Assembly: GCA_017473705.1 (NCBI GenBank)
Contig: JAFUJQ010000001.1
Location: 60,313-124,312 of the forward strand
Length of the DNA stretch: 64,000 bases
Reading direction: 5' to 3'
Origin: Bacteroidales bacterium
Lineage (GTDB): Bacteria > Bacteroidota > Bacteroidia > Bacteroidales > UBA932
Part shown: one piece after another, positions 1 through 64,000 of the stretch
Layout: the number at the start of each line of letters is the position of its first letter
How positions within the stretch are numbered: position 1 is the stretch's first letter
Notes under the pieces: generated by a model
What the model saw: the letters and a program-made list of their open reading frames with translations, nothing else
The model's database searches: none
Told to the model about the DNA's origin: nothing
Made by a program: the position numbers and the translations under genes

Positions 1-1893
1 TCCGACAGGAGCTACCCTGCAGCCGGCTGCAAGAGCCATTTCCCTGGCACCGTCATAAAGCAGCTGGTCAAAGTTCTCGAAACTGCCATATCCACCATAT
101 GAATTGTCAGAGTTTGGATATGCCCAGGTGAGATCGAGAATGACGTCGCAGTCAGGTGAGTACTGACGTATCATGTCTGCAAGAGCCACGCAGTTGTCGC
201 GTACCTTGGCATAGCCGACAGGGTCGTCTGCCAGTCTTGCCGGATTCTTGCTCTGGTCCTGAATGATGGCGTAGTCATAGCCGCCTTTCTTTATGGCTTC
301 GAGCGTGTTCGACAGCTGAAGATGCTTCTCGAATGACTGTGATCCTTTCACATGGGCTGTGACCTTGAGGTCAACACCCTGTCCCCATGCTATCTCCCTG
401 AGCATGAACATAGGGTTGAAATAATAGTGGAAGGAGTTGCCGATGATAAGCACTTTCTTCGTTTCGGCAGGGGTGACGGATGGATATCTCTGCACGTCAG
501 ATGCCGTGAATCCGAAGTCTGGAAGACTGCATGCGGAGTTGGCTGTGGCGTTTATGTCCTGAGCGCTTCCGTCGCAGGTCATGTTGCCGACTGCGCGGCA
601 ACGTATCTGCAGAGTTTCTGCGGCATTCTCAAACTTGCATGTCTGCATCACAGTCGTATACTGATATGTGTCTACGCTTCCGGTAGAAACTTCTCCAGAA
701 AGACTGTAGGTATACTTTATGGAAGCATCTTCAGCAGCGGTCAGCAAATCTTCTTCGGCCGATTTCCACTCACCTCCGTCATAATACTCTACAATGAAGT
801 ATTTAGGCGCCTTCTTGTCTCCTGCCATTGTGGCGTTGAACGCGATCACATCGCCGGCTGCCACGGAAGCATCGAAGGTATAAAGCCAGTAGTCGCCCTC
901 TACCATTGTGGAAACGTTAGGGTTGTTACCTACAACCTTGCATGTGAATGGTATATCTGCGTTATCTTCTCCTCTGACAACAGTTATCACGCCGGCTGAT
1001 CCGTCGGTAGCTCCTACCATATGCATGTGCGGCCATGAAACAGAATATGTGTTCTTGTTATCACGGAAAACCCACTGGCTCAGGAGCGGCGCCTTGGCAG
1101 CAGCCTGGCTTACGGTGAAGTCTATGGTTTTTGAACCGTCTGTCGTCGCGATGCTGAAAACGCATTCGCGAACCGACTGAGTACCGTTTGGAGCTGCGTG
1201 CAGGGTGAGGTGCTGCGCCTTGTTGTGCTTTGCTCCTGAAGTGACTCTCTCGCCGTTTTCATCCAACAGCACAATCCAGTTGCAGCCTTTGAGGTCTGCT
1301 GTCCAATCATGGTTCCTGGCAGAAAGCGTGAGAGACTTTCCACTTGTAGGAAGGCTCTCGAATGAAGCAGAAACTGCACTGAGTGCGAATTCTTCTCCGG
1401 CTTCCTCGGATGTGTAAGGATCGACTTCTTCTGCCGAGTCATCAGTCACCTTGAAAAAGTAGTGGCGGTTCATTGTCACCTCGTATCCGTCCTGAGTGTT
1501 CTGGGATGAATTGCAGTTGAAGATGAGCTTCATCGTCTTGTCGTTCAACGATGAACCCATGTCAACGTATTTGTATGACACTTCCTCTATCTCGACTGTT
1601 CCTGTGACTGCATTGCCTGGCCATGCTGCGGTAACGCTTCCGGCTTCGCTGTTCCATCCATAGATATGGGTGGCTCCCCATGATGTCCTGTCCTGGAAGA
1701 AAATTGCATATCCGTCAAGCTCAAGTTCTGCGACAGGATCCTTCTTTTCTTCCTCTTTATTGCCGTCATCAGGTTTCACATCTTCCTTGCCATCATCTTC
1801 AGGAGGTGTCGGCACAGGTTCAGGCTTGCACGAGATGAGCACTGTCGATATCAATGCTGCTGCAACAGCAGCTAATGTTCTTTTTATATTCAT
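1..1893 (-). CDS. SGNH/DUF4886-like lipoprotein with CBM26-like and BACON domains (3' end cut off)
   Basis: Translated from ATG at 1893 leftwards; the frame stays open to base 1, so the C terminus is missing (631 codons visible). It begins with a lipoprotein signal (LISC, Cys22) and an acidic Pro-rich linker to about residue 56. A segment at about 60-145 resembles the CBM26 repeats of the neighbouring surface lipoprotein (TSWGATHIYGW...AWPG). A BACON-like domain follows at about 166-260. From about residue 478 an SGNH/DUF4886-type hydrolase begins with VLIIGNSF, followed by YDYAIIQDQ. The family contains esterases and acetylhydrolases. It starts 3 bp after the GH13 stop, so it is the last visible gene of the starch operon. 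A role in removing esters from starch is inference; the catalytic Asp/His block is outside the window. Confidence 0.8.
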   Translation of the reverse strand, partial: MNIKRTLAAVAAALISTVLISCKPEPVPTPPEDDGKEDVKPDDGNKEEEKKDPVAELELDGYAIFFQDRTSWGATHIYGWNSEAGSVTAAWPGNAVTGTVEIEEVSYKYVDMGSSLNDKTMKLIFNCNSSQNTQDGYEVTMNRHYFFKVTDDSAEEVDPYTSEEAGEEFALSAVSASFESLPTSGKSLTLSARNHDWTADLKGCNWIVLLDENGERVTSGAKHNKAQHLTLHAAPNGTQSVRECVFSIATTDGSKTIDFTVSQAAAKAPLLSQWVFRDNKNTYSVSWPHMHMVGATDGSAGVITVVRGEDNADIPFTCKVVGNNPNVSTMVEGDYWLYTFDASVAAGDVIAFNATMAGDKKAPKYFIVEYYDGGEWKSAEEDLLTAAEDASIKYTYSLSGEVSTGSVDTYQYTTVMQTCKFENAAETLQIRCRAVGNMTCDGSAQDINATANSACSLPDFGFTASDVQRYPSVTPAETKKVLIIGNSFHYYFNPMFMLREIAWGQGVDLKVTAHVKGSQSFEKHLQLSNTLEAIKKGGYDYAIIQDQSKNPARLADDPVGYAKVRDNCVALADMIRQYSPDCDVILDLTWAYPNSDNSYGGYGSFENFDQLLYDGAREMALAAGCRVAPVG

Positions 1894-1896
1894 AAC

Positions 1897-3225
1897 TTAT
1901 TTCAGAATCATGTATTCATATGGTGCGAGCATTACAGACTCTCCAAGGACGGTCTTTGCACCGGTCATGAGGTCTGTACACTCCTTTCCTGCCCATTCTG
2001 CCGGCAGTGTGAGAGGGTAGTCCTCGTGTCTTACGTTCACGAGAACGAGAATGCTGTCGTTTTCGTCGCTCTTCTGGAATGCGAGTATGTGCTCGTCAGG
2101 ATATGCGGCGATCTCGCCCTTGCGGATTGCCGGTATATTATTGTATAGGTCAAGTAATCTGGTGTATTCCTGATTGAGATGCTGGCAATTCTGCCAGTCT
2201 ACCGGCACATATTTGAAGAAGTTGATTCTTCCGGGATATCCTACTTCCTGAGATCCATATACGAGAGCTCCTCCGTGAAGGTATGTAGAAGCCACGAAAG
2301 CTGCCATTGATGCTTTCTCTCCTCCGAACTCGCTGATAGGGGACATCTTGTCCGACTCGTCGTGGTTGGTGGTGAAACGGAGCTTCACGCATCCTTCAGG
2401 GATGCCTGCATATTCCTCTGCATCAGCCTCGAAGAGGTGAGATGCCGGAACGTAAGGACCTCTCTTAGGATTGAAGACACGTCTGACGGCCTCGAGGTAG
2501 TCCCATGCATAGTTCATTTCAAATCCGGCATCGAAGTGGTCCTTTCTCTTGCCTTCTGCAAGAAGGAGAAGCTTGTGGTCCGGAATCGCACGGAGCGAGT
2601 CGCAGCACTGCTTCCAGAAATCGAATGGAACGAAGTCGGCAGCATCGCAACGGAAGCCGTCCACACCTACTTCTACAGCCCAGAACTTCATCGCGTCGAT
2701 CATTGCAAGACGCATCTCCGGATTGTCAAAGTTAAGGTCAGCCACGTCAGCCCAGTCCTTGATAGGAGGTACGATCTCACCGTTCTCGTGTGTATACCAC
2801 TCAGGATGCTCCTCGATCCACCAGTTGTCCCACGATGTGTGGTTTGCAACCCAGTCGATGATCACGCTCATACCTCTGTCGTGGCAGCTGGCAACTACGT
2901 TCTTGAACTCCTCAAGAGTTCCGAATTCAGGGTTGACACCCTTGTAGTCGCTGATGCAGTACGGAGAGTTCACGGTCTTGATCTGTCCTACAGGGTAGAT
3001 CGGCATGAACCATACTACGTTGGTACCCAATGCTTTGATTGAGTCAAGGTGCTCGGCTACCGCATTGAATGACTTTTCGGGAGCGAACACGCGAGGGTTC
3101 ACCTGATACATTACCACATCCTCCGGAGCAGGCACTTCGTAACCTCCCTCGCAGGTGCAGTCGCTGCTGCATGAAACGAGCAGCATGGCGGCCATAAGGC
3201 CGGCAAATATGTTCTTATAGGTCAT
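1897..3225 (-). CDS. GH13 alpha-amylase family lipoprotein
   Basis: 442 aa. Lipobox LVSC puts the lipidated cysteine at 19, followed by a short Cys-rich patch (CSSDCTCEGG). The four GH13 signature regions are intact: DWVANH at 124-129, GFRCD with the nucleophile Asp194, acid/base Glu224 in LLAEG, and NHD with Asp289. Domain C follows to the end. At 442 aa it is shorter than SusA or SusG and has no separate binding module, so it is a bare amylase anchored in an envelope membrane, cleaving alpha-1,4-glucan. Its ATG overlaps the TAA of the upstream GH13 gene by one base (TAATG), which suggests translational coupling. Exact specificity (alpha-amylase, neopullulanase, maltogenic) cannot be read from sequence. 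Confidence 0.93.
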   Translation of the reverse strand: MTYKNIFAGLMAAMLLVSCSSDCTCEGGYEVPAPEDVVMYQVNPRVFAPEKSFNAVAEHLDSIKALGTNVVWFMPIYPVGQIKTVNSPYCISDYKGVNPEFGTLEEFKNVVASCHDRGMSVIIDWVANHTSWDNWWIEEHPEWYTHENGEIVPPIKDWADVADLNFDNPEMRLAMIDAMKFWAVEVGVDGFRCDAADFVPFDFWKQCCDSLRAIPDHKLLLLAEGKRKDHFDAGFEMNYAWDYLEAVRRVFNPKRGPYVPASHLFEADAEEYAGIPEGCVKLRFTTNHDESDKMSPISEFGGEKASMAAFVASTYLHGGALVYGSQEVGYPGRINFFKYVPVDWQNCQHLNQEYTRLLDLYNNIPAIRKGEIAAYPDEHILAFQKSDENDSILVLVNVRHEDYPLTLPAEWAGKECTDLMTGAKTVLGESVMLAPYEYMILK

Positions 3226-4574
3226 TATTTCTCTATTTTCCAGATTTTATACTCATATGCTCCAAGAGAAAGTGCTGCAGGAATGTTCTCCTGCTTTCCG
3301 GTCATCATATCAACTGCCTTGTCGCCCGATCGCTCCATAGGGGTCTTGACCTGTACGTCCGCTCCGGTGGTGTTCACCGTTACCATGAGACCGCCCTGAT
3401 AGTATATGGTGACGAGGTTTCCTGTATTATACAAGGTCATCTCGCCGCCTCTCGCCTCGACCGACTCGGTGTATGCTCTCATGACTTTCTGATACTCTTC
3501 AGTGTATGAAGGATTGCTGTTCCAGTCCAGAATGGTGTTGTTGAAGAAACTCAGTGTCTTCGCATATCCGATCTCCTGAGAACTGTAGATAAGTGGAATG
3601 CCACCCATATATGCGGCAATCACAAATGCAGCCATTGCTCCTCTCTCACCCTTGTACATGGTGATAGGGGATGCCTCGTTCATGGCCTTGTCGTGGTTGG
3701 TCGAAAATCTGAGCCTGTCTTTTCCTTCAGCAAGATTCTTATATTCGCCTTTATGGGATTCGTACAGTTTCTCAACAGTCCTTTTACCTGCGAACACGTC
3801 CACCAGCTTGCTCTGGAAGTCCCATCCGTAAAGCATCTGGAAACCGCAGTCAAGCAACTTCTCATCAGAGGCCTCAGCAAGAAGAACCGCATCCTGATCA
3901 ATAGCCTTGACTGCGTCAAGTGCCTCCTTCCAGAAGTCTGCAGGCACTCCATCGGCATAGTCGCATCTGAAACCGTCGATATCTGCCTCCTTGACCCAGT
4001 AGGTCATGGCATCGATCATTGCAGCGCGCATTTCCTTGCTGTTGAAGTTGAGGTCAGCGACATCGTTCCATCCCATACCTGCAGGGGAGATGATGTTGCC
4101 GTTGGCGTCTTTTGTATACCATTCCGGATGTTCTGTTATCCAATTGTTGTCCCACGAACTGTGATTGGCAATCCAGTCCAGAATGACCTTCATCCCCATA
4201 GAATGCGCCTTGCTTACCAACGACTTGAGACTCTCCAGGGTTCCATAAGCACTGTTTACACTCTTGAAGTCTCTTATGCAGTATGGGGAACCTACGGCAT
4301 TCTTTGAACCTTGCTGCTGTATAGGCATGAGCCAGATTACATTAACTCCAAGGTCCTGAATCTCGTCAAGACGGTCTTCTATTGCCTTAAGCGAGTTGCT
4401 TGAAGCGAACACTTTCGGATTCGCTTCATAAATGACCATGGTGTTGCCTGGCTTGATGTCAATGTCTTCCTTGCCAGTATCCGGGCCATCAGGTATGATA
4501 TCATTCCCACAGCTGACCGCACTCAAAACGAGTGCAGTCAGAATGGAAATGAAAATTACTTTGCTTGATTTCAT
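3225..4574 (-). CDS. GH13 alpha-amylase family lipoprotein (paralogue)
   Basis: 449 aa. Lipobox LSAVSC gives Cys22. GH13 motifs are DWIANH (133-138), GFRCD with nucleophile Asp205, acid/base Glu234 and NHD with Asp295, so it should be active. It is clearly a paralogue of the next gene downstream: same architecture, same motifs and the same WDNxWIxEHPEWYT stretch after region I. The pair looks like a tandem duplication that has diverged, possibly giving different chain-length or product preferences. It lies 5 bp downstream of the CBM26 lipoprotein and overlaps the next GH13 gene by one base. Confidence 0.93.
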   Translation of the reverse strand: MKSSKVIFISILTALVLSAVSCGNDIIPDGPDTGKEDIDIKPGNTMVIYEANPKVFASSNSLKAIEDRLDEIQDLGVNVIWLMPIQQQGSKNAVGSPYCIRDFKSVNSAYGTLESLKSLVSKAHSMGMKVILDWIANHSSWDNNWITEHPEWYTKDANGNIISPAGMGWNDVADLNFNSKEMRAAMIDAMTYWVKEADIDGFRCDYADGVPADFWKEALDAVKAIDQDAVLLAEASDEKLLDCGFQMLYGWDFQSKLVDVFAGKRTVEKLYESHKGEYKNLAEGKDRLRFSTNHDKAMNEASPITMYKGERGAMAAFVIAAYMGGIPLIYSSQEIGYAKTLSFFNNTILDWNSNPSYTEEYQKVMRAYTESVEARGGEMTLYNTGNLVTIYYQGGLMVTVNTTGADVQVKTPMERSGDKAVDMMTGKQENIPAALSLGAYEYKIWKIEK

Positions 4575-4579
4575 CGTAA

Positions 4580-6418
4580 TTATTCGATTGGAGTTACGCC
4601 TTCAGCTGTAACTGTGAGGAAGTGGTCACGGTCAGCAGTGATGGTGTAATCACCGTGCTGAGTACCGCCACCGTTGTTGTTGAAGATGAGGTTGCAGGTC
4701 GTGCCGAAGCCCTCTGCAGGAATTTCGAATACTTTGTATTCCTTGCCGTCAACAGTTTCGGTTGTGCAGGCAGCTCCCGGCCATCCTCCGACAACATCGT
4801 TGATGTCACCCCAAGAGTACATTGCGATTGCATCCCAACCTGTCTGGTCATCAACATATACCTTCAGTGCAGGTGCAGTGCCGATTTCGGCTGCAGTTTC
4901 GCCGGCAACGATGAAGTTGTACTGAGCGATTGTCACTACCGGAGCATCGAACTGTGTACCGTTATTGTTGTTGAAGATCGGGTGGTATACGAGGTCGTAT
5001 GCAGTTGCAGTAGTCTCAACTCTGCTATATGCTGCTCCGCCGCAAGTCACATTGTTCTCAAGCGCTACGCCCGGCCATCCGCCGAAGAGCTCTGGAAGAG
5101 CGTCGCCCCATGCATACATGTATGTTGCATCGTATCCTGTGTTGTTCTGAACGTAGAATACTACTGGAACAGGATCTGCCGGTACTTCAGGCTCTTCAGT
5201 GCTGCCACCTGTGCAGTCCTTGCAGCCCTCGCAGTCGCAGCCGCAACCGCCTTCACCAGGATTCTCTCCTTCGCCAGGGTTCTCTCCTTCGCCGCCCTCA
5301 TCGCCGCCGACCGGCTCACGGTTGAATGGGTCCTCGATGACGACGCAGTCCTTTTCACCGTAAATCAGGTAGAAGTGGTCTACCACATCGGCGCTGAATG
5401 TCACAGGCATGTCACCTGTCTGGATGCCGCCGCCGTTATTGTTGAAGATGAGGTTCTGACCGAGTCCCTCAACATCAGCTATGGCATACTCGAAGTATGT
5501 ATACTCCACACCAGCGATCTTAGCTGTTCCTGCCGGCTGCACGCCTGGCCATCCGCCACCAAGGTCATTGACATCACCCCACTGATAGAGTGCAATTGCT
5601 TCCCAGCCAGCCTGGTTGTCAACATACACGCGGATGGTACCCTCGTGTGAAGGGATCGAGTTGGCTACTTCCACACCTTCGTCTGTGATGACGAGGAAGT
5701 ACTCATCCTTGTCAAGTGTCACGTTGTAGTCGCCAAGCTGTGAACCTGCGCCGTTGTTGTTGAAGATAAGGTTGAGGTTAAGACCTCTGTTAGCCTCGCC
5801 AAGGTCGAAATAAGTCCATGTTGTACCGTCGATGACAATCTCTCCTGTAGGCTGCATGCCTGGCCATCCGCCGAATGCCTCGGCATCACCCCATGCGTAA
5901 AGTGCAAGCGCATCCCAGGATGTCTTGTTGTCAACATAAAGAACCGGACCGTCATGTTCGATCTCAGGAGCTACATAGAAGAACAGGTTCCAATATGACA
6001 GGTAGATGTTGGCTCTTGTACCTGGTGCAGGATTCTCTGTGCGGTTTACCGCCTCGTTCTTTGCAGTTCTCTCTTCGCCTTCACGAGCGGAGATGAAACG
6101 GTATCCGTCAGCAAGAGTCTTTCCATCGACGAAAGTCGAAGGGTCGAGATAGATGCCCCACTTCTTGTCAATGGTGGTAGACTTCTCAAGGTGCCACATC
6201 ACGTTCTCAGCAGCAGCTTCGTCACCACCGTTGAATGCACCGGAGATGTAGATCACATCGTCAGCCTTCGTGCTGGAAGGAACGATGACCTCAAGGAGAA
6301 TCATTCCCTCCTTGGTCTCAAAGGCAGGCTGCTCGTGGTCAAAGACGATTTCTTCCTGAGCGCAAGAGCCGAGGAGCATCATCAGAGGCAGCATAAGCCA
6401 GTTAAATATCTTTTTCAT
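4580..6418 (-). CDS. SusE/SusF-type surface starch-binding lipoprotein with four CBM26-like modules
   Basis: 612 aa. Lipobox LLGSC (Cys19). An N-terminal SusE/F-like domain (about 35-150) is followed by four homologous modules at about 158-250, 261-358, 419-506 and 517-610. Each has the pattern W/Y-D-A-(I/L)-x-(M/L)-Y-x-W-G-D, then G-G-W-P-G, then I-F-N-N-N, as in starch-binding CBM26. Modules 2 and 3 are separated by a Gly/Glu-rich linker (about 366-415) that contains five cysteines in eleven residues (392-402). Position after susC/susD and the modules imply a starch-tethering protein at the cell surface. It takes the place of both SusE and SusF of the Bacteroides thetaiotaomicron system. 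The Cys-rich linker is unusual. Confidence 0.9.
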   Translation of the reverse strand: MKKIFNWLMLPLMMLLGSCAQEEIVFDHEQPAFETKEGMILLEVIVPSSTKADDVIYISGAFNGGDEAAAENVMWHLEKSTTIDKKWGIYLDPSTFVDGKTLADGYRFISAREGEERTAKNEAVNRTENPAPGTRANIYLSYWNLFFYVAPEIEHDGPVLYVDNKTSWDALALYAWGDAEAFGGWPGMQPTGEIVIDGTTWTYFDLGEANRGLNLNLIFNNNGAGSQLGDYNVTLDKDEYFLVITDEGVEVANSIPSHEGTIRVYVDNQAGWEAIALYQWGDVNDLGGGWPGVQPAGTAKIAGVEYTYFEYAIADVEGLGQNLIFNNNGGGIQTGDMPVTFSADVVDHFYLIYGEKDCVVIEDPFNREPVGGDEGGEGENPGEGENPGEGGCGCDCEGCKDCTGGSTEEPEVPADPVPVVFYVQNNTGYDATYMYAWGDALPELFGGWPGVALENNVTCGGAAYSRVETTATAYDLVYHPIFNNNNGTQFDAPVVTIAQYNFIVAGETAAEIGTAPALKVYVDDQTGWDAIAMYSWGDINDVVGGWPGAACTTETVDGKEYKVFEIPAEGFGTTCNLIFNNNGGGTQHGDYTITADRDHFLTVTAEGVTPIE

Positions 6419-6434
6419 ATTTATGGTCTGTTAA

Positions 6435-8240
6435 TTATAAATAATTAGGATTCTGGACAAGACCAGGGTTTACGAGAAGTGCAGAAGCAGGGAGCGGGAA
6501 CCACTCATACTTTCTGTCACGCTGAGCCGGATATGAACCATATCCGTCAGATTCAACGCGGCCGAAGAACCACCACTGTCCCTGAGTGAACTTGTCAAAA
6601 CGACGGAGGTCTGTACGACGGCGACGTCCCTCGCCGAGGAATTCAAGACCCCACTCGTGGAGCATCCAGTCATTGTCGTATGCCGAGAAGCCCATAGGAA
6701 GTTCCAGAGCATCAGCAGCATTGTCGAAGTATCTGCCTTTTACACTCTTTACGAGATCCTTTGCTGCCTCTGTCTGGCCGGCGCGGAGCTTGCACTCTGC
6801 GAGAGTATAGACAACTTCTGAAAGACGGAATTCAACCTCGTCTATGTTCTGGAAGTCGATACCGGCCGCATCAGGATAGATAGGGTACTTGATCATACGT
6901 ACACCAGAGTTGGTCTCACCCCAACGAGGGTGCATGACAGTCTGGAGAGGTGTACCGAGGTTGAGGAAGGTACCTACCTGGTCTACATATACAAGATCCT
7001 GTCCCTCGCGGTCAGCGTCTGCCTTGAGAGGAGTTGTGCCGTCGTAGCTTACCATTGCTCCCTTGAGGAACATACCGCCATTCCAGCTGCCGTCCGCCTC
7101 AGCGCGGAAGTTTGCCTTCACGCGGATGTCGTTCTTGCTGAATCTTTCATAAACGGCTCCGAGCTTGTCGCCGTATTTGCTGTCGAGGAAGCATGTCGCT
7201 CCTGTAGAACCTCCAAGAGTCTGAACCTCGCCGGAGTTGTCAAATGAAGGAGCAAGACATGTACAGTTCCAGCCTGACTGCTCATATGTACCTCCGACAT
7301 TCTCCCAGATGTTGTATGGAAGGAAAGGCATGTTCTTCATCCAGCCTATGTTGAGCTGACCTACCTCTGTAGCGAATGCCATCACTACCTCAGGACAGTT
7401 GATGTTGTCGATCGAGTAAATGTCCCTGTGGTCTGTTGCGACACTGTATGTGCCATACTTGCCATCAAGAATCTCCTGTGCGATGATTGCGCATTCGTCA
7501 TATTTCGCAACTCCGGTAAACACCTCTGAGTTGAGGAGCATACGCATTTTGAGCATACGGTTTACCGCCTGATTCATTCTGTTTGGTTCATTCTGTGGCA
7601 GTGCCTCCCAGCAGCCGTCGAGCTCATCAACGATGAAGTCGAAGATCTTCTGGCAGCTTGTGTTGAAGTCAGGGTCTGCTGTGCCAGGGATTTCAGATGA
7701 CTCTGCAGAAGCCTTGATGTTGAGAGGCAGTGCTCCACCCCAGATTTCATAGATGTTGTAGTACGCCCATGCACGGAGTGTACGGCATTCTGCAATGTAG
7801 AGGTCAAGCTTTTCCTGAGAAATGCCGAGAGCTGCAGGAGATGTCATTCCGAGCTCATAGATTACGTTGTTTGCAAGTCCGATAGTTGTCCAGGCCTTTT
7901 CCCAAGCCTGACGTACGATGGTCGATTCTGCGTTCCATGTCTGTGAAGAAAGGACAAACTTAAGAGCCTCGTCCCATCCCCAGGCACCTCCGTTCCAGGT
8001 TCTCCATGCGATCTGGTCAGCAGAGAACTCCTGAAGATACCAGAAATACTCACAGTAGCCGTATGCCGCCTCTGCATAGATGGCTCCAACGGCGCCCTGT
8101 ATGCTCGCTTCGTCAGCGTAGTATACTGATCCGTCTACTCTGTCGAATACCTCCTCCTCAAGATTGAAGCAGGATGTATATGACACGCAGGCTGCGAGCA
8201 GCAATGCAATATTCAATATATATCTTTTCATTTCTTTCAT
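6435..8240 (-). CDS. susD: SusD/RagB family starch-binding lipoprotein
   Basis: 601 aa. Signal peptide with lipobox YTSC (Cys24), although LLAAC (Cys18) is a weaker alternative; the start could also be Met4. The mature protein opens FNLEEEVFDRV, typical of the SusD N terminus, and has the TPR-like helical region (AYYNIYEIWGG) and the C-terminal RagB/SusD domain (EWGLEFLGEGRRR). SusD proteins sit as a lid on SusC and capture oligosaccharide. The gene starts 3 bp after the susC stop and 16 bp before the CBM26 lipoprotein. The symbol is used by analogy with the starch-utilisation system and is supported by the GH13 and CBM26 neighbours. Confidence 0.95.
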   Translation of the reverse strand: MKEMKRYILNIALLLAACVSYTSCFNLEEEVFDRVDGSVYYADEASIQGAVGAIYAEAAYGYCEYFWYLQEFSADQIAWRTWNGGAWGWDEALKFVLSSQTWNAESTIVRQAWEKAWTTIGLANNVIYELGMTSPAALGISQEKLDLYIAECRTLRAWAYYNIYEIWGGALPLNIKASAESSEIPGTADPDFNTSCQKIFDFIVDELDGCWEALPQNEPNRMNQAVNRMLKMRMLLNSEVFTGVAKYDECAIIAQEILDGKYGTYSVATDHRDIYSIDNINCPEVVMAFATEVGQLNIGWMKNMPFLPYNIWENVGGTYEQSGWNCTCLAPSFDNSGEVQTLGGSTGATCFLDSKYGDKLGAVYERFSKNDIRVKANFRAEADGSWNGGMFLKGAMVSYDGTTPLKADADREGQDLVYVDQVGTFLNLGTPLQTVMHPRWGETNSGVRMIKYPIYPDAAGIDFQNIDEVEFRLSEVVYTLAECKLRAGQTEAAKDLVKSVKGRYFDNAADALELPMGFSAYDNDWMLHEWGLEFLGEGRRRRTDLRRFDKFTQGQWWFFGRVESDGYGSYPAQRDRKYEWFPLPASALLVNPGLVQNPNYL

Positions 8241-8243
8241 TTA

Positions 8244-11189
8244 TTAGAAGTTCATTGTAAGACCCAGTGTCACCTGAGCTGCGAGTGGGTAAGCTCCAGA
8301 GTTGTCGATGCTTGGAGTCAGACCGTTCGAAGCAAGGATCGAAGGATCGTTTCCTGAGTAGCCTGTGAAGGTGTAGAGGTTCTTTGCAGCTATATATACT
8401 CTCAGTTTCTTCAGGATGTCTGTGTTGGCCGGAGTGAAGTTGTAGCCGAGTGTGAGGCTTTCGAGCTTGAACCAGTTACCGTTCTCAAGGAAGTATGATG
8501 AAATGACACCACCGCTGGCGTACACGTCCTTGTCCGCAAGATATGCAGAGCGGAGTACGTTGTCAGAACCGGCTCCGATAAGACCCATTCCATACTTCTG
8601 CATGTTGAAGATCTCGAATCCGAGAGCACCTCTGAAGAACAGGTTGAGGTCGAAGTTCTTGTAGCGGAGAGTGTTGTTCCAAGAAACGAAATGTGTAGGG
8701 ACACCGTTACCGATGTATTTCTTTTCAGCAGGATCTGCTGTAGAGGCAAGTACAGGGCCGTTTGCTGTCTTGACAAGGATATTGCCGTCCTCGTCGATTC
8801 CTGCGTGCTCAAATCCGTAGAACTGACCTACCTTGCTTCCTTCCTGAACGCGGAAGAAGTACTCGTTGGCACCTACGCCGCCTTTAGAACCCATGTCAAC
8901 ATATGATGCTTTATAGATGTTGTTCGAAAGGTTCTTCATGATGGTGTTTCCTGTAGACCAGTTTGCTCCCATTGTCCAGGTGAAGTCCTTTGTAGAGAAG
9001 ATGTCACCGTCGAGCGATACCTCGATACCGCGGTTCTGGGTTGTTCCTACATTTACAAGGATGCTTGAATAGATATATGGTGGCTGAGGAGCTGTATAAT
9101 TATAAAGGAGATCCTGTGACTGTCTGTCGAAGAGGTCGACCGATCCGCGGAGTCTTCCGTGAAGGAGAACGAAGTCAACTCCGATGTTTGTGCTGACGAG
9201 TTTCTCCCATGCAAGGCCAGGGTTGGCGTTGAGTGAAGGAGCATATCCTGTAACCCACTGGCCGTCAAAGAAGTAGCTGTTGCGTGTGCTGTAAGTGGAA
9301 AGTGACTGATATGATCCGAAGCCGGAACGTCCTGTCACACCATAAGAAACACGTGGCTTGAGGCTCTGTACGATGTCACCATGATCCTTGAGGAATGGCA
9401 TGTTGGCCATTTCCCATGCGACAGAAGCTGCAGGGAAGTAACCCCACTTGTTGTTCGCACCGAACTTGGTCGATCCCTCATAACGGAGAGATGCTGATGC
9501 CATGATGATGTCCTTCCAGTTGTAGTTTACACGTCCGAATACAGAAACAAGCTTTGAAAGTGACTTGCCTGAGTACATTGAAGCTTTTCCTTCAGTGAGG
9601 TAAGAACCTGCACCGATGTTGTTGTACTTCATGTTATCGAATGTGAAGTTCTGGTTGGACATGCCCATTGACTCATGGTTTGAATCTTCCCATGTGTAAC
9701 CCGCTACAGCCTGGATGCTGTGATCCTCGAGGTACATCGAGTAGTTTACAAGCCACTCGAAATGGTTGCTCCAGTACTTGTTGTAATCCAGTGATGCAGT
9801 GCCCTTGTATCCATTCCAGAATGATGTCGCTGCGTCAGAAGGTCTGTAGTTGTTTGACTTGAAGTCATTGTAGTCGAGCGAGTAGCTTACAGTAGTATTG
9901 AGATTGTGTACATCAGTTGTGAGGATGTTCAGCTTTCCGGAAACGGTACCGAGGAGATAGAGCCTCTGTCCGTTGCTGTTACCCTCGAGGAGAACCATTT
10001 CCTTATATGGGTTTGTTGCTCCTGTCGGTGATGTAGGCTGATAGAATGAACCGTCCTCATTGTAAACAGGCATTGTAGGGTTCATTGTAAGCGCAGTGCC
10101 GAAGAGACCGTCATTGCCCCATTCTTCGTTTACGCGACGTGCATTGATGGATGCATTTACCTGAAGTCTGTTCTGGAACGCCTTCTGCTCAACGGCAACA
10201 CGTCCTCCGAACTCCTTACGGCCTGAACGGATATCGAGACCCTTCGCATCCTTGAAGTTGATTGATGCGTTGTATGAACCGCCCTTTGTGCTTCCGTCAA
10301 TAGCAAGATACTGGTTGTGGTCATATCCGAAATTTCTCATAAGGAGGCTGTACCAGTCTGTGCTGTATCCGTAATCTGTACCGCGGCCTGAACGGCGGAA
10401 CTCATCAGCAGAAAGAATCTCCGGATGCGGTTTTGCGAAGTTCATTCCGAACCAGCTGTCGTATGTGATGCCTGATACGCCTTCTCCTCCCTCAGAGCCC
10501 TTGCGTGTGGTTATGAGGATCACGCCGTTTGCACCTCGTGTACCATAGATCGCTGCCGAAGCGGCATCCTTGAGGACTGTCATGGACTCGATATCCTGTG
10601 GAGCGATTGTCCTGATGTCACCTCCCGGCACTCCGTCGATGACTACCAGCGGGCTGTTGCCTGCCTGGAGTGATGTCGCACCGCGGACCTGAAGGTCTGA
10701 GCTTGAGTTAGGGTTGGCAGCTGCCGCAGTAGTGACGTTGAGACCAGCCACCTTACCGGTAAGCATCTCCATAGGGTTGTTCATCGCACCCTTGAAGAGA
10801 TCCTCTTTTCCTACCTGGACGATTGAACTTGAGAGTTCCTTCTTGCTGAGGGAACCGTAACCGATTACGACTGTCTCCTCAAGGAACATTGCATCCTCCG
10901 AGAGAATGATCTTCGAAGGTACCGCAGAAGCGGCAAATGTCTGAGTTGCATATCCGATGCAGCTGATTTCCAAAACTGCTTCCGGACCTGAAACCGTAAG
11001 AGAGAAATTACCGTCTACATCAGTTGCAGTTCCGTTGGTTGTGCCCTGTTCGAGAACAGTGGCTGCAACCACAGGACCATACTGGTCGACGACATTTCCC
11101 TTAACCTCATAGCCGCTCTGAGCGACTGCTGAAAACGAGAAGATGCATGAAAGCAGGATTCCCGTAAGTAAGGCTAATGATCGATTCAT
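8244..11189 (-). CDS. susC: SusC/RagA family TonB-linked outer-membrane transporter
   Basis: 981 aa. Signal peptide ending about residue 23 (FSAVAQ), then a carboxypeptidase-regulatory-like domain (about 27-100) and a TonB box (EETVVIGYG). The plug domain carries the SusC-type LKDAASAAIYGTRGANG segment, and the beta-barrel ends in LGLTMNF with a terminal Phe. It imports starch oligosaccharides across the outer membrane with the adjacent SusD, powered by TonB-ExbBD. First gene of the operon. The leader upstream is A-rich (ACATTAACAAAAACTAACC), as is usual for highly expressed Bacteroidota genes. I did not find a clean -33/-7 pair between it and the upstream terminator, so the promoter may need activation. 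Confidence 0.95.
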   Translation of the reverse strand: MNRSLALLTGILLSCIFSFSAVAQSGYEVKGNVVDQYGPVVAATVLEQGTTNGTATDVDGNFSLTVSGPEAVLEISCIGYATQTFAASAVPSKIILSEDAMFLEETVVIGYGSLSKKELSSSIVQVGKEDLFKGAMNNPMEMLTGKVAGLNVTTAAAANPNSSSDLQVRGATSLQAGNSPLVVIDGVPGGDIRTIAPQDIESMTVLKDAASAAIYGTRGANGVILITTRKGSEGGEGVSGITYDSWFGMNFAKPHPEILSADEFRRSGRGTDYGYSTDWYSLLMRNFGYDHNQYLAIDGSTKGGSYNASINFKDAKGLDIRSGRKEFGGRVAVEQKAFQNRLQVNASINARRVNEEWGNDGLFGTALTMNPTMPVYNEDGSFYQPTSPTGATNPYKEMVLLEGNSNGQRLYLLGTVSGKLNILTTDVHNLNTTVSYSLDYNDFKSNNYRPSDAATSFWNGYKGTASLDYNKYWSNHFEWLVNYSMYLEDHSIQAVAGYTWEDSNHESMGMSNQNFTFDNMKYNNIGAGSYLTEGKASMYSGKSLSKLVSVFGRVNYNWKDIIMASASLRYEGSTKFGANNKWGYFPAASVAWEMANMPFLKDHGDIVQSLKPRVSYGVTGRSGFGSYQSLSTYSTRNSYFFDGQWVTGYAPSLNANPGLAWEKLVSTNIGVDFVLLHGRLRGSVDLFDRQSQDLLYNYTAPQPPYIYSSILVNVGTTQNRGIEVSLDGDIFSTKDFTWTMGANWSTGNTIMKNLSNNIYKASYVDMGSKGGVGANEYFFRVQEGSKVGQFYGFEHAGIDEDGNILVKTANGPVLASTADPAEKKYIGNGVPTHFVSWNNTLRYKNFDLNLFFRGALGFEIFNMQKYGMGLIGAGSDNVLRSAYLADKDVYASGGVISSYFLENGNWFKLESLTLGYNFTPANTDILKKLRVYIAAKNLYTFTGYSGNDPSILASNGLTPSIDNSGAYPLAAQVTLGLTMNF

Positions 11190-11306
11190 AAGATTTTGGT
11201 TAGTTTTTGTTAATGTGTTTTAAACATAAGGCAAATCTCAGGTTTTTTCGCGCGTATATGAAAATATAAAGGAATTGTATTGATGATTTTAACGGAATAA
11301 AAATAA

Positions 11307-11352
11307 AACCCGCTGATAATCAATGGTTTCGAAATATGATTATCAGCGGGTT
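11307..11352 (-). terminator. Rho-independent terminator of the PUL regulator gene
   Basis: Perfect 16-bp inverted repeat (AACCCGCTGATAATCA at 11307-11322, its complement at 11337-11352) with a 14-nt loop, followed on the minus strand by a T-rich tract (TTTTATTTTTATT). It lies between the regulator stop and susC, so the regulator and the sus operon are separate transcripts. Confidence 0.85.
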
Positions 11353-11372
11353 GTATTAATGGAATTTAGGGT

Positions 11373-12935
11373 CTACATCATCTCGACTGCTTTGATTCTG
11401 GCTTCGAATTCTTCGTTTGTCACTATGCTTTTGGTCTTCACGCGGGTTTTGTAAGTATAGATCGTGTGCACTGAGTAGTTGAGGAATTTGGCAATCCTCT
11501 CGCTGTCGTTGATACCGAGCCTGATCAAAGCGAATATCCTCATTTCGGGAGACAGTTCAGTCGCGTTAGGGTCAATGTAACCTTCAGGGAACAGCTTGGC
11601 ATATTCGATCACGAAAGAAGGGAAGAGCCTGAGGAAGCATTTGTCGAATGATTCGTACATGCTCTCTCTTTTCTTGTTGACCTTGGAGAGTTTGGATACA
11701 TCCCTGAGATCATCGTACTGATGCGCTACTATCTTTTGGTGAATTGTCTTGTAGAGTTCTTCTACTTCAGCAATATACTCTGAATTCACATAGAAAGAGT
11801 GGCCAATGTATTCCTCTTTGATCCTGTTGGCTTCCCTCAGCTGCATGCTTCTTCGCTTGAGTTTGCGATATTGCTTGAATATGACTGCAGCAGCTGCAAC
11901 CATGACCAGCATGAGTATCGCTACCAGTACGGCTATTGCAGCCATCTGGTTCCTCTGTCTGGTGATGGCCTCAAGACGGGTCTGCTCGATGATCGGCAGC
12001 AGGGGATTGATGCTGAGCTTTCTGTGGCGGGCATTATAGAAGTCGGCGTCAGCCATTGCTGAATGAATATATGTATATGCCCTGTCAGCATCTCCTGTCT
12101 CGCACAGTATTTCTGCAAGGCGATAGAGGGCGGTAGTCTCCTTGGTGGCAGATTCTATGTCGTTTATTGCTGCTTTTGCCAGGTATACTATAGAACTGTC
12201 TGTCTGTTCCAGAATTCTGTATGCCCCTCCAATGCTGGAGTTGATTATGGCTTTGTTGTGAGTACTGATATCGAACTTTCTGAGTATGTCCTTATATAGC
12301 TCGATGCATTCTATGTAGTGCCAGTGCTTTATTTCGCATTGTGCCCTGGCGAATGCATATTCATAGCTGTCTCTCGGTACAATTGCCATGAGCGAATCGG
12401 CATATTCTGTACCGAGCTTTGTGTAGAGATGACTCCACTCTTCGGTGTCATTGAAGTCTGATGCATCGTAGTAAAGCCTGTTGTAGAGAGCATAATAACT
12501 TGCCTTTGTCATAGGTGAGGCTCCTTTCAGGTTCACCTTCTCCATTTCATTGAAGGCTTCAACGAAAAGTCCTGATGACATATGGCAGAATACTATGGCA
12601 CATTGAGCGTTAACCTTCTTGTCAGCGTTGCCCAACTGTCTGGCGAGCTTCAAAGATCTGTTAGCATAGAAATAGGCTGAGTCGTATTTGAATGACTGAT
12701 ATTCTTGGAACAGCTGATAGTTCAGTTCATATGCTTCTTCATCCTGCTTCTCTGATGAAATCTCCAGAAGTCTTTTCCTGAGCCGGTTGATGCGATAATT
12801 CTTTTCATTGACAAAGACCTCGCTGTTTTCAATGGCGTCATCGAGTCTGGTGAGGATATCTTCTATCTCGCTTGATGATGCGTATGAACTGATGGAAATC
12901 AGAAGGACAGATGCCAGAAGTATGAAGCGGTTCAT
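11373..12935 (-). CDS. TPR regulator with transmembrane segment and C-terminal HTH (DUF6377 family)
   Basis: 520 aa. A signal or anchor sequence (residues 1-20) is followed by a periplasmic helical TPR-like region (about 25-310), one transmembrane helix (about 331-353), a coiled-coil stretch, and a cytoplasmic C-terminal DUF6377 region. That region ends in a LuxR-like HTH (LSPEMRIFALIRLG...YSVHTIYTYKTRVK, about 451-480). The layout lets one protein sense a periplasmic ligand and bind DNA. Immediately upstream of susC on the same strand, it is the likely activator of the starch operon, filling the SusR role with a different architecture from SusR's own. The ligand, probably a maltooligosaccharide, is inferred from context. 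Confidence 0.88.
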   Translation of the reverse strand: MNRFILLASVLLISISSYASSSEIEDILTRLDDAIENSEVFVNEKNYRINRLRKRLLEISSEKQDEEAYELNYQLFQEYQSFKYDSAYFYANRSLKLARQLGNADKKVNAQCAIVFCHMSSGLFVEAFNEMEKVNLKGASPMTKASYYALYNRLYYDASDFNDTEEWSHLYTKLGTEYADSLMAIVPRDSYEYAFARAQCEIKHWHYIECIELYKDILRKFDISTHNKAIINSSIGGAYRILEQTDSSIVYLAKAAINDIESATKETTALYRLAEILCETGDADRAYTYIHSAMADADFYNARHRKLSINPLLPIIEQTRLEAITRQRNQMAAIAVLVAILMLVMVAAAAVIFKQYRKLKRRSMQLREANRIKEEYIGHSFYVNSEYIAEVEELYKTIHQKIVAHQYDDLRDVSKLSKVNKKRESMYESFDKCFLRLFPSFVIEYAKLFPEGYIDPNATELSPEMRIFALIRLGINDSERIAKFLNYSVHTIYTYKTRVKTKSIVTNEEFEARIKAVEMM

Positions 12936-12961
12936 AAGGTGTCAGTTTTGGGGTTGGATTG

Positions 12962-12992
12962 CTAAGGTAGGAAAAATTATTCCATTGGCAAA
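12962..12992 (-). promoter_or_regulatory. Promoter of the PUL regulator
   Basis: On the minus strand TTTG (12989-12992), 19-nt spacer, TACCTTAG (12962-12969). The -7 box differs from TAnnTTTG in one base. Placed about 25 bp before the start of the regulator gene. Confidence 0.55.
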
Positions 12993-13042
12993 AATCTCTG
13001 TGTAAAACAGATGTGGTGGATATGAAACCTGACGACATTGCA

Positions 13043-13078
13043 GAAGCGGGCCTAAGTCAACCGACTCCGGCCCGCTTC
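13043..13078 (-). terminator. GC-rich hairpin downstream of the Rpn gene
   Basis: GAAGCGGGCC (13043-13052) pairs perfectly with GGCCCGCTTC (13069-13078) across a 16-nt loop. It lies between the stop of the Rpn gene and the regulator promoter. No T tract follows on either strand, so termination strength is uncertain. Confidence 0.5.
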
Positions 13079-13099
13079 CTCATTATTCATTGAGTTGCT

Positions 13100-13987
13100 C
13101 TACAACTTCTCCACAGTTTCCCTGTCCAGCCCTGTGGCCTGAACGATGGTGTCAATGTCGACGCCTAATGCCTTGAGTTTAATTGCCATCTCGATCTTAG
13201 CTTCAGCATGTCCCCGGGCATGTCCTTCGGCTATGCCGTCTTCCCGAGCGGCGGCCAGTTCTCCGTTGCGTCTTTTTTCGTCGTACATATCCTTGTCGTA
13301 TTGTTCTCGTTTTGTCTTGCTGAAACCACCGATTGCAAATGCGTCCAGGAGGTCCTTGCATGGTTTTTCTCCAGCCCATTTCGGCGGCCTTTCCATCTTG
13401 CCTGAGTTCTTCAGCAGGTACAGCAGCTTGTCATCCAGCGTAACGCACTCATCCTCAGTCTTGTGGAATCGTGTCAGTTCAGCAAAGATAATAACAATTG
13501 TCTCATCTAGCAAGTCATGACATTCCTTTTCGCGGAACGTATATTCTGAAATATACCTGTCCTCCCAGTACTCCTTGTCCGGATGATCTATGTCCACTCC
13601 CATCAGTCCGATGAGGTAGACTGGCGGGACATCATAGTCAAATCCCGTCTTGTTCTGCCTGTCATATGCTCTGCTCGCATAGCTGACGCATCGCTTGAAC
13701 CACGACTTCTCTATGTATCGTTGCATCTCCACGATGAACTTCGCGCCCGATGCGTCGCTGCACATGAAGTCGTACTTGAATTCCTTGCTCTGCCCGATGA
13801 CGGGTCCCTGATGCTCCGTCGGCTGATAATAGATCTCCTTGATCTGCCTGTGCTTCGGAAGCATAGTGTTCAGCAGCGCCATCACCGCCTCCTTGTTGCT
13901 CTCGTCCCCGAAAAACGCCTTGAAACCTCCGTTGCTGAGTATGTCCACATACCTCTGCTCTGTCTCTGCATGAATCTTATTTCCCAT
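13100..13987 (-). CDS. Rpn/PD-(D/E)XK nuclease family transposase-like protein
   Basis: 295 aa. The N-terminal half is the PD-(D/E)XK family found in Rpn recombination-promoting nucleases, with Asp73 (KYDF) and Glu87-x-Gln89 (IVEMQR) as the expected active-site residues. The C terminus has a charged segment rich in Ala, Glu and Arg (AEGHARGHAEAKIEM) and a short helical tail (ATGLDRETVEKL), as in many Bacteroidales members. Rpn proteins are DNA endonucleases that stimulate RecA-independent recombination. Many copies per genome are common. It appears intact and monocistronic, with a hairpin downstream and a repeat-bearing intergenic region upstream. I see no terminal inverted repeats, so I do not call an insertion sequence. 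Confidence 0.85.
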   Translation of the reverse strand: MGNKIHAETEQRYVDILSNGGFKAFFGDESNKEAVMALLNTMLPKHRQIKEIYYQPTEHQGPVIGQSKEFKYDFMCSDASGAKFIVEMQRYIEKSWFKRCVSYASRAYDRQNKTGFDYDVPPVYLIGLMGVDIDHPDKEYWEDRYISEYTFREKECHDLLDETIVIIFAELTRFHKTEDECVTLDDKLLYLLKNSGKMERPPKWAGEKPCKDLLDAFAIGGFSKTKREQYDKDMYDEKRRNGELAAAREDGIAEGHARGHAEAKIEMAIKLKALGVDIDTIVQATGLDRETVEKL

Positions 13988-14655
13988 AACAAAAAATTAA
14001 AGTTTACGGGAGCAAAGTTCAGGAGTCTGTGTCGGATACTATGTAAAATAAAGAAAAACAGACGTTTACGAATTTTATAATTCGGGAGTTTCGTCACAAA
14101 TAGACGCTTTTCGTCACATTTTTCTTTTTCTTATAATTTTTTCTTTTTTGTGCCAATTTATCTTTCCCTGATAACCTTTCCGACATTAATGTAGAACCAT
14201 CGCCAGGCATAGTCGGAGACCAAGCGCACTCCAGGGGTATTTCTGCCCTTAGTCTCTGCATTTTGTGGGGTACCAAGTGCATTTCGATAGTGTTTCTGCT
14301 CTTGGTCTTTTAACTACTGGAAGGTATGATGTACACTTCTGGGCATTATTGTACGCGAAACCTCCAATCTTGTGGGTATCAAGTATAATCAGATGTGTTT
14401 TTGTTCCTGATCCCCGCTAATCTAAAGGTATCGGGGGCGATTATTGACGTTATCGGGTCAGAGGCAAGGTGATGTCGTGAAATTTGGTATATTTATGTTC
14501 TAATTCATGATGCTTAGTATATGAAAAGAATCGTTTTGTCTCTTGTGCTCATTGCCTAAATACCTATATATCAAAAAGAAAGATGCACTCTCACCAACTG
14601 AAAATTGCATCATTACCTCATTACCGTAACTTACACGGCCGTATGCATATACAAA
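13988..14655. other. 668-bp intergenic region without a convincing gene
   Basis: No open frame here resembles a protein. The first 150 bp are AT-rich. The middle (14219-14465) holds the periodic repeat described separately. The rest to the tRNA-Arg terminator shows nothing I can name. Confidence 0.6.
14219..14465. repeat. Degenerate tandem repeat, period about 53 nt
   Basis: Three 37-nt units begin at 14219, 14272 and 14378, each ACCAAG/ATCAAG...TTTCTG/TTTTTG...CTTGGTCT-like. The starts differ by 53 and 106 (2 x 53). A poorer unit fits the missing slot near 14325 and another near 14430 (GGTATCGGGGGC). The best unit begins ACCAAG and ends in CTTGGT, giving an internal dyad. A flanking TTGTGGGGTA motif recurs before units 2 and 3. 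Function unknown. Confidence 0.6.
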
Positions 14656-14679
14656 AAGCACTCGATTTTTCGAGTGCTT
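14656..14679 (-). terminator. Terminator of the rplS-tRNA-Arg transcript
   Basis: Hairpin AAGCACTCGA/TCGAGTGCTT with a 4-nt loop, followed on the minus strand by a T run. It starts 10 nt beyond the 3' end of tRNA-Arg. Confidence 0.85.
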
Positions 14680-14689
14680 CAAATCTTTG

Positions 14690-14763
14690 TGACCCCAACA
14701 GGATTCAAACCTGTAACCTTTTGATCCGTAGTCAAATGCTCTATTCAGTTGAGCTATGGGGCC
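14690..14763 (-). tRNA. tRNA-Arg (anticodon ACG)
   Basis: 74 nt folding as a cloverleaf. Acceptor GGCCCCA pairs with TGGGGTC, with discriminator A. The anticodon stem TTTGA/TCAAA encloses loop CTACGGA, anticodon ACG (wobble A34 expected to become inosine). T loop is GGTTTGAATCC-like. CCA is not encoded. It lies 25 bp downstream of rplS on the same strand and before a strong terminator, so it is probably processed from the rplS transcript. Confidence 0.95.
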
Positions 14764-14788
14764 TTTTGGCAGCTATGCTGCTTTATTT

Positions 14789-15166
14789 CTACTCGTTATC
14801 CTTAACGATAGCGACTTTCTTCTCCTTGATGCGAGCCTTCTTACCTGCGAGGTCACGGAGATAGAAGATACGTGCGCGACGAACTTTACCTACCTTGTTG
14901 AGCTCGATTGACTCGATGAATGGTGACTCGAATGGGAAGATTCTCTCAACACCTACACCGCTTGCTACCTTGCGAACTGTGAAAGTTCTGGTTGCTGCTG
15001 ATGCGCCACGGAGCTGGATAACTGTTCCTCTGAACTTCTGGAGTCTCTCCTTGTCACCCTCCTTGATTCTGTATGTAACGGTGATTGTGTCACCGGCTTT
15101 GAATTTTGGGTAGCTGGCTACTTTCTCGTTTGCGAACGCCTGCTCTACTACATTAATAAGGTTCAT
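14789..15166 (-). CDS. rplS: 50S ribosomal protein L19
   Basis: 125 aa, near the usual L19 length. Conserved L19 features are visible: FKAGDTITVTYRIKEG, the FRGTVIQLRG segment, the VGVERIFPFESP core and the Arg/Lys-rich C terminus (GKVRRARIFYLRDLAGK). L19 sits at the 30S-50S interface. Transcription starts from its own consensus promoter between dnaJ and rplS and most likely continues through tRNA-Arg to the terminator at 14656. Confidence 0.98.
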   Translation of the reverse strand: MNLINVVEQAFANEKVASYPKFKAGDTITVTYRIKEGDKERLQKFRGTVIQLRGASAATRTFTVRKVASGVGVERIFPFESPFIESIELNKVGKVRRARIFYLRDLAGKKARIKEKKVAIVKDNE

Positions 15167-15243
15167 TTCTATTCAATTTATTTTAGTGGCAACATCGCGT
15201 TTCTTTTCACCCAGCGTGAGAGGTTGCTTTGATTTTGGGACTG

Positions 15244-15274
15244 CAAAGGTAGAAAGAAATTTTAAACCTGCAAA
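15244..15274 (-). promoter_or_regulatory. rplS promoter
   Basis: Exact Bacteroidota consensus on the minus strand: TTTG (15271-15274), 19-nt spacer, TACCTTTG (15244-15251), giving a leader of about 70 nt before the rplS ATG. It separates rplS from dnaJ transcription. Confidence 0.85.
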
Positions 15275-15289
15275 CTTTTTTCGAAAAAA

Positions 15290-16459
15290 TTAATCAAAAA
15301 GATCTTTCAGCCTGTCAAAGAAGCCCTTGTCCTCCTTTGTAGGGTTTGGCTTGAATGCCTCTTTGCCGCGCAGAGACTCGATCACGGCTTTGTCATCCTT
15401 GTCAAGCTTGCGAGGAATCCATACAGCAATCTTGACATATAGGTCACCTGTTCCTCCATAGCTGTTTACAGTAGGGAGTCCGCGACCCTTGAGCTTCACG
15501 ACTGTTCCTGACTGAGTGCCCGGATCTACCTTTATCTTATAAGTGCCGTCAATTCCTGGTATCTCCACTTCACCGCCAAGGATCGCTTCCGGAAGCGAAA
15601 TGATCTTTGTGTAGAAAAGATTGTTGCCTTCTCTCTTCAGATCTTTGTGCTCTACTTCCTCGATCACTACGAGAAGGTCTCCATTTATGCCGTTGTTTTT
15701 GGCTGCATGTCCCTGTCCCTGGAGTGTGAGCTGCATTCCGGCCTCCACACCTGCAGGTATCCTGACCTTTATTGTCTCGCGCTTGCGCACCAGGCCTGTT
15801 CCGCCGCAGCTCTTGCAAGGATTGCTGATGATCTTGCCTTCGCCGCCGCACTGCTGGCAGGTAGAATACGAGATAGTCTGTCCGAGGAACGAGTTTACAA
15901 CCCTCTGTACCTGGCCGGTGCCGTTGCAGGCAGGACAGGTCTTGATGTCTGCGCTGTTGCGTGCGCCGCGACCGTTGCAATCTGTACAAGGGACACTCTT
16001 CTCGATAGTGATTTCCTTTTCAACTCCTTTGGCAATCTCCTCGAGAGTAAGTTTTACCCTTACACGTATATCCCTTCCCCTATAGACTCTCTGCTGCTGA
16101 CGCTGTCCTCCACCGAACCCGCCAAATCCGCCGAACCCGCCGCCGAATCCGCCTCCAAATGCGCTACCGAAGATTTCGTTGAGTATGTCATTTAGATTGC
16201 CGAATCCGCCGCTGAAGTCCGGACCGGCGCCTTCCACTCCGGCATGACCGAACTGGTCGTAGCGAGCCTTCTTGTCAGGGTCACTGAGGATTGAGTATGC
16301 CTCTGCAGCCTCCTTGAACTTCTCCTCAGCTTCCTTGTCGCCCGGATTCTTGTCAGGGTGGTATTTTACGGCCAGTTTTCTGTAGGCCTTCTTGATCTCG
16401 TCAGCCGATGCGTCCTTGCCGACGCCCAGCACCTCGTAATAATCTCTTTTGGATGCCAT
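15290..16459 (-). CDS. dnaJ: Molecular chaperone DnaJ (Hsp40)
   Basis: 389 aa, full type I DnaJ. The J domain has HPD at 34-36, then a long Gly/Phe-rich linker (about 85-120, GGGFGG repeats), four zinc-binding CxxCxGxG repeats ([32 protein letters not shown]) and the C-terminal substrate-binding beta domains. It delivers unfolded clients to DnaK and stimulates its ATPase. It lies 12 bp after grpE in the same operon. dnaK is not in the window. Confidence 0.98.
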
Positions 16460-16471
16460 AGATTTCTTGTT

Positions 16472-17089
16472 TTAGATTCCTACGACTACTTTTGCATAAC
16501 GGATGACCTTGCCGTTAAGCGTGTAGCCTGTCTGGACAACATCGAAAACCTTTCCCTTCTTATCTTCTTCCTGTACAGGGAACTGTGCTACGGCCTCATG
16601 GAGGTCAGTGTCGAACGGCTGTCCCATGGCCTCGATAACGGCGAGACCCTTGCTCTGGAGGTACGACATGAGCTTATGGAAAATAAGCTCGGTGCCTTCC
16701 TTTGCTGCATCGCTGTCGTCCGACTCTATAAGGACCTTGAGGGCCCTTTCGCAGTCGTCAAGCACAGGGAGCAGCCCCTTGATGGTCTCTACGGAGGCCA
16801 TGCTTACGATCTCGAGCTTCTCCTGAGAAGTTCTCCTGCGGTAGTTGTCGAACTCCGCCATGAGCCTGATGTAGTCGTCTTTATCTTTTGCGACCTGTGC
16901 CTCGAGTTCTTCGATCTTCTTCTCAAGTTCTGCTGTCTTATCTTTCTTCTCCCTTTTCAGAAACCCTTTCTTCTCCTTCTGAGGTGCTTCCTGAGGAGTC
17001 TCCTGTACTGGTGTTTCCTGTGCCGGAGTTTCCTGAACCGGTGTCTCCTCCACTGTCTGTTCTGTCGCCTTGCTGGTGTTTTCTGACAT
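16472..17089 (-). CDS. grpE: Nucleotide exchange factor GrpE
   Basis: 205 aa. The N-terminal ~55 residues are low-complexity (repeats of T-P-x-Q-E) and Lys-rich, then the long coiled coil (ELEKKIEELEAQVAKDKD) and the GrpE core (RLMAEFDNYRRRT, VLDDCERAL, GLAVIEAMGQPFD...HEAVAQ), ending in YAKVVVGI. GrpE drives ADP release from DnaK. First gene of grpE-dnaJ with a consensus promoter about 115 bp upstream. Confidence 0.97.
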   Translation of the reverse strand: MSENTSKATEQTVEETPVQETPAQETPVQETPQEAPQKEKKGFLKREKKDKTAELEKKIEELEAQVAKDKDDYIRLMAEFDNYRRRTSQEKLEIVSMASVETIKGLLPVLDDCERALKVLIESDDSDAAKEGTELIFHKLMSYLQSKGLAVIEAMGQPFDTDLHEAVAQFPVQEEDKKGKVFDVVQTGYTLNGKVIRYAKVVVGI

Positions 17090-17206
17090 ATTCCTTAATC
17101 TCCTTTATTGTCACTTTGCCGAATAAAATGGCAAGCAACGTCGCTATTATCAATGATATCAACATTTTCTGCTTCTGTCGGTCGGGTCTTTTATTCCAGA
17201 CCGCCG

Positions 17207-17238
17207 CAAAGATAGCAAATAATCTGCCATCGTTCAAA
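17207..17238 (-). promoter_or_regulatory. grpE-dnaJ promoter
   Basis: Minus strand TTTG (17235-17238), 20-nt spacer, TATCTTTG (17207-17214), matching the housekeeping consensus TTTG/TAnnTTTG. The leader is about 110 nt. No CIRCE element was seen. Confidence 0.8.
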
Positions 17239-17257
17239 AACTGACAATATGGCAGAG

Positions 17258-17288
17258 TTTGCTGACATGAAACATTTTGTTAATTTTG
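17258..17288 (+). promoter_or_regulatory. Promoter of the phosphoesterase-GDPD gene
   Basis: TTTG (17258-17261), 19-nt spacer, TAATTTTG (17281-17288). The predicted start of transcription falls about 12 nt before the ATG at 17307, which supports that start over the upstream in-frame codon at 17277. Confidence 0.8.
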
Positions 17289-17306
17289 TACTCGATATTA
17301 AATATT

Positions 17307-19316
17307 ATGGAAATGAGAAGACTTATTTTATCGGTATTGGCGTTTGCGTCAGTGTTTGTGGCCGTTCAGGCAAGAAAGGTGACAGGAAGCGTGATGTGCG
17401 GTGAAACGAAGCTCGAAGGAGTGATTGTGACAGACGGAGAGCATTTTACAAAGACTGCAAGGAACGGAAAGTTCGCCTTTGAGGTCAATGACAATGCCGA
17501 GTTCGTATATATAGTCACTCCTTCAGGCTATGTCGCTGACTGGCAGTCAGGTGTGCCTGCCTTTTACAAGTCAGCGCCAGGAGTAGCCAGGTTTGACTTC
17601 ACGTTGCAGAGGACCAGTGGCGGTAATGACTATAATATCATTGCAATCGCAGACCCTCAGACATACAGCGATGAGCATTTTGCAGAGTTTGCAGACAAGC
17701 CTATGGCTGACCTCTGCAAGACCGCGCAGGAGCTCGGCGGGGTGACAGTCGGACTGTCGCTCGGCGACATCAGCTGGGACAGGATAGAGATTCTTGACAT
17801 GTATAAGAATGAGATTGTCCGTACTGGCGTGCCATTCTATCCGGTTGTAGGCAATCATGACAATGAAGCATATGTTAAGGGTGACAGTGAGGCGGCAGCG
17901 ACATATAGAAGCAAGATGGGACCTGAAAACTATGCCTTCTGTCTTGGCAAGGACGTGGTCATAGTCCTTGATAACATCATATACGATACCAATTTCAAGA
18001 TGGCTCTGGGTTATACGGACCAGGTCATAGCCTGGGTCAAGGGACTGTTGAGGGAAATACCTTCGACATCTGAAATCTACATTGCACAGCATGTTCCGAT
18101 GGGTCACAGCAGGAGGAAACTTCAGAATCAGGACGCACTAATAAGCATGCTCCGTGGCCGCAAGGTCACAGTCCTTTCGGGCCATATGCACACAAACAGC
18201 ATCAGGGAGCTGGAGAAGAACATGACAGAGCACAATGTGGCAGGCTTGTGCGGAGCTTGGTGGGAGACTCAGCATTGCACAGACGGCACTCCGCGCGGCT
18301 ATAAGGTCTTCACTAAAAATGCTGACAGACTGTCATGGTATTACAAGCCTGTAGGATTCAGCAAGAGCCATATCGCAGAGGCTTTCGGTCTTGGAATGGC
18401 GCCGCTTCACCCTAATTCGGTCGTGGTGAATGTATGGGACTGGGATCCGCAGTGGAAGGTCGAGTGGTATGAGGACGGAAAGCCAATGGGAAAGATGGAC
18501 CAGGTGCGTGAAATATGCCCTGTGTTTGACGATGAGATAAATGCCGCATACGAAGGCAGGGGAGAGATTCCGGGGTGGAAGCAGGCAAGACCAAGCGGCC
18601 ATAACTTTGCCGCGACTCCGTCGCGTTATGCAAAGAAGGTTACTATCCTTGTTGAAAGCAGGTTCGGCCAGAAATGGACTCAGACTATTGATGTAGAGGG
18701 CTTTATGGAAAAACATGTTCGTTGTGAGGGAGCAGGTGCCACTATAGAGAACATACTTCAACAAGTGGATAATGGAGCCACATTCCTCACCATGAATCTT
18801 TCTGTGGCGTTGAATGCCGATGTGACAGTCGACAATCCGGACGGCCCTCTGATGATCGAAGTGCTTGACAAGGTTGACGAGCATGTGGAGAAGGCAGGCC
18901 GCTCAAAGGTAGGATTCAACTTCGAGATCCACACAGCCAACGGCAAGGAAGAGGGTAAGACCGTTCCATATTACCACGATTATGCAGACTATGTAATGGC
19001 CGACCTGTGGGTGAGATATATGGGTGACAGACTCATGATCACAGGGTCCGACTACCGTTCACTCAATCATCTCAACGAAAAGTATCCCGAAGTTGACATA
19101 GCCTTCAAATTATATCCTGAAAACACAGATGCCAAGAAGGCGATGGCAAGACTGAAGTTCACTCCGAAGTGGCTGTCTGCCCATTCTTCACTCGTTACAG
19201 AAGATTTCCTGAGGGAATGGCATGGCAAAGGCGTCTTTGTCGCAGTATGGGGAATGGACAAGCCTGAAGAAAAAGACCGCATCGAAAGGCTTGCTCCCGA
19301 TGCGGTGATATATTAA
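17307..19316 (+). CDS. Calcineurin-like phosphoesterase fused to a degenerate GDPD-like domain
   Basis: 669 aa from ATG 17307 (MEMRRL). Signal peptide (to about residue 22), then a carboxypeptidase-regulatory-like N domain (about 24-100) and a metallophosphatase domain with IADPQ, GDISWD, GNHD, QHVP and SGHMH, all the usual metal-binding blocks. A MetallophosC-like domain extends to about 480. The last ~170 residues resemble glycerophosphodiester phosphodiesterase: FNFEI, AFKLYPEN and a terminal GVFVAVWGMDKPEEKDRI...PDAVIY. The catalytic HRG near the start of a GDPD and the HD of the second block are not visible, so this half is probably non-catalytic or divergent. It is exported. Its 3' end overlaps the convergent ABC-F gene by 4 bp. 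Confidence 0.85.
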   Translation: MEMRRLILSVLAFASVFVAVQARKVTGSVMCGETKLEGVIVTDGEHFTKTARNGKFAFEVNDNAEFVYIVTPSGYVADWQSGVPAFYKSAPGVARFDFTLQRTSGGNDYNIIAIADPQTYSDEHFAEFADKPMADLCKTAQELGGVTVGLSLGDISWDRIEILDMYKNEIVRTGVPFYPVVGNHDNEAYVKGDSEAAATYRSKMGPENYAFCLGKDVVIVLDNIIYDTNFKMALGYTDQVIAWVKGLLREIPSTSEIYIAQHVPMGHSRRKLQNQDALISMLRGRKVTVLSGHMHTNSIRELEKNMTEHNVAGLCGAWWETQHCTDGTPRGYKVFTKNADRLSWYYKPVGFSKSHIAEAFGLGMAPLHPNSVVVNVWDWDPQWKVEWYEDGKPMGKMDQVREICPVFDDEINAAYEGRGEIPGWKQARPSGHNFAATPSRYAKKVTILVESRFGQKWTQTIDVEGFMEKHVRCEGAGATIENILQQVDNGATFLTMNLSVALNADVTVDNPDGPLMIEVLDKVDEHVEKAGRSKVGFNFEIHTANGKEEGKTVPYYHDYADYVMADLWVRYMGDRLMITGSDYRSLNHLNEKYPEVDIAFKLYPENTDAKKAMARLKFTPKWLSAHSSLVTEDFLREWHGKGVFVAVWGMDKPEEKDRIERLAPDAVIY

Positions 19317-21121
19317 GCCAGTTCATAGAGCTCCAGGAGACGGAGCTCTTTTTCGTCTGTCTCCTCGAGGATCTGGCCAATGCGTTCAGATGCTTTCTGG
19401 AGCTGGTCATAGGGGAGGGTGCCGCTGTTGAGGCTTTCTTCAAGGGCGGCTTTTTCTGCAGCCAGCGATTCCAGCTCTTTCTCCAGCTGCTCGAGTTCTT
19501 TCTGCTCTTTGTATGTCAGCTTGCGTTTCTTGGCCGGCGCCTCAGGAGCGGTCGTGGCGGCAGCCTTCGCTGCCTTTTCCTTCGCTGCCTTCTCCTCGGC
19601 ACGTGCCTGCGAGCGCTTCTCGGCCTCGAACTCCTTTATGTATTCACGATATTCGCTGTAGCTTCCGACGAAGTCTTTTACAAGACCGTTTCCGCAGAAA
19701 ATGAACAGATGGTCGACAAGCTTGTCAAGGAAATGTCTGTCATGTGACACGATTATGAGTGAGCCGCTGAATTCCTTGAGATATTCCTCAAGGATGTTCA
19801 GGGTCACGATGTCCAGGTCGTTGGTAGGCTCATCAAGAATCAGCAGATTAGGCTGCTGCATCAGGATGGTAAGCAGGTAGAGCCTGCGTTTCTCTCCTCC
19901 GCTGAGCTTCTCTATCTTGTTGTTGAGCATCTCGTGCGGGAAGAGGAACCTGTTCAGAAGCCATGTGTCATTGACGATGTCAAGGACAGTGTCCTGGGGA
20001 TTGAATGACATTCCGCTCTGGTGATAGTATCCGATCTTCAGAGACTCTCCACGCTCTATTGTTCCTGTGAGTACTCCCGGGTCGTCTTCGAACATCCTTC
20101 CTGTCAGGATGTTGAGGAAGGTACTTTTGCCGGCGCCGTTGCGGCCTACTATGCCGACCTTCTCATAGCGCTGGAAATTGTATGTAAAATTGTCCAGATA
20201 GCATGTGTCTCCATAATAGAAACTGAGGTCCTTGCAGTTGATGATCTTGGTCCCAAGCCTTGTGGAACCTTTCATCGCCTCCATGCTGACCTGCTTCTGG
20301 GTATATACCTGTGAAGCCCTGTCCTTAAGGTCATAGAATGCGTTGATCCTGTATCTGGCTTTGCCTGTGCGTGCGCACGGAGTGCTTCTGATCCACTCCA
20401 GCTCGCGGCGGAGGATGTTTCGGACCTTGTCGGTCTCAGCATTGTAGTTGGCTATGCGCTCCTCGCGCTTCTCCAGGAAGTTCTGATAGTTACCTTTATA
20501 TGTATATATGGCTCCATGGTCCATTTCCATGACAGTGTTGCACACTCTGTCGAGGAAATATCGGTCGTGTGTCACCATGAGAAGGGTGCAGCGTGAACGG
20601 CTGAGATAGCCTTCAAGGAACTCGATCGCGTCTATGTCGAGGTGGTTGGTCGGCTCGTCCATGATGAAGAACTCAGCCTCTGAAGCGAGCATCTGCGTGA
20701 GCGCCACTCTCTTGACTTCGCCTCCGGAGAGCTCCTTCATCTTCTGGTCAGGATTGTTCAGATTGAAATTGGTCAGGAACTTGACCACCCTGTGCTCGTA
20801 TTCCCAAAGATGCTCCTGGTCAAGCCCGTCGGTGAAGTCCGAACTTGAAGACATGATCTGGTCAAAGATGCTCTTCTCCGGATCGAAAGGGTATTCCTGC
20901 TCCAGAAAGGCTATCTTGATGTCTTTCAGGAACATGATCTTTCCACCCGAGTCCGACTTGTCCTTGCCCGCCAGGATCCGCATCAGCGAGGTCTTGCCTG
21001 TGCCGTTAGGTGCAATGAGAGCGATCTTGTCGCCCTCATTTATGTTGAATCCTATCTTTTCGAACAGGACCTTCGGTCCGTAGCTCTTTGATATGTTCTC
21101 TATCTGTAGATAACTTGCCAT
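19313..21121 (-). CDS. ABC-F family ATPase (Uup-like)
   Basis: 602 aa with two ABC domains and no membrane segments. Domain 1: Walker A in APNGTGKTS, signature LSGGEVKR, Walker B FFIMDEPTNHLD. Domain 2: VGRNGAGKST, LSGGEKRR, LILDEPTNDLD. The C-terminal ~90 residues are an Ala/Lys/Glu-rich coiled coil, as in Uup, which binds branched DNA or ribosomes. ABC-F proteins act on ribosomes or DNA, not in transport. It lies 45 bp downstream of trkA, with a small repeat hairpin between. Confidence 0.93.
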   Translation of the reverse strand: MASYLQIENISKSYGPKVLFEKIGFNINEGDKIALIAPNGTGKTSLMRILAGKDKSDSGGKIMFLKDIKIAFLEQEYPFDPEKSIFDQIMSSSSDFTDGLDQEHLWEYEHRVVKFLTNFNLNNPDQKMKELSGGEVKRVALTQMLASEAEFFIMDEPTNHLDIDAIEFLEGYLSRSRCTLLMVTHDRYFLDRVCNTVMEMDHGAIYTYKGNYQNFLEKREERIANYNAETDKVRNILRRELEWIRSTPCARTGKARYRINAFYDLKDRASQVYTQKQVSMEAMKGSTRLGTKIINCKDLSFYYGDTCYLDNFTYNFQRYEKVGIVGRNGAGKSTFLNILTGRMFEDDPGVLTGTIERGESLKIGYYHQSGMSFNPQDTVLDIVNDTWLLNRFLFPHEMLNNKIEKLSGGEKRRLYLLTILMQQPNLLILDEPTNDLDIVTLNILEEYLKEFSGSLIIVSHDRHFLDKLVDHLFIFCGNGLVKDFVGSYSEYREYIKEFEAEKRSQARAEEKAAKEKAAKAAATTAPEAPAKKRKLTYKEQKELEQLEKELESLAAEKAALEESLNSGTLPYDQLQKASERIGQILEETDEKELRLLELYELA

Positions 21122-21130
21122 AATATATAG

Positions 21131-21158
21131 ATCCTCACGTCGCTTCGCTCCTCAGGAT
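21131..21158. repeat. Short hairpin repeat between trkA and the ABC-F gene
   Basis: ATCCT...AGGAT stem around a CACGTCGCTTCGCTCCTC core. This resembles the small palindromic intergenic repeats seen repeatedly between Bacteroidales genes. It could slow or trim the polycistronic RNA. Confidence 0.45.
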
Positions 21159-21166
21159 GACAGGGG

Positions 21167-22525
21167 TTACTTGAAGAATTTGTCGACTTCCTTCACGGCT
21201 TCGGGGAGGGCGAAGACAGCGACGCGGTCATATGCCTGTATCTGCGTGTCGCCGACAGCTATGAACGACTCACTACCGCGTATCACGCCGCCTACGATGG
21301 CGTTTTTAGGGAAGTTCATTTCCATGAGCGTGCTCTTTGTTATTGCCGAGCCAGGGGCTACGATATACTCAAGCACTTCGGCTTTGGTACCGCTCATATA
21401 TTTGATGAATCTGACCTTGCTGCTGAGGGTGAACTTGAATATGCGGCCTGCTGTGATGAGCTTCTTGTTGATGACTGCATCCACGCCCATGCTCTCCGCA
21501 AGCCTTATATACTCGAGATTCTCCACCTCGGCGATGGTTCTCGGCACCCCGAGGCTCTTGGCTGCTACACATGCAAGTATGTTTGTCTCAGAGTTGTTTG
21601 TCACAGCGATGAAGGCGTCGTATTCCCTTATGGATTCCTCCAGAAGCATGTCGGAATTCCTTCCGTCGCCATTCACTACCATTACATTGGACGGCAGTTT
21701 TTCCGAAAGGTCGATACATTTTTCCTTGTTCATCTCGATGAGCTTGATGCTGTCGATCTGCTTGCTCATCTGCTTTGCGACCATTTCTCCGATAGGGCTT
21801 CCGCCAAGGATCATGAGGTTCTTGACCTCGATGTTCTCCTTGCCTACATACCTCATGAGCATGTCCATTCCCTCTCTTGTGGAGATGATGAACACGAGGT
21901 CGTGGTATTTGAATTTCGTGTCGAACTTAGGGATGATGGTCTCGTCATTCCTGGATATGGCCACGACTCTGAACTTCAGGCCTTCAGCTGCTGCTACGGC
22001 ACTGAACTCGGCCATGTTCATGCCTATGAGCTCAGACTCTTCCTCCAGCTTGAAGACCACCACCTGGAGCTTGCCTCTGGCGAACTCCAGCGAGTCTGTC
22101 GTCGCCGTCCTCTTGAGGAGATCGGCAATCTCTCCGGCGGCAATCTTTTCCGGGTAGAAAAGCAGGTCTATGCCCATCTCGGTGAAGAGATGCTTGTTCT
22201 CGTATGAGAGGTATTCCTCGTTGTTGATACGCGCTGTCACCTTCTTGCTTCCAAGCTTCTTGGCGAGCATCGCGCTGACAATGTTCACGTCTTGCGATTC
22301 CGACGGATTCACAGCGATGAACAGGTCGGCATATTGTGCTCCGGCCTGCACGAGCACTCCGATTGTAGACGGATTGCCCTCTACGGTGATGACATCGGTG
22401 ACTGCTGCGAGAGCATCAAGCCTGTCCTGTCTTTCATCGATTACTGTGACCTCGTTGGTCTCGTTGTTAAGCATCTTGGCGAGGTGAGAACCTACTTCAC
22501 CGGCACCGGCAATGACAATTTTCAT
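21167..22525 (-). CDS. trkA: Trk potassium uptake regulatory subunit TrkA
   Basis: 452 aa with two tandem TrkA_N (RCK) domains and TrkA_C domains. The first Rossmann motif is GAGEVG (6-11) with acidic residues after beta 2 (VTVIDE); the second is ILGGSPIG near 240. TrkA is the cytoplasmic NAD(H)-binding gate of the TrkH/TrkG potassium channel. No trkH lies nearby, so the partner is encoded elsewhere. It starts 4 bp after the GT2 stop. Confidence 0.95.
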   Translation of the reverse strand: MKIVIAGAGEVGSHLAKMLNNETNEVTVIDERQDRLDALAAVTDVITVEGNPSTIGVLVQAGAQYADLFIAVNPSESQDVNIVSAMLAKKLGSKKVTARINNEEYLSYENKHLFTEMGIDLLFYPEKIAAGEIADLLKRTATTDSLEFARGKLQVVVFKLEEESELIGMNMAEFSAVAAAEGLKFRVVAISRNDETIIPKFDTKFKYHDLVFIISTREGMDMLMRYVGKENIEVKNLMILGGSPIGEMVAKQMSKQIDSIKLIEMNKEKCIDLSEKLPSNVMVVNGDGRNSDMLLEESIREYDAFIAVTNNSETNILACVAAKSLGVPRTIAEVENLEYIRLAESMGVDAVINKKLITAGRIFKFTLSSKVRFIKYMSGTKAEVLEYIVAPGSAITKSTLMEMNFPKNAIVGGVIRGSESFIAVGDTQIQAYDRVAVFALPEAVKEVDKFFK

Positions 22526-22529
22526 AGTC

Positions 22530-23636
22530 TTACATGTAGAAATCCTGTTCCTTTACTGAGGAGAATATCCTGTCTCCCTTCAGCATGGATGCAAAGATGA
22601 TCCATTTCTTATATATGCCTCTTACTGAGGACTTTCCGCCGAAATCTTTCAGGTATTTCCTGATGTCGGCCTCGGAAGGGGAGAGCGTAAGCTTTCCATA
22701 TTCCCTATGAGCCTTCAGAACTGCCTTGAAGCTTTCGGTCTTCAATGTCATGAGGTAGACGGCAGCTGACATGAGGTCCAGGCATTTCCTGAGCGCTATG
22801 CGCCTGCGTGCCTTCCTGTATCCTTTCGCTGCTGCTCTCTCTGCGGCTGCTCCGCTCCTGAATGCCTGCAGGGCGAATGTCTTGCCGAGATTGTTGCTGA
22901 GCATCAGCAGATTGTTGCGGTAGTTGAGAAAGAGCTTGAACGGTGATGATGCCGGCAGCGTGCCTCCTCCAAGGTGATATACGACTGATTCAGGCACTAC
23001 CGTCACCTTGAACCCCTCCAGCTGCATCCTCCAGCACAGGTCTATCTCCTCCATATGGGCGAAGAATCTGTCATCCAGGCCTCCGAGTCTTTTGTACAAT
23101 GAACTTCTGACCATTAGACATGCTCCTGTTGCCCAGAATACATCTGAAGGTGTGTCATACTGACCTTTGTCAGTCTCAAGCCTCTTGAGTACTCTGCCTC
23201 GGCAGAACGGATATCCGAAAAGGTCTATATATCCTCCTGCAGCTCCGGCGTACTCGAATTTCTCGCGCTCCTGCCAGCTGTGCAGCTTCGGAGCGCAGGC
23301 TCCGCACTCCGGATGCGCATCCATCCAGTCTACAAGCGGGCCCAGCCAGTCCCGAGGGACTTCGATGTCGGAGTTTATGAGTACAAAATACTCGGAATCA
23401 ATCTGTTCGAATGCTCTGTTGTATCCGCCTGTGAATCCGAAGTTCTTCTCAAATGCTAAGGTGCGCACCTGAGGGAACATATTCTTCATCACTGCCATTG
23501 AACCGTCCGTAGATGCATTGTCGGCGACAATGACCTCCGCTCCCTCCACATTCCTCACGGACTGCAGAAGTCCCGGAAGGAAATCCCGGAGGAATCCTTC
23601 CGTATTCCAGTTCAATATGACAACAGCAACTTTCAT
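22530..23636 (-). CDS. Glycosyltransferase family 2 (rhamnosyltransferase-like)
   Basis: 368 aa. The GT-A domain starts at residue 1 (VAVVILNWN) and has the nucleotide-binding ADNASTDGS, the DxD-equivalent INSDIEVP, and the acceptor-side EEIDLCWRMQLEG motif typical of WbbL-type GT2 enzymes. A basic C-terminal helical region (AAAKGYRKARRRIALRK) may associate with the membrane. It probably adds a sugar to a surface polysaccharide or lipid-linked glycan. Donor and acceptor are unknown, as the gene stands between trkA and an FKBP rather than in a glycan cluster. Confidence 0.9.
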   Translation of the reverse strand: MKVAVVILNWNTEGFLRDFLPGLLQSVRNVEGAEVIVADNASTDGSMAVMKNMFPQVRTLAFEKNFGFTGGYNRAFEQIDSEYFVLINSDIEVPRDWLGPLVDWMDAHPECGACAPKLHSWQEREKFEYAGAAGGYIDLFGYPFCRGRVLKRLETDKGQYDTPSDVFWATGACLMVRSSLYKRLGGLDDRFFAHMEEIDLCWRMQLEGFKVTVVPESVVYHLGGGTLPASSPFKLFLNYRNNLLMLSNNLGKTFALQAFRSGAAAERAAAKGYRKARRRIALRKCLDLMSAAVYLMTLKTESFKAVLKAHREYGKLTLSPSEADIRKYLKDFGGKSSVRGIYKKWIIFASMLKGDRIFSSVKEQDFYM

Positions 23637-23674
23637 CTGATCATCATCCCGGCTTGACCGGGGCTCTCATTATA

Positions 23675-24262
23675 CTAATGACATCCGCATCCGCAGTCGT
23701 CTCCGTGCTCGCCGCAGCCGCCTTCGCATCCTCCGCAATCGCCGTCATGGCCGTGGCATCCGCCACATCCGCATGAGTGCACATACTCTCCGTGGAGACC
23801 TTCTGTCAGTTCCTTCTCCGTAGCCTCGCGTACAGACACGATCTCTCCGGTGAAATGGAGGGTCTTGCCTGCCATCCGGTGGTTGAGGTCCATCTTCACG
23901 GTGTCCTCTGTGACTTCCAGAACTACTCCCGGTATCACGCCTCCCATGCTGTTCATCATAGGGATTGTGTTGCCGGGAACGAGAAGGTCTTCTCTTATCT
24001 CGCCGTTGACTTCGAAAGCTGCCTTCGGGAGGTCGATGATCCTCTTCGGATCCACTTCGCCGTATCCGTCAGCAGGGGAGAGGGTCACGTCGAATCTGTC
24101 GCCTGGCTCCATGCCTTCAATCGCTGCCTCGAGCTTGGGGAGAAGGCTTCCTGTTGCGTGAATATAGTCCAAAGGACGCTCCTTCGGGCACTGGTCGACT
24201 ACCTGTCCGTCAACCTCGAGTTCATAGCTGAACTCTACTACAGAATTTGGTGTAATTTTCAT
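23675..24262 (-). CDS. SlyD-like FKBP-type peptidyl-prolyl isomerase with metal-binding tail
   Basis: 195 aa. SlyD architecture: split FKBP domain (FSYELEVDGQVVDQ, ATGSLLPKLEAAIEGMEPGD) with the IF chaperone insert in the middle (about 70-125) and DLNHRMAGKTLHF closing the fold. The last ~35 residues are a Cys/His/Gly-rich tail (about ten Cys and seven His), as in SlyD proteins that bind nickel and other metals. Role: prolyl isomerase and chaperone, possibly with metal delivery. No hydrogenase or urease genes are nearby to suggest a metal client. Confidence 0.92.
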   Translation of the reverse strand: MKITPNSVVEFSYELEVDGQVVDQCPKERPLDYIHATGSLLPKLEAAIEGMEPGDRFDVTLSPADGYGEVDPKRIIDLPKAAFEVNGEIREDLLVPGNTIPMMNSMGGVIPGVVLEVTEDTVKMDLNHRMAGKTLHFTGEIVSVREATEKELTEGLHGEYVHSCGCGGCHGHDGDCGGCEGGCGEHGDDCGCGCH

Positions 24263-24291
24263 ATTTTCTTGCGTTTATCTTTTTTCAACAA

Positions 24292-25653
24292 TTATCCGGA
24301 GAATGCTACTCCTTCGAATGCTATGGTCGGTATCTGCCATCTTGTGCACCGGCGCATGTCTGTGCCGGCTGCTATGAAGCTGTTCCACAACTCTACGAAG
24401 TTGCCGGTGATCAGCATCTCCCTTACCGGATGCGTAATCTTTCCGCGGCTGAAGGCAAAGCCTTCGATGCCGAAAGAGAAGTCTCCGGTCGCAGGGTTGC
24501 TGTTTCCGCCATTGAACCCCGTTACCAGTATCCCGTTGCCGCAATATTCCAGAATATCCTCCAAAGATACTTCATTTTCTCCACATGGCAATTCCTTGCC
24601 CTTCATAAAAGGCATCAGGCAAGGCCTTGACGCATCTTCAATGGTCGGTTCCATGCCCATCTTGTTGGCCATCCAGGTGTTTATGAAGTATTTTCTGATC
24701 ACTCCGTTCTCGATTATCGGAGCGTCCTGTGTGGCCACGCCTTCGCTGTCGAACATTCTGGAACCGTTCCTTCCAAATGTTCTTGGAAGGTCCATGAGTG
24801 TCATGCCGTCCGGGAATACCTTCTTGCCGAGAGTCCCGTCAAGGAATGAGATCTTCTGCTGGAGTGCCGAGCCGTTGAGGGCATTGATTACCGGTGCGAT
24901 GAGACGTGATGCTACGGATGTGTCCACTACCATTCGATATTTTCCGCTTCTCCTCGGCTTCGGTCCTATCTGTCTGACAGCCCTTTCCAACGCCTTTCTG
25001 CTGCAGGTGCTTATGTCTATGTCTTTGTCTGACGAGGCTGACTCCCACCAGTATCCGCTGTATCGGTCTCCATTCGCATCCTGAATGGTGATCTCACTGA
25101 AGCAGCTGAATACGCTTTCGGTGTGCCTTCCTTCAAATCCCTGAGAATCAGTTATGAAAGTGTCGTCTGAAGTCTCTCCGTATTCGCATTCCTCTGACAG
25201 GATCGTGAAGTCTTCAGCCACATGGTTTCCATATATGCACATCTCCTGCGCACGTGCAGTCCTCGTGCTGCTGTCGGAATGCTCTATCGACTCGTCATAA
25301 AGACCGAGTTCGCGTCCAGTCCTGGCATTCTTTTCTGTCCTGTCAGGGGCCTGGAGTGTCCTGGTGAGGTCCTGCTCCAGCATCCTTACCATGTCGATGC
25401 CTTTGAGAATAAAATCTTCCAACTCTTCCTGCGCAAGCCTGTTTGTGGAAAATGTACCGTATCTTCCATCAACGAAAAGATACAGGTATATCGACCTGTC
25501 TGCGCAGTGACTCACCTTGTCCAAGGCTCCGTTGAGCATATTGCAGCTGTCTGTCCGGCTCTTGCTCAGGATCGCTCTGGCACCGTCGGCACCGTTAGCC
25601 TTCGCAAACCTTACGCAGTGTTTGGCCAGGCTTATTTCATGTTCATTGATCAT
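24292..25653 (-). CDS. pmbA: TldD/PmbA family protein, PmbA (TldE) subunit
   Basis: 453 aa. The family fold is evident (MDLPRTFGRNGSRMFDSEG, GFNGGNSNPATGDFSFGIEG), but the HExxxH zinc motif of TldD is absent, identifying this as the TldE/PmbA half. TldD and TldE form a heterodimeric zinc protease that degrades unfolded peptides and matures some RiPPs. The next gene upstream is TldD, 3 bp away, so the complete pair is present. Confidence 0.94.
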   Translation of the reverse strand: MINEHEISLAKHCVRFAKANGADGARAILSKSRTDSCNMLNGALDKVSHCADRSIYLYLFVDGRYGTFSTNRLAQEELEDFILKGIDMVRMLEQDLTRTLQAPDRTEKNARTGRELGLYDESIEHSDSSTRTARAQEMCIYGNHVAEDFTILSEECEYGETSDDTFITDSQGFEGRHTESVFSCFSEITIQDANGDRYSGYWWESASSDKDIDISTCSRKALERAVRQIGPKPRRSGKYRMVVDTSVASRLIAPVINALNGSALQQKISFLDGTLGKKVFPDGMTLMDLPRTFGRNGSRMFDSEGVATQDAPIIENGVIRKYFINTWMANKMGMEPTIEDASRPCLMPFMKGKELPCGENEVSLEDILEYCGNGILVTGFNGGNSNPATGDFSFGIEGFAFSRGKITHPVREMLITGNFVELWNSFIAAGTDMRRCTRWQIPTIAFEGVAFSG

Positions 25654-25656
25654 ACT

Positions 25657-27078
25657 CTATTCTCCTCCTACTGTCAGACTGCTTACAAGTATTGTCGGCA
25701 TTCCGCATGAAACCGCCACGCTCTGCTCCTTGCCGCAGGTCCATGTGCTGTTGTCGATCTTCAGGTCATTCCCGACCGCCAAGATGTCTGCAAGGGCCTG
25801 TGGGCCGTTTCCTATGATGTTTATATCCTTGATCGGCGCTGTAAGATGTCCGTTCTCTATAAGGTATCCGCTCTTGACGAAGAACGTGAAGTCTCCCTCG
25901 CCGATCTTCACCTGTCCGTTGGAAAGTTCCTCTACATATATTCCTTTGTTTACTGAAGCGATGATTCCTTCAGGCTCGGCATTGCCGCTTTCCATATATG
26001 TAGCCCTCATTCGTGGGATCGGATTATATCTGAAGTTTTCTCTTCTGCCGTTTCCTGTCGGCGCCACTCCGTACCATGCAGCGCTGATTCTGTCGTGAAG
26101 ATATGAGGTCAGGATGCCGTCAGTCACCATGTATGTCTTCTGTCCTGGAACTCCTTCGTCGTCATATCCGCAGGCTCCTCTGTTGTTCATAAGGGTTCCG
26201 TCGTCTACAACATTTACACCCTCAGGACATACTCTGACGCCCATCTTTTCTGAAAATATGGACTGCCCCTTTCTATTGAAATCCGCCTCGAATGCGTGTC
26301 CCATGGCCTCGTGGAGCAATACACCCGACGGCCCTGCGCCCATCACGACGCTCATCTGACCGCCCTTCGGCCTGATAGCCTCAAAACGCTCGTCAATGCC
26401 TTTGACGGCCTCGGACGCGATATCTTCGATCAGCGCAGGCGTGATCAGCTCCGCACCCATCCTGAAACTTCTTGATATGCTTTTGTTCTCGGTATTGCCG
26501 TTCTGCTGAAATACAACTGTCACGGACAGGCTTCCCATAGGTCTTGTCTCGCAGGTCAGCTCTCCGAATGAATTGTACATCAGCACATCGCTCACAGAGT
26601 CAGATAGTCTTGCCATGACTTTTATTATGCGGTTGTCCTTCGAAGTGATCTGCTTCTCAAGGTCGAGCAGGAATGGCAGGAATGTAGAGGCCTGCATGTC
26701 TCTCCAGTTCTGCTGCATCGTATACAGGTCTTCCGTCGGGCGTGCAGTCGCGCCGCTGCTATAGCTCAGGCTGCTGCCGCCGGCCTGCGCAATGGCAGAG
26801 GCCGCCTCAGCCGCCTTGACCATCTCGCTCATCTCGAGATTCTCGGAATATGCATATCCTGTCTTCTCTCCTTTCAGCACCCTGATGCCCACTCCATAAT
26901 CCGTGTGGAATCCTCCGGAGGACACGTTGCCGTCCCTGAGGATCAGGTTGAAGAATGTAGTGTGTTCGAAGTACAGGTCGGCGAAGTCTCCGCCTCGCGA
27001 GAGGGCGGTGCCGACAAGGGACTGCAGTTGTAGCTGTGTTACTTTGAATATGTCAAGATAATGACTGTGTGTGTTCAT
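25657..27078 (-). CDS. tldD: TldD zinc metalloprotease subunit
   Basis: 473 aa. HEAMGH at 256-261 supplies the zinc-binding HExxxH. The downstream GxGRRExFRYxPxPRM segment (about 340-355) and C-terminal GNGPQALxDIxAVG are conserved in TldD. It partners the adjacent PmbA-type gene. It begins 9 bp after the zeta-like kinase stop, inside the same minus-strand run. Confidence 0.95.
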   Translation of the reverse strand: MNTHSHYLDIFKVTQLQLQSLVGTALSRGGDFADLYFEHTTFFNLILRDGNVSSGGFHTDYGVGIRVLKGEKTGYAYSENLEMSEMVKAAEAASAIAQAGGSSLSYSSGATARPTEDLYTMQQNWRDMQASTFLPFLLDLEKQITSKDNRIIKVMARLSDSVSDVLMYNSFGELTCETRPMGSLSVTVVFQQNGNTENKSISRSFRMGAELITPALIEDIASEAVKGIDERFEAIRPKGGQMSVVMGAGPSGVLLHEAMGHAFEADFNRKGQSIFSEKMGVRVCPEGVNVVDDGTLMNNRGACGYDDEGVPGQKTYMVTDGILTSYLHDRISAAWYGVAPTGNGRRENFRYNPIPRMRATYMESGNAEPEGIIASVNKGIYVEELSNGQVKIGEGDFTFFVKSGYLIENGHLTAPIKDINIIGNGPQALADILAVGNDLKIDNSTWTCGKEQSVAVSCGMPTILVSSLTVGGE

Positions 27079-27087
27079 TTCGTTCTT

Positions 27088-27705
27088 TTACAATGAAAGT
27101 ATTTCGCCGTTCTCTTCGGCGTGCTTCCTTCTTTCCAGTGCTATGGATTTGATCTTGGTGAAAATCTCCTTGTCCCTGATGTTTATCACGTCGTCTTTCG
27201 AGCCTTCGGCTATCACGCGGAAAGGAATCTGGGAGTTGTCTGCAAGGATCCATCTCTCGCTGATAGGGGCGTAGATGTGAAAGAAGTAATCCACTCCCAC
27301 CTGGTATCGCCTCCTGATGGTCTCTTCCGGTATGTTATGGCCTCCGGCTTCCACTCGGGCCCTTACTCTCTCCACTGCAAGTTCCGGACTGTTGAGCCAG
27401 AAGTACAGCAATGTGACAGTATATCCTGCTGCCTGTGCGTTCTTGACTATCTTGAGCAGTGTCCTGGTCGCAAGGGTGGTCTCTATGGCGAAATCCTTCT
27501 CCTTCTTGAGGAGATAACGGATTTTCATGAGCATGTAGCGACTTGCTTGGATCGAAGCCAGCGACGGGTCGAAGGGCGAGAGGCTCTTTGCGAACTCGTC
27601 AGAGTTCACGAACTCGCTGCACTCGAGCATCTCGGGCAGAAGTGAGTATGAGGCCGTGGTCTTGCCGGCTCCGTTGCATCCTGATATTATGTATAGTCTT
27701 GGCAT
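27088..27705 (-). CDS. Zeta-toxin-like P-loop kinase
   Basis: 205 aa. P-loop GCNGAGKT (9-16), followed by a SDEFA segment and a FAIETTLAT switch that match zeta-toxin/UNG-kinase-like P-loop proteins. Zeta toxins phosphorylate UDP-N-acetylglucosamine, but chromosomal stand-alone relatives are common in Bacteroidota and have no known toxicity. No epsilon-type antitoxin is seen next to it. The neighbours are TldD downstream and an 84-nt tandem repeat upstream. I call the family but not a toxin-antitoxin system. Confidence 0.8.
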   Translation of the reverse strand: MPRLYIISGCNGAGKTTASYSLLPEMLECSEFVNSDEFAKSLSPFDPSLASIQASRYMLMKIRYLLKKEKDFAIETTLATRTLLKIVKNAQAAGYTVTLLYFWLNSPELAVERVRARVEAGGHNIPEETIRRRYQVGVDYFFHIYAPISERWILADNSQIPFRVIAEGSKDDVINIRDKEIFTKIKSIALERRKHAEENGEILSL

Positions 27706-27729
27706 AATGCTTTGTTATCTATCTGTTGT

Positions 27730-27896
27730 CTTAACCCCCAGTCACTTCGTGACAGCCCCTGTCATGGGGCATCTCGGTCCTGCTCGGACCGGTCAAGAAA
27801 ACCAAACTGGTATCTTAACCCCCAGTCACTTCGTGACAGCCCCCTGTCATGGGGCATTTCGGTCCTGCTCGGACCGGTCAAGAAAACCAATTTGGT
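27730..27896. repeat. Tandem 84-nt palindrome-rich repeat (two copies)
   Basis: Copy 1 is 27730-27813 and copy 2 starts at 27814. They are nearly identical: CTTAACCCCCAGTCACTTCG..., then GCCCC(C)TGTCATGGGGC, CGGTCCTGCTCGGACCGG and TCAAGAAAACCAA. Each copy contains at least three small hairpins. A further palindrome, GGTAAATCGTCAACGATTTACC, follows at about 27910. The array fills the 213-bp gap between the TIGR02757 gene and the zeta-like kinase. Confidence 0.85.
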
Positions 27897-27918
27897 TTTC
27901 TTGACTTGTGGTAAATCG

Positions 27919-28617
27919 TCAACGATTTACCCCGTATCCAAACAGCGCGAAGTCACCTTTGCAGGGGTCTTCGGGCCATATTCCCTTGAAGGCTTCCGTT
28001 ATTTCTATGGCGGTCAGCAGGTCTTTCTGCTTTCTGGCTGTAAGGCCCAAGGCCGTCGCCTGGGTGTATACGTGGACATCGAGAGGGAGGATGAGGTCTT
28101 TCTTGTCGGATTTCTTCCATACTCCGAGGTCCACCTTGCCGTCATCACGGACCAGCCATCTCTTCACCATGCTTATCTTCTTGTTGGGAGCCTTCCTGTC
28201 CTCCTTCTGGCCGAATATCCTGCATCTTATCTCCATGTCGGACATCCCCTCTATGCTGTCGGTGGTCTCGTATATGTCTTTCAGGCGTCTGCAGATGGCG
28301 GCAAAATCATGCCATTTGATCGTGCGGTGCATGCTGACGTTCTCGTTACGATACTCTCCGTTCATCACATAGTCATAAGGCCTCCAGCACATCTCGTCCA
28401 TCATCCTGTCGCAGTCGCGCACGATCATGGCGCGACGGCCCCATGCGAGATGGCCGGCCAGAAGGGCCGCAATCTCGACATCGGCCAGCGACGCCTCGCC
28501 GGCAGCGTATTTCCCTGCGAAGTGCCTGGGGAATATGATGGGGTCTTCTGTGAAATACTGCGGGTCATTGTATTTCTCAGCCCATTCGATGAGAGTCTCT
28601 TTTACAGTCTGGTCCAT
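27919..28617 (-). CDS. TIGR02757 family protein (DUF2400)
   Basis: 232 aa. Matches the conserved Bacteroidota family TIGR02757: starts with LIEWAEKYNDPQYF, has ALLAGHLAWGRRAMI and SMHRTIKWHDF, and ends FALFGYGVNR. Its biochemical function is not established. It is the first gene of the minus-strand run leading through zeta-like kinase and TldD. A -7-like TATATTTG lies just upstream (28627-28634) without a clear -33 box. Confidence 0.9.
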   Translation of the reverse strand: MDQTVKETLIEWAEKYNDPQYFTEDPIIFPRHFAGKYAAGEASLADVEIAALLAGHLAWGRRAMIVRDCDRMMDEMCWRPYDYVMNGEYRNENVSMHRTIKWHDFAAICRRLKDIYETTDSIEGMSDMEIRCRIFGQKEDRKAPNKKISMVKRWLVRDDGKVDLGVWKKSDKKDLILPLDVHVYTQATALGLTARKQKDLLTAIEITEAFKGIWPEDPCKGDFALFGYGVNR

Positions 28618-28640
28618 AATAACTCACAAATATAATAAAA

Positions 28641-28670
28641 ATGGCCGATTGCTGCAGTGCAACCGGCCAT
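28641..28670 (-). terminator. Terminator of the POT transporter gene
   Basis: 12-bp stem with one mismatch (ATGGCCGATTGC 28641-28652, GCAACCGGCCAT 28659-28670), loop of 6, followed on the minus strand by TTTTATTATA. Confidence 0.75.
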
Positions 28671-28692
28671 AATATTCTAAAATGTGAATCTT

Positions 28693-30360
28693 TTACTCAG
28701 TAGCAGACTCGATGCGCTTCATGTTGGCGAACATGAAGATTCCTGCAATTGCGCAGATTGCGATGAGTACTACCCAGATAGCCCAGAGAGGCATCCTCAT
28801 CCAAAGGAGGCCAGGAACTGACACAAGGTAGTTTCCGATTGCAGTCGCTGCGAACCATCCACCCATCATCATACCTTTGTACTTAGGAGGAGCAACCTTT
28901 GACACGAATGAGATACCCATAGGTGAGAGGAGAAGCTCTGCGAAAGTGAGCACGAGGTATGTGCTGATGAGCCATGTAGGTGAAACGAGGTCAGGGCTAA
29001 CTGTTCCGCCGAGAGCCTTTGGAGATGCAAGGCCGAGTGAACCGAGGGTGAGGATGAGGAATCCTGCGCCTGCAACGAACATTCCGAGACCGATCTTACG
29101 TGGTGCTGAAGGCTCCTTGCCCTTCTTTGCGAGAGCGCTGAAGATGGCGAGTGAAACCGGAGTGAGGGCTACCACATAGAATGGGTTGAACTGCTGGAAG
29201 TCGGATGGCTGGATGTTTACAACCTCAGGCATTCTGAAGTAGAGGACTGCTGCAAATGCCCAGAGAGCGACTGTAGCGATGCCTGAAGTGATCTTGCCCT
29301 TCTTTGTCTCAGACTGGAATGCGCTGAAAAGAGTGTATACTGAAGCAGCGATGAGGACGAGGCACCAGATGTTGAATCCGATCTTGAGGCCGCCTGTAAC
29401 GCTGCTTGCTGTGTAGTCACGTGCAAAGAATGTCATTGTAGCACCGTTCTGGTGGAATGCCATCCAGAAGAAGATAACCACTGCGAATACGAAGCAGAGG
29501 GCTCCGATGCGGCTCTTTGTCTGAGCTGGAGTGAGCTCCACTTCTGCTGTAGGGTTTGCTGCCTTTGCCTGCTTTGCGTTCACGTCGGCATGCTTGAACC
29601 ATGAGCGGCATCCGTAGTAGATGAGCACAGAAAGGATCAGTGATACGCATGCTACTGCGAAACCTCCGTTGTATGCAGTCGAAAGTCTTTCGATGTAGTA
29701 AGGCGCGAAAGCCGCCATGTCCATTCCTGCTGCGCCAGGCATTGTCGCTGCGATGTTCTGGAGATTCTCCATGTTCTCTGGAGTGATTGTTCCGTTCATC
29801 ACCTGGTGTGCAAGTGCAGGGACGTTGGCGTTGTAGAAGAGATCATACTTGCTGAGTGACCAGTTGGTCATTGCCTTTGCCATTGAAGGGGCGAACATCG
29901 AACCGAGGTTGATGGCCATGTAGAAAAGGCTGAATGCCGCGTCTCTCTTTGATGCATACTTAGGATCGTCATAGAGGTTACCTACCATAACCTGGAGGTT
30001 ACCCTTGAAGAGACCCGTACCGATGGCGATGAGCGTGAGGGCTCCGAACATCAGGATCTTGCCTGCGAGATCCGGTGCGGTCGGGATTGCGAGGCAGAGG
30101 TATCCGAGGAACATGACACCGATACCGATTGTCACGCATTTTCCATATCCGATCTTGTCTGCAAGGATACCGCCGAAGAAAGGCATGAAGTATACTCCTG
30201 CGAGGAAGATTGAATAGATCTGTGTGGCTGCTGCCGCGCTGAAGCCGAATTTCGCCTGGATGAACAGGAGGAAGATCGCCAGCATTGTGTAGTAGCCGAA
30301 GCGCTCACCGGTATTGGCAAGGGCTAAAGCGAATAGTCCTTTTGGTTGACCTTTAAACAT
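28693..30360 (-). CDS. Proton-dependent peptide transporter (POT/PTR2 family MFS)
   Basis: 555 aa and highly hydrophobic. It opens GLFALALANTGERFGYYTM, where the ExxERF-type region of POT transporters reads NTGERFGYY. About 12-14 transmembrane helices are visible, with the family segment FSLFYMAINLGSMFAP in the N-terminal half. These transporters import di- and tripeptides with protons. Monocistronic, with its own promoter and terminator. It is convenient company for the dipeptidase PepD at 32.6 kb, though they are divergent and not one operon. Confidence 0.93.
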   Translation of the reverse strand: MFKGQPKGLFALALANTGERFGYYTMLAIFLLFIQAKFGFSAAAATQIYSIFLAGVYFMPFFGGILADKIGYGKCVTIGIGVMFLGYLCLAIPTAPDLAGKILMFGALTLIAIGTGLFKGNLQVMVGNLYDDPKYASKRDAAFSLFYMAINLGSMFAPSMAKAMTNWSLSKYDLFYNANVPALAHQVMNGTITPENMENLQNIAATMPGAAGMDMAAFAPYYIERLSTAYNGGFAVACVSLILSVLIYYGCRSWFKHADVNAKQAKAANPTAEVELTPAQTKSRIGALCFVFAVVIFFWMAFHQNGATMTFFARDYTASSVTGGLKIGFNIWCLVLIAASVYTLFSAFQSETKKGKITSGIATVALWAFAAVLYFRMPEVVNIQPSDFQQFNPFYVVALTPVSLAIFSALAKKGKEPSAPRKIGLGMFVAGAGFLILTLGSLGLASPKALGGTVSPDLVSPTWLISTYLVLTFAELLLSPMGISFVSKVAPPKYKGMMMGGWFAATAIGNYLVSVPGLLWMRMPLWAIWVVLIAICAIAGIFMFANMKRIESATE

Positions 30361-30403
30361 AATTTTGTGAGTTTTATTTAGTTATTGTAATTCTCAAAAC
30401 GTG

Positions 30404-30433
30404 CAAATATAGCAAATTTAATTTATAGGCAAA
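30404..30433 (-). promoter_or_regulatory. POT transporter promoter
   Basis: Minus strand TTTG (30430-30433), 18-nt spacer, TATATTTG (30404-30411), about 45 nt before the start codon. Confidence 0.65.
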
Positions 30434-30459
30434 ATATCGGAAATCAGCAGGAAATTTGA

Positions 30460-30475
30460 TATATTTGTATTTTTG
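30460..30475 (+). promoter_or_regulatory. Possible -7 elements of the acyltransferase gene
   Basis: Two adjacent TAnnTTTG boxes (TATATTTG 30460-30467, TATTTTTG 30468-30475). No TTTG at the proper -33 distance, so placement is tentative. It supports translation from 30540 rather than from the upstream in-frame TTG at 30456. Confidence 0.4.
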
Positions 30476-30539
30476 TAAAGGGACTGGTTTTGCCCGGTCA
30501 TTCATCAATGGCTGGTGGTGCCGCTCTATTGAATTGATA

Positions 30540-31448
30540 ATGAAGAAGTTTGCTGTAAATATTGTAAGGGGAATACTTGTTGTTCTGTCGAAACTGCCTT
30601 TGAAATTCCATTACTTCATGGGCGATATTCTTTCATGGCTGGCAAGGAAAGTCTTCCGTTATCGCTATGATGTCGTGATGACTAACATTTCCAGGTCCTT
30701 CCCTGAAAAGAAATACAAGGAGATTACAAAGATTGCCAAGGATTTCTACAGACATTTCGGAGAAATAGTAGCGGAGGCCATATGGTTCAGCGGCAGTAGC
30801 TACAAGAGACTTTACAAGTCGGGCATAGTGACGATTACTGATCCGGAAGTGGTTTCAGGAATGTATGAGAACTCACCGAGCCTGACGGTGCTGAGCACTC
30901 ATTGCGGCAACTGGGAGCTGTTGGGAGGCTTCCTGGGCTATCGCAGGACAGGTGACTATCAGTATGCCTTTGGCGAAGAACAGATATCAGTAGTGTATAA
31001 GCGTCTTACCAACGAGGTGGCTGATGAAGTGTTCAAGCGCAATCGCGTCTCTCCGCTGGAGATTGTCGGTACGGAATGCGAGCTGGAGTCATCTCAGGTT
31101 CTTCGTTTCTCCATCAAGAACAAGGACACAAAGAGAGTATATATATATCCGACTGACCAGGCTCCATATTGGAAGGCTGCCAAGCATCCGATAGGAAAGT
31201 TCCTCAATCAGGAGACAAATGCCATGGCCGGGAGCGTAGGTGTGGCATGCAAGCTTTCTCATGCAGTGGTGTATATGAAGATGAAACGCGTTGAGAGAGG
31301 CAAGTATGAAATGAGTTTCATCCCGATCTGTGACGATGCTTCAAAACATACTCCGGAAGAGCTTGTGCGCAAATATTATGACCTGTTGGAGGAGGAAATC
31401 GTAGAGACTCCATGCAACTGGCTCTGGACACATAAAAGATGGAAATAA
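30540..31448 (+). CDS. LpxL/HtrB-like lipid A acyltransferase
   Basis: 302 aa from ATG 30540 (MKKFAVNIV). One N-terminal membrane helix, then the acyltransferase domain with HCGNWE (His121...Glu126), the HX4E catalytic pair of LpxL/LpxM enzymes, and DQAPYWKAAKHPIGKFL, the later conserved block. It ends ETPCNWLWTHKRWK, typical of the family. It transfers a secondary acyl chain to lipid A at the inner membrane. The 28 residues ahead of this ATG in the open frame look untranslated. The DUF4831 gene follows 12 bp later. Confidence 0.92.
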   Translation: MKKFAVNIVRGILVVLSKLPLKFHYFMGDILSWLARKVFRYRYDVVMTNISRSFPEKKYKEITKIAKDFYRHFGEIVAEAIWFSGSSYKRLYKSGIVTITDPEVVSGMYENSPSLTVLSTHCGNWELLGGFLGYRRTGDYQYAFGEEQISVVYKRLTNEVADEVFKRNRVSPLEIVGTECELESSQVLRFSIKNKDTKRVYIYPTDQAPYWKAAKHPIGKFLNQETNAMAGSVGVACKLSHAVVYMKMKRVERGKYEMSFIPICDDASKHTPEELVRKYYDLLEEEIVETPCNWLWTHKRWK

Positions 31449-31460
31449 ACAATTGATATC

Positions 31461-32516
31461 ATGAAGAATATTTATGGAATTATAGCGGCTATGGCCCTCG
31501 CACTGCTTTCGCAGTCAGCAACAGCTCAGAAGAAGTCGGATCCGGAAGGCTTCCTTACGTATTCGCTTCCTTCAACCGCCATCGTCCTCGAGGTAGAGGC
31601 GGTTCAGGAGAAGTTCTATGCCGGACCGTATGCGGCGTATGCTGAAAAATATCTTGGCATCAAGGCCCGCCAGAAAGACGAAACGACGTTTCAGCTTACT
31701 GAGATCAAGATGACACCGCTCATCGAGGCCGATCAGAGCAGAAGGTATAGTATCAACGTAAGGAAGGACCAGCTTGACGGCACATTCCTCAAACTGTCTT
31801 CAGTCGGCCTGGTTTCGTTCTCTGACGCCAATTTCGGAGATGAGTCGGTATGGCGCTTCCCTAAGGAAAGCCAGGGCAACTTCTCAGGCAAGGGCGTGTC
31901 TTCGAACCTTACCTCGGAGTCTGCGACACTCTATAGGAATGATAAGTCTTCGGCTTATGACAAGGTTGCTGTAAGCCAGAATATGCTTGTGGAGAAGTCT
32001 GCCGAGCAGAGGGCTGCGGAGACTGCCGACATGATTCTGAAACTGCGTAAGCAGCGTCTTCAGATCGTGACAGGCGACACTGACGCGACATACAGCGGTG
32101 AGGCTATGGGAGCAGCAATCGCAGAGATTACCCGTCTAGAGGAAGAATATATGATGCTGTTTGCCGGATATTCGGAGTTCCAGACCCAGAAGATGAGATT
32201 CGAGGTTGTGCCTCAGGCTGGTCAGGAGAGCCAGATCTATGTGGCATTCCGTCTGTCTGATACAGCAGGCCTTGTCCCTGCAGACAATCTTTCTGGAAAG
32301 CCTGTGATCATGGAGATCATTCCGCAGGACTTCTCTGATCCGAAACTTGAGGCTTCTGCAGAAAAGAACAAGAAGGAAGTGCTGGCATACTACAGGATTC
32401 CTGCGATATGCACAGTGAGACTCATGGATGGACCTGATCTCCTGCTCCAGAGCCGTATGCCGATCTATCAGCTCGGCCGTGAAAGCTCCCTCCCGGTAAA
32501 CGCAATCATCAAATAA
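31461..32516 (+). CDS. DUF4831 family exported protein
   Basis: 351 aa with a signal peptide (to ATAQ, residue 22). It begins the mature region with LTYSLPSTAIVLEVEA and contains the YAEKYLGI segment and a central TAETADMILKLRKQRL helix, the pattern of Bacteroidota DUF4831 proteins. Function unknown. It is periplasmic or envelope-associated and directly downstream of the lipid A acyltransferase. Confidence 0.85.
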   Translation: MKNIYGIIAAMALALLSQSATAQKKSDPEGFLTYSLPSTAIVLEVEAVQEKFYAGPYAAYAEKYLGIKARQKDETTFQLTEIKMTPLIEADQSRRYSINVRKDQLDGTFLKLSSVGLVSFSDANFGDESVWRFPKESQGNFSGKGVSSNLTSESATLYRNDKSSAYDKVAVSQNMLVEKSAEQRAAETADMILKLRKQRLQIVTGDTDATYSGEAMGAAIAEITRLEEEYMMLFAGYSEFQTQKMRFEVVPQAGQESQIYVAFRLSDTAGLVPADNLSGKPVIMEIIPQDFSDPKLEASAEKNKKEVLAYYRIPAICTVRLMDGPDLLLQSRMPIYQLGRESSLPVNAIIK

Positions 32517-32557
32517 ATTGTCATCTCGAGATAACGTCATATTGAATTTTTAATTTG

Positions 32558-32581
32558 TTATTTCGAGCGAAGTCGAGAAAT
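32558..32581. repeat. Small palindromic intergenic repeat
   Basis: TTATTTCGAGCGAAGTCGAGAAAT, a TTTCTCGACTTCGCTCGAAA-type palindrome common in Bacteroidales intergenic regions. It lies in the 83-bp gap before pepD. Confidence 0.45.
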
Positions 32582-32599
32582 CTATAAAACTGAAATATT

Positions 32600-34081
32600 A
32601 TGAGCATTAAAGAACTTGATCCACAGATAGTGTGGAAGAACTTCTACGCATTGACACAGATTCCGCGTCCTTCAAAGCACGAGGAACTTGCAGTTGAATA
32701 TATGTACAACTGGGGTAAGGAACACGGCCTGGAGACCATCAAGGACGAGGTCGGCAACATCATCATCCGCAAGCCTGCAACCCCTGGCTGCGAGAACATG
32801 AAGGGTGTCATCCTTCAGGGCCATGTGGACATGGTGCCTCAGAAGAACGCAGATACAGTCCATGACTTCCTTAAGGACCCTATCCAGACATGGATCGACG
32901 GTGACTGGGTGAAGGCAAAGGGCACAACCCTCGGAGCTGACAACGGACTCGGTCTTGCTATGGCGATGGCTGTCCTCGAGTCTTCAGATATCAAGCACGG
33001 ACCGATCGAGCTCCTTTGTACAATCGACGAGGAGACAGGTATGACAGGCGCTATGGCTCTTAAGCCGGGCATCCTTCAGGGTGACATCCTCATCAACCTC
33101 GACTCAGAGACTGAGGGTGAGCTTTATGTAGGTTGCGCAGGTGGTCTTGATGCTTCAGCATCAGCTACATATGTGCCTGCAGAAGCTCCTGAGGCACATG
33201 AGTGCTGGTCACTTACAGTGAAGGGCTTCAAGGGTGGTCACTCAGGTATGGACATCATCCTATGCAGAGGTAACGCAAATAAGCTTGCAGCGCGTATCAT
33301 CTACGAGCTCATGACTAAGGCAGACGTGAAGCTTCTCGACCTGGAAGGCGGTACACTCCGCAACGCGATCCCACGTGAGGCTTTCGCAACAGTATATGTT
33401 CCTGAGGCTAAGGTAGCTGAGGCTCAGAAGGTATTCGCAGAAGTTTCTGCTGCCATCAAGGCTGAGTATGCAGGTACAGATCCTGACTCGGAGTTCATCT
33501 TCAAGCCATATGAGTGTGCAGAAGGCGAGTGCTGCCACGGAGATGAGTGCAAGTATGTGCCGGAAGCAGACGCACTGCGCTTCATTCGCGCAATCATCGC
33601 TTGTCCTGACGGAGTAGAGCGCATGAGCAGTGAGATGCCAGGTCTCGTAGAGACTTCAAACAACCTTGCCATGGTGAAGATAGAGGCTGGCGAATTCAGC
33701 GTGAAGACTCTCATGAGAAGCTCTGTAGACACAGCGAAGGATGCTCTCGCACAGAAGTTTGATGCAGTATTTGCACTTGCAGGCATCAAGACTTCATTTG
33801 CAGGAGGATATTCAGGCTGGGCTCCAAACCCTGATTCTGCAATTCTTGCAACCATGAAGAAGGTTTACAATGACCTCTATGGCAAGGAGCCTGCAGTGAT
33901 GGCGATCCACGCAGGTCTCGAGTGCGGTATCCTCAGCGGAGCATATCCTCATTGGGACATGGTTTCATGCGGACCTACTCTCATGAGCCCTCACTCACCG
34001 GATGAGCGTGCAAACATCCCGTCAGTAGCGAAATGCTGGGACTTCCTCAAGGCTGTTCTTGAGAACATTCCAGCCAAATAG
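32600..34081 (+). CDS. pepD: Aminoacyl-histidine dipeptidase PepD (M20C)
   Basis: 493 aa, usual PepD length. Metal ligands are visible in GHVDMV (His75, Asp77) and in the TIDEETGMTG block carrying the catalytic Glu. The N terminus QIPRPSKHEE is characteristic. The C terminus carries the last ligand near SPHSPDE. A short Cys-rich insert (about residues 303-317, CAEGECCHGDEC) sits in the lid region and is unusual for an exopeptidase of this family. It hydrolyses Xaa-His and other dipeptides in the cytoplasm. A MATE gene follows after 5 bp. Confidence 0.95.
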   Translation: MSIKELDPQIVWKNFYALTQIPRPSKHEELAVEYMYNWGKEHGLETIKDEVGNIIIRKPATPGCENMKGVILQGHVDMVPQKNADTVHDFLKDPIQTWIDGDWVKAKGTTLGADNGLGLAMAMAVLESSDIKHGPIELLCTIDEETGMTGAMALKPGILQGDILINLDSETEGELYVGCAGGLDASASATYVPAEAPEAHECWSLTVKGFKGGHSGMDIILCRGNANKLAARIIYELMTKADVKLLDLEGGTLRNAIPREAFATVYVPEAKVAEAQKVFAEVSAAIKAEYAGTDPDSEFIFKPYECAEGECCHGDECKYVPEADALRFIRAIIACPDGVERMSSEMPGLVETSNNLAMVKIEAGEFSVKTLMRSSVDTAKDALAQKFDAVFALAGIKTSFAGGYSGWAPNPDSAILATMKKVYNDLYGKEPAVMAIHAGLECGILSGAYPHWDMVSCGPTLMSPHSPDERANIPSVAKCWDFLKAVLENIPAK

Positions 34082-34086
34082 AACTC

Positions 34087-35403
34087 TTGAGACTGAACGT
34101 TTATAGAGATTTGTTTAAGCTCGGGCTGCCCATAATGATAGGGCAGCTCGGGATTATTATCTTAAGCTTTGCCGACACGATGATGGTGGGGCGCTGCGGA
34201 ACAGCAGAGCTGGGAGCTGCGAGCTTTGTGAACAACATGTTCAACCTGGTCATCGTTTTCTCGACGGGCTTTTCTTATGGCCTGACTCCCTTTGTCGGAA
34301 ATCATTACGGAAGAGGGGAGAACGCTTCCGTGGGACGTGTCCTCAAGAATGCCTTGGCAGTCAATGCCGTTATAGCGGCAGGACTCATGGCTCTGATGTT
34401 CATTCTTTATTTGAACATCCATCGCTTAGGTCAGCCGGCAGAACTTCTGCCATTGATGCGTCCTTATTATATAGTTCTTCTGATATCGCTTCTGTTTGTC
34501 CTCCTTTTCAATGCGTTCAGGCAGTTTGCCGACGGCATAACAGACACTGTGACTCCGATGGTCATACTTCTGGGAGGAAATGTCATCAATATCTTCCTTA
34601 ACTGGATACTTATATACGGTAATTGGGGAATGCCCCGAATGGGACTTCTCGGTGCAGGTATCGCCACTCTGACTGCGCGTATACTCATGCTGCTGTGTTT
34701 CATTGCCGTATTCTTTGCCGCCAAGCGCTACAGACCCTATGTTCAGGGATTCAGGGAATCTTCTGTAAACAGAGAGGACTTCTCCGCACTGAACAAGATG
34801 GGAATGCCGGTCGGCCTTCAGATGGGTATGGAAACGGCGTCATTCAGCCTCAGTACAATCATGGTCGGATGGCTTGGAACGGCGGCTCTGGCGGCGCATC
34901 AGGTGATGCTGACGGTCGGTCAGTTGGGATTCATGCTGTATTATGGCATGGCGGCAGCTGTAGCAGTACGTGTCAGCAATTTCCATGGGCAGGGGGATAT
35001 CCCGAGAGTAAAGGAAAACGTAAGCGCTGGTTTCAAGATCATACTTGTAATGGCAGCGGCAGTCTCGATTCCTTTGCTAATTATGAGGAACAGCATCGGT
35101 TTCCTCTTTGCAGACAGTGCGGAAGTCGCAGCAATGGTGGCTCAACTGGTCATACCCTTCGCCATCTATCAGTTCGGCGACGGCCTGCAGTGCAACTACT
35201 CAAACGCATTACGCGGCATATCTGATGTAAAGATGGTCATGGTATATGCATTCATTGCATACTTCCTGATCTCATTGCCGTCAGCATATCTTTTCGGCTT
35301 CGTCTTCGACTGGGGCCTTACCGGCATATGGATGTCCTTCCCTCTCGGCCTCACCTCTGCCGGCCTCCTGTTCTGGCGCCGCTACCGCCACTCCATCCGC
35401 TAA
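34087..35403 (+). CDS. MATE family efflux transporter
   Basis: 438 aa starting at TTG 34087; no ATG lies between the pepD stop and the first helix, so TTG is the best start. Twelve transmembrane helices in two six-helix halves, starting LFKLGLPIMIGQLG, with the family segments SFADTMMVGRCGTAELGA and VGLQMGMETASFSLST in equivalent places of each half. It exports cationic compounds against sodium or protons. It lies 5 bp after pepD, likely cotranscribed. The substrate cannot be predicted. Confidence 0.92.
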   Translation: MRLNVYRDLFKLGLPIMIGQLGIIILSFADTMMVGRCGTAELGAASFVNNMFNLVIVFSTGFSYGLTPFVGNHYGRGENASVGRVLKNALAVNAVIAAGLMALMFILYLNIHRLGQPAELLPLMRPYYIVLLISLLFVLLFNAFRQFADGITDTVTPMVILLGGNVINIFLNWILIYGNWGMPRMGLLGAGIATLTARILMLLCFIAVFFAAKRYRPYVQGFRESSVNREDFSALNKMGMPVGLQMGMETASFSLSTIMVGWLGTAALAAHQVMLTVGQLGFMLYYGMAAAVAVRVSNFHGQGDIPRVKENVSAGFKIILVMAAAVSIPLLIMRNSIGFLFADSAEVAAMVAQLVIPFAIYQFGDGLQCNYSNALRGISDVKMVMVYAFIAYFLISLPSAYLFGFVFDWGLTGIWMSFPLGLTSAGLLFWRRYRHSIR

Positions 35404-35406
35404 AAT

Positions 35407-35514
35407 CCTGGCGCTTAAGTATCTGTTAATCAACGAGATATAAAAATCTCGTGCCGCCGAAAGGGAGCACGAGGTTTCGCTAAGTCGTTGGTTTACTGTG
35501 GTTTGTGCGCCAGG
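35407..35514. other. Structured intergenic element (multi-stem)
   Basis: An outer 8-bp helix CCTGGCGC (35407-35414)/GCGCCAGG (35507-35514) encloses a second helix (about 35427-35436 with 35485-35495, containing G-U pairs) and two hairpins: GAGAT/ATCTC (35435-35439/35446-35450) and CTCGTGC/GCACGAG (35448-35454/35467-35473). The two hairpins share three bases and so are alternatives. It fills the gap between two convergent genes. It may serve as a bidirectional terminator, or be a small RNA or palindromic mobile repeat. Confidence 0.5.
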
Positions 35515-35527
35515 TGTTTTTGCGATG

Positions 35528-36850
35528 CTATTTGCAGACCATGATGTTCAGAATCATGTTGTCTGTGTGCTGCATGCCGACCGATCCTATCTTTCCGAGG
35601 TTCTGGATTGTCTTTTCGATGTCCTTTTCAATGATGCCGTCGTGCTCCGAGATGCACATGCCCTCGCGGGCGAGGACTGCTGACTGGAGTGCGCTGGATA
35701 CCCCTGAAGCTACCTTCATCGCGCATCCGACCTTCGCTCCGTCGCACACCATTCCTGTAATGTTTCCGATCATGTTCTTGATTGCTGAGCATACCTGCTC
35801 GTAGTCACCTCCACGAAGATATACAAGTCCGCAGGAAGAACCTGTCGATGCGATCACACATCCGCATAGGGCTGACAGCTTTCCAAGATATCCCTTTATA
35901 TGAATGGCAATAAGATGGCTGAGCACGAGCGCCCTTGCAAGCTGTTCGTCAGTTGTGGCGTACTTGATTGAATATGCTATTACTGGCATAGTCACTGTGA
36001 TTCCCTGGTTTCCACTGCCGGAATTACTCATCGCGGCGAGCGTGCAGCCTGCCATTCTTGCATCAGAAGCGGCTGCTGTAAGCGCCATGGCATAGCATAA
36101 GAAGTCACCTCCGAATACTTCCTTGTTGGCAGATGAGCTGATTGCCTGTCCGACCTTCAGACCGTATGGGCCTTTCAGACCCTCTTCGGCCAGTGCCATG
36201 TTGAGTGTGCGTGATTCCAAAATGAATTCTATGTCTTCGTATGCTACAGTGGAGGCGAACTCAAAGATTTCCTTCACTGTAAGACCGTAGTCAAGCGTAC
36301 TTTTCTGTGCGGCTTCTGCAGTTTCCGTATTCTGTGCTGAGGTGAGCACATCTCCGCAAAAGGCCGTCTCTACGATTCTGTCGTGGTCATCCTCTATGAC
36401 AGTGCTTGCTGTGTGTCCGCATGCATCAGCGACAATAGCCTTGACATACAACTTATGGTCGGTTTCGGCCAGAGCTACAGTTACAATATCTTCACTGACC
36501 ATTTCCTTTGCTCTCTCTATGCTGATTTCATTCAAGTCATGCAGAACCTCAAGACCATAACAGGATTTTCCGCATACCGCGCCCAGGGCCGATGCTATAT
36601 GAAGTCCAACCATGCCTGTTCCCGGGATGCCGACGCCCATGCCGTTTTTCAGGATGTTTCCGCTGACTTCCACGCGGACTGTGTATGAGCCGGACATTCT
36701 CCATTCATGGGATGCGGCCTCGCATTTGTCTTCAATGATTTCCATTGACTTAGCTACGGCAAGTGCTACTGCTATCGGTTCAGTGCAACCTAATGCCGGT
36801 TTTACTTCCTTTCTGATCAGTTCAATGATCTCAGCTTCTCTCGGTGTCAT
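35528..36850 (-). CDS. L-cysteine desulfidase family protein (CyuA/YhaM, UPF0597)
   Basis: 440 aa. The family-defining N terminus LIRKEVKPALGCTEPIAVALA carries Cys22, the presumed iron-sulfur or catalytic Cys. Later conserved blocks include SNSGSGNQGITVTMPV and GCVIASTGSSCGLVYLRGG with further cysteines. CyuA-type enzymes bind a 4Fe-4S cluster and convert L-cysteine to pyruvate, ammonia and sulfide. The start overlaps the stop of the upstream amidase/golvesin gene (ATGA), so it is translationally coupled as the last gene of a three-gene operon. Serine dehydratase-like activity is an alternative. Confidence 0.9.
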   Translation of the reverse strand: MTPREAEIIELIRKEVKPALGCTEPIAVALAVAKSMEIIEDKCEAASHEWRMSGSYTVRVEVSGNILKNGMGVGIPGTGMVGLHIASALGAVCGKSCYGLEVLHDLNEISIERAKEMVSEDIVTVALAETDHKLYVKAIVADACGHTASTVIEDDHDRIVETAFCGDVLTSAQNTETAEAAQKSTLDYGLTVKEIFEFASTVAYEDIEFILESRTLNMALAEEGLKGPYGLKVGQAISSSANKEVFGGDFLCYAMALTAAASDARMAGCTLAAMSNSGSGNQGITVTMPVIAYSIKYATTDEQLARALVLSHLIAIHIKGYLGKLSALCGCVIASTGSSCGLVYLRGGDYEQVCSAIKNMIGNITGMVCDGAKVGCAMKVASGVSSALQSAVLAREGMCISEHDGIIEKDIEKTIQNLGKIGSVGMQHTDNMILNIMVCK

Positions 36851-39800
36851 TTCCTGAAAAATTCTAGGGTGGTTGATATTATCTTGTCAAGACTTTCGTC
36901 CTGCTTCAGTGTCTCGACAGGGAATCCGATACATACGGTCCTGTATCCTTTGCCTTGGTGGCAAACTGCTGCCGGTATGCCTGTGTCGGCATATTTCATC
37001 ATGATCTTTCCGTTCTTTCCGGCAGGCGTTATGCCGTCAGGTGCCTCTACGCAGTAGTGATCCGGATTGATTTCATTATGGAATGAGCCGGCGTGTCCGT
37101 CAGAAACAGCCGTGAGGTCATTTGCCACATATGCGACATCTCCGCTTTTTCCGGCGTATCCTCGTACCCATTTATATCCAAGTACATTGCTTGCGAATTT
37201 CTGTGCAGCCTTCTGCGCTTCCTTGTCAATGTCAAAAGTATATATCTGGCTCCATATGTCAGTACCGATATAGGCGCCGCTCACAAGGACATTTCCTCCG
37301 TCAGAGGTGAAGTCTCTTATGGCATCCTGCAATTCTGCCGGGAATATGCTGTATCTGGTGCCGAGGGTGTCTCTTCCGATCACCGTACTCACCTGTTTGC
37401 CGCATATGAGATCCAATGCCCATGCGTCTTTTCTGTAAGATGAATCGGCGCAGAACCTCTCGTTGCTGCATGATATGAACCTGTGACCTGCTTTCATGAC
37501 GGCTGTACCATGATCATATATGAAATCGTGCGTGTTTCCGGCTACGGTCTTTCCGGCATAGTCATCGAATGATCCTCCGAATCCGGGATTGGCATTGCTT
37601 ATCCATTCCATTCCGCGTCGGAACTGGTACATGTCACCGATATATGCGATGTCTCTGCCGTCAGGCACTCCGCTGTCAAGCCTGTTGTCAAATCCGGCAT
37701 ATGAAGGAGTGTCAATGAATGCCGGTCCGCTGACGCGGTCAAAATTATTGACTATCAGCACGGTGCCTTCTGATGCTTTCTTCGGGATTCCGATGCTTGC
37801 TGTTTCGGAGGCAAAGCTTTTTCCACCTTTGTTGAAGGCAGCTATTCTGAAACTGTAGATGTGTCCAGGCTTGATGTCCACTTCATGAGTGAAATTTTCG
37901 TTCGTTGCTTTGCCTGTCTTGATGATCCTGCCTGTGTCGAAAGCCCCGTCGTCTATGCGCGTATAGAGTATGAACCCTTCGGCATCAGCTGTAGGTTCAA
38001 GCCTGTCTTCTGTCGCCTTCCATGTGATGAATGCCTTGCTGTCTCCAGAGAATCTGACTCCGAGCGAGTTAACAGGAAGAGGCTGCACCTGATATGGTAC
38101 TCCATATCTGTTGCTGAGAAACTTCAGCATGCCCTTATATATTGCTCGGCTTACAGTGAATCTGAATGCAGGGTCAAGGCCATATTTCATGTCTGCGAAG
38201 TTCTGGTGTGACAGCAGCTCGAGAAGCAGAGCGGGACATGAAGGGGTGCGGGATTCGCGATATCCTCTGTCCCATATGTATCTTCTGCGCCAATCAGGAT
38301 TGAACTCCATCTGTATGTCGTTCACGATCTGTGACTGGACTATGTCTGCGTATTCGCGGCTGCTCATCCTGCTTTCCCCTCCCGGGAGGCTGGTCTTGTT
38401 TTCAGACCTGTATGTATATATGGCAAGTGTGCCGATGATCCCGTCATCAGGTGTCACACCAGCGTCCGAGTGAAATCCGAGAGAGAGGTCAACAGGAATG
38501 CCTTTGCCTGGCCGGTCAGGATTCATGTATGATCCGCCGCTGATCCAATCCACCCAGTCTCCTCGGCACATGAAATCTTCCTGATAGTCGTTTTTTGAAT
38601 CTTCAGGCCTGAAGATTTCAGGTGCGGCTCCCGCCCATTGCAGCCAGTATGTGGCACCTTCAGCTGAGCGTGGCATGCCGGATGTCATAGGTGCCTGAGT
38701 CGTGTCGGATGTCTCGCGGGCGATGTTTCCCATCCCTCCGCCGAACTTGACACCATCTGCCGTCACGACTTTTCCCTTGTCGAATCTGTATCCGTCTGGC
38801 GTCCTGCTGCTGAGAGAGACATATCCTTCAGAACCTGCATCAAACTCGAAGGTGCCGAGATATACCCAGGTTCCGCCTCCGATCTTCTGGTTTACAACGA
38901 ATCTGCTTGTGCCTCCCATGTGATTTACCGTGTATAATGCAGCAGAAGTACTTTCCGGCAGTGTCTTGTATGAAACATACACAGCGTATTCTCCTCTTTC
39001 CGGAATGTCCGGTCTCCAGGTTGCAGAGGTCTCTTTTTCTCCGCTCGTGCATTCGCTCTTGCGGGCTGTTCCCATGGAGAACGGCAGGTCTGTCCTGAGG
39101 TATGTTTCTTGCATGTCACCGAACCCGGTGCCCGCATCTTTCCATTGTCCGACCTCCTTGTATTCATACGTGCCCCTGTATCCTGCTGTCCGGTCGTTGT
39201 CTGCTATGACCTCATTAGTCTGGACGTCCCTCTCGCGAGGCAGCATCACATATGCTCCGGCGTTCTCCAGCATAGGTACCAGATATGGCAGTACAAAGCT
39301 TTGGGTGAACATGTCCTCTACGGTCTGGAACAGGCAAGGCCTCTGCCATATCCATTCTCCTTTGCCTTGGTCGAAATATCTTCCATGACTCTGCCATAAG
39401 GCTATGGTTCTTCCTGAAAGCCCCTCAGCATAGTCCGGTGCACTGTATTCCCGCACAACCTGACCTGGGTTGGATGGTTCTGAAACCAGATGCCTGGATT
39501 GAGCCGGACTGCCGTCAAATGTCAGTGGGGCGATTTCGAGCAGGTTTAAGTCAACCTTGCGTGACCTTATTTCTCCTAGATTGTATTTTCGGTATTTCGA
39601 AGGAAACAGGCTTTTCAGCGTTGAACGGAACCATTTGACATCACCGGGACGGAGTGGGTAATCTCCCAGAGACTCTGTGAAATAGAAGTCCAGTTCATAC
39701 CCGCGCTTCATGACTGCCTTGAGAGTGAGATTACCTGTGACAGACGTACGCTCTATCATAAGCGTGTTCAGTGAATCACAGACCTCCTTGAAGTCCTTGA

Positions 39801-39873
39801 TGATGGTGCTCTGTGCGACGGCAGGGCAGGCAGCTGCAAGTACTGCTGTCAATATGATTATAATGCGTTTCAT
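36847..39873 (-). CDS. Exported amidase-like protein with golvesin C-terminal-like and FnIII domains
   Basis: 1008 aa, signal peptide ending about residue 21 (AAACPAVAQ; the Cys16 context could also be a lipobox). An Amidase_3-like catalytic domain appears split. Its first half (about 155-215, TIALWQSHGRYF) is separated from the second half (about 460-590, LSLGFHSDAG with His468, and LLLELLSHQN with Glu552) by a golvesin C-terminal-like beta domain (about 285-378). A fibronectin-III-like domain lies at about 602-705, then a 300-residue C-terminal region I cannot name. Bacteroidota homologues are often labelled xanthan lyase or N-acetylmuramoyl-L-alanine amidase. A peptidoglycan or glycopeptide substrate is inference. 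It is coupled by overlaps to both neighbours. Confidence 0.75.
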   Translation of the reverse strand: MKRIIIILTAVLAAACPAVAQSTIIKDFKEVCDSLNTLMIERTSVTGNLTLKAVMKRGYELDFYFTESLGDYPLRPGDVKWFRSTLKSLFPSKYRKYNLGEIRSRKVDLNLLEIAPLTFDGSPAQSRHLVSEPSNPGQVVREYSAPDYAEGLSGRTIALWQSHGRYFDQGKGEWIWQRPCLFQTVEDMFTQSFVLPYLVPMLENAGAYVMLPRERDVQTNEVIADNDRTAGYRGTYEYKEVGQWKDAGTGFGDMQETYLRTDLPFSMGTARKSECTSGEKETSATWRPDIPERGEYAVYVSYKTLPESTSAALYTVNHMGGTSRFVVNQKIGGGTWVYLGTFEFDAGSEGYVSLSSRTPDGYRFDKGKVVTADGVKFGGGMGNIARETSDTTQAPMTSGMPRSAEGATYWLQWAGAAPEIFRPEDSKNDYQEDFMCRGDWVDWISGGSYMNPDRPGKGIPVDLSLGFHSDAGVTPDDGIIGTLAIYTYRSENKTSLPGGESRMSSREYADIVQSQIVNDIQMEFNPDWRRRYIWDRGYRESRTPSCPALLLELLSHQNFADMKYGLDPAFRFTVSRAIYKGMLKFLSNRYGVPYQVQPLPVNSLGVRFSGDSKAFITWKATEDRLEPTADAEGFILYTRIDDGAFDTGRIIKTGKATNENFTHEVDIKPGHIYSFRIAAFNKGGKSFASETASIGIPKKASEGTVLIVNNFDRVSGPAFIDTPSYAGFDNRLDSGVPDGRDIAYIGDMYQFRRGMEWISNANPGFGGSFDDYAGKTVAGNTHDFIYDHGTAVMKAGHRFISCSNERFCADSSYRKDAWALDLICGKQVSTVIGRDTLGTRYSIFPAELQDAIRDFTSDGGNVLVSGAYIGTDIWSQIYTFDIDKEAQKAAQKFASNVLGYKWVRGYAGKSGDVAYVANDLTAVSDGHAGSFHNEINPDHYCVEAPDGITPAGKNGKIMMKYADTGIPAAVCHQGKGYRTVCIGFPVETLKQDESLDKIISTTLEFFRK

Positions 39874-41705
39874 TAAAGGGCCTGCATGTCGTTGAGTTTC
39901 TTGTAATATCCGTTCAGGGCGAGCAGCTCCTCGTGCTTTCCTCTTTCCACGATTCTTCCCTCATGGAGCACGCAGATCTCGTCGGCGTTCTTGATTGTCG
40001 AGAGCCTGTGGGCGATCGCTATGGTTGTCCTTGAGCCTGTAAGCCTGTCGAGCGCCTCCTGGACAAGCTTTTCGGACTCTGTGTCAAGGGCGGAGGTTGC
40101 CTCGTCAAGAATGAGCACCGGAGGGTTCTTTAGGATTGCACGTGCTATGCTGATCCTCTGTCTCTGACCGCCGGACAATTTGGAACCTCTGTCACCGATG
40201 TTGGTCATGTATCCCTCTTCCTTTTCCATGATGAAGTCGTGGGCATTTGCAATCTTTGCCGCCGCAACGACCTGTTCCATGGTAGCTCCTTCTACTCCGA
40301 AGGCTATATTGTTGAATATGGTGTCATTGAATAGGATGGCTTCCTGATTGACATTTCCTATGAGTGATCGCAGATCCTTTATGCGTAGTTCGCGGATGTC
40401 TGTGCCGTCTATCGAAATGCTTCCTGAACAGACGTCATGATATCTCGGAATCAGATCGACCAGAGTTGATTTTCCAGAGCCGGATTGTCCCACGAGAGCG
40501 ACCATCTTTCCCTTTGGAATTGTGAGGTCTATGTCTGTAAGTATCTGTCTGCCTTCCTCGTATGAGAATCCTACTCCCTGGAAACGGATTTCATTCTCAA
40601 ATCCCTTGATTTCCTTCGGATTGGCAATCTCCTTTATGTTGTTTTCCGCCGTCATGATCTTGTCGATCCTCTCCATCGATGCAAGTCCCTTCGGGATGTT
40701 GTATCCTGCCTTGGAGAAGTCCTTGAGCGGGTTGAGGACGCTGTAAAGGATGACCATGTAGAATATGAATGTCGGCGCGTCGATAGGTGAGGCGTCGCTG
40801 AGAATCAGCGTACCGCCGAACCAGAGGACTATCATGATCATGCAAGTCCCGAGGAATTCGCTGACAGGGTGTGCTGAAGCCTGTCTTGTGGAAACCTTGC
40901 CGGACGCTGTCTTGTATTCGTCAGCTGTGCGGGCGAATCTGTCCTTCATCTTGTCCTCGGCTATGAATGCCTTGATGACGCGGAGACCTCCCAGAGTCTC
41001 GTCAAGCTGCGACATGGTGTCGCTCCACTTTGCCTGTGCCTCGAGCGACTTCCTCTTGAGCTTCTTGCCGATGGCGCTCATGCCCCATGCCATGAGCGGC
41101 ACGACGGCAAGCGTGAAGAGGGTGAGCTGCCAGCTTGTTACGATGAGGGTGGCGAAGTAGAATATGATCAGGATGGGATTCTTGATGAGCATGTCCAGCG
41201 AACTTGTGATGGAATACTCGATCTCGTTCACGTCACCGCTCATTCGTGCTATGATGTCGCCTTTCTTCTGCTGTGAGAAGAACCCCAGAGGAAGACTCAG
41301 GAGCTTGTTGTATACCTGGGTCCTTATGTCTCTTACGATACCTGTCCTGATAGGGACCATGATCGCCGATGAACCGAAATAGCATGATGTCTTCAGTGCG
41401 GTCATGAGCATCATGAAAAGTCCGAGGAGCATGAGTGTCTTGGAACCGCCCCAGGTGTCTATTGCCAGGGTCACATAGTAGTACATGTTGTTCATTACCA
41501 CCTCCTTCATCGGAAGTCCGCTGTCCCATGGTATGAACTGGTAGACTGTCGTGTCGAGCCCGAACAGTATCTGAAGTATAGGGATTATCAGTGTGAATGA
41601 AAATATGTTGAACACTGCCGAAAGGATGTTCAGCAGGATGGACCAGGCCATGTAGCCTGTATATGGTGATGCGTATCTTTTAAGAAGTCTGAAGAAATCT
41701 TTCAT
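39873..41705 (-). CDS. ABC transporter, fused permease-ATPase (MsbA-like)
   Basis: 610 aa. Six transmembrane helices in the first ~330 residues, then an ATPase with Walker A GQSGSGKST, signature LSGGQRQR and Walker B VLILDEATSALD, and the H-loop AHRLST. Such half-transporters work as homodimers; MsbA flips lipid A core, others export peptides or drugs. No export-specific peptidase domain is present. Its TAA overlaps the ATG of the amidase-like gene by one base. A -7-like TATCTTTG lies just upstream. Confidence 0.92.
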   Translation of the reverse strand: MKDFFRLLKRYASPYTGYMAWSILLNILSAVFNIFSFTLIIPILQILFGLDTTVYQFIPWDSGLPMKEVVMNNMYYYVTLAIDTWGGSKTLMLLGLFMMLMTALKTSCYFGSSAIMVPIRTGIVRDIRTQVYNKLLSLPLGFFSQQKKGDIIARMSGDVNEIEYSITSSLDMLIKNPILIIFYFATLIVTSWQLTLFTLAVVPLMAWGMSAIGKKLKRKSLEAQAKWSDTMSQLDETLGGLRVIKAFIAEDKMKDRFARTADEYKTASGKVSTRQASAHPVSEFLGTCMIMIVLWFGGTLILSDASPIDAPTFIFYMVILYSVLNPLKDFSKAGYNIPKGLASMERIDKIMTAENNIKEIANPKEIKGFENEIRFQGVGFSYEEGRQILTDIDLTIPKGKMVALVGQSGSGKSTLVDLIPRYHDVCSGSISIDGTDIRELRIKDLRSLIGNVNQEAILFNDTIFNNIAFGVEGATMEQVVAAAKIANAHDFIMEKEEGYMTNIGDRGSKLSGGQRQRISIARAILKNPPVLILDEATSALDTESEKLVQEALDRLTGSRTTIAIAHRLSTIKNADEICVLHEGRIVERGKHEELLALNGYYKKLNDMQAL

Positions 41706-41728
41706 TGCGAGTCTTTGCTATAATCATA

Positions 41729-41736
41729 CAAAGATA
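41729..41736 (-). promoter_or_regulatory. Possible -7 box of the ABC transporter operon
   Basis: TATCTTTG on the minus strand, 24 bp before the start codon. No TTTG 19-21 nt further upstream, so only half the consensus is present. Confidence 0.35.
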
Positions 41737-41752
41737 GCAAATGTTTGCATTC

Positions 41753-42772
41753 TTACAGCATTTTATACACCCAATGGTATATAAGAAATATCCTTTTTCT
41801 CAGAATTTCCAGGTCTATTGTTTCCGGCGTGTCATAAGTCTTGTTCGTGTTCATCGTGATGCCGGAAGTGAAGAGTACGGACGGGATGCCGTTGTCTATG
41901 AACACTCTCTGGTCAGACAGCCTGTAGAACATCTGAGTGAAGTTCTTGCTGCCATAGTATGTGTAGTCATATTCCATGTCTATGGCGAATGTCTTGTTGC
42001 ATGCGTTCAGCATGCCTCTTTGGGAAGGTTTGAGGGATTCGTTGCCGAGCATGATTATATAATCGCTCCTTCCGGACTTGAGAGGCGATGAGGTGCATCC
42101 TATCTGGTCTATGTTGACCATCATGGAGATTTTGCCCTTGGTTATGGCCTTGCCGGAAACGGGGTCTTTCAAAGTGCCGTTCCTTATCATCTCCCAGAGC
42201 GCTTTTGAACCTGCCATACTGTGCTCTTTGGCATCGAATGCCACAAATATCACGTTGCTCCCGTGGCTTATGCCAAGATTCCTGCATGCGGACAGCATTT
42301 CGGCAATTGACAGCAAAGCTGCTGTGCCCGAGGCGTTTGCATCTGCTCCTGGGTATAATCTCCCGTCAAGTGTCCCTATGTGGTCATAATGTGCGCCAAT
42401 CACCACATAACGGTCCTTTGCGATGTCTGCTGAGCCGGGCAGCATTCCTGCGATGTTCCTGCCGAATCGTCCGTTTCCAAGATCTACCGGCAATGCGTAT
42501 GAATCTCCCATTTTCATGAGCCCGATTCTCTCGAACTCCCTTTTCAGCCATAGGCCGGCTATGCCTCCGCCTTTCTCTCCGGCTCCACGTCCGCAGCACA
42601 GCGGATCGCATAGGTATGATATCTGCTTGTAAAGTCCGTCTTTGGTTATGAGTCTTCTTGCTGCCCGGTGTTCCGGTGTCACGGAGTTCTGTGCGTATGC
42701 ATCAGAGCCTGCAGACAGCCATGCAGCCGTGGCAATCATCGTGAGGATGAGTGCTCTGAGATAAATTTTCAT
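41753..42772 (-). CDS. M28 family metallopeptidase (exported)
   Basis: 339 aa from ATG 42772 (MKIYLRALI), chosen because it gives a clean signal peptide ending DAYAQ; an ATG five codons upstream (42787) is possible. M28 ligand blocks: GAHYDH, GADANASGT with the bridging Asp, and FDAKEHSMAGS. In the last block the usual Glu-Glu pair reads Lys-Glu, so the metal-binding Glu is kept but the general-base Glu is a Lys. Zn-dependent aminopeptidases of this family act in the periplasm. Catalytic competence here is uncertain. Divergent from the TPR gene. Confidence 0.85.
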   Translation of the reverse strand: MKIYLRALILTMIATAAWLSAGSDAYAQNSVTPEHRAARRLITKDGLYKQISYLCDPLCCGRGAGEKGGGIAGLWLKREFERIGLMKMGDSYALPVDLGNGRFGRNIAGMLPGSADIAKDRYVVIGAHYDHIGTLDGRLYPGADANASGTAALLSIAEMLSACRNLGISHGSNVIFVAFDAKEHSMAGSKALWEMIRNGTLKDPVSGKAITKGKISMMVNIDQIGCTSSPLKSGRSDYIIMLGNESLKPSQRGMLNACNKTFAIDMEYDYTYYGSKNFTQMFYRLSDQRVFIDNGIPSVLFTSGITMNTNKTYDTPETIDLEILRKRIFLIYHWVYKML

Positions 42773-42776
42773 TGTT

Positions 42777-42811
42777 TTTGGATGCATACGCGCGATAAAT
42801 GATTATCTTTG
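42777..42811 (+). promoter_or_regulatory. Likely promoter of the TPR-HAD-MBL operon
   Basis: TATCTTTG (42804-42811) with TTTG at 42777-42780; the 23-nt spacer is longer than the optimum. The start of transcription would fall about 28 nt before ATG 42847. Confidence 0.45.
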
Positions 42812-42846
42812 TAAATTGTGCCGCGAAAATAGCAATTTTTTTTGAT

Positions 42847-44856
42847 ATGCATAGAATACTGAAATGTCTCATAGTGTCCATGGTGCTCCTGATAGCAGGG
42901 GCGGCTGATGCATTGGCCCAATATGACAAGGATGTATTCTTCATGCGCGGACGCAATGCACTGGCTGACGGCAAGTATGCCCTGGCGATCGACAACTTCA
43001 ATGTACTGGCCCAGCTGGACACGACTGACTGCTGGACTTTCTTCTTCCGAGGCATAGCGAAATACAATCTCGGCGACCTGCGTGGAGCAAAGCGCGACTT
43101 TGACAGGTCGGTGAGGATAAATCCTGTGTTCACTTCCGGATATCACTATCGTGGAATCACAGAGAGCCGTTTTGGCAATTACGAGGAGGCTCTGGCCGAC
43201 TTGCAGCATGCGATAGACCTGCGTCCTGGATACATCGGACTGTATTTCAGCCGAGGTGTGACATACTTCCTGTCGCAGCAGTTCGAGAAGGCCGTCGAGG
43301 ACTTTGACCGTTACATAAGGAAGGAACCGAAGGACCCTTCCGCATACCTTAACAGGGGAGCAAGCTATCTTTTCCTTGGGGATACGCTCAAGGCGGTGAA
43401 TGACTATAACAAGGCCATAAAGCTTGACAGGTTCGATCCGGAAGGGTATGTCCGTCGAGGCAGGCTGTATGCTTCTCAGAAGGAATATGCCAAGGCCATC
43501 GAGGATATGGACAAGGCCATAAGCCTTGACACTTCCAATACATTCGCATACTTCAACAGGGCTATAATGTACTACGAGCAGGAGAAGTACAAGGAGGCGA
43601 TGGCCGACCTTAACGAAGTGCTCAAGGAAGAGCCTGGCAACGCCCTGACCTTGTATAACCGAGGTCTGATCCATGCTCAGCTTGGTGCCTTTGAGGAGGC
43701 CCTGGAAGATATGGACCGTGTCCTGAACATCAATCCTGAGAATGTCCTTGCATATTTCAACCGTGCTTCCATATTCATCGAGATGGGGCAGTACAGGAAT
43801 GCCCTCGAGGACTATGACAGGGCTATCGAGCTGTATCCTGATTTTGCCAAGGCCTATATGAACAGGGCATATGTGAAGAATCTGCTCGGCGACCATAAGT
43901 CGTCCAAGAAGGACTATGACATAGCACAGCAGAAGGTTCGTGAGTATAGGGAAAAGAACATGACCGACGCCGGTTCGTTCGCTGATACGACCAGAAAATA
44001 CAGTTCTCTGCTGTCGCTGGATGCCGAATTTGCAAAGAAGGACTTCAATGACGAATTGCTTCAGAATCGTGACATTGATGTCCGTTTGAGACCATTGTAT
44101 AAGTATGTGCTTTCCGGTCAGAAGGACGATACGAACTATGCCTTGACAAGAGGATATGAAAATCCTCTGATGGCAAGGCTTGAGGCGGTCATGCCTGTGG
44201 GCATCAAGATTCTGAATGAACCGGTGCAGATCGACGACAGGGCGCTGGCGCAGGCCGAGACGGCGGCATGGTCGGGAAAAACGCCGGAACACATATTCCT
44301 GCGCGCCTTGTGGGAAAATCACGGCAAGCATTTCAACTCGGCTCTCAGCTGCTATACTTCAGCTGTGGAAGCAGAGGACAAGCAGGGCGTAGAGAAACTG
44401 TATGAGGCGTTCTATTACATGAACAGAGGAGTCCTCCGCGCGGAGATGATCGAGTTCCTTTCGTCAATAGAGAACAATGTGCAGGTGCTCTCAATGGATG
44501 ACACCGGCACGACAAGGGCCCGTGTGAAGGACCAGGTGACAAGACAGTATGACTACACCGAAGCGGTCGAAGACCTTAAGGCTGCGCTGGAACTTGTTCC
44601 GGACCTGCCGTATCTGTATTTCAACCTCGGCAATCTGTATTGCCTGTCTGCAGAACACCTGAATTCGATTGAAAACTATACCAAGGCCATAGAGCTTTAT
44701 CCATACATGGGTGATGCATATTTCAACAGAGGCCTTGTGCTTATATATTTGAAGGATAAGGAGAAAGGCTGTATAGACCTCTCGCGTGCCGGAGAGCTTG
44801 GCGTGCGGGATGCATACGGCGTGATCAAGAAATATTGTGAGGAAGAAAATGATTAA
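42847..44856 (+). CDS. Exported tetratricopeptide-repeat protein
   Basis: 669 aa from ATG 42847; the 16 upstream codons of the open frame overlap the promoter and are not likely translated. Signal peptide ends at ADALAQ. At least ten TPR units with the W-L-G-Y-A-F-A-P spacing (for example AIDLRPGYIGLYFSRG, AISLDTSNTFAYFNRA, AIELYPDFAKAYMNRA) run to about residue 350, then a linker with repeats resuming near the C terminus (AIELYPYMGDAYFNRG). TPR proteins scaffold protein complexes. It is probably periplasmic or outer-membrane-associated. Its stop overlaps the start of the HAD gene. Confidence 0.9.
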   Translation: MHRILKCLIVSMVLLIAGAADALAQYDKDVFFMRGRNALADGKYALAIDNFNVLAQLDTTDCWTFFFRGIAKYNLGDLRGAKRDFDRSVRINPVFTSGYHYRGITESRFGNYEEALADLQHAIDLRPGYIGLYFSRGVTYFLSQQFEKAVEDFDRYIRKEPKDPSAYLNRGASYLFLGDTLKAVNDYNKAIKLDRFDPEGYVRRGRLYASQKEYAKAIEDMDKAISLDTSNTFAYFNRAIMYYEQEKYKEAMADLNEVLKEEPGNALTLYNRGLIHAQLGAFEEALEDMDRVLNINPENVLAYFNRASIFIEMGQYRNALEDYDRAIELYPDFAKAYMNRAYVKNLLGDHKSSKKDYDIAQQKVREYREKNMTDAGSFADTTRKYSSLLSLDAEFAKKDFNDELLQNRDIDVRLRPLYKYVLSGQKDDTNYALTRGYENPLMARLEAVMPVGIKILNEPVQIDDRALAQAETAAWSGKTPEHIFLRALWENHGKHFNSALSCYTSAVEAEDKQGVEKLYEAFYYMNRGVLRAEMIEFLSSIENNVQVLSMDDTGTTRARVKDQVTRQYDYTEAVEDLKAALELVPDLPYLYFNLGNLYCLSAEHLNSIENYTKAIELYPYMGDAYFNRGLVLIYLKDKEKGCIDLSRAGELGVRDAYGVIKKYCEEEND

Positions 44857-45481
44857 AGCGATAATATTCGATATGGGAGGCGTCCTTGTGGACCTGGACA
44901 TCGAAGACTGCAAGAAGGTTTTCAAGGAGACTCTCGGATACAATGACATAGACCAGATCATAGATGCTTGCCATCAGAAAGGCATCTATGGAGATCTGGA
45001 GGGAGGAACTCTCTCAGCTGAAGAGTTCCGTTCCATAGTTCTCGCGAGTTCAAGGCCAGGTTCGACTCCTGAAATGGTCGACGAGGCCATGTCGCATATA
45101 CTTGTAGGCATTGATCCATATAAGGTGCAGCTGCTGAAGAAGCTGGCTCAGGATTATGACTTATATATGCTCAGCAACAACAACGCCATCTGTCTGCCTT
45201 ATTCGCGTGGCATGTTTGCAGAGGCTGGCATTCCGTTGGAGAGCATATTCAAGAAATGCTTCTTCTCGTTCGAGATGAAGGCGCTGAAGCCTTCTGCTGC
45301 GTTTTATAAGGAAGTCGTAGAGCAGATCGGTCTGCCTGCAGAAGAGATGCTCTTCATCGATGATTCTCAGTGCAATGTTGACGGATCTGTCGCAGCCGGG
45401 CTTCCAGCGGTCTATTATGAACCGGGCACCGATCTCGAGGCTTTGATTTATGGAGTTTTGGATAAGGAGGGAGGTCGCTGA
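44849..45481 (+). CDS. HAD-IA family hydrolase (YihX-like phosphatase)
   Basis: 210 aa from ATG 44849, which overlaps the TPR stop (ATGATTAA); an in-frame GTG at 44837 is the alternative. Motif I is IFDMGGVLVDLD (DxG instead of DxD, as in YihX), motif II LSNNN, motif III Lys in MKALKPSAAFY and motif IV FIDDSQCN. YihX dephosphorylates alpha-glucose-1-phosphate. With a starch locus on this chromosome, a sugar-phosphate substrate is plausible but unproven. Shares one base with the next gene (TGATG). Confidence 0.9.
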   Translation: MIKAIIFDMGGVLVDLDIEDCKKVFKETLGYNDIDQIIDACHQKGIYGDLEGGTLSAEEFRSIVLASSRPGSTPEMVDEAMSHILVGIDPYKVQLLKKLAQDYDLYMLSNNNAICLPYSRGMFAEAGIPLESIFKKCFFSFEMKALKPSAAFYKEVVEQIGLPAEEMLFIDDSQCNVDGSVAAGLPAVYYEPGTDLEALIYGVLDKEGGR

Positions 45482-46275
45482 TGCTTAAGTTCATGAGTCT
45501 GTCAAGCGGAAGCTGCGGCAACTGCTATTATCTGGGTTCCGAAAATGGAGGCATCCTAATCGATGCCGGAGTCAGCCTCAGGCGTCTGAAGATGGTGCTT
45601 AAGGAATATGACATGGATATGGATGCGTTCTCTGCCATTCTCGTCACCCATGACCATCTTGACCACATCCGCCATCTGGGATCGTTCTGCAAGCGTCTCA
45701 GCAAGCCGGTCTATACGGCCAAGGCTATCCATGACGCCCTTGCAAGACATACCTTCACTGCCCCGACCATCGGGAGCTGCAGGAGAGTGCTCGACGAAGG
45801 AGAGTGGAATGAGGTTGCCGGAATGAAGGTACGTTATTTCATCGTTCCCCACGATGCAACTCAGACTGTCGGTTATGCCATTGAAGCCGATGGGCATAAA
45901 TTTGTGATAATGACCGATATAGGTCGAATGACTGATGAGGCTGTCGAGTATGCACGTCAGGCTGATACTGTTGTAGTCGAGTCAAATTATGACATGGACA
46001 TGCTTTTGAGCGGTCCATATACATATGAACTCAAGATGAGGATTGTCCAGGGCTGCGGCCATCTCAGCAACGACGAATGTGCAAGCGCCATAAAGAGATT
46101 CTGGCATCCGGGCTTGCGCAACATATTCCTCTGCCATCTGAGCGAGAACAACAACACTCATGATCTGGCATATGCCTGTTCGGCTGAAGCCCTTGCTTCA
46201 CTTGGCGTAGAGCAAGGAACTGTTGCGCTCAGATGCCTTCCGCGCCAGCATCCGTCTCAGATGTTCAGGCTTTAG
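45481..46275 (+). CDS. MBL-fold metallohydrolase (YycJ/WalJ-like)
   Basis: 264 aa. Starts MLKFMSLSSGSCGNCYYLG, which is characteristic of YycJ-type exonuclease-like proteins, and has the metal motif THDHLDHI, the later DIGR and a CHLSENNN block. WalJ/YycJ is a 5'-3' DNA exonuclease implicated in mismatch repair and cell-wall regulation in Firmicutes. The role in Bacteroidota is untested. It overlaps the HAD stop by one base, and its 3' end overlaps the convergent hydrolase gene by 11 bp. Confidence 0.92.
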   Translation: MLKFMSLSSGSCGNCYYLGSENGGILIDAGVSLRRLKMVLKEYDMDMDAFSAILVTHDHLDHIRHLGSFCKRLSKPVYTAKAIHDALARHTFTAPTIGSCRRVLDEGEWNEVAGMKVRYFIVPHDATQTVGYAIEADGHKFVIMTDIGRMTDEAVEYARQADTVVVESNYDMDMLLSGPYTYELKMRIVQGCGHLSNDECASAIKRFWHPGLRNIFLCHLSENNNTHDLAYACSAEALASLGVEQGTVALRCLPRQHPSQMFRL

Positions 46276-47188
46276 CCTGCTGTTTCTCGACGAAGTGCAG
46301 GATTTCTTCCCAAACCATCTCCTTTCCTTTCTCGTTGAGGACCTCGTGTCTCATATCCGGGAACAGGATGCTTGATACATCTGTGTATCCCACTTTGTTG
46401 AGGAATCCTGCAGACTCGTGGAAGTGCGGCACGTCTATCATGCAAGGGTCTTCAGTACCCGAAATGAACAGAACAGGAAGTGAAGGGTTGGCCGTGTGCC
46501 AGCCTTTTATGTCATATGCCTCATCCATCATCTGGAGCAGCGTAAGCGAGCAGTCAGCAGTTATTGTGATATTGCACTTCGCGTCATTGCGGAACCTTTC
46601 CCTTACTTGCGGGTCCGAGCATGTCCATGCCATCCTGCCTTCATTCCGGAAAGTCTTGTTGTATGAGCGTGACGTTGCTTCTTGAAACCTTCCGATCCTC
46701 ACTCTGCCGTCGTTGACAAGGCTTATCATCCACATTACGGACCTGCCTAAGGTGTTGTATCTGTTTCTGCTCGGACTTCCACATATTATCATCCCGTTGA
46801 TCGTGGTGTCGTGGTCTTTGAGATATGCCCTTGCTGCAAGCGAACCCATGCTGTGCGCTACAATATATATAGGTGTATCTTTGAAGTCTTCATTGACTTT
46901 TCTGATGACTGACTCCATGTCAACTACCATTGCCTCGGCTCCTCCCTGGTTGGTATATCCTCTGTCTGCTTCGGACAGGATACTCTCACCATGTCCTCTC
47001 AAGTCATACCCGACACAGGCGAAGCCCTTTCCTGTCATATATTCCATGACTTCAATGTTTCTTTCCTTGCGACCGCAGAGGCCGTGAATGAAAAGTATCA
47101 CTGCCTTCGGATGCTCGGTCTCGCTCATCTCCAGAATGCTGAGGGGGAGTCTGTCGAATGCGGATTCAGTGTATGTGTTCCGTTTCAT
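46265..47188 (-). CDS. Alpha/beta hydrolase (S33 / monoglyceride lipase-like)
   Basis: 307 aa, cytoplasmic. FIHGLCGRKER oxyanion region, GYDLRGHGES, nucleophile elbow AHSMGS with Ser113, acid in ISGTEDPCM, and His in FPDMRHEVLNE complete the triad. This is the serine aminopeptidase/monoacylglycerol lipase pattern. Likely a lysophospholipase or monoglyceride lipase. Single gene. Confidence 0.92.
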   Translation of the reverse strand: MKRNTYTESAFDRLPLSILEMSETEHPKAVILFIHGLCGRKERNIEVMEYMTGKGFACVGYDLRGHGESILSEADRGYTNQGGAEAMVVDMESVIRKVNEDFKDTPIYIVAHSMGSLAARAYLKDHDTTINGMIICGSPSRNRYNTLGRSVMWMISLVNDGRVRIGRFQEATSRSYNKTFRNEGRMAWTCSDPQVRERFRNDAKCNITITADCSLTLLQMMDEAYDIKGWHTANPSLPVLFISGTEDPCMIDVPHFHESAGFLNKVGYTDVSSILFPDMRHEVLNEKGKEMVWEEILHFVEKQQAKA

Positions 47189-47279
47189 ATGTCTTTCTTT
47201 TAAGATAGCCTCATTTGGTCATGCGTAGTCCGGGAGTGAGGCTGGTCATCTGTTTTCAAAAATCAAACCGAATTCCCGA

Positions 47280-47309
47280 TTTGGTATGCCCTTTGTCAAT
47301 GTAGTTTTG
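47280..47309 (+). promoter_or_regulatory. Promoter of the DUF4251-DUF4136-porin cluster
   Basis: TTTG (47280-47283), 18-nt spacer, TAGTTTTG (47302-47309). It lies about 25 nt before the DUF4251 ATG. Confidence 0.6.
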
Positions 47310-47333
47310 AATTTTTAAAAATTAGAATTTGTT

Positions 47334-47963
47334 ATGAAAAGAGTTTTACTGACCTTTATGGTTATAGTCGCAGGGCTTGCAATGACTGCCCCCGACGCAT
47401 CTGCTCAGAGCGGCAACCGCAATGGTCGTGCCGGCAAGGGACAGGATACTATGGACGCATGGAAGAAGGACATGGCCGAGTTCAGGGCGCGCTCTGAACA
47501 GGACAGGAAGATCCGCGAGCTTACCGACTCCATAGCCGCTGTCCAGGCTTTCGCCGCAGTTAAGAATCAGGACTTTGTGCTTGAGGCTCAGACTGTCTCG
47601 TTCAAGAACGGAGCGAATGTATTCGTCAACTCCACAACCAACTTCATTTCCGTGAAAGGAAACAGGGCGGTTGTCCAGATTTCTCCAAGCAACTTTGCTT
47701 CCGGTCCTAACGGTGTCGGCGGAGTGACGGTAGACGGTATGATTTCAGGCCAGGAGTATCGCGTTGGCAAGAAGGGTTTTGCTACGTATTCCTTCAATGT
47801 GATGGGAATAGGAATCAATGCCCAGGTGGAGATATACCTGACTCCAGGCACCAACAGCGCTTCGGCTACCATCTATCCTAACTTCAACTCCAATACTGTA
47901 TGGCTCCAGGGTGATATTGTCCCTTATGAGAGCTCGAGAGTCATAGAAGGAAGTTCATTATAA
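47334..47963 (+). CDS. DUF4251 family exported protein
   Basis: 209 aa with a signal peptide ending DASAQ (residue 25). A charged Gly/Lys/Asp region follows (26-75), then a beta-rich DUF4251 domain: DFVLEAQTVSFKNG, TNFISVKGNRAVVQI, PNGVGGVTVDGMISGQEY. This is a conserved Bacteroidota family of unknown function. Next comes a DUF4136 lipoprotein after 22 bp, the usual arrangement of envelope proteins in Bacteroidales. Confidence 0.88.
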   Translation: MKRVLLTFMVIVAGLAMTAPDASAQSGNRNGRAGKGQDTMDAWKKDMAEFRARSEQDRKIRELTDSIAAVQAFAAVKNQDFVLEAQTVSFKNGANVFVNSTTNFISVKGNRAVVQISPSNFASGPNGVGGVTVDGMISGQEYRVGKKGFATYSFNVMGIGINAQVEIYLTPGTNSASATIYPNFNSNTVWLQGDIVPYESSRVIEGSSL

Positions 47964-47985
47964 ACGGATTTAAACAAAAGACACA

Positions 47986-48633
47986 ATGAAAAAGATCATC
48001 TTTATTTCAGCATTGGCCCTCCTGGCTGTCGCTTGCCACAAGGAGCCATACCCACAGGACAGTGACAACGAGTATCTCGTATACACAGCTCCTGACAAGG
48101 ACATAGACTTTACGAAGTTTACAACCTTCGACATTCCTGACAGCCTTCTCATCATAGGCCAGGGCGAGAAGCCTCAGTACTCTCAGTCAGACAATGCTCT
48201 TGCTCTCATCCAGGCCTTCAGGACCAATATGGAGAAGCTCGGATACATCTATACTCCATCCAATCCGGATGCAGACCTCGGTATCCAGCTCACCTATATG
48301 ATCAAGACAGAGAGGTATGTGCAGTATTACAATGACCCATACTGGTGGCTTGACTATCCGGGCTATTGGTCTCCAGGTTACTGGGGTGACTGGTACGGAT
48401 ACTACTATCCTTATCGTGTGACATATACCTTCTCGACCAATGCGCTCGTCGCTGACATGGTTGACCTCACTGCAGAGCAGGGAAGCGGCAAGTCGCTCGA
48501 GATCATATGGACATCATACATAGGAGGCCCTGCGGGACCAAGCGCAAGCTACGACGTCAAGAGGATGACCTCGTCCATCAACCAGGCTTTCGCGCAGTCT
48601 CCATATCTCAACAAGACAACAGATCAGAAATAA
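47986..48633 (+). CDS. DUF4136 domain lipoprotein
   Basis: 215 aa. Lipobox AVAC (Cys17). The DUF4136 fold is recognised by FTKFTTFDIPD, the NMEKLGYIYTPSNPDADLGIQ segment and a WWLDYPGYW...YYYPY aromatic stretch. Envelope lipoprotein of unknown function, cotranscribed with DUF4251 and the beta-barrel gene (18-bp gap). Confidence 0.88.
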   Translation: MKKIIFISALALLAVACHKEPYPQDSDNEYLVYTAPDKDIDFTKFTTFDIPDSLLIIGQGEKPQYSQSDNALALIQAFRTNMEKLGYIYTPSNPDADLGIQLTYMIKTERYVQYYNDPYWWLDYPGYWSPGYWGDWYGYYYPYRVTYTFSTNALVADMVDLTAEQGSGKSLEIIWTSYIGGPAGPSASYDVKRMTSSINQAFAQSPYLNKTTDQK

Positions 48634-48651
48634 CATTAAGGAGAAATTGAT

Positions 48652-49263
48652 ATGAAAAAGTTCATATACATTATTTTGGCCGCTGCTGCCATGATATTCT
48701 TTGCAGGCGAGGCCAACGCCCAGATGGGCAAGCGCTACTTTGTCGGCGGAGGCTGGCAGTTCAACGGAACCATTGCAAATGAATATGTGCAGACAGCCCA
48801 GGGCTATGGCGCATACCTCGAAGGAGGATACTATGTGACCCCTAAATTCGCTGTCGGAGGATTTGCAAGCTTCGGTACCAACAACAAGTATATCCCAAAG
48901 CAGACTTATCAGCTTGAGAACAATGCAGCGATCACTACTGACCTCGACAGGTCTATCTATCAGGTTCCTTTTGGAGTCATGACAAGGATACGTTTCATGA
49001 GAGGGGAGTTCCAGCCATATCTTCAGAACAAGATGGGAGCTGAATACTCTACACAGAGCACATACATGTCCACCTTTGTCAACAGGCATGACAACTGGGG
49101 ATTCTATATGTCTCCTGAGCTTGGATTCACCTACTATCCGTTCCACAAGACTGATGTCGGATTCCAGCTTGCCGCATACTACAGCTTCTCGACAAACCGC
49201 AATGACAGCTTCAAGATCAAGAACCTCAACAATGTAGGATTCAAGCTTGGTGTGGCATTCTAG
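48652..49263 (+). CDS. Outer-membrane beta-barrel protein (porin family)
   Basis: 203 aa. Signal peptide ending ANAQ (residue 24), then alternating amphipathic strands (KRYFVGGGWQFNG, YLEGGYYVTPKFAVGGF, VPFGVMTRIRF, MSPELGFTYYPF) and an aromatic terminal strand (GFKLGVAF), as in small OmpA/OmpX-like barrels. It probably sits in the outer membrane. Ligand unknown. Last gene of a three-gene operon. Confidence 0.85.
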   Translation: MKKFIYIILAAAAMIFFAGEANAQMGKRYFVGGGWQFNGTIANEYVQTAQGYGAYLEGGYYVTPKFAVGGFASFGTNNKYIPKQTYQLENNAAITTDLDRSIYQVPFGVMTRIRFMRGEFQPYLQNKMGAEYSTQSTYMSTFVNRHDNWGFYMSPELGFTYYPFHKTDVGFQLAAYYSFSTNRNDSFKIKNLNNVGFKLGVAF

Positions 49264-49384
49264 GATGCTGATTCTTAAATTTCTTTACATTCTGCTCCAG
49301 AGCGAACTGGCACGGGGAATCCTGTTTGCAGTCGCAGGATTCCAGCAGGATGTAAAGATTTTTTGTGAAAAAATGTGTGAAAAA

Positions 49385-49415
49385 TTTGCAGCATTGGAAA
49401 AAAATCGTACCTTTG
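49385..49415 (+). promoter_or_regulatory. tRNA-Lys operon promoter
   Basis: Exact consensus: TTTG (49385-49388), 19-nt spacer, TACCTTTG (49408-49415), about 50 nt before the first tRNA. Identical -7 box to the rplS promoter. Confidence 0.88.
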
Positions 49416-49466
49416 CAGTCCCAATTCGAAAGGAACTCACAAGATACCCAAGAATGACCTCGGATT

Positions 49467-49539
49467 GATTCGCTAGCTCAGCAGGTAGAGCACAACACTT
49501 TTAATGTTGGGGTCATGGGTTCGAGCCCCATGCGAATCA
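49467..49539 (+). tRNA. tRNA-Lys (anticodon TTT)
   Basis: 73 nt. Acceptor GATTCGC/GCGAATC with discriminator A. The anticodon stem CAACA/TGTTG encloses loop CTTTTAA, anticodon TTT. T loop GGTTCGAGCCC. First of three tRNA-Lys genes under one promoter. Confidence 0.97.
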
Positions 49540-49551
49540 CGGAAAAATAAT

Positions 49552-49624
49552 GCTTCCCTAGCTCAGTTGGTAGAGCACGACACTCTTAATGTTGGGGTCC
49601 AGGGTTCGAGCCCCTGGGGGAGCA
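49552..49624 (+). tRNA. tRNA-Lys (anticodon CTT), copy 1
   Basis: 73 nt. Acceptor GCTTCCC/GGGGAGC with discriminator A. Anticodon stem CGACA/TGTTG, loop CTCTTAA, anticodon CTT. Identical over its full length to the copy at 49680. Confidence 0.97.
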
Positions 49625-49679
49625 CAAGGCAAAAGCCTTATGCGGTTTCCCGCAGACATATTGAAGCAATTCAAGCAAA

Positions 49680-49752
49680 GCTTCCCTAGCTCAGTTGGTA
49701 GAGCACGACACTCTTAATGTTGGGGTCCAGGGTTCGAGCCCCTGGGGGAGCA
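49680..49752 (+). tRNA. tRNA-Lys (anticodon CTT), copy 2
   Basis: 73 nt, same sequence as copy 1 and separated from it by 55 nt. It is the last chromosomal gene before the AT-rich mobile region, so its 3' half is the natural candidate for the attachment site of a tyrosine integrase. Confidence 0.97.
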
Positions 49753-49756
49753 CTAA

Positions 49757-49788
49757 AAACCCCTCTACAGGTATCTGTGGAGGGGTTT
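49757..49788 (+). terminator. Terminator of the tRNA-Lys operon
   Basis: 14-bp stem with one G-U pair (AAACCCCTCTACAG 49757-49770, CTGTGGAGGGGTTT 49775-49788) and a GTAT loop, immediately after the last tRNA. Confidence 0.8.
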
Positions 49789-49797
49789 GTGTATACA

Positions 49798-50166
49798 AAT
49801 GTTCCTGAAATGTTCCTATTTTTCAAATAGTTTCTGAAATATACCCAAGGACCCCCGTCTGGATTGCTCAGGACGGGGGTCGGTGGAATTAAAAATCTGT
49901 CCTTTTTGACAGAACTTTTGCAAAGTTAAAGAGTCATTTAATAAAATCCAACAGAATTTTTGACTTGTTTTTGAGAGTTGATAGGAACATCATAGGAACA
50001 TTTCTGTATTGTGAATAGGAACATTTTTGGTCTTTCTTGTCCGAAATCGTGGATCTTTTTATCTTTATAAAATGGAATCATTAAAAATAATGCCCCTAAA
50101 ACAACCCTATTTTAAGTTGATTTAGGAACATTATAGGAACATTTTTTCATGAACTTTAGGAACATT
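49798..50166. repeat. TAGGAACATT repeat array: two identical three-site sets plus an inverted pair
   Basis: Direct copies start at 49982 (last base C), 49993, 50016 and again at 50123, 50134, 50157. Spacing is 11 then 23 in both sets, with the sets 141 bp apart. Two inverted copies (AATGTTCCT) start at 49798 and 49809, also 11 bp apart. The last direct copy ends at the stop codon of the first HTH gene. Position between a tRNA end and excisionase-like genes suggests arm-type sites for an integrase or excisionase. Confidence 0.85.
49850..49881. terminator. Strong GC hairpin at the element's left end
   Basis: GACCCCCGTC (49850-49859) pairs perfectly with GACGGGGGTC (49872-49881), 12-nt loop. 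It may insulate the element from the tRNA operon. No long T tract follows. Confidence 0.5.
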
Positions 50167-50465
50167 TATCTTTGTTCCTTTCTTCTTGCATATTTGATTA
50201 TAAGTTTCTCTTCTACAGCATTTTGTACTTCTGATGTTTTCAATAATGAGCGTCTTCCGAACTTGTATATCTTTAGTTTCCCTGCCTTAACATTCCTATG
50301 TAGTGTTGAAAGTGAAATTTTAAAGAGAAGTGCAGCCTCGTTTCTAGTCATATATTCGGGGATTTCAGCCGTATTGTGCATATATCCGGACATTGCTTTC
50401 TCTACAGCCTTTATCACAGTATCTTCAAGCTCTGCTTGGCTGAGTATGACAATTTTTTCATTCAT
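50166..50465 (-). CDS. Helix-turn-helix (HTH_17, excisionase-like) protein
   Basis: 99 aa. A single winged HTH of the excisionase/MerR-like type: YMTRNEAALLFKISLSTLHRNVKAGKLKIYKFGRRSLL (about 38-75), preceded by a short helix and followed by a basic tail. Such small proteins bend DNA at attachment sites or repress neighbouring promoters. The gene ends at the edge of the repeat array at 49798-50166, so binding there is a fair inference. It lies 11 bp downstream of a second HTH gene. Confidence 0.8.
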   Translation of the reverse strand: MNEKIVILSQAELEDTVIKAVEKAMSGYMHNTAEIPEYMTRNEAALLFKISLSTLHRNVKAGKLKIYKFGRRSLLKTSEVQNAVEEKLIIKYARRKEQR

Positions 50466-50476
50466 AGCATTAGTGT

Positions 50477-50773
50477 TTAGTCGTCCATTCCAGTCTCGAA
50501 TACTGACTTCTTGTGATTGTTCCTGAAGAAGCTCTCGATGTCTTCATCTGTGTAGTAGTATGTGTTACCTACTGCTGAGTATCCGATCAGCTTCTGATCT
50601 CTCCATTTCTTCAATGTTGCAGAAGAAATTTCAAGCAGGTCTATCACCTCCTGGTTTGAGTAGTGGGTTTTCCTGCTGTTGGATAAGATCATTCTGATGC
50701 GTACCATCTCTCTTTTCATATCTTCGATGGTTTCTGTCAGATATGTGAGTCTGTAGTCGAGTTTCTCTTCCAT
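50477..50773 (-). CDS. Helix-turn-helix protein with N-terminal coiled coil
   Basis: 98 aa. Residues 1-35 form an amphipathic helix (likely a dimerising coiled coil), then an HTH_17-type domain with YSNQEVIDLLEISSATLKKWRDQKLIGYS (about 38-66) and a YYYTDEDIESFF wing. This arrangement is very common in Bacteroidota mobile elements, usually beside a toprim primase. It lies 3 bp after the primase gene. Confidence 0.82.
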   Translation of the reverse strand: MEEKLDYRLTYLTETIEDMKREMVRIRMILSNSRKTHYSNQEVIDLLEISSATLKKWRDQKLIGYSAVGNTYYYTDEDIESFFRNNHKKSVFETGMDD

Positions 50774-50776
50774 AGT

Positions 50777-51679
50777 TTATAGTGATTTTTTGATTGATAT
50801 CTCGTTGATGTCGTATCCCCGGCAGTTCTGCAGCATTTCATTAAGGTCCTTGTGCTGGGCATATAGTGATGACATATCTTTGACTTCCTTGCCGGGAAAC
50901 ATCTTTCTGATGTCTTCGAGACATTTGCGTCCTGCCTGGTCGTTGTCGAGGAAGCAGATGTATGAGTCGTGCAGTCTGAGATAGCCGGTTGCTTTGTCAA
51001 GGTTGTTGACTGAATTAAGAACGAGTATGTCTGTGGTGGGCGTCTTGGCATTCTGGAGTACTTGCCACGAAAGGAAGTCGAAACTACCCTCAAAGATCGA
51101 CACGGCTCTGGTTGACGGCATTACCGTCCGTTTGCCTTCGGTATTTATGGTTGTTATACCTCCTTTGCTGCACGATTTGAATCCATACGGCGCGCTTAGA
51201 TTATGGCCTCCAGCATTGTTCTCAAACCCCAAAGTCGTGTAATCTTTCCCTTTTACGTGGTTTCTTAGGATGACTTCTTTGCAGTATTTGTCTGCTATGC
51301 TTATAGGAATCTTCCTCTCTTCAAGGTACTTCTTGAGGTAATAGCTACAGATGGGCTTTACCTTTATGATTTCTGTGGTCGGAGCAGATTCGGGTTTTGA
51401 GATTGATTCTGTTCTGCTGGCTGCAGCAGGATCAAGTGTTTTGATGTATGACTCCGCTTCTTCTTTACTGCATTTCTTGACGGCCATTATCAGCTGTACG
51501 TTTGTTCCTCCGATGCCGGCTCCGTGATCGTACCATACATTGTCACGTTTGTTCACGTGCAATGATGGTGTCGTCTCATTTCTTAATGGAGAATAGTACA
51601 TTCCTTTGCCTTCCTCCTTGCATCCAAGGTGCTCAAGAAGAAGGTCAATCGGGTAGTTATATATTGGATTATCGAACAT
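50777..51679 (-). CDS. Toprim/CHC2-type primase of mobile elements
   Basis: 300 aa. The N-terminal region is CHC2-like (PLRNETTPSLHVN, WYDHGAGIGG, about 30-60), but I do not see a complete set of zinc cysteines. The Toprim domain has Glu197 in FEGSFDFLS and Asp245-x-Asp247 in FLDNDQAG. Element-encoded primases of this kind start lagging-strand synthesis after transfer, as PrmN1 does in NBU1. Transcribed towards the tRNA with the two HTH genes as one unit. Confidence 0.88.
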   Translation of the reverse strand: MFDNPIYNYPIDLLLEHLGCKEEGKGMYYSPLRNETTPSLHVNKRDNVWYDHGAGIGGTNVQLIMAVKKCSKEEAESYIKTLDPAAASRTESISKPESAPTTEIIKVKPICSYYLKKYLEERKIPISIADKYCKEVILRNHVKGKDYTTLGFENNAGGHNLSAPYGFKSCSKGGITTINTEGKRTVMPSTRAVSIFEGSFDFLSWQVLQNAKTPTTDILVLNSVNNLDKATGYLRLHDSYICFLDNDQAGRKCLEDIRKMFPGKEVKDMSSLYAQHKDLNEMLQNCRGYDINEISIKKSL

Positions 51680-51752
51680 TTTGATGAAATTTCGTCTAAT
51701 TCTATCGCATTTAATCGAATTTTATATAACTTTGTGCTATATCACTAACCTA

Positions 51753-51814
51753 TTGGTGATAATGGTTTCTTTGTTGGTCGCTGTATTGTGCCTATTGGTA
51801 ATGAAATAATACCA
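51753..51814. promoter_or_regulatory. Phased TTGGT operator array upstream of the XRE-like gene
   Basis: TTGGT begins at 51753, 51774 and 51795, exactly 21 bp apart. The last is part of CCTATTGGT-N9-ATACCA (51791-51814), a motif shared with 56266-56289 and 60858-60896. A TAACTTTG -7-like box at 51727-51734 precedes it. Probable binding array for an element regulator, perhaps the XRE-like protein encoded just downstream. Confidence 0.6.
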
Positions 51815-51861
51815 CACAAAGAAAAGAATTTTATTTTAGAAAACCAAATTACGAGATAATT

Positions 51862-52158
51862 ATGTCTGATAAATTGAACCAAGAGACCCCGGATGTGGCA
51901 AAGAAATCATCTGTTGTGATACCACAGAGACAGAGGACTCCTATCGAGATGCAGACCGGACCGAGACTCAGCGGAATCCGTAAGTATCTGGCTGAACTGG
52001 GCATCACAGGTGCTCAACTGGCTGCGATGTGCAATGTGGACCGTCATATAATGAGACGCTGGTTCCAGTCAGATGACTGCAAGATGTCTGAAATGGAGAA
52101 GATGGCTAAAGCCGCAGGATATAAATTCGAATGGCGCTGGGTAAAGGAGGATGAATAG
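51862..52158 (+). CDS. XRE-like helix-turn-helix regulator
   Basis: 98 aa. A disordered N terminus (1-38) is followed by one HTH: LSGIRKYLAELGITGAQLAAMCNVDRHIMRRWFQ (about 37-70), then MSEMEKMAKAAGYKFEWRW. Only one of the 50-52 kb genes on the plus strand; it converges on the coupling protein gene (4-bp gap). The phased operator array lies directly upstream, suggesting autoregulation. Target unproven. Confidence 0.8.
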   Translation: MSDKLNQETPDVAKKSSVVIPQRQRTPIEMQTGPRLSGIRKYLAELGITGAQLAAMCNVDRHIMRRWFQSDDCKMSEMEKMAKAAGYKFEWRWVKEDE

Positions 52159-52161
52159 AAT

Positions 52162-54078
52162 CTAACTCCTGGATTTTGACAATTCATCTCTTATAAGATT
52201 GACTATCTCCCTCTTGATACGGAGGTAGTTGTTTGTGATTTCTTCCTCAATCTTGTCCTCGGGCAGGTTGAGGATTTTTGGTATGTCCTCGTTATGTTCT
52301 GCTGGAGGAGGCAATATCACTTCTCCGCAGAATATCTTCGGATTGACTTTCTGCTTGAAGGTATCAGCGACGTAACCGCAGAAGGTTCCCTGTGATAAAG
52401 ATTCTATCTTATGAGCCGGTAGTACGTCCTTGAGTTGGTAGGAGTACGTCACGTGATCGCTGATGTCGCTTTCCTGGTATGACCTTGTCTCCCTCTCTTC
52501 CTTGCCGAATGACTTTGACAGAGTCTCGGCAGTACTGCCCTTCACCGCTCCGGCAAATACATTTCCGACGGTATTGAAGATCACATCTGACTCCTTCTTG
52601 TCATAATCCTTGACCAGTTGCGTCTTGTCCTGTGCACCGAGAACAGTTGCCACCATGTTTGACCTGGCAGTATTTATAAGGTGGTCCAGCCCTTTGAGAA
52701 GGATGGTTGGAAGCTCATCTATCAGTACGGCACTATGCATCCTGCCAGGCTTGTTTATCATCTTGAACAGTCGTGAGGTCAGTATGGCCAGCGTTGTTCC
52801 ATAGATTGACTGTCTCATCGGATTGTTACCGACGCAGATGATCTTCGGGTCATCCGGATTATTGATGTCCAGGCTGAAATCATCTCCCGACAGAGTCCAG
52901 TATAGTGTCTTTGATGCGAATCTGTTCAAAGGGACTCTGGCTGAAGCGATCTGTCCCTGAAGTTGTTCGAAAGCCTTGTCTTTGATGGCATCAGCAAACG
53001 TGTTTCTCTTAACTTCCAGTTCGTCAAACTGCTTCAGCACTTCAAATACATCTCTGTAATCCTGACCCATCAGCTCGATCAGATGGGGAAATGTGCAGTA
53101 CTTACCTTCGTCGTATATCCTCAGAAACCATATAAGGAGATCCACGTAGCATACAGCAGAAGTAGAGAAGAAATCCTCCTTCTTTTCCTTGCCTCTGCTT
53201 ACGTTGCTCATTATGATCTCAGCGACCTCCGTGCTATCGATAGGATCCGTAAGATAACGTGGGTGTATCGGATTGAAACGGTGCGAATGGAGAGGATCAT
53301 CAAAGTTTACCGTGTAAAACTTCGGCTTTACCTTGAAGCAGTCGTAATGATCCAGCAGTTCGTTAAGGACAATTTTCGTAAGATCCGGGTATTTGTAATC
53401 GTACACGAACAAGGCATATCCCTTACTCAGCATCTGTCGGATGAAATGGCGGTATATGGCTGCGGTCTTGCCACTTCCGGGAATTCCGAGAATCAAGGTG
53501 GCACGCTGTGGCGAGACTACATTGGCATAACCGTCACGGATCTTTCCTTTATACTGATACCGGAACGGAATGTTCACACTCAGATCATTCTCGATCAGCT
53601 CTTCACATTGCTCGAATGTATCCCAATAATCCGGCAGATTGGCATTGAAACTACGGAACTTCCTACCGAGAAGTACTGACCCTGCCAGAAACATCACATA
53701 TCCGGTAAAAGAAGCCAGCAGAAACATCCCCCTATTGCCGAGAAATGTAGATGCCATAAATACCGCGAGTCCGGACAGCAGAGGCAGAAGTATCTCCGCC
53801 CAACTTGAGTCCTTCGAGTTTCCGGAACGAACTACGAACGACAGCAGACAGAAGAATAAGCATATGCCTCTGACGGCCATCTGTGACCTCATAATTCCAG
53901 ACTTGTAAAACTGTATCATCAGCATATCCGTCATACCTGATGATAATCCTATCCTTACCCAGAACGGATAAGCATAATAGTATAGAATAACAATCAAGAT
54001 GACTCCTGACAACATCAGGAACATCGAAAACATAGGTTTTGTTCTTGCATCCATCTCCTCAATCCTTTTCTCAAACAA
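52162..54078 (-). CDS. mobC: VirD4/TraG-type coupling protein (mobC of Bacteroides mobilisable elements)
   Basis: 638 aa. Four hydrophobic helices in the first ~140 residues, then a P-loop ATPase with Walker A GIPGSGKT (198-205) and Walker B SAVLIDELPTILL (about 440-452), ending in a region typical of type IV coupling ATPases. It links the relaxase-DNA complex to a type IV secretion channel. The element has no mating-pair-formation genes in the window, so the channel would come from a helper element. It starts 29 bp after the relaxase gene. Confidence 0.9.
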   Translation of the reverse strand: MFEKRIEEMDARTKPMFSMFLMLSGVILIVILYYYAYPFWVRIGLSSGMTDMLMIQFYKSGIMRSQMAVRGICLFFCLLSFVVRSGNSKDSSWAEILLPLLSGLAVFMASTFLGNRGMFLLASFTGYVMFLAGSVLLGRKFRSFNANLPDYWDTFEQCEELIENDLSVNIPFRYQYKGKIRDGYANVVSPQRATLILGIPGSGKTAAIYRHFIRQMLSKGYALFVYDYKYPDLTKIVLNELLDHYDCFKVKPKFYTVNFDDPLHSHRFNPIHPRYLTDPIDSTEVAEIIMSNVSRGKEKKEDFFSTSAVCYVDLLIWFLRIYDEGKYCTFPHLIELMGQDYRDVFEVLKQFDELEVKRNTFADAIKDKAFEQLQGQIASARVPLNRFASKTLYWTLSGDDFSLDINNPDDPKIICVGNNPMRQSIYGTTLAILTSRLFKMINKPGRMHSAVLIDELPTILLKGLDHLINTARSNMVATVLGAQDKTQLVKDYDKKESDVIFNTVGNVFAGAVKGSTAETLSKSFGKEERETRSYQESDISDHVTYSYQLKDVLPAHKIESLSQGTFCGYVADTFKQKVNPKIFCGEVILPPPAEHNEDIPKILNLPEDKIEEEITNNYLRIKREIVNLIRDELSKSRS

Positions 54079-54107
54079 ACCTTACAATATGTAGATAACT
54101 CCCTCCG

Positions 54108-55268
54108 TTACAGCTTCGGGCCTTGACTATTGCGTCCTTGTTTCATATATACCTCATCATCCCTCCTGCGGTTCCTTTCCGTTCCTATCGCAGCCATCAC
54201 GATGGCTGCCAGATTATCTGCAGCGGAAGCTGCATTCCCCTTTTCACCATCATTTTCCTGCCACCGCTGATCGGCACAGTCAAGGTCGTTCGCAGTGATG
54301 CCCTTCAATTCACTTGCCTTGAAGCAGCACTGCTGTTCGTGATCGATGAACGTCGCACCGAAGATACGGCCTTCCGAATTTCGGGAGAACTCCACGGAGA
54401 TACCGAACTTCGCCAGCAGGCTCCGGAAATGCCTTTCCGATGTGGCGTTGCCGAAACAGAACTGCACGACCTTGCCTGTGCGCTGCCTTTCGTCGTTGCA
54501 CTTGCTTTTTCCGCAATCGAAGGAACGCAGAAGTATCTGTTCGTAAACGGGAGTGTCAAGATTCTTCTCCTTTATCCGACCGGTACAACGCTTACCTGAA
54601 GCGGGATCAAGTCCATAGAAACTGATTTCAATACGACCGCAACGGCTTTTGAAAACCATCTCAACACCAAGGCTTTTCATCGCTGCTTGAAACTGGTTGA
54701 CAGTCGTGAAATGATATTTCATCACATCTCTCATCAACGATTCAATCTGACCTGAGTAGTTTGGCTTTTTCGGATCAAAACGTCTTACATTGATTGCGTC
54801 GCTCTTTCTAAAGTCGTTTGCCTTACCTACAGTAAACCCATACTTCTTTGCCAGTTCCTTCAGTAATTTTGCACTTCTCCGACCTTCAAAACTGTCGTTG
54901 ATCTTCTTGCCGTTCTTATCAACTCTGACCGACACGATATGGTAATGCTCCCGATCAATGTCGTTATGCTTGTATAAGATATATGGCTGATCACCGTAAC
55001 CCATTCCCTCCATATACTCCTTGACAAACTCAATCATCTTGTCTTTGTCAAGTTTCTCTCCTGGGGCTGGATTTATACTGGCGTGAAATGACAGCTTTTC
55101 GGTACGGACACTTGCATTCTCATATAGCTGAAATGTCTTCATCGGGTCACTCTTATCTTCTATGTTAGAGCAATAGGCCACCGAGGCTGTTCCCCCGGAG
55201 ACCTTCTGCTCATTGTATCCTACCGTGACAGAAACGCTTGATGCAGCATCTGCAATGACTATTACCAT
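54108..55268 (-). CDS. mobB: Relaxase/mobilisation nuclease (mobB)
   Basis: 386 aa. The relaxase domain occupies the first ~200 residues: SFHASINPAPGEKL followed by the three-histidine motif HNDIDREHYH (His101, His108, His110) that binds the metal. A Tyr near the N terminus (Tyr18 or Tyr32) is the likely nucleophile. It nicks oriT and stays bound to the transferred strand. The C-terminal ~190 residues are less conserved and basic. Order accessory protein, SSB, relaxase, coupling protein fits a MobABC module with an SSB gene inserted. Confidence 0.9.
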   Translation of the reverse strand: MVIVIADAASSVSVTVGYNEQKVSGGTASVAYCSNIEDKSDPMKTFQLYENASVRTEKLSFHASINPAPGEKLDKDKMIEFVKEYMEGMGYGDQPYILYKHNDIDREHYHIVSVRVDKNGKKINDSFEGRRSAKLLKELAKKYGFTVGKANDFRKSDAINVRRFDPKKPNYSGQIESLMRDVMKYHFTTVNQFQAAMKSLGVEMVFKSRCGRIEISFYGLDPASGKRCTGRIKEKNLDTPVYEQILLRSFDCGKSKCNDERQRTGKVVQFCFGNATSERHFRSLLAKFGISVEFSRNSEGRIFGATFIDHEQQCCFKASELKGITANDLDCADQRWQENDGEKGNAASAADNLAAIVMAAIGTERNRRRDDEVYMKQGRNSQGPKL

Positions 55269-55306
55269 AGTAATGAATCCATATCGATATGATAAGTGTG
55301 TTCTAT

Positions 55307-55618
55307 TCAGTTATCCTTCACTCCTGGTGATATGTCAAGACTATAGACCCTGACATCAAGATTGAGATGGGTCTTCGTCTCTGTGACATTCAGGGATACA
55401 CGTAGTTCTCCGGTGACCGATACGTGTCTGCCTTTCTTCAGGAGTTCTGATGAGCCGTTTTTCTTCATCCGGCAGCTGTAGTAGGTTGGCTTGCTGTCCT
55501 CACTTCCAATCTTTGGTGAGTTCACTGCAACTGTAAATCTGACCATTTCAAGGTCTCCTTTGATTTGGAACGTCTCACAGTCTGCTGCGAGATGTCCCGA
55601 AATAATGATTGTCTGCAT
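55307..55618 (-). CDS. ssb: Single-stranded DNA-binding protein
   Basis: 103 aa. OB-fold of the SSB family: starts IIISGHLAADCE, with VRFTVAVNSP, a KGRHVSVTGELRV strand and no acidic C-terminal DDDIPF tail, which is usual for short mobile-element SSBs. It should protect the transferred strand. It sits between the relaxosome accessory gene (12-bp gap) and the relaxase. Confidence 0.88.
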   Translation of the reverse strand: MQTIIISGHLAADCETFQIKGDLEMVRFTVAVNSPKIGSEDSKPTYYSCRMKKNGSSELLKKGRHVSVTGELRVSLNVTETKTHLNLDVRVYSLDISPGVKDN

Positions 55619-55630
55619 AATAGTTTAAGT

Positions 55631-56020
55631 TTATGAAAGTTCTTCCTTGATTTCGCATACCTTGGCAAGTATACCTTCCATCAGTGTCTTCATTCCACTG
55701 AGCTTGTATTCCATTGAACGAGTGGATACGACAGGTCTGCCGTTGCTCCCTTTGAGCTTGACGGCTGTATTGACTGCCTTTACGACTTGATTGTAGTTTA
55801 CTCCGATCTTCTTGATATCTGCCCTTAGAATCTCAATTTGTTTGCAGATATTCGCATCGGAACTGACAAGTTTACGCCTCTGTATCTTTCTTCCGAACAG
55901 GCGTTTTCTGATGAATTTTGATCTTGATCTGAAGCCTTCAAGCGACATCATTGTCGCAAGATCGATGGCTTCCTCATCCGTAATACGGAATGTAATTCTG
56001 ACTGTTTTGTTCTTTCTCAC
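55631..56020 (-). CDS. mobA: Relaxosome accessory protein (mobA-type, ribbon-helix-helix)
   Basis: 129 aa from GTG 56020, which follows a strong GAGGAGGAG ribosome-binding site; a GTG at 56170 in the same frame would add 50 residues that look like translated oriT DNA. The N-terminal part (VRITFRITDEEAIDLATMMSLEGFRSRSKFIRKRL) is a MobC/ribbon-helix-helix DNA-binding region. The rest is helical and basic. In Bacteroides mobilisable elements the gene upstream of the relaxase helps it recognise oriT. Confidence 0.75.
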   Translation of the reverse strand: MRKNKTVRITFRITDEEAIDLATMMSLEGFRSRSKFIRKRLFGRKIQRRKLVSSDANICKQIEILRADIKKIGVNYNQVVKAVNTAVKLKGSNGRPVVSTRSMEYKLSGMKTLMEGILAKVCEIKEELS

Positions 56021-56099
56021 AATGCTCTCCTCCTCTAACAGTTTAACTATGTCTCTATCACAACCTCCTGACCGTTGTATGACAGGAGCGACTTCGGAG

Positions 56100-56180
56100 C
56101 GTACCCTGTAATGGGCAAGATGAGCCCCTGCGGGGCGGAGCGGACGGAAGACTTTGTCTGACGAACGCACATCTTGCTTT
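56100..56180. promoter_or_regulatory. Candidate oriT
   Basis: Just upstream of the mobilisation genes an inverted repeat GCAAGATG (56115-56122)/CATCTTGC (56170-56177) encloses a small GC hairpin GCCCCTGCGGGGC (56124-56136). The 50-codon in-frame extension of the accessory gene crosses this DNA. The arrangement fits a relaxase-nicked transfer origin, but no nick consensus was checked. Confidence 0.5.
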
Positions 56181-56228
56181 TAGACCCAAGATCTAAAACA
56201 GGATTTGTTTCCTAAGTCTGGGACAAAG

Positions 56229-56303
56229 TTGGTAAAAATTATTGATAATTGGAAATAAATATAAACCTATTGGTTTGTTTATAATACCAAAGTTGTATAT
56301 TTG
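56229..56303 (+). promoter_or_regulatory. Promoter with phased operator motif upstream of the DUF3408 operon
   Basis: TTTG (56274-56277), 18-nt spacer, TATATTTG (56296-56303). The spacer overlaps CCTATTGGT-N9-ATACCA (56266-56289). TTGGT-like half-sites lie at about 56229 (TTGGT), 56249 (TTGGA) and 56270 (TTGGT), roughly 21 bp apart. Binding of a repressor here would occlude the -33 box. Confidence 0.6.
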
Positions 56304-56480
56304 CAGCGTACTAATGTGGTTGTATGGTAATGTGGTAGCATAGTAAAGTGGAGTTTTGGTAATTACCATTCGTGGTAAAGTGGTATTGTGTAAACATAGT
56401 ATTTACCATTAATTGTAATGTGGAAGTATGGTATAATGGTAAAGTTGTAATATGGTATAATGGTGATATAGACTTGAATT
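56304..56480 (+). repeat. Long leader rich in TGGTA repeats
   Basis: The ~170-bp untranslated leader between the promoter at 56296 and the DUF3408 start is packed with TATGGTA/TGTGGTA variants. A 14-nt direct repeat TATGGTATAATGGT occurs at 56427-56440 and 56451-56464. It may bind the accessory protein or form a structured leader. No gene is visible in it. Confidence 0.55.
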
Positions 56481-56825
56481 ATGAATCAGATTGACAATTT
56501 CAGACAGGTATTAGGACTTGATGCTGATACTCCGAAAGAATCGGTAGAACAAAGTGACTCCTCTTCAAGGGCTCAGGTGAAAAAGGAAAAGGAACAAGAC
56601 AGTCCGCAAAGGCTACGGCCCTTAAAGAGACAGGGCGGCAATGACTATGCTAAGTCTATCCGTATATCAAGTGCGGTACATAGGAAGATACGTTTGCTTG
56701 GGATATGGCTTGACCAGAATGGCGTAATGCAGTCTCCTTCTGTGAGCGATATCGTGGATGATATGTTGGAGTGTTATATCGAGACTAAGTATCCGAAAGC
56801 CAAAAGTATGATTGGGAAGAAGTAA
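56481..56825 (+). CDS. DUF3408-like mobile-element protein
   Basis: 114 aa. A low-complexity charged N terminus (1-55) is followed by a conserved C-terminal block (AKSIRISSAVHRKIRLLGIWLDQ...SVSDIVDDMLECYIETKYPKAKS), which resembles the DUF3408/conjugal transfer protein family of Bacteroides elements with a ribbon-helix-helix-like fold. It probably binds DNA or the relaxosome. First gene of the plus-strand operon with the AlbA-type regulator. Confidence 0.7.
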   Translation: MNQIDNFRQVLGLDADTPKESVEQSDSSSRAQVKKEKEQDSPQRLRPLKRQGGNDYAKSIRISSAVHRKIRLLGIWLDQNGVMQSPSVSDIVDDMLECYIETKYPKAKSMIGKK

Positions 56826-56883
56826 TTGTATCAGGTATCGATAAAACAATTAACTTTGTATGAAATACATAAAACGAAGGTCT

Positions 56884-58368
56884 ATGCTGACAGCAGAGGA
56901 GGTAAAAGAATTATTACTCGATCTCGAGAATGAAAGGGTTGAGAGGACTATTTCAACAGACAATACAGAAAAGTTCTCACAGGCGATATGTGCGTTTGCA
57001 AATGATGTTTGCAGTACTGGCCTGCCAGGCTATCTGTTTATCGGTGCATATGATAATGGTACTTTGAGTAGGCTGAAAGCTACAGATAGACTATTGAAGA
57101 ACCTTTCAAGTTTACGTAGCGAGGGCAATATACTTCCGGCTCCGTCTATGAGTGTCTATAAAGTCTCGTTTCCAGAAGGAGATGTGGCAGTTATCGAGGT
57201 GCAGCCATCTAAATTGACACCGGTCAGATATAAAGGACGTATTTGGATCAGAGTCGGGCCAAGAAAGGCTATTGCGAATGAGGATGATGAAAGAATCCTG
57301 ATGGAGAAGCGTGTTGCCAACTTCCTTCCTTTTGAGACTCAGCCTTGTTATGGCTCAACAATAGATGATTTGGATCTCGATGCATTCAAGATTAAGTATT
57401 TGCCTAAGGCAATAGATCCAGAACTTCTCAAGAACGACACCCGGGATGTCAAGTCACAGCTTGCTTCTCTTCGACTGTACGATAAGTCAGAAGATTGTCC
57501 GACTAATTTCGGTATGCTGCTCTTGGGTAAAGCTCCGACATTGTTTATCGGAGGTGCATATGTTCAGTATGTGAAGTTTGAAGGAACACATAGAGCAACA
57601 AAGGTACTGAAAGAAGTCGCTTTCAAGGGCAACCTTCTGAAGACTCTTGAGGATATTGATGTATTCGTACATTACACCATAGAGAATCAACGTCCCGTAT
57701 ATGTGACGATGATGAGAGAGGATATGAAGATCAATTATCCTTATAGGGCTATGCGAGAGATTGTAATGAACTCCATTATGCACCGTAGTTTCGAGGGAAC
57801 CAATTCTCCGATACGTTTCTATGAGTACAGTGACAGGATTGAGATTGACAATCCCGGCAACCTTTATGGCAGGGCGAATATTGAGAACTTTCCGAATGAG
57901 ACAGACTACCGTAATCCTTTGATTGCATCAGCGATGAAAATTCTCGGTTACGTAAATCAGTTCGGAATGGGTCTTAAGACAGTAAGGGATACTTTGGAAC
58001 AATATGATTGTAAACAGGCAGAATATATTTTAGATGACTATACGACATTTAAGGTTGTAGTATATAGTTCTGATTATGACTCAAAAGATGCTGATGTCAC
58101 AGGTGATGTCACAGGTGATGTCATAGATAATGTCATAGGTAATGTCATAGGTGGTGTCACAGGTAAAAAACTTAAGGTTAACGAAAGACGACATGCTATT
58201 CTTCAATATATGTTCGATAATAAATATGTTTCGGCATCTCAATTAGCTGAAGCTTTAGGTGTCACACCAAGAACAATATTCCGTGATATTGATGCTCTTA
58301 GAAAAGATCATAAATTGGATCGAGAAGGTGATGAGAATACGGGATATTGGGTCGTTCTTCAAAGATAA
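56884..58368 (+). CDS. AlbA-type ATP-binding regulator with C-terminal HTH
   Basis: 494 aa from ATG 56884, preceded by AAGG; an ATG eight codons upstream (56860) has no ribosome-binding site and would overlap the TAACTTTG -7-like box at 56851. An AlbA_2 (divergent AAA-4) domain (ENERVERT...FIGAYDNG) covers the first ~140 residues; then a HATPase-like region with EIVMNSIMHRSF, IEIDNPGNLYG and QFGMGLKTV (about 295-385), and a C-terminal HTH (ASQLAEALGVTPRTIFRDIDALRKD). A repeat-encoded linker separates the last two. Such proteins are transcriptional regulators of unknown signal. Likely cotranscribed with DUF3408. Confidence 0.85.
   Translation: MLTAEEVKELLLDLENERVERTISTDNTEKFSQAICAFANDVCSTGLPGYLFIGAYDNGTLSRLKATDRLLKNLSSLRSEGNILPAPSMSVYKVSFPEGDVAVIEVQPSKLTPVRYKGRIWIRVGPRKAIANEDDERILMEKRVANFLPFETQPCYGSTIDDLDLDAFKIKYLPKAIDPELLKNDTRDVKSQLASLRLYDKSEDCPTNFGMLLLGKAPTLFIGGAYVQYVKFEGTHRATKVLKEVAFKGNLLKTLEDIDVFVHYTIENQRPVYVTMMREDMKINYPYRAMREIVMNSIMHRSFEGTNSPIRFYEYSDRIEIDNPGNLYGRANIENFPNETDYRNPLIASAMKILGYVNQFGMGLKTVRDTLEQYDCKQAEYILDDYTTFKVVVYSSDYDSKDADVTGDVTGDVIDNVIGNVIGGVTGKKLKVNERRHAILQYMFDNKYVSASQLAEALGVTPRTIFRDIDALRKDHKLDREGDENTGYWVVLQR
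58093..58164 (+). repeat. Six 12-nt in-frame repeats inside the AlbA-type gene
   Basis: Units GATGTCACAGGT, GATGTCACAGGT, GATGTCATAGAT, AATGTCATAGGT, AATGTCATAGGT and GGTGTCACAGGT lie end to end and encode a D/N-V-T/I-G/D spacer just before the C-terminal HTH. Copy-number change would lengthen or shorten the linker without a frameshift. Confidence 0.85.
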
Positions 58369-58380
58369 AGTAAATATAGT

Positions 58381-58417
58381 TCAGGCTGGAGCTGATGCTT
58401 CAGCCTGAACTTTTTTA
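58381..58417 (+). terminator. Terminator of the AlbA-type gene
   Basis: TTCAGGCTG/CAGCCTGAA stem (58381-58389, 58402-58410) followed by a T-rich tract CTTTTTT. It also lies just past the convergent RadC-like gene end. Confidence 0.8.
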
Positions 58418-58443
58418 ATGCAGGTGTAGGGGAGATAATTGTG

Positions 58444-59043
58444 CTATCCTTCCTGGAGGATATTGAGCCGTTCGGGAGTGAGGGTGTGGGTTTGGTGGTC
58501 GGAGATGGAGTGGTAGGAGGAGGCGGAGATGATTACGTGGTCGAGGAGGTTGATGCCGAGGAGTTTTGTGGCTTTGCTTATTCTGGTGGTGATTTCGATG
58601 TCGTAATTGTATGGTTCCACATTATCATCAGGGCGGTTTGTGACTATGATGATTCCTGAGGCTTTTGTTTCCAGACTTCTGCGGAGGATTGTCTTGAGGT
58701 CTATGATGTATGAGTCATAGGAGCCACTGGTGTGTACTTCTTTCGTTATTACTCTGTTTTGACGGTTTAGATAGATGATCCGACATTCTGTCTGGTCCAG
58801 TCCTTTGACTATCGGGTATAACAGTTTGACTACATCTTCCGAGTCGCTGATGTATGTTTTCTTCGAGGTGTCGATCGAGGTGTAGTATTCTTGAATTATG
58901 TCGTGCAGTATTCTGATTTTCTCCTTCTGACTGTACGATAAGTCATCTATGAGGTCTGGCTTTTCTGTGATGAGTGAGAGAAGATTGATGTCTTGGTCTT
59001 CTGAGAATCTGAATCCGAGTCTGTTGAGTTTCTTTGCTTCCAT
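58444..59043 (-). CDS. RadC/JAB-domain protein lacking the JAMM histidines
   Basis: 199 aa. N-terminal helix-hairpin region followed by the JAB domain. Where RadC proteins have IxxHNHPSG...PS..D, this one reads VTNRPDD...PYNYD at about 134-148. Both metal-binding histidines are replaced (Thr135, Arg137), while Pro138 and Asp148 remain. It is therefore likely non-catalytic as a metalloprotease. RadC-like genes are frequent in Bacteroidota mobile elements; their function is unsettled. Confidence 0.8.
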   Translation of the reverse strand: MEAKKLNRLGFRFSEDQDINLLSLITEKPDLIDDLSYSQKEKIRILHDIIQEYYTSIDTSKKTYISDSEDVVKLLYPIVKGLDQTECRIIYLNRQNRVITKEVHTSGSYDSYIIDLKTILRRSLETKASGIIIVTNRPDDNVEPYNYDIEITTRISKATKLLGINLLDHVIISASSYHSISDHQTHTLTPERLNILQEG

Positions 59044-59470
59044 AATGATTGAATTTAAAGGGTTTATGATTATTGCTTTTTCTTTTAATCAGTTGTGGCG
59101 ATGGTGTCAAGAAATTTTGGAAAAATACTACCTGAGTCCGCGAAGAATGAGCGGTGAAGGTGGAGATTTTTTCAAAATAGCCCTGCAAGGGCGGTTCTTG
59201 CCGGAGGGTAACACCATCGGTCAACTGATTATACCTTTGCAATGATCATAAACCCTCTTTGAATGCAATCTGAATCCAGTCTTTCTCTTTAGCGGAACTT
59301 TCTCTTTCTGAATAATTGGAGCGTTTTTCTTTTCACCAGTGTGCACAGGAATGTGCATAGTAGATAGTTTGTATTTATCTATAGTAGATATCTATTTGTA
59401 GAGATGGGAACGGGCATCTATAATAACTTGTCTGACAAAATGTTAAGAGTTGTCGTAAGCCGATGTCTTA
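59044..59470. other. Intergenic region between the RadC-like gene and the iterons
   Basis: 427 bp with no convincing gene. A TACCTTTG box (plus strand, 59232-59239) has no TTTG at the -33 distance. Small GC hairpins occur near 59180-59210, and 59340-59400 is AT-rich with TAGTAGATA-like direct repeats. I can say no more. Confidence 0.5.
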
Positions 59471-59720
59471 CTACAATTTGAATAACTTTTGTTACTCTGC
59501 TCCTACAAAATGACTAACCCGTCACTATAAAATGACTAACTTGTTACTACATTTTGACTAACCCTGATGATTGCTTACTACAGATTGACTAACTATGATG
59601 AAAAACAAGATAAATAAGAGTCTGTTGGAATATAATCAGAGTTAGATATGTGTAATATGTTGATAGTGAGCGCCTACTTTTTGACTAACCTGAAATTTAA
59701 GACCCTACAAATTGACTAAC
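59471..59720. repeat. Seven iterons, candidate replication origin
   Basis: CTACAnnnTGACTAAC-type 16-mers start at 59471 (divergent), 59503, 59525, 59547, 59578, 59674 and 59705; steps are 32, 22, 22, 31, 96 and 31. The invariant part TGACTAAC is present in six of seven. They lie directly beyond the 3' end of the RepB-type gene, so they are the likely binding sites of that initiator (oriV). Confidence 0.85.
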
Positions 59721-59736
59721 TATGTATGTGAGAAGA

Positions 59737-60786
59737 TTACTTTTCGTGGTCTTCGGAAAGCTCCTGATAACGCAATGACCAGTCGTTAAACCATTGATTC
59801 AGTGAGGCCCTGATGTAGCTATCCCTATCTTTGATAGATGGATTGTTTTTGATGTATCCGGACAGTCCCACCAGTTTTTCCATAAATGGCCTGAGGTCTT
59901 CGTATTCAAGCCGGAGAAATATGCTTGATATGGTATCAGTCTGAGCGCCCATTTCGCTTAAAAGCCCGAAACAGATGTCCCGTGCTTCAATGGTCTTTTG
60001 CTTTCGTTCCTCTTCCGTGAGCCTTATCTTGATTTTGAATACAAGCCTTTTATACCCGGACGTGTCGTATGAGCGGAACTGGAACCATATAGGAAATCTT
60101 TCCTGAAGTTCCTGTTGTGCCGGTCTGATGACTCTGTTGACGATATTGTCGTACCTGTCGTATCCTTCAGTCAATGAAAGGATCCTTTTGAAGTTTTCCA
60201 GTGTGATGACGAAGCCTCCTTTCCCTCTCCAGGAACATATCATCCAGTACAGCCTTACTGTGTATTTATTTGTGAGTGACAATGCAGAACTATGCGAATA
60301 GTAGCTGTAGCCTTCTTCTGTCAGGAGGAGGCGGTGGATCATCTTGTCAAGAATACGTATCTGTACGGTGGTCGAATATGCTGGGAATGTGAATCCTGCA
60401 ATCAGCCCAGGATATCTGCATCGCTCTGGAAAGATACAGTGGGTTGTCTGAAGTTCGGAAAGATATAATCTGAGTCTTGCTCCGTTGTTTCGTCCCATAT
60501 GGAAGTCTCTCACCGGAATTTCGATTGTTCTTGTTGGTCCATACTGACCGATTTCACCTTTGGGAGGAAGATAAGCCGATGGTATGGGAGTATTCCTTTT
60601 GCCTCTTGATATTTTGTAGTGTATGGCGCTTTGGAGGTGACTGATAATAGCCATCAGTATTCTGAGGTGGGCAAGTTTCAGATCGCTTTCAAGATACGCG
60701 ATTCCGTTGACCTGATAAATTTCATCCTTCGGATGACTTTCAGATCGTCTGGTCTTTATGTGATTTTTCTTGCCCTTTTCTCTCAT
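59737..60786 (-). CDS. RepB-family (Rep_3) replication initiator
   Basis: 349 aa from ATG 60786; the 69 codons upstream in the same frame overlap the divergent beta-barrel gene's leader and look untranslated. Matches the two-winged-helix initiator family: NGIAYLESDLKLAHLRILMAIISHLQSA near residue 30, VRDFHMGRNNGARLRLYLSELQ near 105, and a second winged helix with LSLTNKYTVRLYWMICSW. It would bind the adjacent iterons. A rep gene on an element with tRNA-adjacent ends suggests plasmid-like replication after excision, or an integrated plasmid. Confidence 0.85.
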   Translation of the reverse strand: MREKGKKNHIKTRRSESHPKDEIYQVNGIAYLESDLKLAHLRILMAIISHLQSAIHYKISRGKRNTPIPSAYLPPKGEIGQYGPTRTIEIPVRDFHMGRNNGARLRLYLSELQTTHCIFPERCRYPGLIAGFTFPAYSTTVQIRILDKMIHRLLLTEEGYSYYSHSSALSLTNKYTVRLYWMICSWRGKGGFVITLENFKRILSLTEGYDRYDNIVNRVIRPAQQELQERFPIWFQFRSYDTSGYKRLVFKIKIRLTEEERKQKTIEARDICFGLLSEMGAQTDTISSIFLRLEYEDLRPFMEKLVGLSGYIKNNPSIKDRDSYIRASLNQWFNDWSLRYQELSEDHEK

Positions 60787-60857
60787 TACCCTGCAAAAAA
60801 TGTGTGACAAAAGTATCGGATTTATTTGGAATTTCCAAAGAAAAGATTTTCCTTTGT

Positions 60858-60896
60858 GGTAACGAAACAATACCAAGCGGTATTTTGAAAATACCA
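60858..60896. promoter_or_regulatory. Two GGT-N9-ATACCA motifs between rep and the beta-barrel gene
   Basis: GGT-N9-ATACCA at 60858-60875 and again at 60879-60896, exactly 21 bp apart. The motif is shared with 51797-51814 and 56272-56289. It sits in the divergent promoter region of the rep gene and the TraO-like gene, so one regulator could control both. Confidence 0.6.
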
Positions 60897-60919
60897 CAAA
60901 GTTGAAAAACAAGACCAAA

Positions 60920-61483
60920 ATGAAAGGTAAGACAGCATTAAAGATCTCTTTGCTTATCCTCGTTTGTGAGGTGAGTTTTATGTCGAATGCCACTGCGCAG
61001 AGGACTATGGCAGGACAGGGATTTCTGTCTGCTGATTGTCTGTATGACTTTGAGAACTTTGGTGCTATGGCTGAATACGGGCAGTATACTTTAGGCGGTT
61101 TCTGGACTTTAGGGGCAAGCGGTCATTTTTATGATGCGATGACCAGCTCTAAGTATAACCTTGAATATGTTCATTGCTATGCTTTCGGTGGTTATATGCA
61201 CCGTCTTGCCGGTACAAGAAGACGTAGTGTCAATCTGTATGGCGGCGGTGGCGTTTTTATGGGTACTGAAGTGCTCGATCCGATGAGCAGACTACCGAAG
61301 GATACTGTATTAGGAATCGGTAGAACAGCATTCCTGTATGGAGTGTATGCCGGTTTATCGGCAGAGTTCTTCATTGTTGAGAAAGTTGCAGTAATGGCTG
61401 GTGCTCTTGTTCCGCTTAACTTCTCATCGGGAATAAGGATGCTAAACTATGATGTCTGTTTGGGTTTGAAGGTAATGCTCTGA
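60920..61483 (+). CDS. Exported beta-barrel protein, TraO-like
   Basis: 187 aa from ATG 60920; an upstream in-frame TTG at 60902 is not favoured. Signal peptide ending NATAQ. The mature part is Gly- and Tyr-rich with alternating strands (GAMAEYGQYTLGGFWTLGASG, HCYAFGGYMHR, VNLYGGGGVFMG) and ends NYDVCLGLKVML. This resembles TraO-type envelope proteins of Bacteroides conjugative transposons, which are poorly understood. It may be cargo or part of the transfer apparatus. Confidence 0.7.
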   Translation: MKGKTALKISLLILVCEVSFMSNATAQRTMAGQGFLSADCLYDFENFGAMAEYGQYTLGGFWTLGASGHFYDAMTSSKYNLEYVHCYAFGGYMHRLAGTRRRSVNLYGGGGVFMGTEVLDPMSRLPKDTVLGIGRTAFLYGVYAGLSAEFFIVEKVAVMAGALVPLNFSSGIRMLNYDVCLGLKVML

Positions 61484-61892
61484 TACGGGAAGCAGATTTC
61501 ATAAATGAAGAAATAGGTTAATAATGTGAATGTTGGTTTGTTAATGATGAGATTACTTGAACTAGAAAAACTTGTATGTGGAGATGCTCTCTTCGAGGGC
61601 CGTGCGGCTCAGGCTGCAGTGGGGTTGGTTATGGTGAGAGAGAAATGCAGTTCGAAGAGAGCCGCTCCATTTAACGTAATCTGAAGGGTGTTTACTGTAG
61701 TGGTCAGATTCTTCTTTTCCCGTAATCACGGTAATTCTTTCAGGTAGAAGCTACACACACTATCGGAGCCTTACTATAGATGGCTTTTCCGTAAATCATC
61801 TTTATCTGGCTATTATGGTATTACCCTTTGTGAAGGAAGACCGTCGTGAGATGCTCTTCCTTTTGAAAGAGAACTACTTAAACTATTGATAT
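61484..61892 (+). other. 409-bp region with inverted repeats and short reading frames
   Basis: An 11-bp helix GCTCTCTTCGA (61586-61596)/TCGAAGAGAGC (61652-61662) encloses CTGCA/TGCAG (61614-61618/61646-61650) and a small GCC/GGC hairpin. A second inverted repeat AAGGAAGA/TCTTCCTT lies near 61833-61862. A 62-codon stop-free stretch ends at TGA 61887-61889, but its only in-frame ATG (61815) gives 24 aa. Neither reading is secure. Confidence 0.5.
61544..61684 (+). CDS. Possible small protein, 46 aa
   Basis: ATG ATG start at 61544/61547, stop TGA 61682. Peptide begins MMRLLELEKLVCGDALFEGR and continues RAAQAAVGLVMVREKCSSKRA. Composition is protein-like, but there is no clear ribosome-binding site, and most of the frame coincides with the inverted repeat at 61586-61662, so a structured RNA is an equal alternative. 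No family recognised. Confidence 0.3.
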   Translation: MMRLLELEKLVCGDALFEGRAAQAAVGLVMVREKCSSKRAAPFNVI

Positions 61893-62456
61893 ATGAGACT
61901 TCAAAGACTTTCATTCTTAATGCTTTTATTTGGCATTTTGTGCTGCGGTACGGTCTCGGCTCAGCGATGGGCCGTTGCCGTCAATGCAGCGGACGCATTG
62001 GATTTCGGTACAATGGATGTGGAAGCGTCGTATGCTGTGAGTCAGCATATGACTGTTAATGTCGGTGCGGAATTGAACCCCTGGACGTTCAATAAGGGAA
62101 CTGCAGATCAGTTGCAGAACCGCAAGCAGGCTTATCACGCCGGAGTGCGTTACTGGTGGTGGAACACATATTCCGGATGGTGGACCGGAGGCAAATTGCA
62201 GTATCGCGAGTATAATCGAGGCGGTATCATCAATGATGACGCCGAGGAAGGCGATGCATACGGACTTGTCGTGAATGCCGGATATTCTTTAATGCTCAGC
62301 GAGCATTTCAATATGGAGTTCGGTCTGGGACTCTGGGGCGGTTACAGGACATATACCACTTATGCCTGCCCTTCGTGTGGAAAGGTGACAGATTCGGGGC
62401 AGGAGTGGTTTATGGCTTCGAATGAACTGCTCGTTTCTCTTGTGTGGATATTCTAA
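61893..62456 (+). CDS. DUF3575-like outer-membrane protein
   Basis: 187 aa with a signal peptide ending VSAQ (residue 23). DUF3575-type pattern: KSV-like strand replaced by RWAVAVNAADALDFGTMDVEASYAV, AELNPWTFN, and the AYHAGVRYWWWNTYSGWWTGG and FNMEFGLGLWGGYRTYTTYACPSCG segments. DUF3575 genes occur next to fimbrial and mobile-element envelope genes. A CPSCG metal-binding-like pair lies near the C terminus. Starts 3 nt after a stop-free small frame and 12 bp before a lipoprotein gene. Confidence 0.8.
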   Translation: MRLQRLSFLMLLFGILCCGTVSAQRWAVAVNAADALDFGTMDVEASYAVSQHMTVNVGAELNPWTFNKGTADQLQNRKQAYHAGVRYWWWNTYSGWWTGGKLQYREYNRGGIINDDAEEGDAYGLVVNAGYSLMLSEHFNMEFGLGLWGGYRTYTTYACPSCGKVTDSGQEWFMASNELLVSLVWIF

Positions 62457-62468
62457 ACTGTTGAAGAT

Positions 62469-63377
62469 ATGAGGAAGATTGGATTTAGATTTCTTGCATC
62501 TGTTGCAGCGATAGTTGCAATGGTTTCCTGCTTTGAAAAAGTAGTTGATGTGGTGGTTCCTGAGGTCGTTGCTCCTGAGATTAAGCTTGAGATTACCAGT
62601 GCTGAAAATATGAATGTAACAGAGGCGTATTCTGACTTTTATGCAGCGGAGGTCAATGATGTTTTCGTATTGTCTCTTGCGTGCAGCAGAGATGGATTTA
62701 CCAGCAGGATAGAGTCATCTGATGAGAGTGTAGCTTATGTGGAGCCGGTGCAGAATGGTACTTGGAATCTTTGTGCTGATGCTCCGGGAAAGGCAGTGCT
62801 GACACTTGTCGTAGAGAATGATTCTGAAGTATATCGATACGAGTATGAGTTTGTGGTGTTCGGGCATATTATGCTGGATGCTGAGTTTGATCATTCGTAT
62901 GGCACAGCAGGGTTCAGAGTGATTGATTATGGCTTTGAAACGGTGACGGCAGAAGTGACTGTAGATATGCAGTTCTATGGCTGGCCCGGCAATGACAGGA
63001 GCAATATGGTCTATGCTGATCCTGTCAGATGGAGTGATGAGGTAGAGTTGTATGAGGAAGCTGATTGGTCGGGACTCGTGGATGTAGAACCGGCATTGAA
63101 CCAGTTGTATTCTATGGCTCCGATTACCGATAAGAATGGTAATAAACTGTGGTATGGCCCTCACGGAGTGACTATGGAATTTGTGTTCAAACTGAGCAGT
63201 CCATATATCATCATTGACGGAATTCTTGACGATGCTGATTGGGGTGAACCTGATTATATAAACTTCAAGATTGAAGCGGACTTTGTTCAGGAGGGTGTGT
63301 ATCAGTTGCCTGAAAAGGAGGGGAATTCTGCTGGCAGTGGCTGGATCGAAAATGACATCTTCATTAATCTCGGATAG
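62469..63377 (+). CDS. Lipoprotein of unknown function
   Basis: 302 aa. Lipobox AMVSC (Cys21). The mature protein looks like two or more beta-sandwich domains: VFVLSLACSRDGFTSRIESSD...ADAPGKAVLTLVVEN resembles an Ig-like fold, and the second half has acidic, aromatic-rich strands. No family recognised. Adjacent to the DUF3575 gene (12-bp gap) and the next gene (3-bp gap), so probably one cargo operon of envelope proteins. Confidence 0.75.
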   Translation: MRKIGFRFLASVAAIVAMVSCFEKVVDVVVPEVVAPEIKLEITSAENMNVTEAYSDFYAAEVNDVFVLSLACSRDGFTSRIESSDESVAYVEPVQNGTWNLCADAPGKAVLTLVVENDSEVYRYEYEFVVFGHIMLDAEFDHSYGTAGFRVIDYGFETVTAEVTVDMQFYGWPGNDRSNMVYADPVRWSDEVELYEEADWSGLVDVEPALNQLYSMAPITDKNGNKLWYGPHGVTMEFVFKLSSPYIIIDGILDDADWGEPDYINFKIEADFVQEGVYQLPEKEGNSAGSGWIENDIFINLG

Positions 63378-63380
63378 GTT

Positions 63381-64000
63381 ATGAAAAATGGCTATCGAGA
63401 GTTGTATGATGCCGCCTGGAGGGTATCGGTGGATGCGAGGGAGAGGGTCAGAGGTCAGGCTGCGGAGGTATTCGGGAAGGATGCCGAGTGGACCAGGAGT
63501 TTTGACTTTCAGAAGCCGGTGGAGGGCTACGGAAGCATCAAGGGATTCCGGTTTATGAATGACGGGGAGAATACCAGGATGTTTGTGATAAGGCACGACG
63601 GGAACTTTGAACTGTTGCCGGACAGACCTGATGAGAAGTTTGTGTCCAGGATGATGTCGGAGCTGGAGCAGGCGAAACTCAATCCTACCCGTATCTGCGG
63701 GTGGTATGATTCCGAGACGGCAGCGCGGGAGGAAAAGAGGCTGAATCATCATAATACCAATCCTGCCAACAGGAGTACTGTGACTGAGGTTTGTCCCGGA
63801 TTCTTCTTCGTGCATCACGATGACTTTTCGGCTTGCCTGAAGAACTCCAGCAATCAGAGGATCGACTGCCCGATTATGCACAATGAGTTCATTACTGATT
63901 TCAGGTATGCCGGTAGTCTTGACGGCAGAGAGCATTTCGCTTATGAGGCTGTACCTGACTATGGAGGACAGACCATTTACGGACTGTTCGATGTCAATGG
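63381..64000 (+). CDS. Unknown protein, 3' end beyond the window
   Basis: At least 206 aa are visible from ATG 63381 and the frame is still open at the edge. Begins MKNGYRELYDAAWRVSVDAR, no signal peptide, many charged residues, and a HH-containing segment (FFFVHHDDFSACL near residue 155). I recognise no domain. It follows the lipoprotein gene by 3 bp. A WG/Arg-repeat-like (KilA or DUF4099-type) element protein is conceivable but unsupported. Confidence 0.7.
   Translation, partial: MKNGYRELYDAAWRVSVDARERVRGQAAEVFGKDAEWTRSFDFQKPVEGYGSIKGFRFMNDGENTRMFVIRHDGNFELLPDRPDEKFVSRMMSELEQAKLNPTRICGWYDSETAAREEKRLNHHNTNPANRSTVTEVCPGFFFVHHDDFSACLKNSSNQRIDCPIMHNEFITDFRYAGSLDGREHFAYEAVPDYGGQTIYGLFDVN

Follow-up and report, generated by a model that had tools for sequence, protein, structure and literature searches.

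Short repeated words at a tRNA-Lys gene of a Bacteroidales genome as probable arm-type integrase sites

The window, the whole 64,000-nucleotide stretch of DNA analyzed here, contains eight copies of a short word where a mobile element abuts a tRNA-Lys gene. Six of them, TAGGAACAT(T/C), form two triads, and two form an inverted pair near the tRNA. We consider it probable that these words are arm-type sites, recognized by the N-terminal domain of a tyrosine integrase that belongs to a putative integrative mobilizable element (IME) at the tRNA-Lys 3′ end. This reading is more secure for the inverted pair and less so for the triads. It draws on the words and their geometry, their position relative to the tRNA and the core, and their recurrence at other attachment (att) ends. 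In one such element (L189), a pair lies inside each att repeat, and the gene of an integrase with an arm-binding domain stands beside one of them. A preliminary description, made from the sequence alone, had already likened the words to arm-type sites. This is still the best-supported reading, with the pair recurring at other tRNA genes, but the triad has not proved to be general. It is plausible that a multimeric protein reads the array.

The word array and the tRNA-Lys end of the element

The coordinates of all features are listed in Table 1. On the plus strand, TAGGAACATC starts at 49982 and TAGGAACATT at 49993, 50016, 50123, 50134, and 50157. On the minus strand, CAGGAACATT at 49798 has one mismatch and TAGGAACATT at 49809 is exact. 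Two triads with equal offsets, 141 bp apart, and an inverted pair with the same 11-bp step had been noticed before, and every site was located as claimed; tRNA-Lys(ctt) ends 45 nt before the start of the pair. The letters of the word need a small correction: C is the last letter of the first word, and it is also the first letter of one of the two words in the inverted pair. Triad 1 lies 229–272 nt and triad 2 lies 370–413 nt from the tRNA. The array occupies the tRNA-abutting end of the element up to the stop codon of the minus-strand HTH1 gene, which the last word of triad 2 overlaps by one base. Between the second and third words, the 13 bp of the two triads agree at only 4 positions, so the triads are alike in words and spacing and not in filler.

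In 49757–50166, the commonest word occurs eight times (at most one mismatch, both strands, non-overlapping). In 200 dinucleotide shuffles of this stretch, the top word reached two (87 shuffles), three (102), four (10), or five copies (1). Counted over all of the window with up to one mismatch allowed, the 10-mer has 9 matches against 3.99 expected, and 4 of 100 shuffles reach 9. What is unusual is the clustering of the words, not the 10-mer count over the whole window.

Two smaller features were seen in the same region. The last word of triad 2 and a downstream TGTTCCT form a hairpin (50158–50179) that is terminator-like on the plus strand. Furthermore, 49552–49753 holds a tandem pair of identical tRNA-Lys(ctt) genes, and the relatives L192 and L021 also have two.

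Table 1. Features of the tRNA-Lys end and of the adjoining element in the window
Feature	Coordinates	Strand	Basis or remark
tRNA-Lys(ctt), the third and last tRNA-Lys gene, with the attachment site at its 3′ end	49680..49753	+	ARAGORN; downstream DNA differs among genomes
Core CCCCTGGGGGAGCAC, 15 bp of the tRNA 3′ end	49739..49753	+	Common to the junctions seen
Hairpin between core and inverted pair, likely transcription terminator	49757..49788	+	Inverted repeat
Inverted pair CAGGAACATT/TAGGAACATT, 11-bp step	49798..49818	-	Putative core-proximal arm sites
Triad 1: TAGGAACATC, TAGGAACATT, TAGGAACATT, offsets 0/+11/+34	49982..50025	+	
Triad 2: three TAGGAACATT, offsets 0/+11/+34	50123..50166	+	
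HTH1, excisionase-family HTH (HTH_17), likely recombination directionality factor	50166..50465	-	Pfam HTH_17
HTH2, second HTH_17/MerR-like protein	50477..50773	-	Pfam
Toprim/DnaG-like primase	50777..51679	-	Pfam; NCBIfam dnaG below cut-off
MobC-like (VirD4/TraG-type) coupling protein	52162..54078	-	Pfam T4SS-DNA_transf
MobB-like relaxase	54108..55268	-	Pfam Relaxase
Single-stranded DNA-binding protein-like	55307..55618	-	NCBIfam SSB models below cut-off
MobC_2/NikA-like mobilization accessory protein	55631..56170	-	Pfam
Iteron-like repeats next to the Rep3 gene, with a 31-nt unit ending TGACTAAC in six copies	59489..59721	+	Repeat search
Rep3-family replication initiator	59737..60993	-	Pfam Rep3_N/Rep3_C

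The core is identical, with differing flanks, in the window (L016), L190, L191, L192, L242, L097, and L267. The order is tRNA, core, element in the window, L191, and L192. In L190, a sequence that we call X, about 125 bp before the core, takes the place of the tRNA. In the genome of L190, contig C30 (L242) has X and the core followed by HipBA DNA, and in G288 related HipBA DNA begins about 50 bp past tRNA-Lys. Since the same core is flanked by the element, by X, or by HipBA DNA, flanks have been exchanged exactly at the core. Att sites share a core both here (15 bp, with swapped flanks) and in L189 (44-bp att repeats). The distal att site of the window element lies beyond the contig, which stops exactly at the window end, and the far end of the element is therefore missing.

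Reading X as the right end of the window element, with L190 as a circle junction, is insecure: the tRNA-Lys of G725 precedes other DNA, the same as that downstream of tRNA-Lys in G431 and G361. Therefore, X may be part of a neighboring element in tandem. L190 may be a circle junction, a tandem junction, or a neighbor's end, with flank exchange at the core in each case. X itself contains TATCGAACTC/TATCGAACTG with a 10-bp step (L242 1–138, L190 13852–13992), and in G288 (L097) an island with HipBA has an X-like sequence (71% over 86 bp) at its end. Past its tRNA-Lys, G431 has three tandem GTGTGGTTAAAA-type words with a 12-bp step (L095 2510–2545). In G725 (L267), the contig reaches just 67 bp past tRNA-Lys, and these match G431 with one difference. 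Many kinds of sequence follow tRNA-Lys among the genus loci fetched, so tRNA-Lys behaves as a hot spot.

The genes next to the array include an excisionase-family protein. HTH1 scores above the cut-off of NCBIfam TIGR01764, the excisionase DNA-binding family (35.2 versus 28.8 bits), and its PHROG matches include excisionase families. In NCBIfam, the coupling protein is closest to Bacteroid_MobC (649 bits, under the cut-off of 900) and the relaxase to Bacteroid_MobB (228 bits, under the cut-off of 400). A RadC-like protein is also encoded on the element (Pfam). A TraO-like match (E 9.5e-10) accompanies the relaxase, coupling, and accessory proteins, with the distal part of the element off the contig. 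The element, seated in the tRNA-Lys 3′ end, may be an integrative mobilizable element or an ICE. The copies of the 31-nt repeat are 61–100% identical to the reference. Repeats of TGACTAAC next to Rep3 are a typical iteron layout, and the element might replicate in circular form as well.

Recurrence of the word pair at other element ends

A scan for the pair with TAGGAACATNNTAGGAACAT returned 26 loci from genome contigs and 8 from viral contigs. Ten of the 26 are titled Bacteroidales, Bacteroidia, Bacteroidetes, Prevotella, or Prevotellaceae. A tRNA 3′ end within 250 nt of the pair was found at five of the 26 loci, all within these ten: tRNA-Cys (L111), Phe (L112), Lys (L115 and L117), and Arg (L121). 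A copy of the core or of a tRNA end borders three more of the ten (L106, as in L190; L119; and L120, as in L189). The other two, L113 and L129, are simple 11-bp tandem repeats at which no tRNA was found.

The inverted pair lies 45–54 and 56–65 nt past the tRNA 3′ end in the window, L190, L191, and L192 (tRNA-Lys) and in L197 (tRNA-Phe). The corresponding positions are 43–52 and 54–63 nt in L198 (tRNA-Cys), and 36–45 and 47–56 nt in L193, where an L197-type end sits at a core match and no tRNA was recognized. With starts at 45, 43, and 36 nt, the distance from core to pair is similar, not fixed. These ends have a repeated short word next to the core, and in L197 and L198 other hairpins occupy the interval between tRNA and pair. 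At up to one mismatch, the pair was found in 2 of 393 Bacteroidales genomes, one of them the window's own, and a reversed control also gave 2. The pair is thus rare and the control equal, so raw counts are no proof, and it is the tRNA and att positions that carry the argument.

L193 has a further peculiarity at about 650–1210 (G731:C121), where its tRNA-Phe-type end is joined to the C-terminal part of an integrase without the N-terminal part. The junction is a short tRNA-Phe 3′-end match and possibly a secondary insertion site.

A complete relative is L189, a tRNA-Pro element of about 8.9 kb bounded by 44-bp repeats of the tRNA-Pro 3′ end (4887–4930 and 13721 on). One pair lies inside each repeat, at 5049–5069 (118 bp from the repeat) and at 13649–13669 (52–72 nt from the tRNA), the tRNA-side pair in the orientation opposite to that of the window. 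The integrase gene starts at 5089, 19 bp from the pair, and its product has the domains Arm-DNA-bind_5, Phage_int_SAM_5, and Phage_integrase. L189 also encodes an excisionase-family protein further in and a terminase small subunit.

In L194, the only pair is at 242–262 nt from tRNA-Arg and lies 49 bp before an open reading frame (ORF). Over 136 aa, this ORF aligns with the N-terminal part of the integrase L013 (32.6%, E 2.9e-17); it has no Pfam match, and its likeness to integrases is by alignment only. The N-termini of L189 and L194 are not detectably alike, so a common binding domain is not supported. Among the viral matches, one of eight has an integrase near the pair: in L137, the pair comes to within 12 bp of the 3′ end of an integrase gene, whose last base is overlapped by a third word. 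A PHROGs search with 10 ORFs from four of the other viral contigs found no integrase, and in the remaining three matches the surroundings of the pair repeat those of L130 or L131. Searching the viral matches with other integrases by tblastn found none, but this search also missed the L137 integrase.

The triads tell less. The full layout is present in L106, L115, and L117, which hold almost the same element; in L115 one word has one mismatch. Triads are kept in the window, L190, L191, and L192, which are nearly one element (88–100% protein identity), so their conservation says little beyond common descent. Among these four near-identical copies, the words vary at 2 of 80 columns and the spacers at 27 of 330, a difference that is not significant (Fisher p = 0.09); the first word of triad 2 in L192 is TAGGGACATT. 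The 0/+11/+34 triad is absent from L189, L193, and L194, three ends long enough to judge, and all three have the 11-bp pair. L197 and L198, which show just 223 and 190 nt, fall outside this comparison. At up to two mismatches among 398 family genomes, the triad was found in the window's own genome only, and we found no triad in independent elements. The expectation that the triad spacing would be conserved in related elements therefore holds for the four near-identical copies and fails for L189, L193, and L194. As a unit the triad is not conserved, and what holds generally is an 11-bp pair close to the core.

Interpretation of the words and comparison with known systems

A pair of words one helical turn apart and about 50 bp from the core resembles the P′ arm of lambda attP, and the distance of 36–72 nt from the core in the window and its relatives fits a P′-type arm. 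Core-to-arm distances in the lambda P′ arm are comparable to that of the window pair, and this arm is not known to have anything like triads at 229–413 nt on one end. As portrayed in the portions of PMC4880445 used here, lambda integrase places its N-terminal domain on P and P′ arm-type sites and the remainder of the protein at the core, P′1 and P′2 being engaged after the IHF bend. The same portions give five arm-type sites in all for lambda attP, unlike the eight words at one end here (PMC4880445).

We infer binding by the element's own integrase, a lambda-like bridging, a bend in the DNA, and a role for the triads. The core CCCCTGGGGGAGCAC would be the place of strand cutting and exchange, and the inverted pair at +45 to +65 would act like the P′ arm. 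Integrase subunits held at the core would reach across the DNA bend and grip the two words one helical turn apart. The triads might serve as additional arm sites at this end, either for excision with the neighboring excisionase-family HTH protein or for loading of integrase. They lie far from the tRNA and are absent at three ends, which leaves room for a role in excision or regulation.

The gene order of small HTH, primase, and mob genes is presumably the same in NBU1 of Bacteroides as in the window element. NBU1 (IntN1, Orf2x) is likewise a mobilizable element that occupies a tRNA 3′ end and has a tyrosine integrase as well as accessory functions for excision; the cited portions describe accessory functions needed in excision, with IntN1/Orf2x and att DNA (PMC5704250). 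It differs in its target, tRNA-Leu in the part of PMC8138268 used here against tRNA-Lys in the window, and the window end shows no integrase. Arm-binding domains mark most tyrosine recombinases of mobile elements, and the IntDOT integrase of CTnDOT, one of these, interacts with subterminal arm DNA sites, again according to parts of that paper (PMC8138268). The order of domains in the L189 integrase is of the kind found in IntDOT, whereas the word and the target are different in CTnDOT. The 10K genomic island of Riemerella anatipestifer is, like the window element, a Bacteroidota island beside a tRNA; the portions of PMC6764341 concerned describe tRNA-Arg, att sites in the form of direct repeats, and a tyrosine integrase that has an IntN1_C-like domain. 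Its authors report integration and excision of a fragment that carries the integrase gene and a single 53-bp att repeat, and no arm words are described in those portions (PMC6764341). Our literature search on Bacteroides/Bacteroidetes arm sites with direct repeats found no description, and among the matches listed to the letters of the word, no title concerned an attachment site.

The inverted pair could be the integrase arm while the triads are bound by HTH1 or HTH2, serving recombination direction or autoregulation. This we think unlikely, even though the triads adjoin the HTH1 gene at its 3′ end, HTH1 falls in an excisionase DNA-binding family, and the L189, L193, and L194 ends do without triads. 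The same 9–10 bp word is found in the triads and in the pair, so two proteins would need one specificity; because the word is shared, the same protein probably binds both. Autoregulation in particular finds no promoter-like excess to act on (3 matches against 2.9 expected in 49460–50850), and transcription of HTH1 runs toward the array, which makes regulation from there unlikely. Short direct repeats, spaced out and neighboring HTH genes, would suit the operator of an ordinary transcription regulator. We hold this to be very improbable: the stretch lies between convergent genes (tRNA on the plus strand, HTH1 on the minus strand), where a promoter operator is unlikely, and pairs recur near other tRNA 3′ ends.

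Iterons, or a replication or partition site of a Rep3-encoding element, would be in keeping with the direct repeats, the AT-rich stretch, and the presence of a Rep3 gene. We regard this as extremely improbable, because the Rep3 gene has its own adjoining repeats with another word (six copies of a 31-nt unit with TGACTAAC, not the array word) and because L189, with another gene set (integrase, terminase small subunit), has the TAGGAACAT pair at its att ends. Arm-type sites for the integrase thus remain our preferred reading, which gains, among other points, from the excisionase-family protein adjoining the array.

More tentatively, and with more doubt than confidence, we suggest that one arm word has been kept while cores were retargeted (Lys, Phe, Cys, Pro, Arg), and that the triads are a second, switch-like integrase platform absent in lambda. 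Arm recognition and core recognition would then evolve separately, diverging within an element family that has one word. The triad platform might, for example, sense the dose of integrase or set the direction of excision. If our reading is right, otherwise different Bacteroidales elements can be recognized at their ends by a one-turn word pair close to a tRNA, even where, as here, a contig break removes the integrase. The elements would also form a natural series, with the same arm word and different tRNA cores, on how integrases are retargeted with the arm code kept, and the same series would address whether extra one-sided arm sites add control.

Search for the integrase of the element

The contig of the window breaks off short of the element's distal end, and no integrase of the element was found on it. 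The window's own genome has 13 Phage_integrase matches. We looked around 92 loci of integrase and related matches, drawn from this genome, three other carriers, and several more genomes, and found the 11-bp word pair at none of them. At E 1e-12, HTH1 was found among 249 family genomes in the window's own genome only, and against plasmids it matched 3 records at about 30% identity. The Toprim protein matched 30 plasmid records, all below 60% identity, and had no confirmed match among viral contigs. Around 18 of the 36 listed places with Toprim homologs in other families, there was no 11-bp pair. In DNA searches against plasmids and phages, the matches cover 3–7% of the query among the matches listed (19 of 19 records and the best 20 of 60).

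One candidate, an integrase region common to G725 and G729 (98.2% over 2.9 kb), was rejected; its contig has seven ACACACAGT repeats and is without the TAGGAACAT pair. These direct repeats (L264 223–416, G725:C220) follow one another at steps of 24, 34, 22, 61, 23, and 21. They stand directly before the gene of an integrase with an arm-binding domain and make up another large arm-like array, built from a different word.
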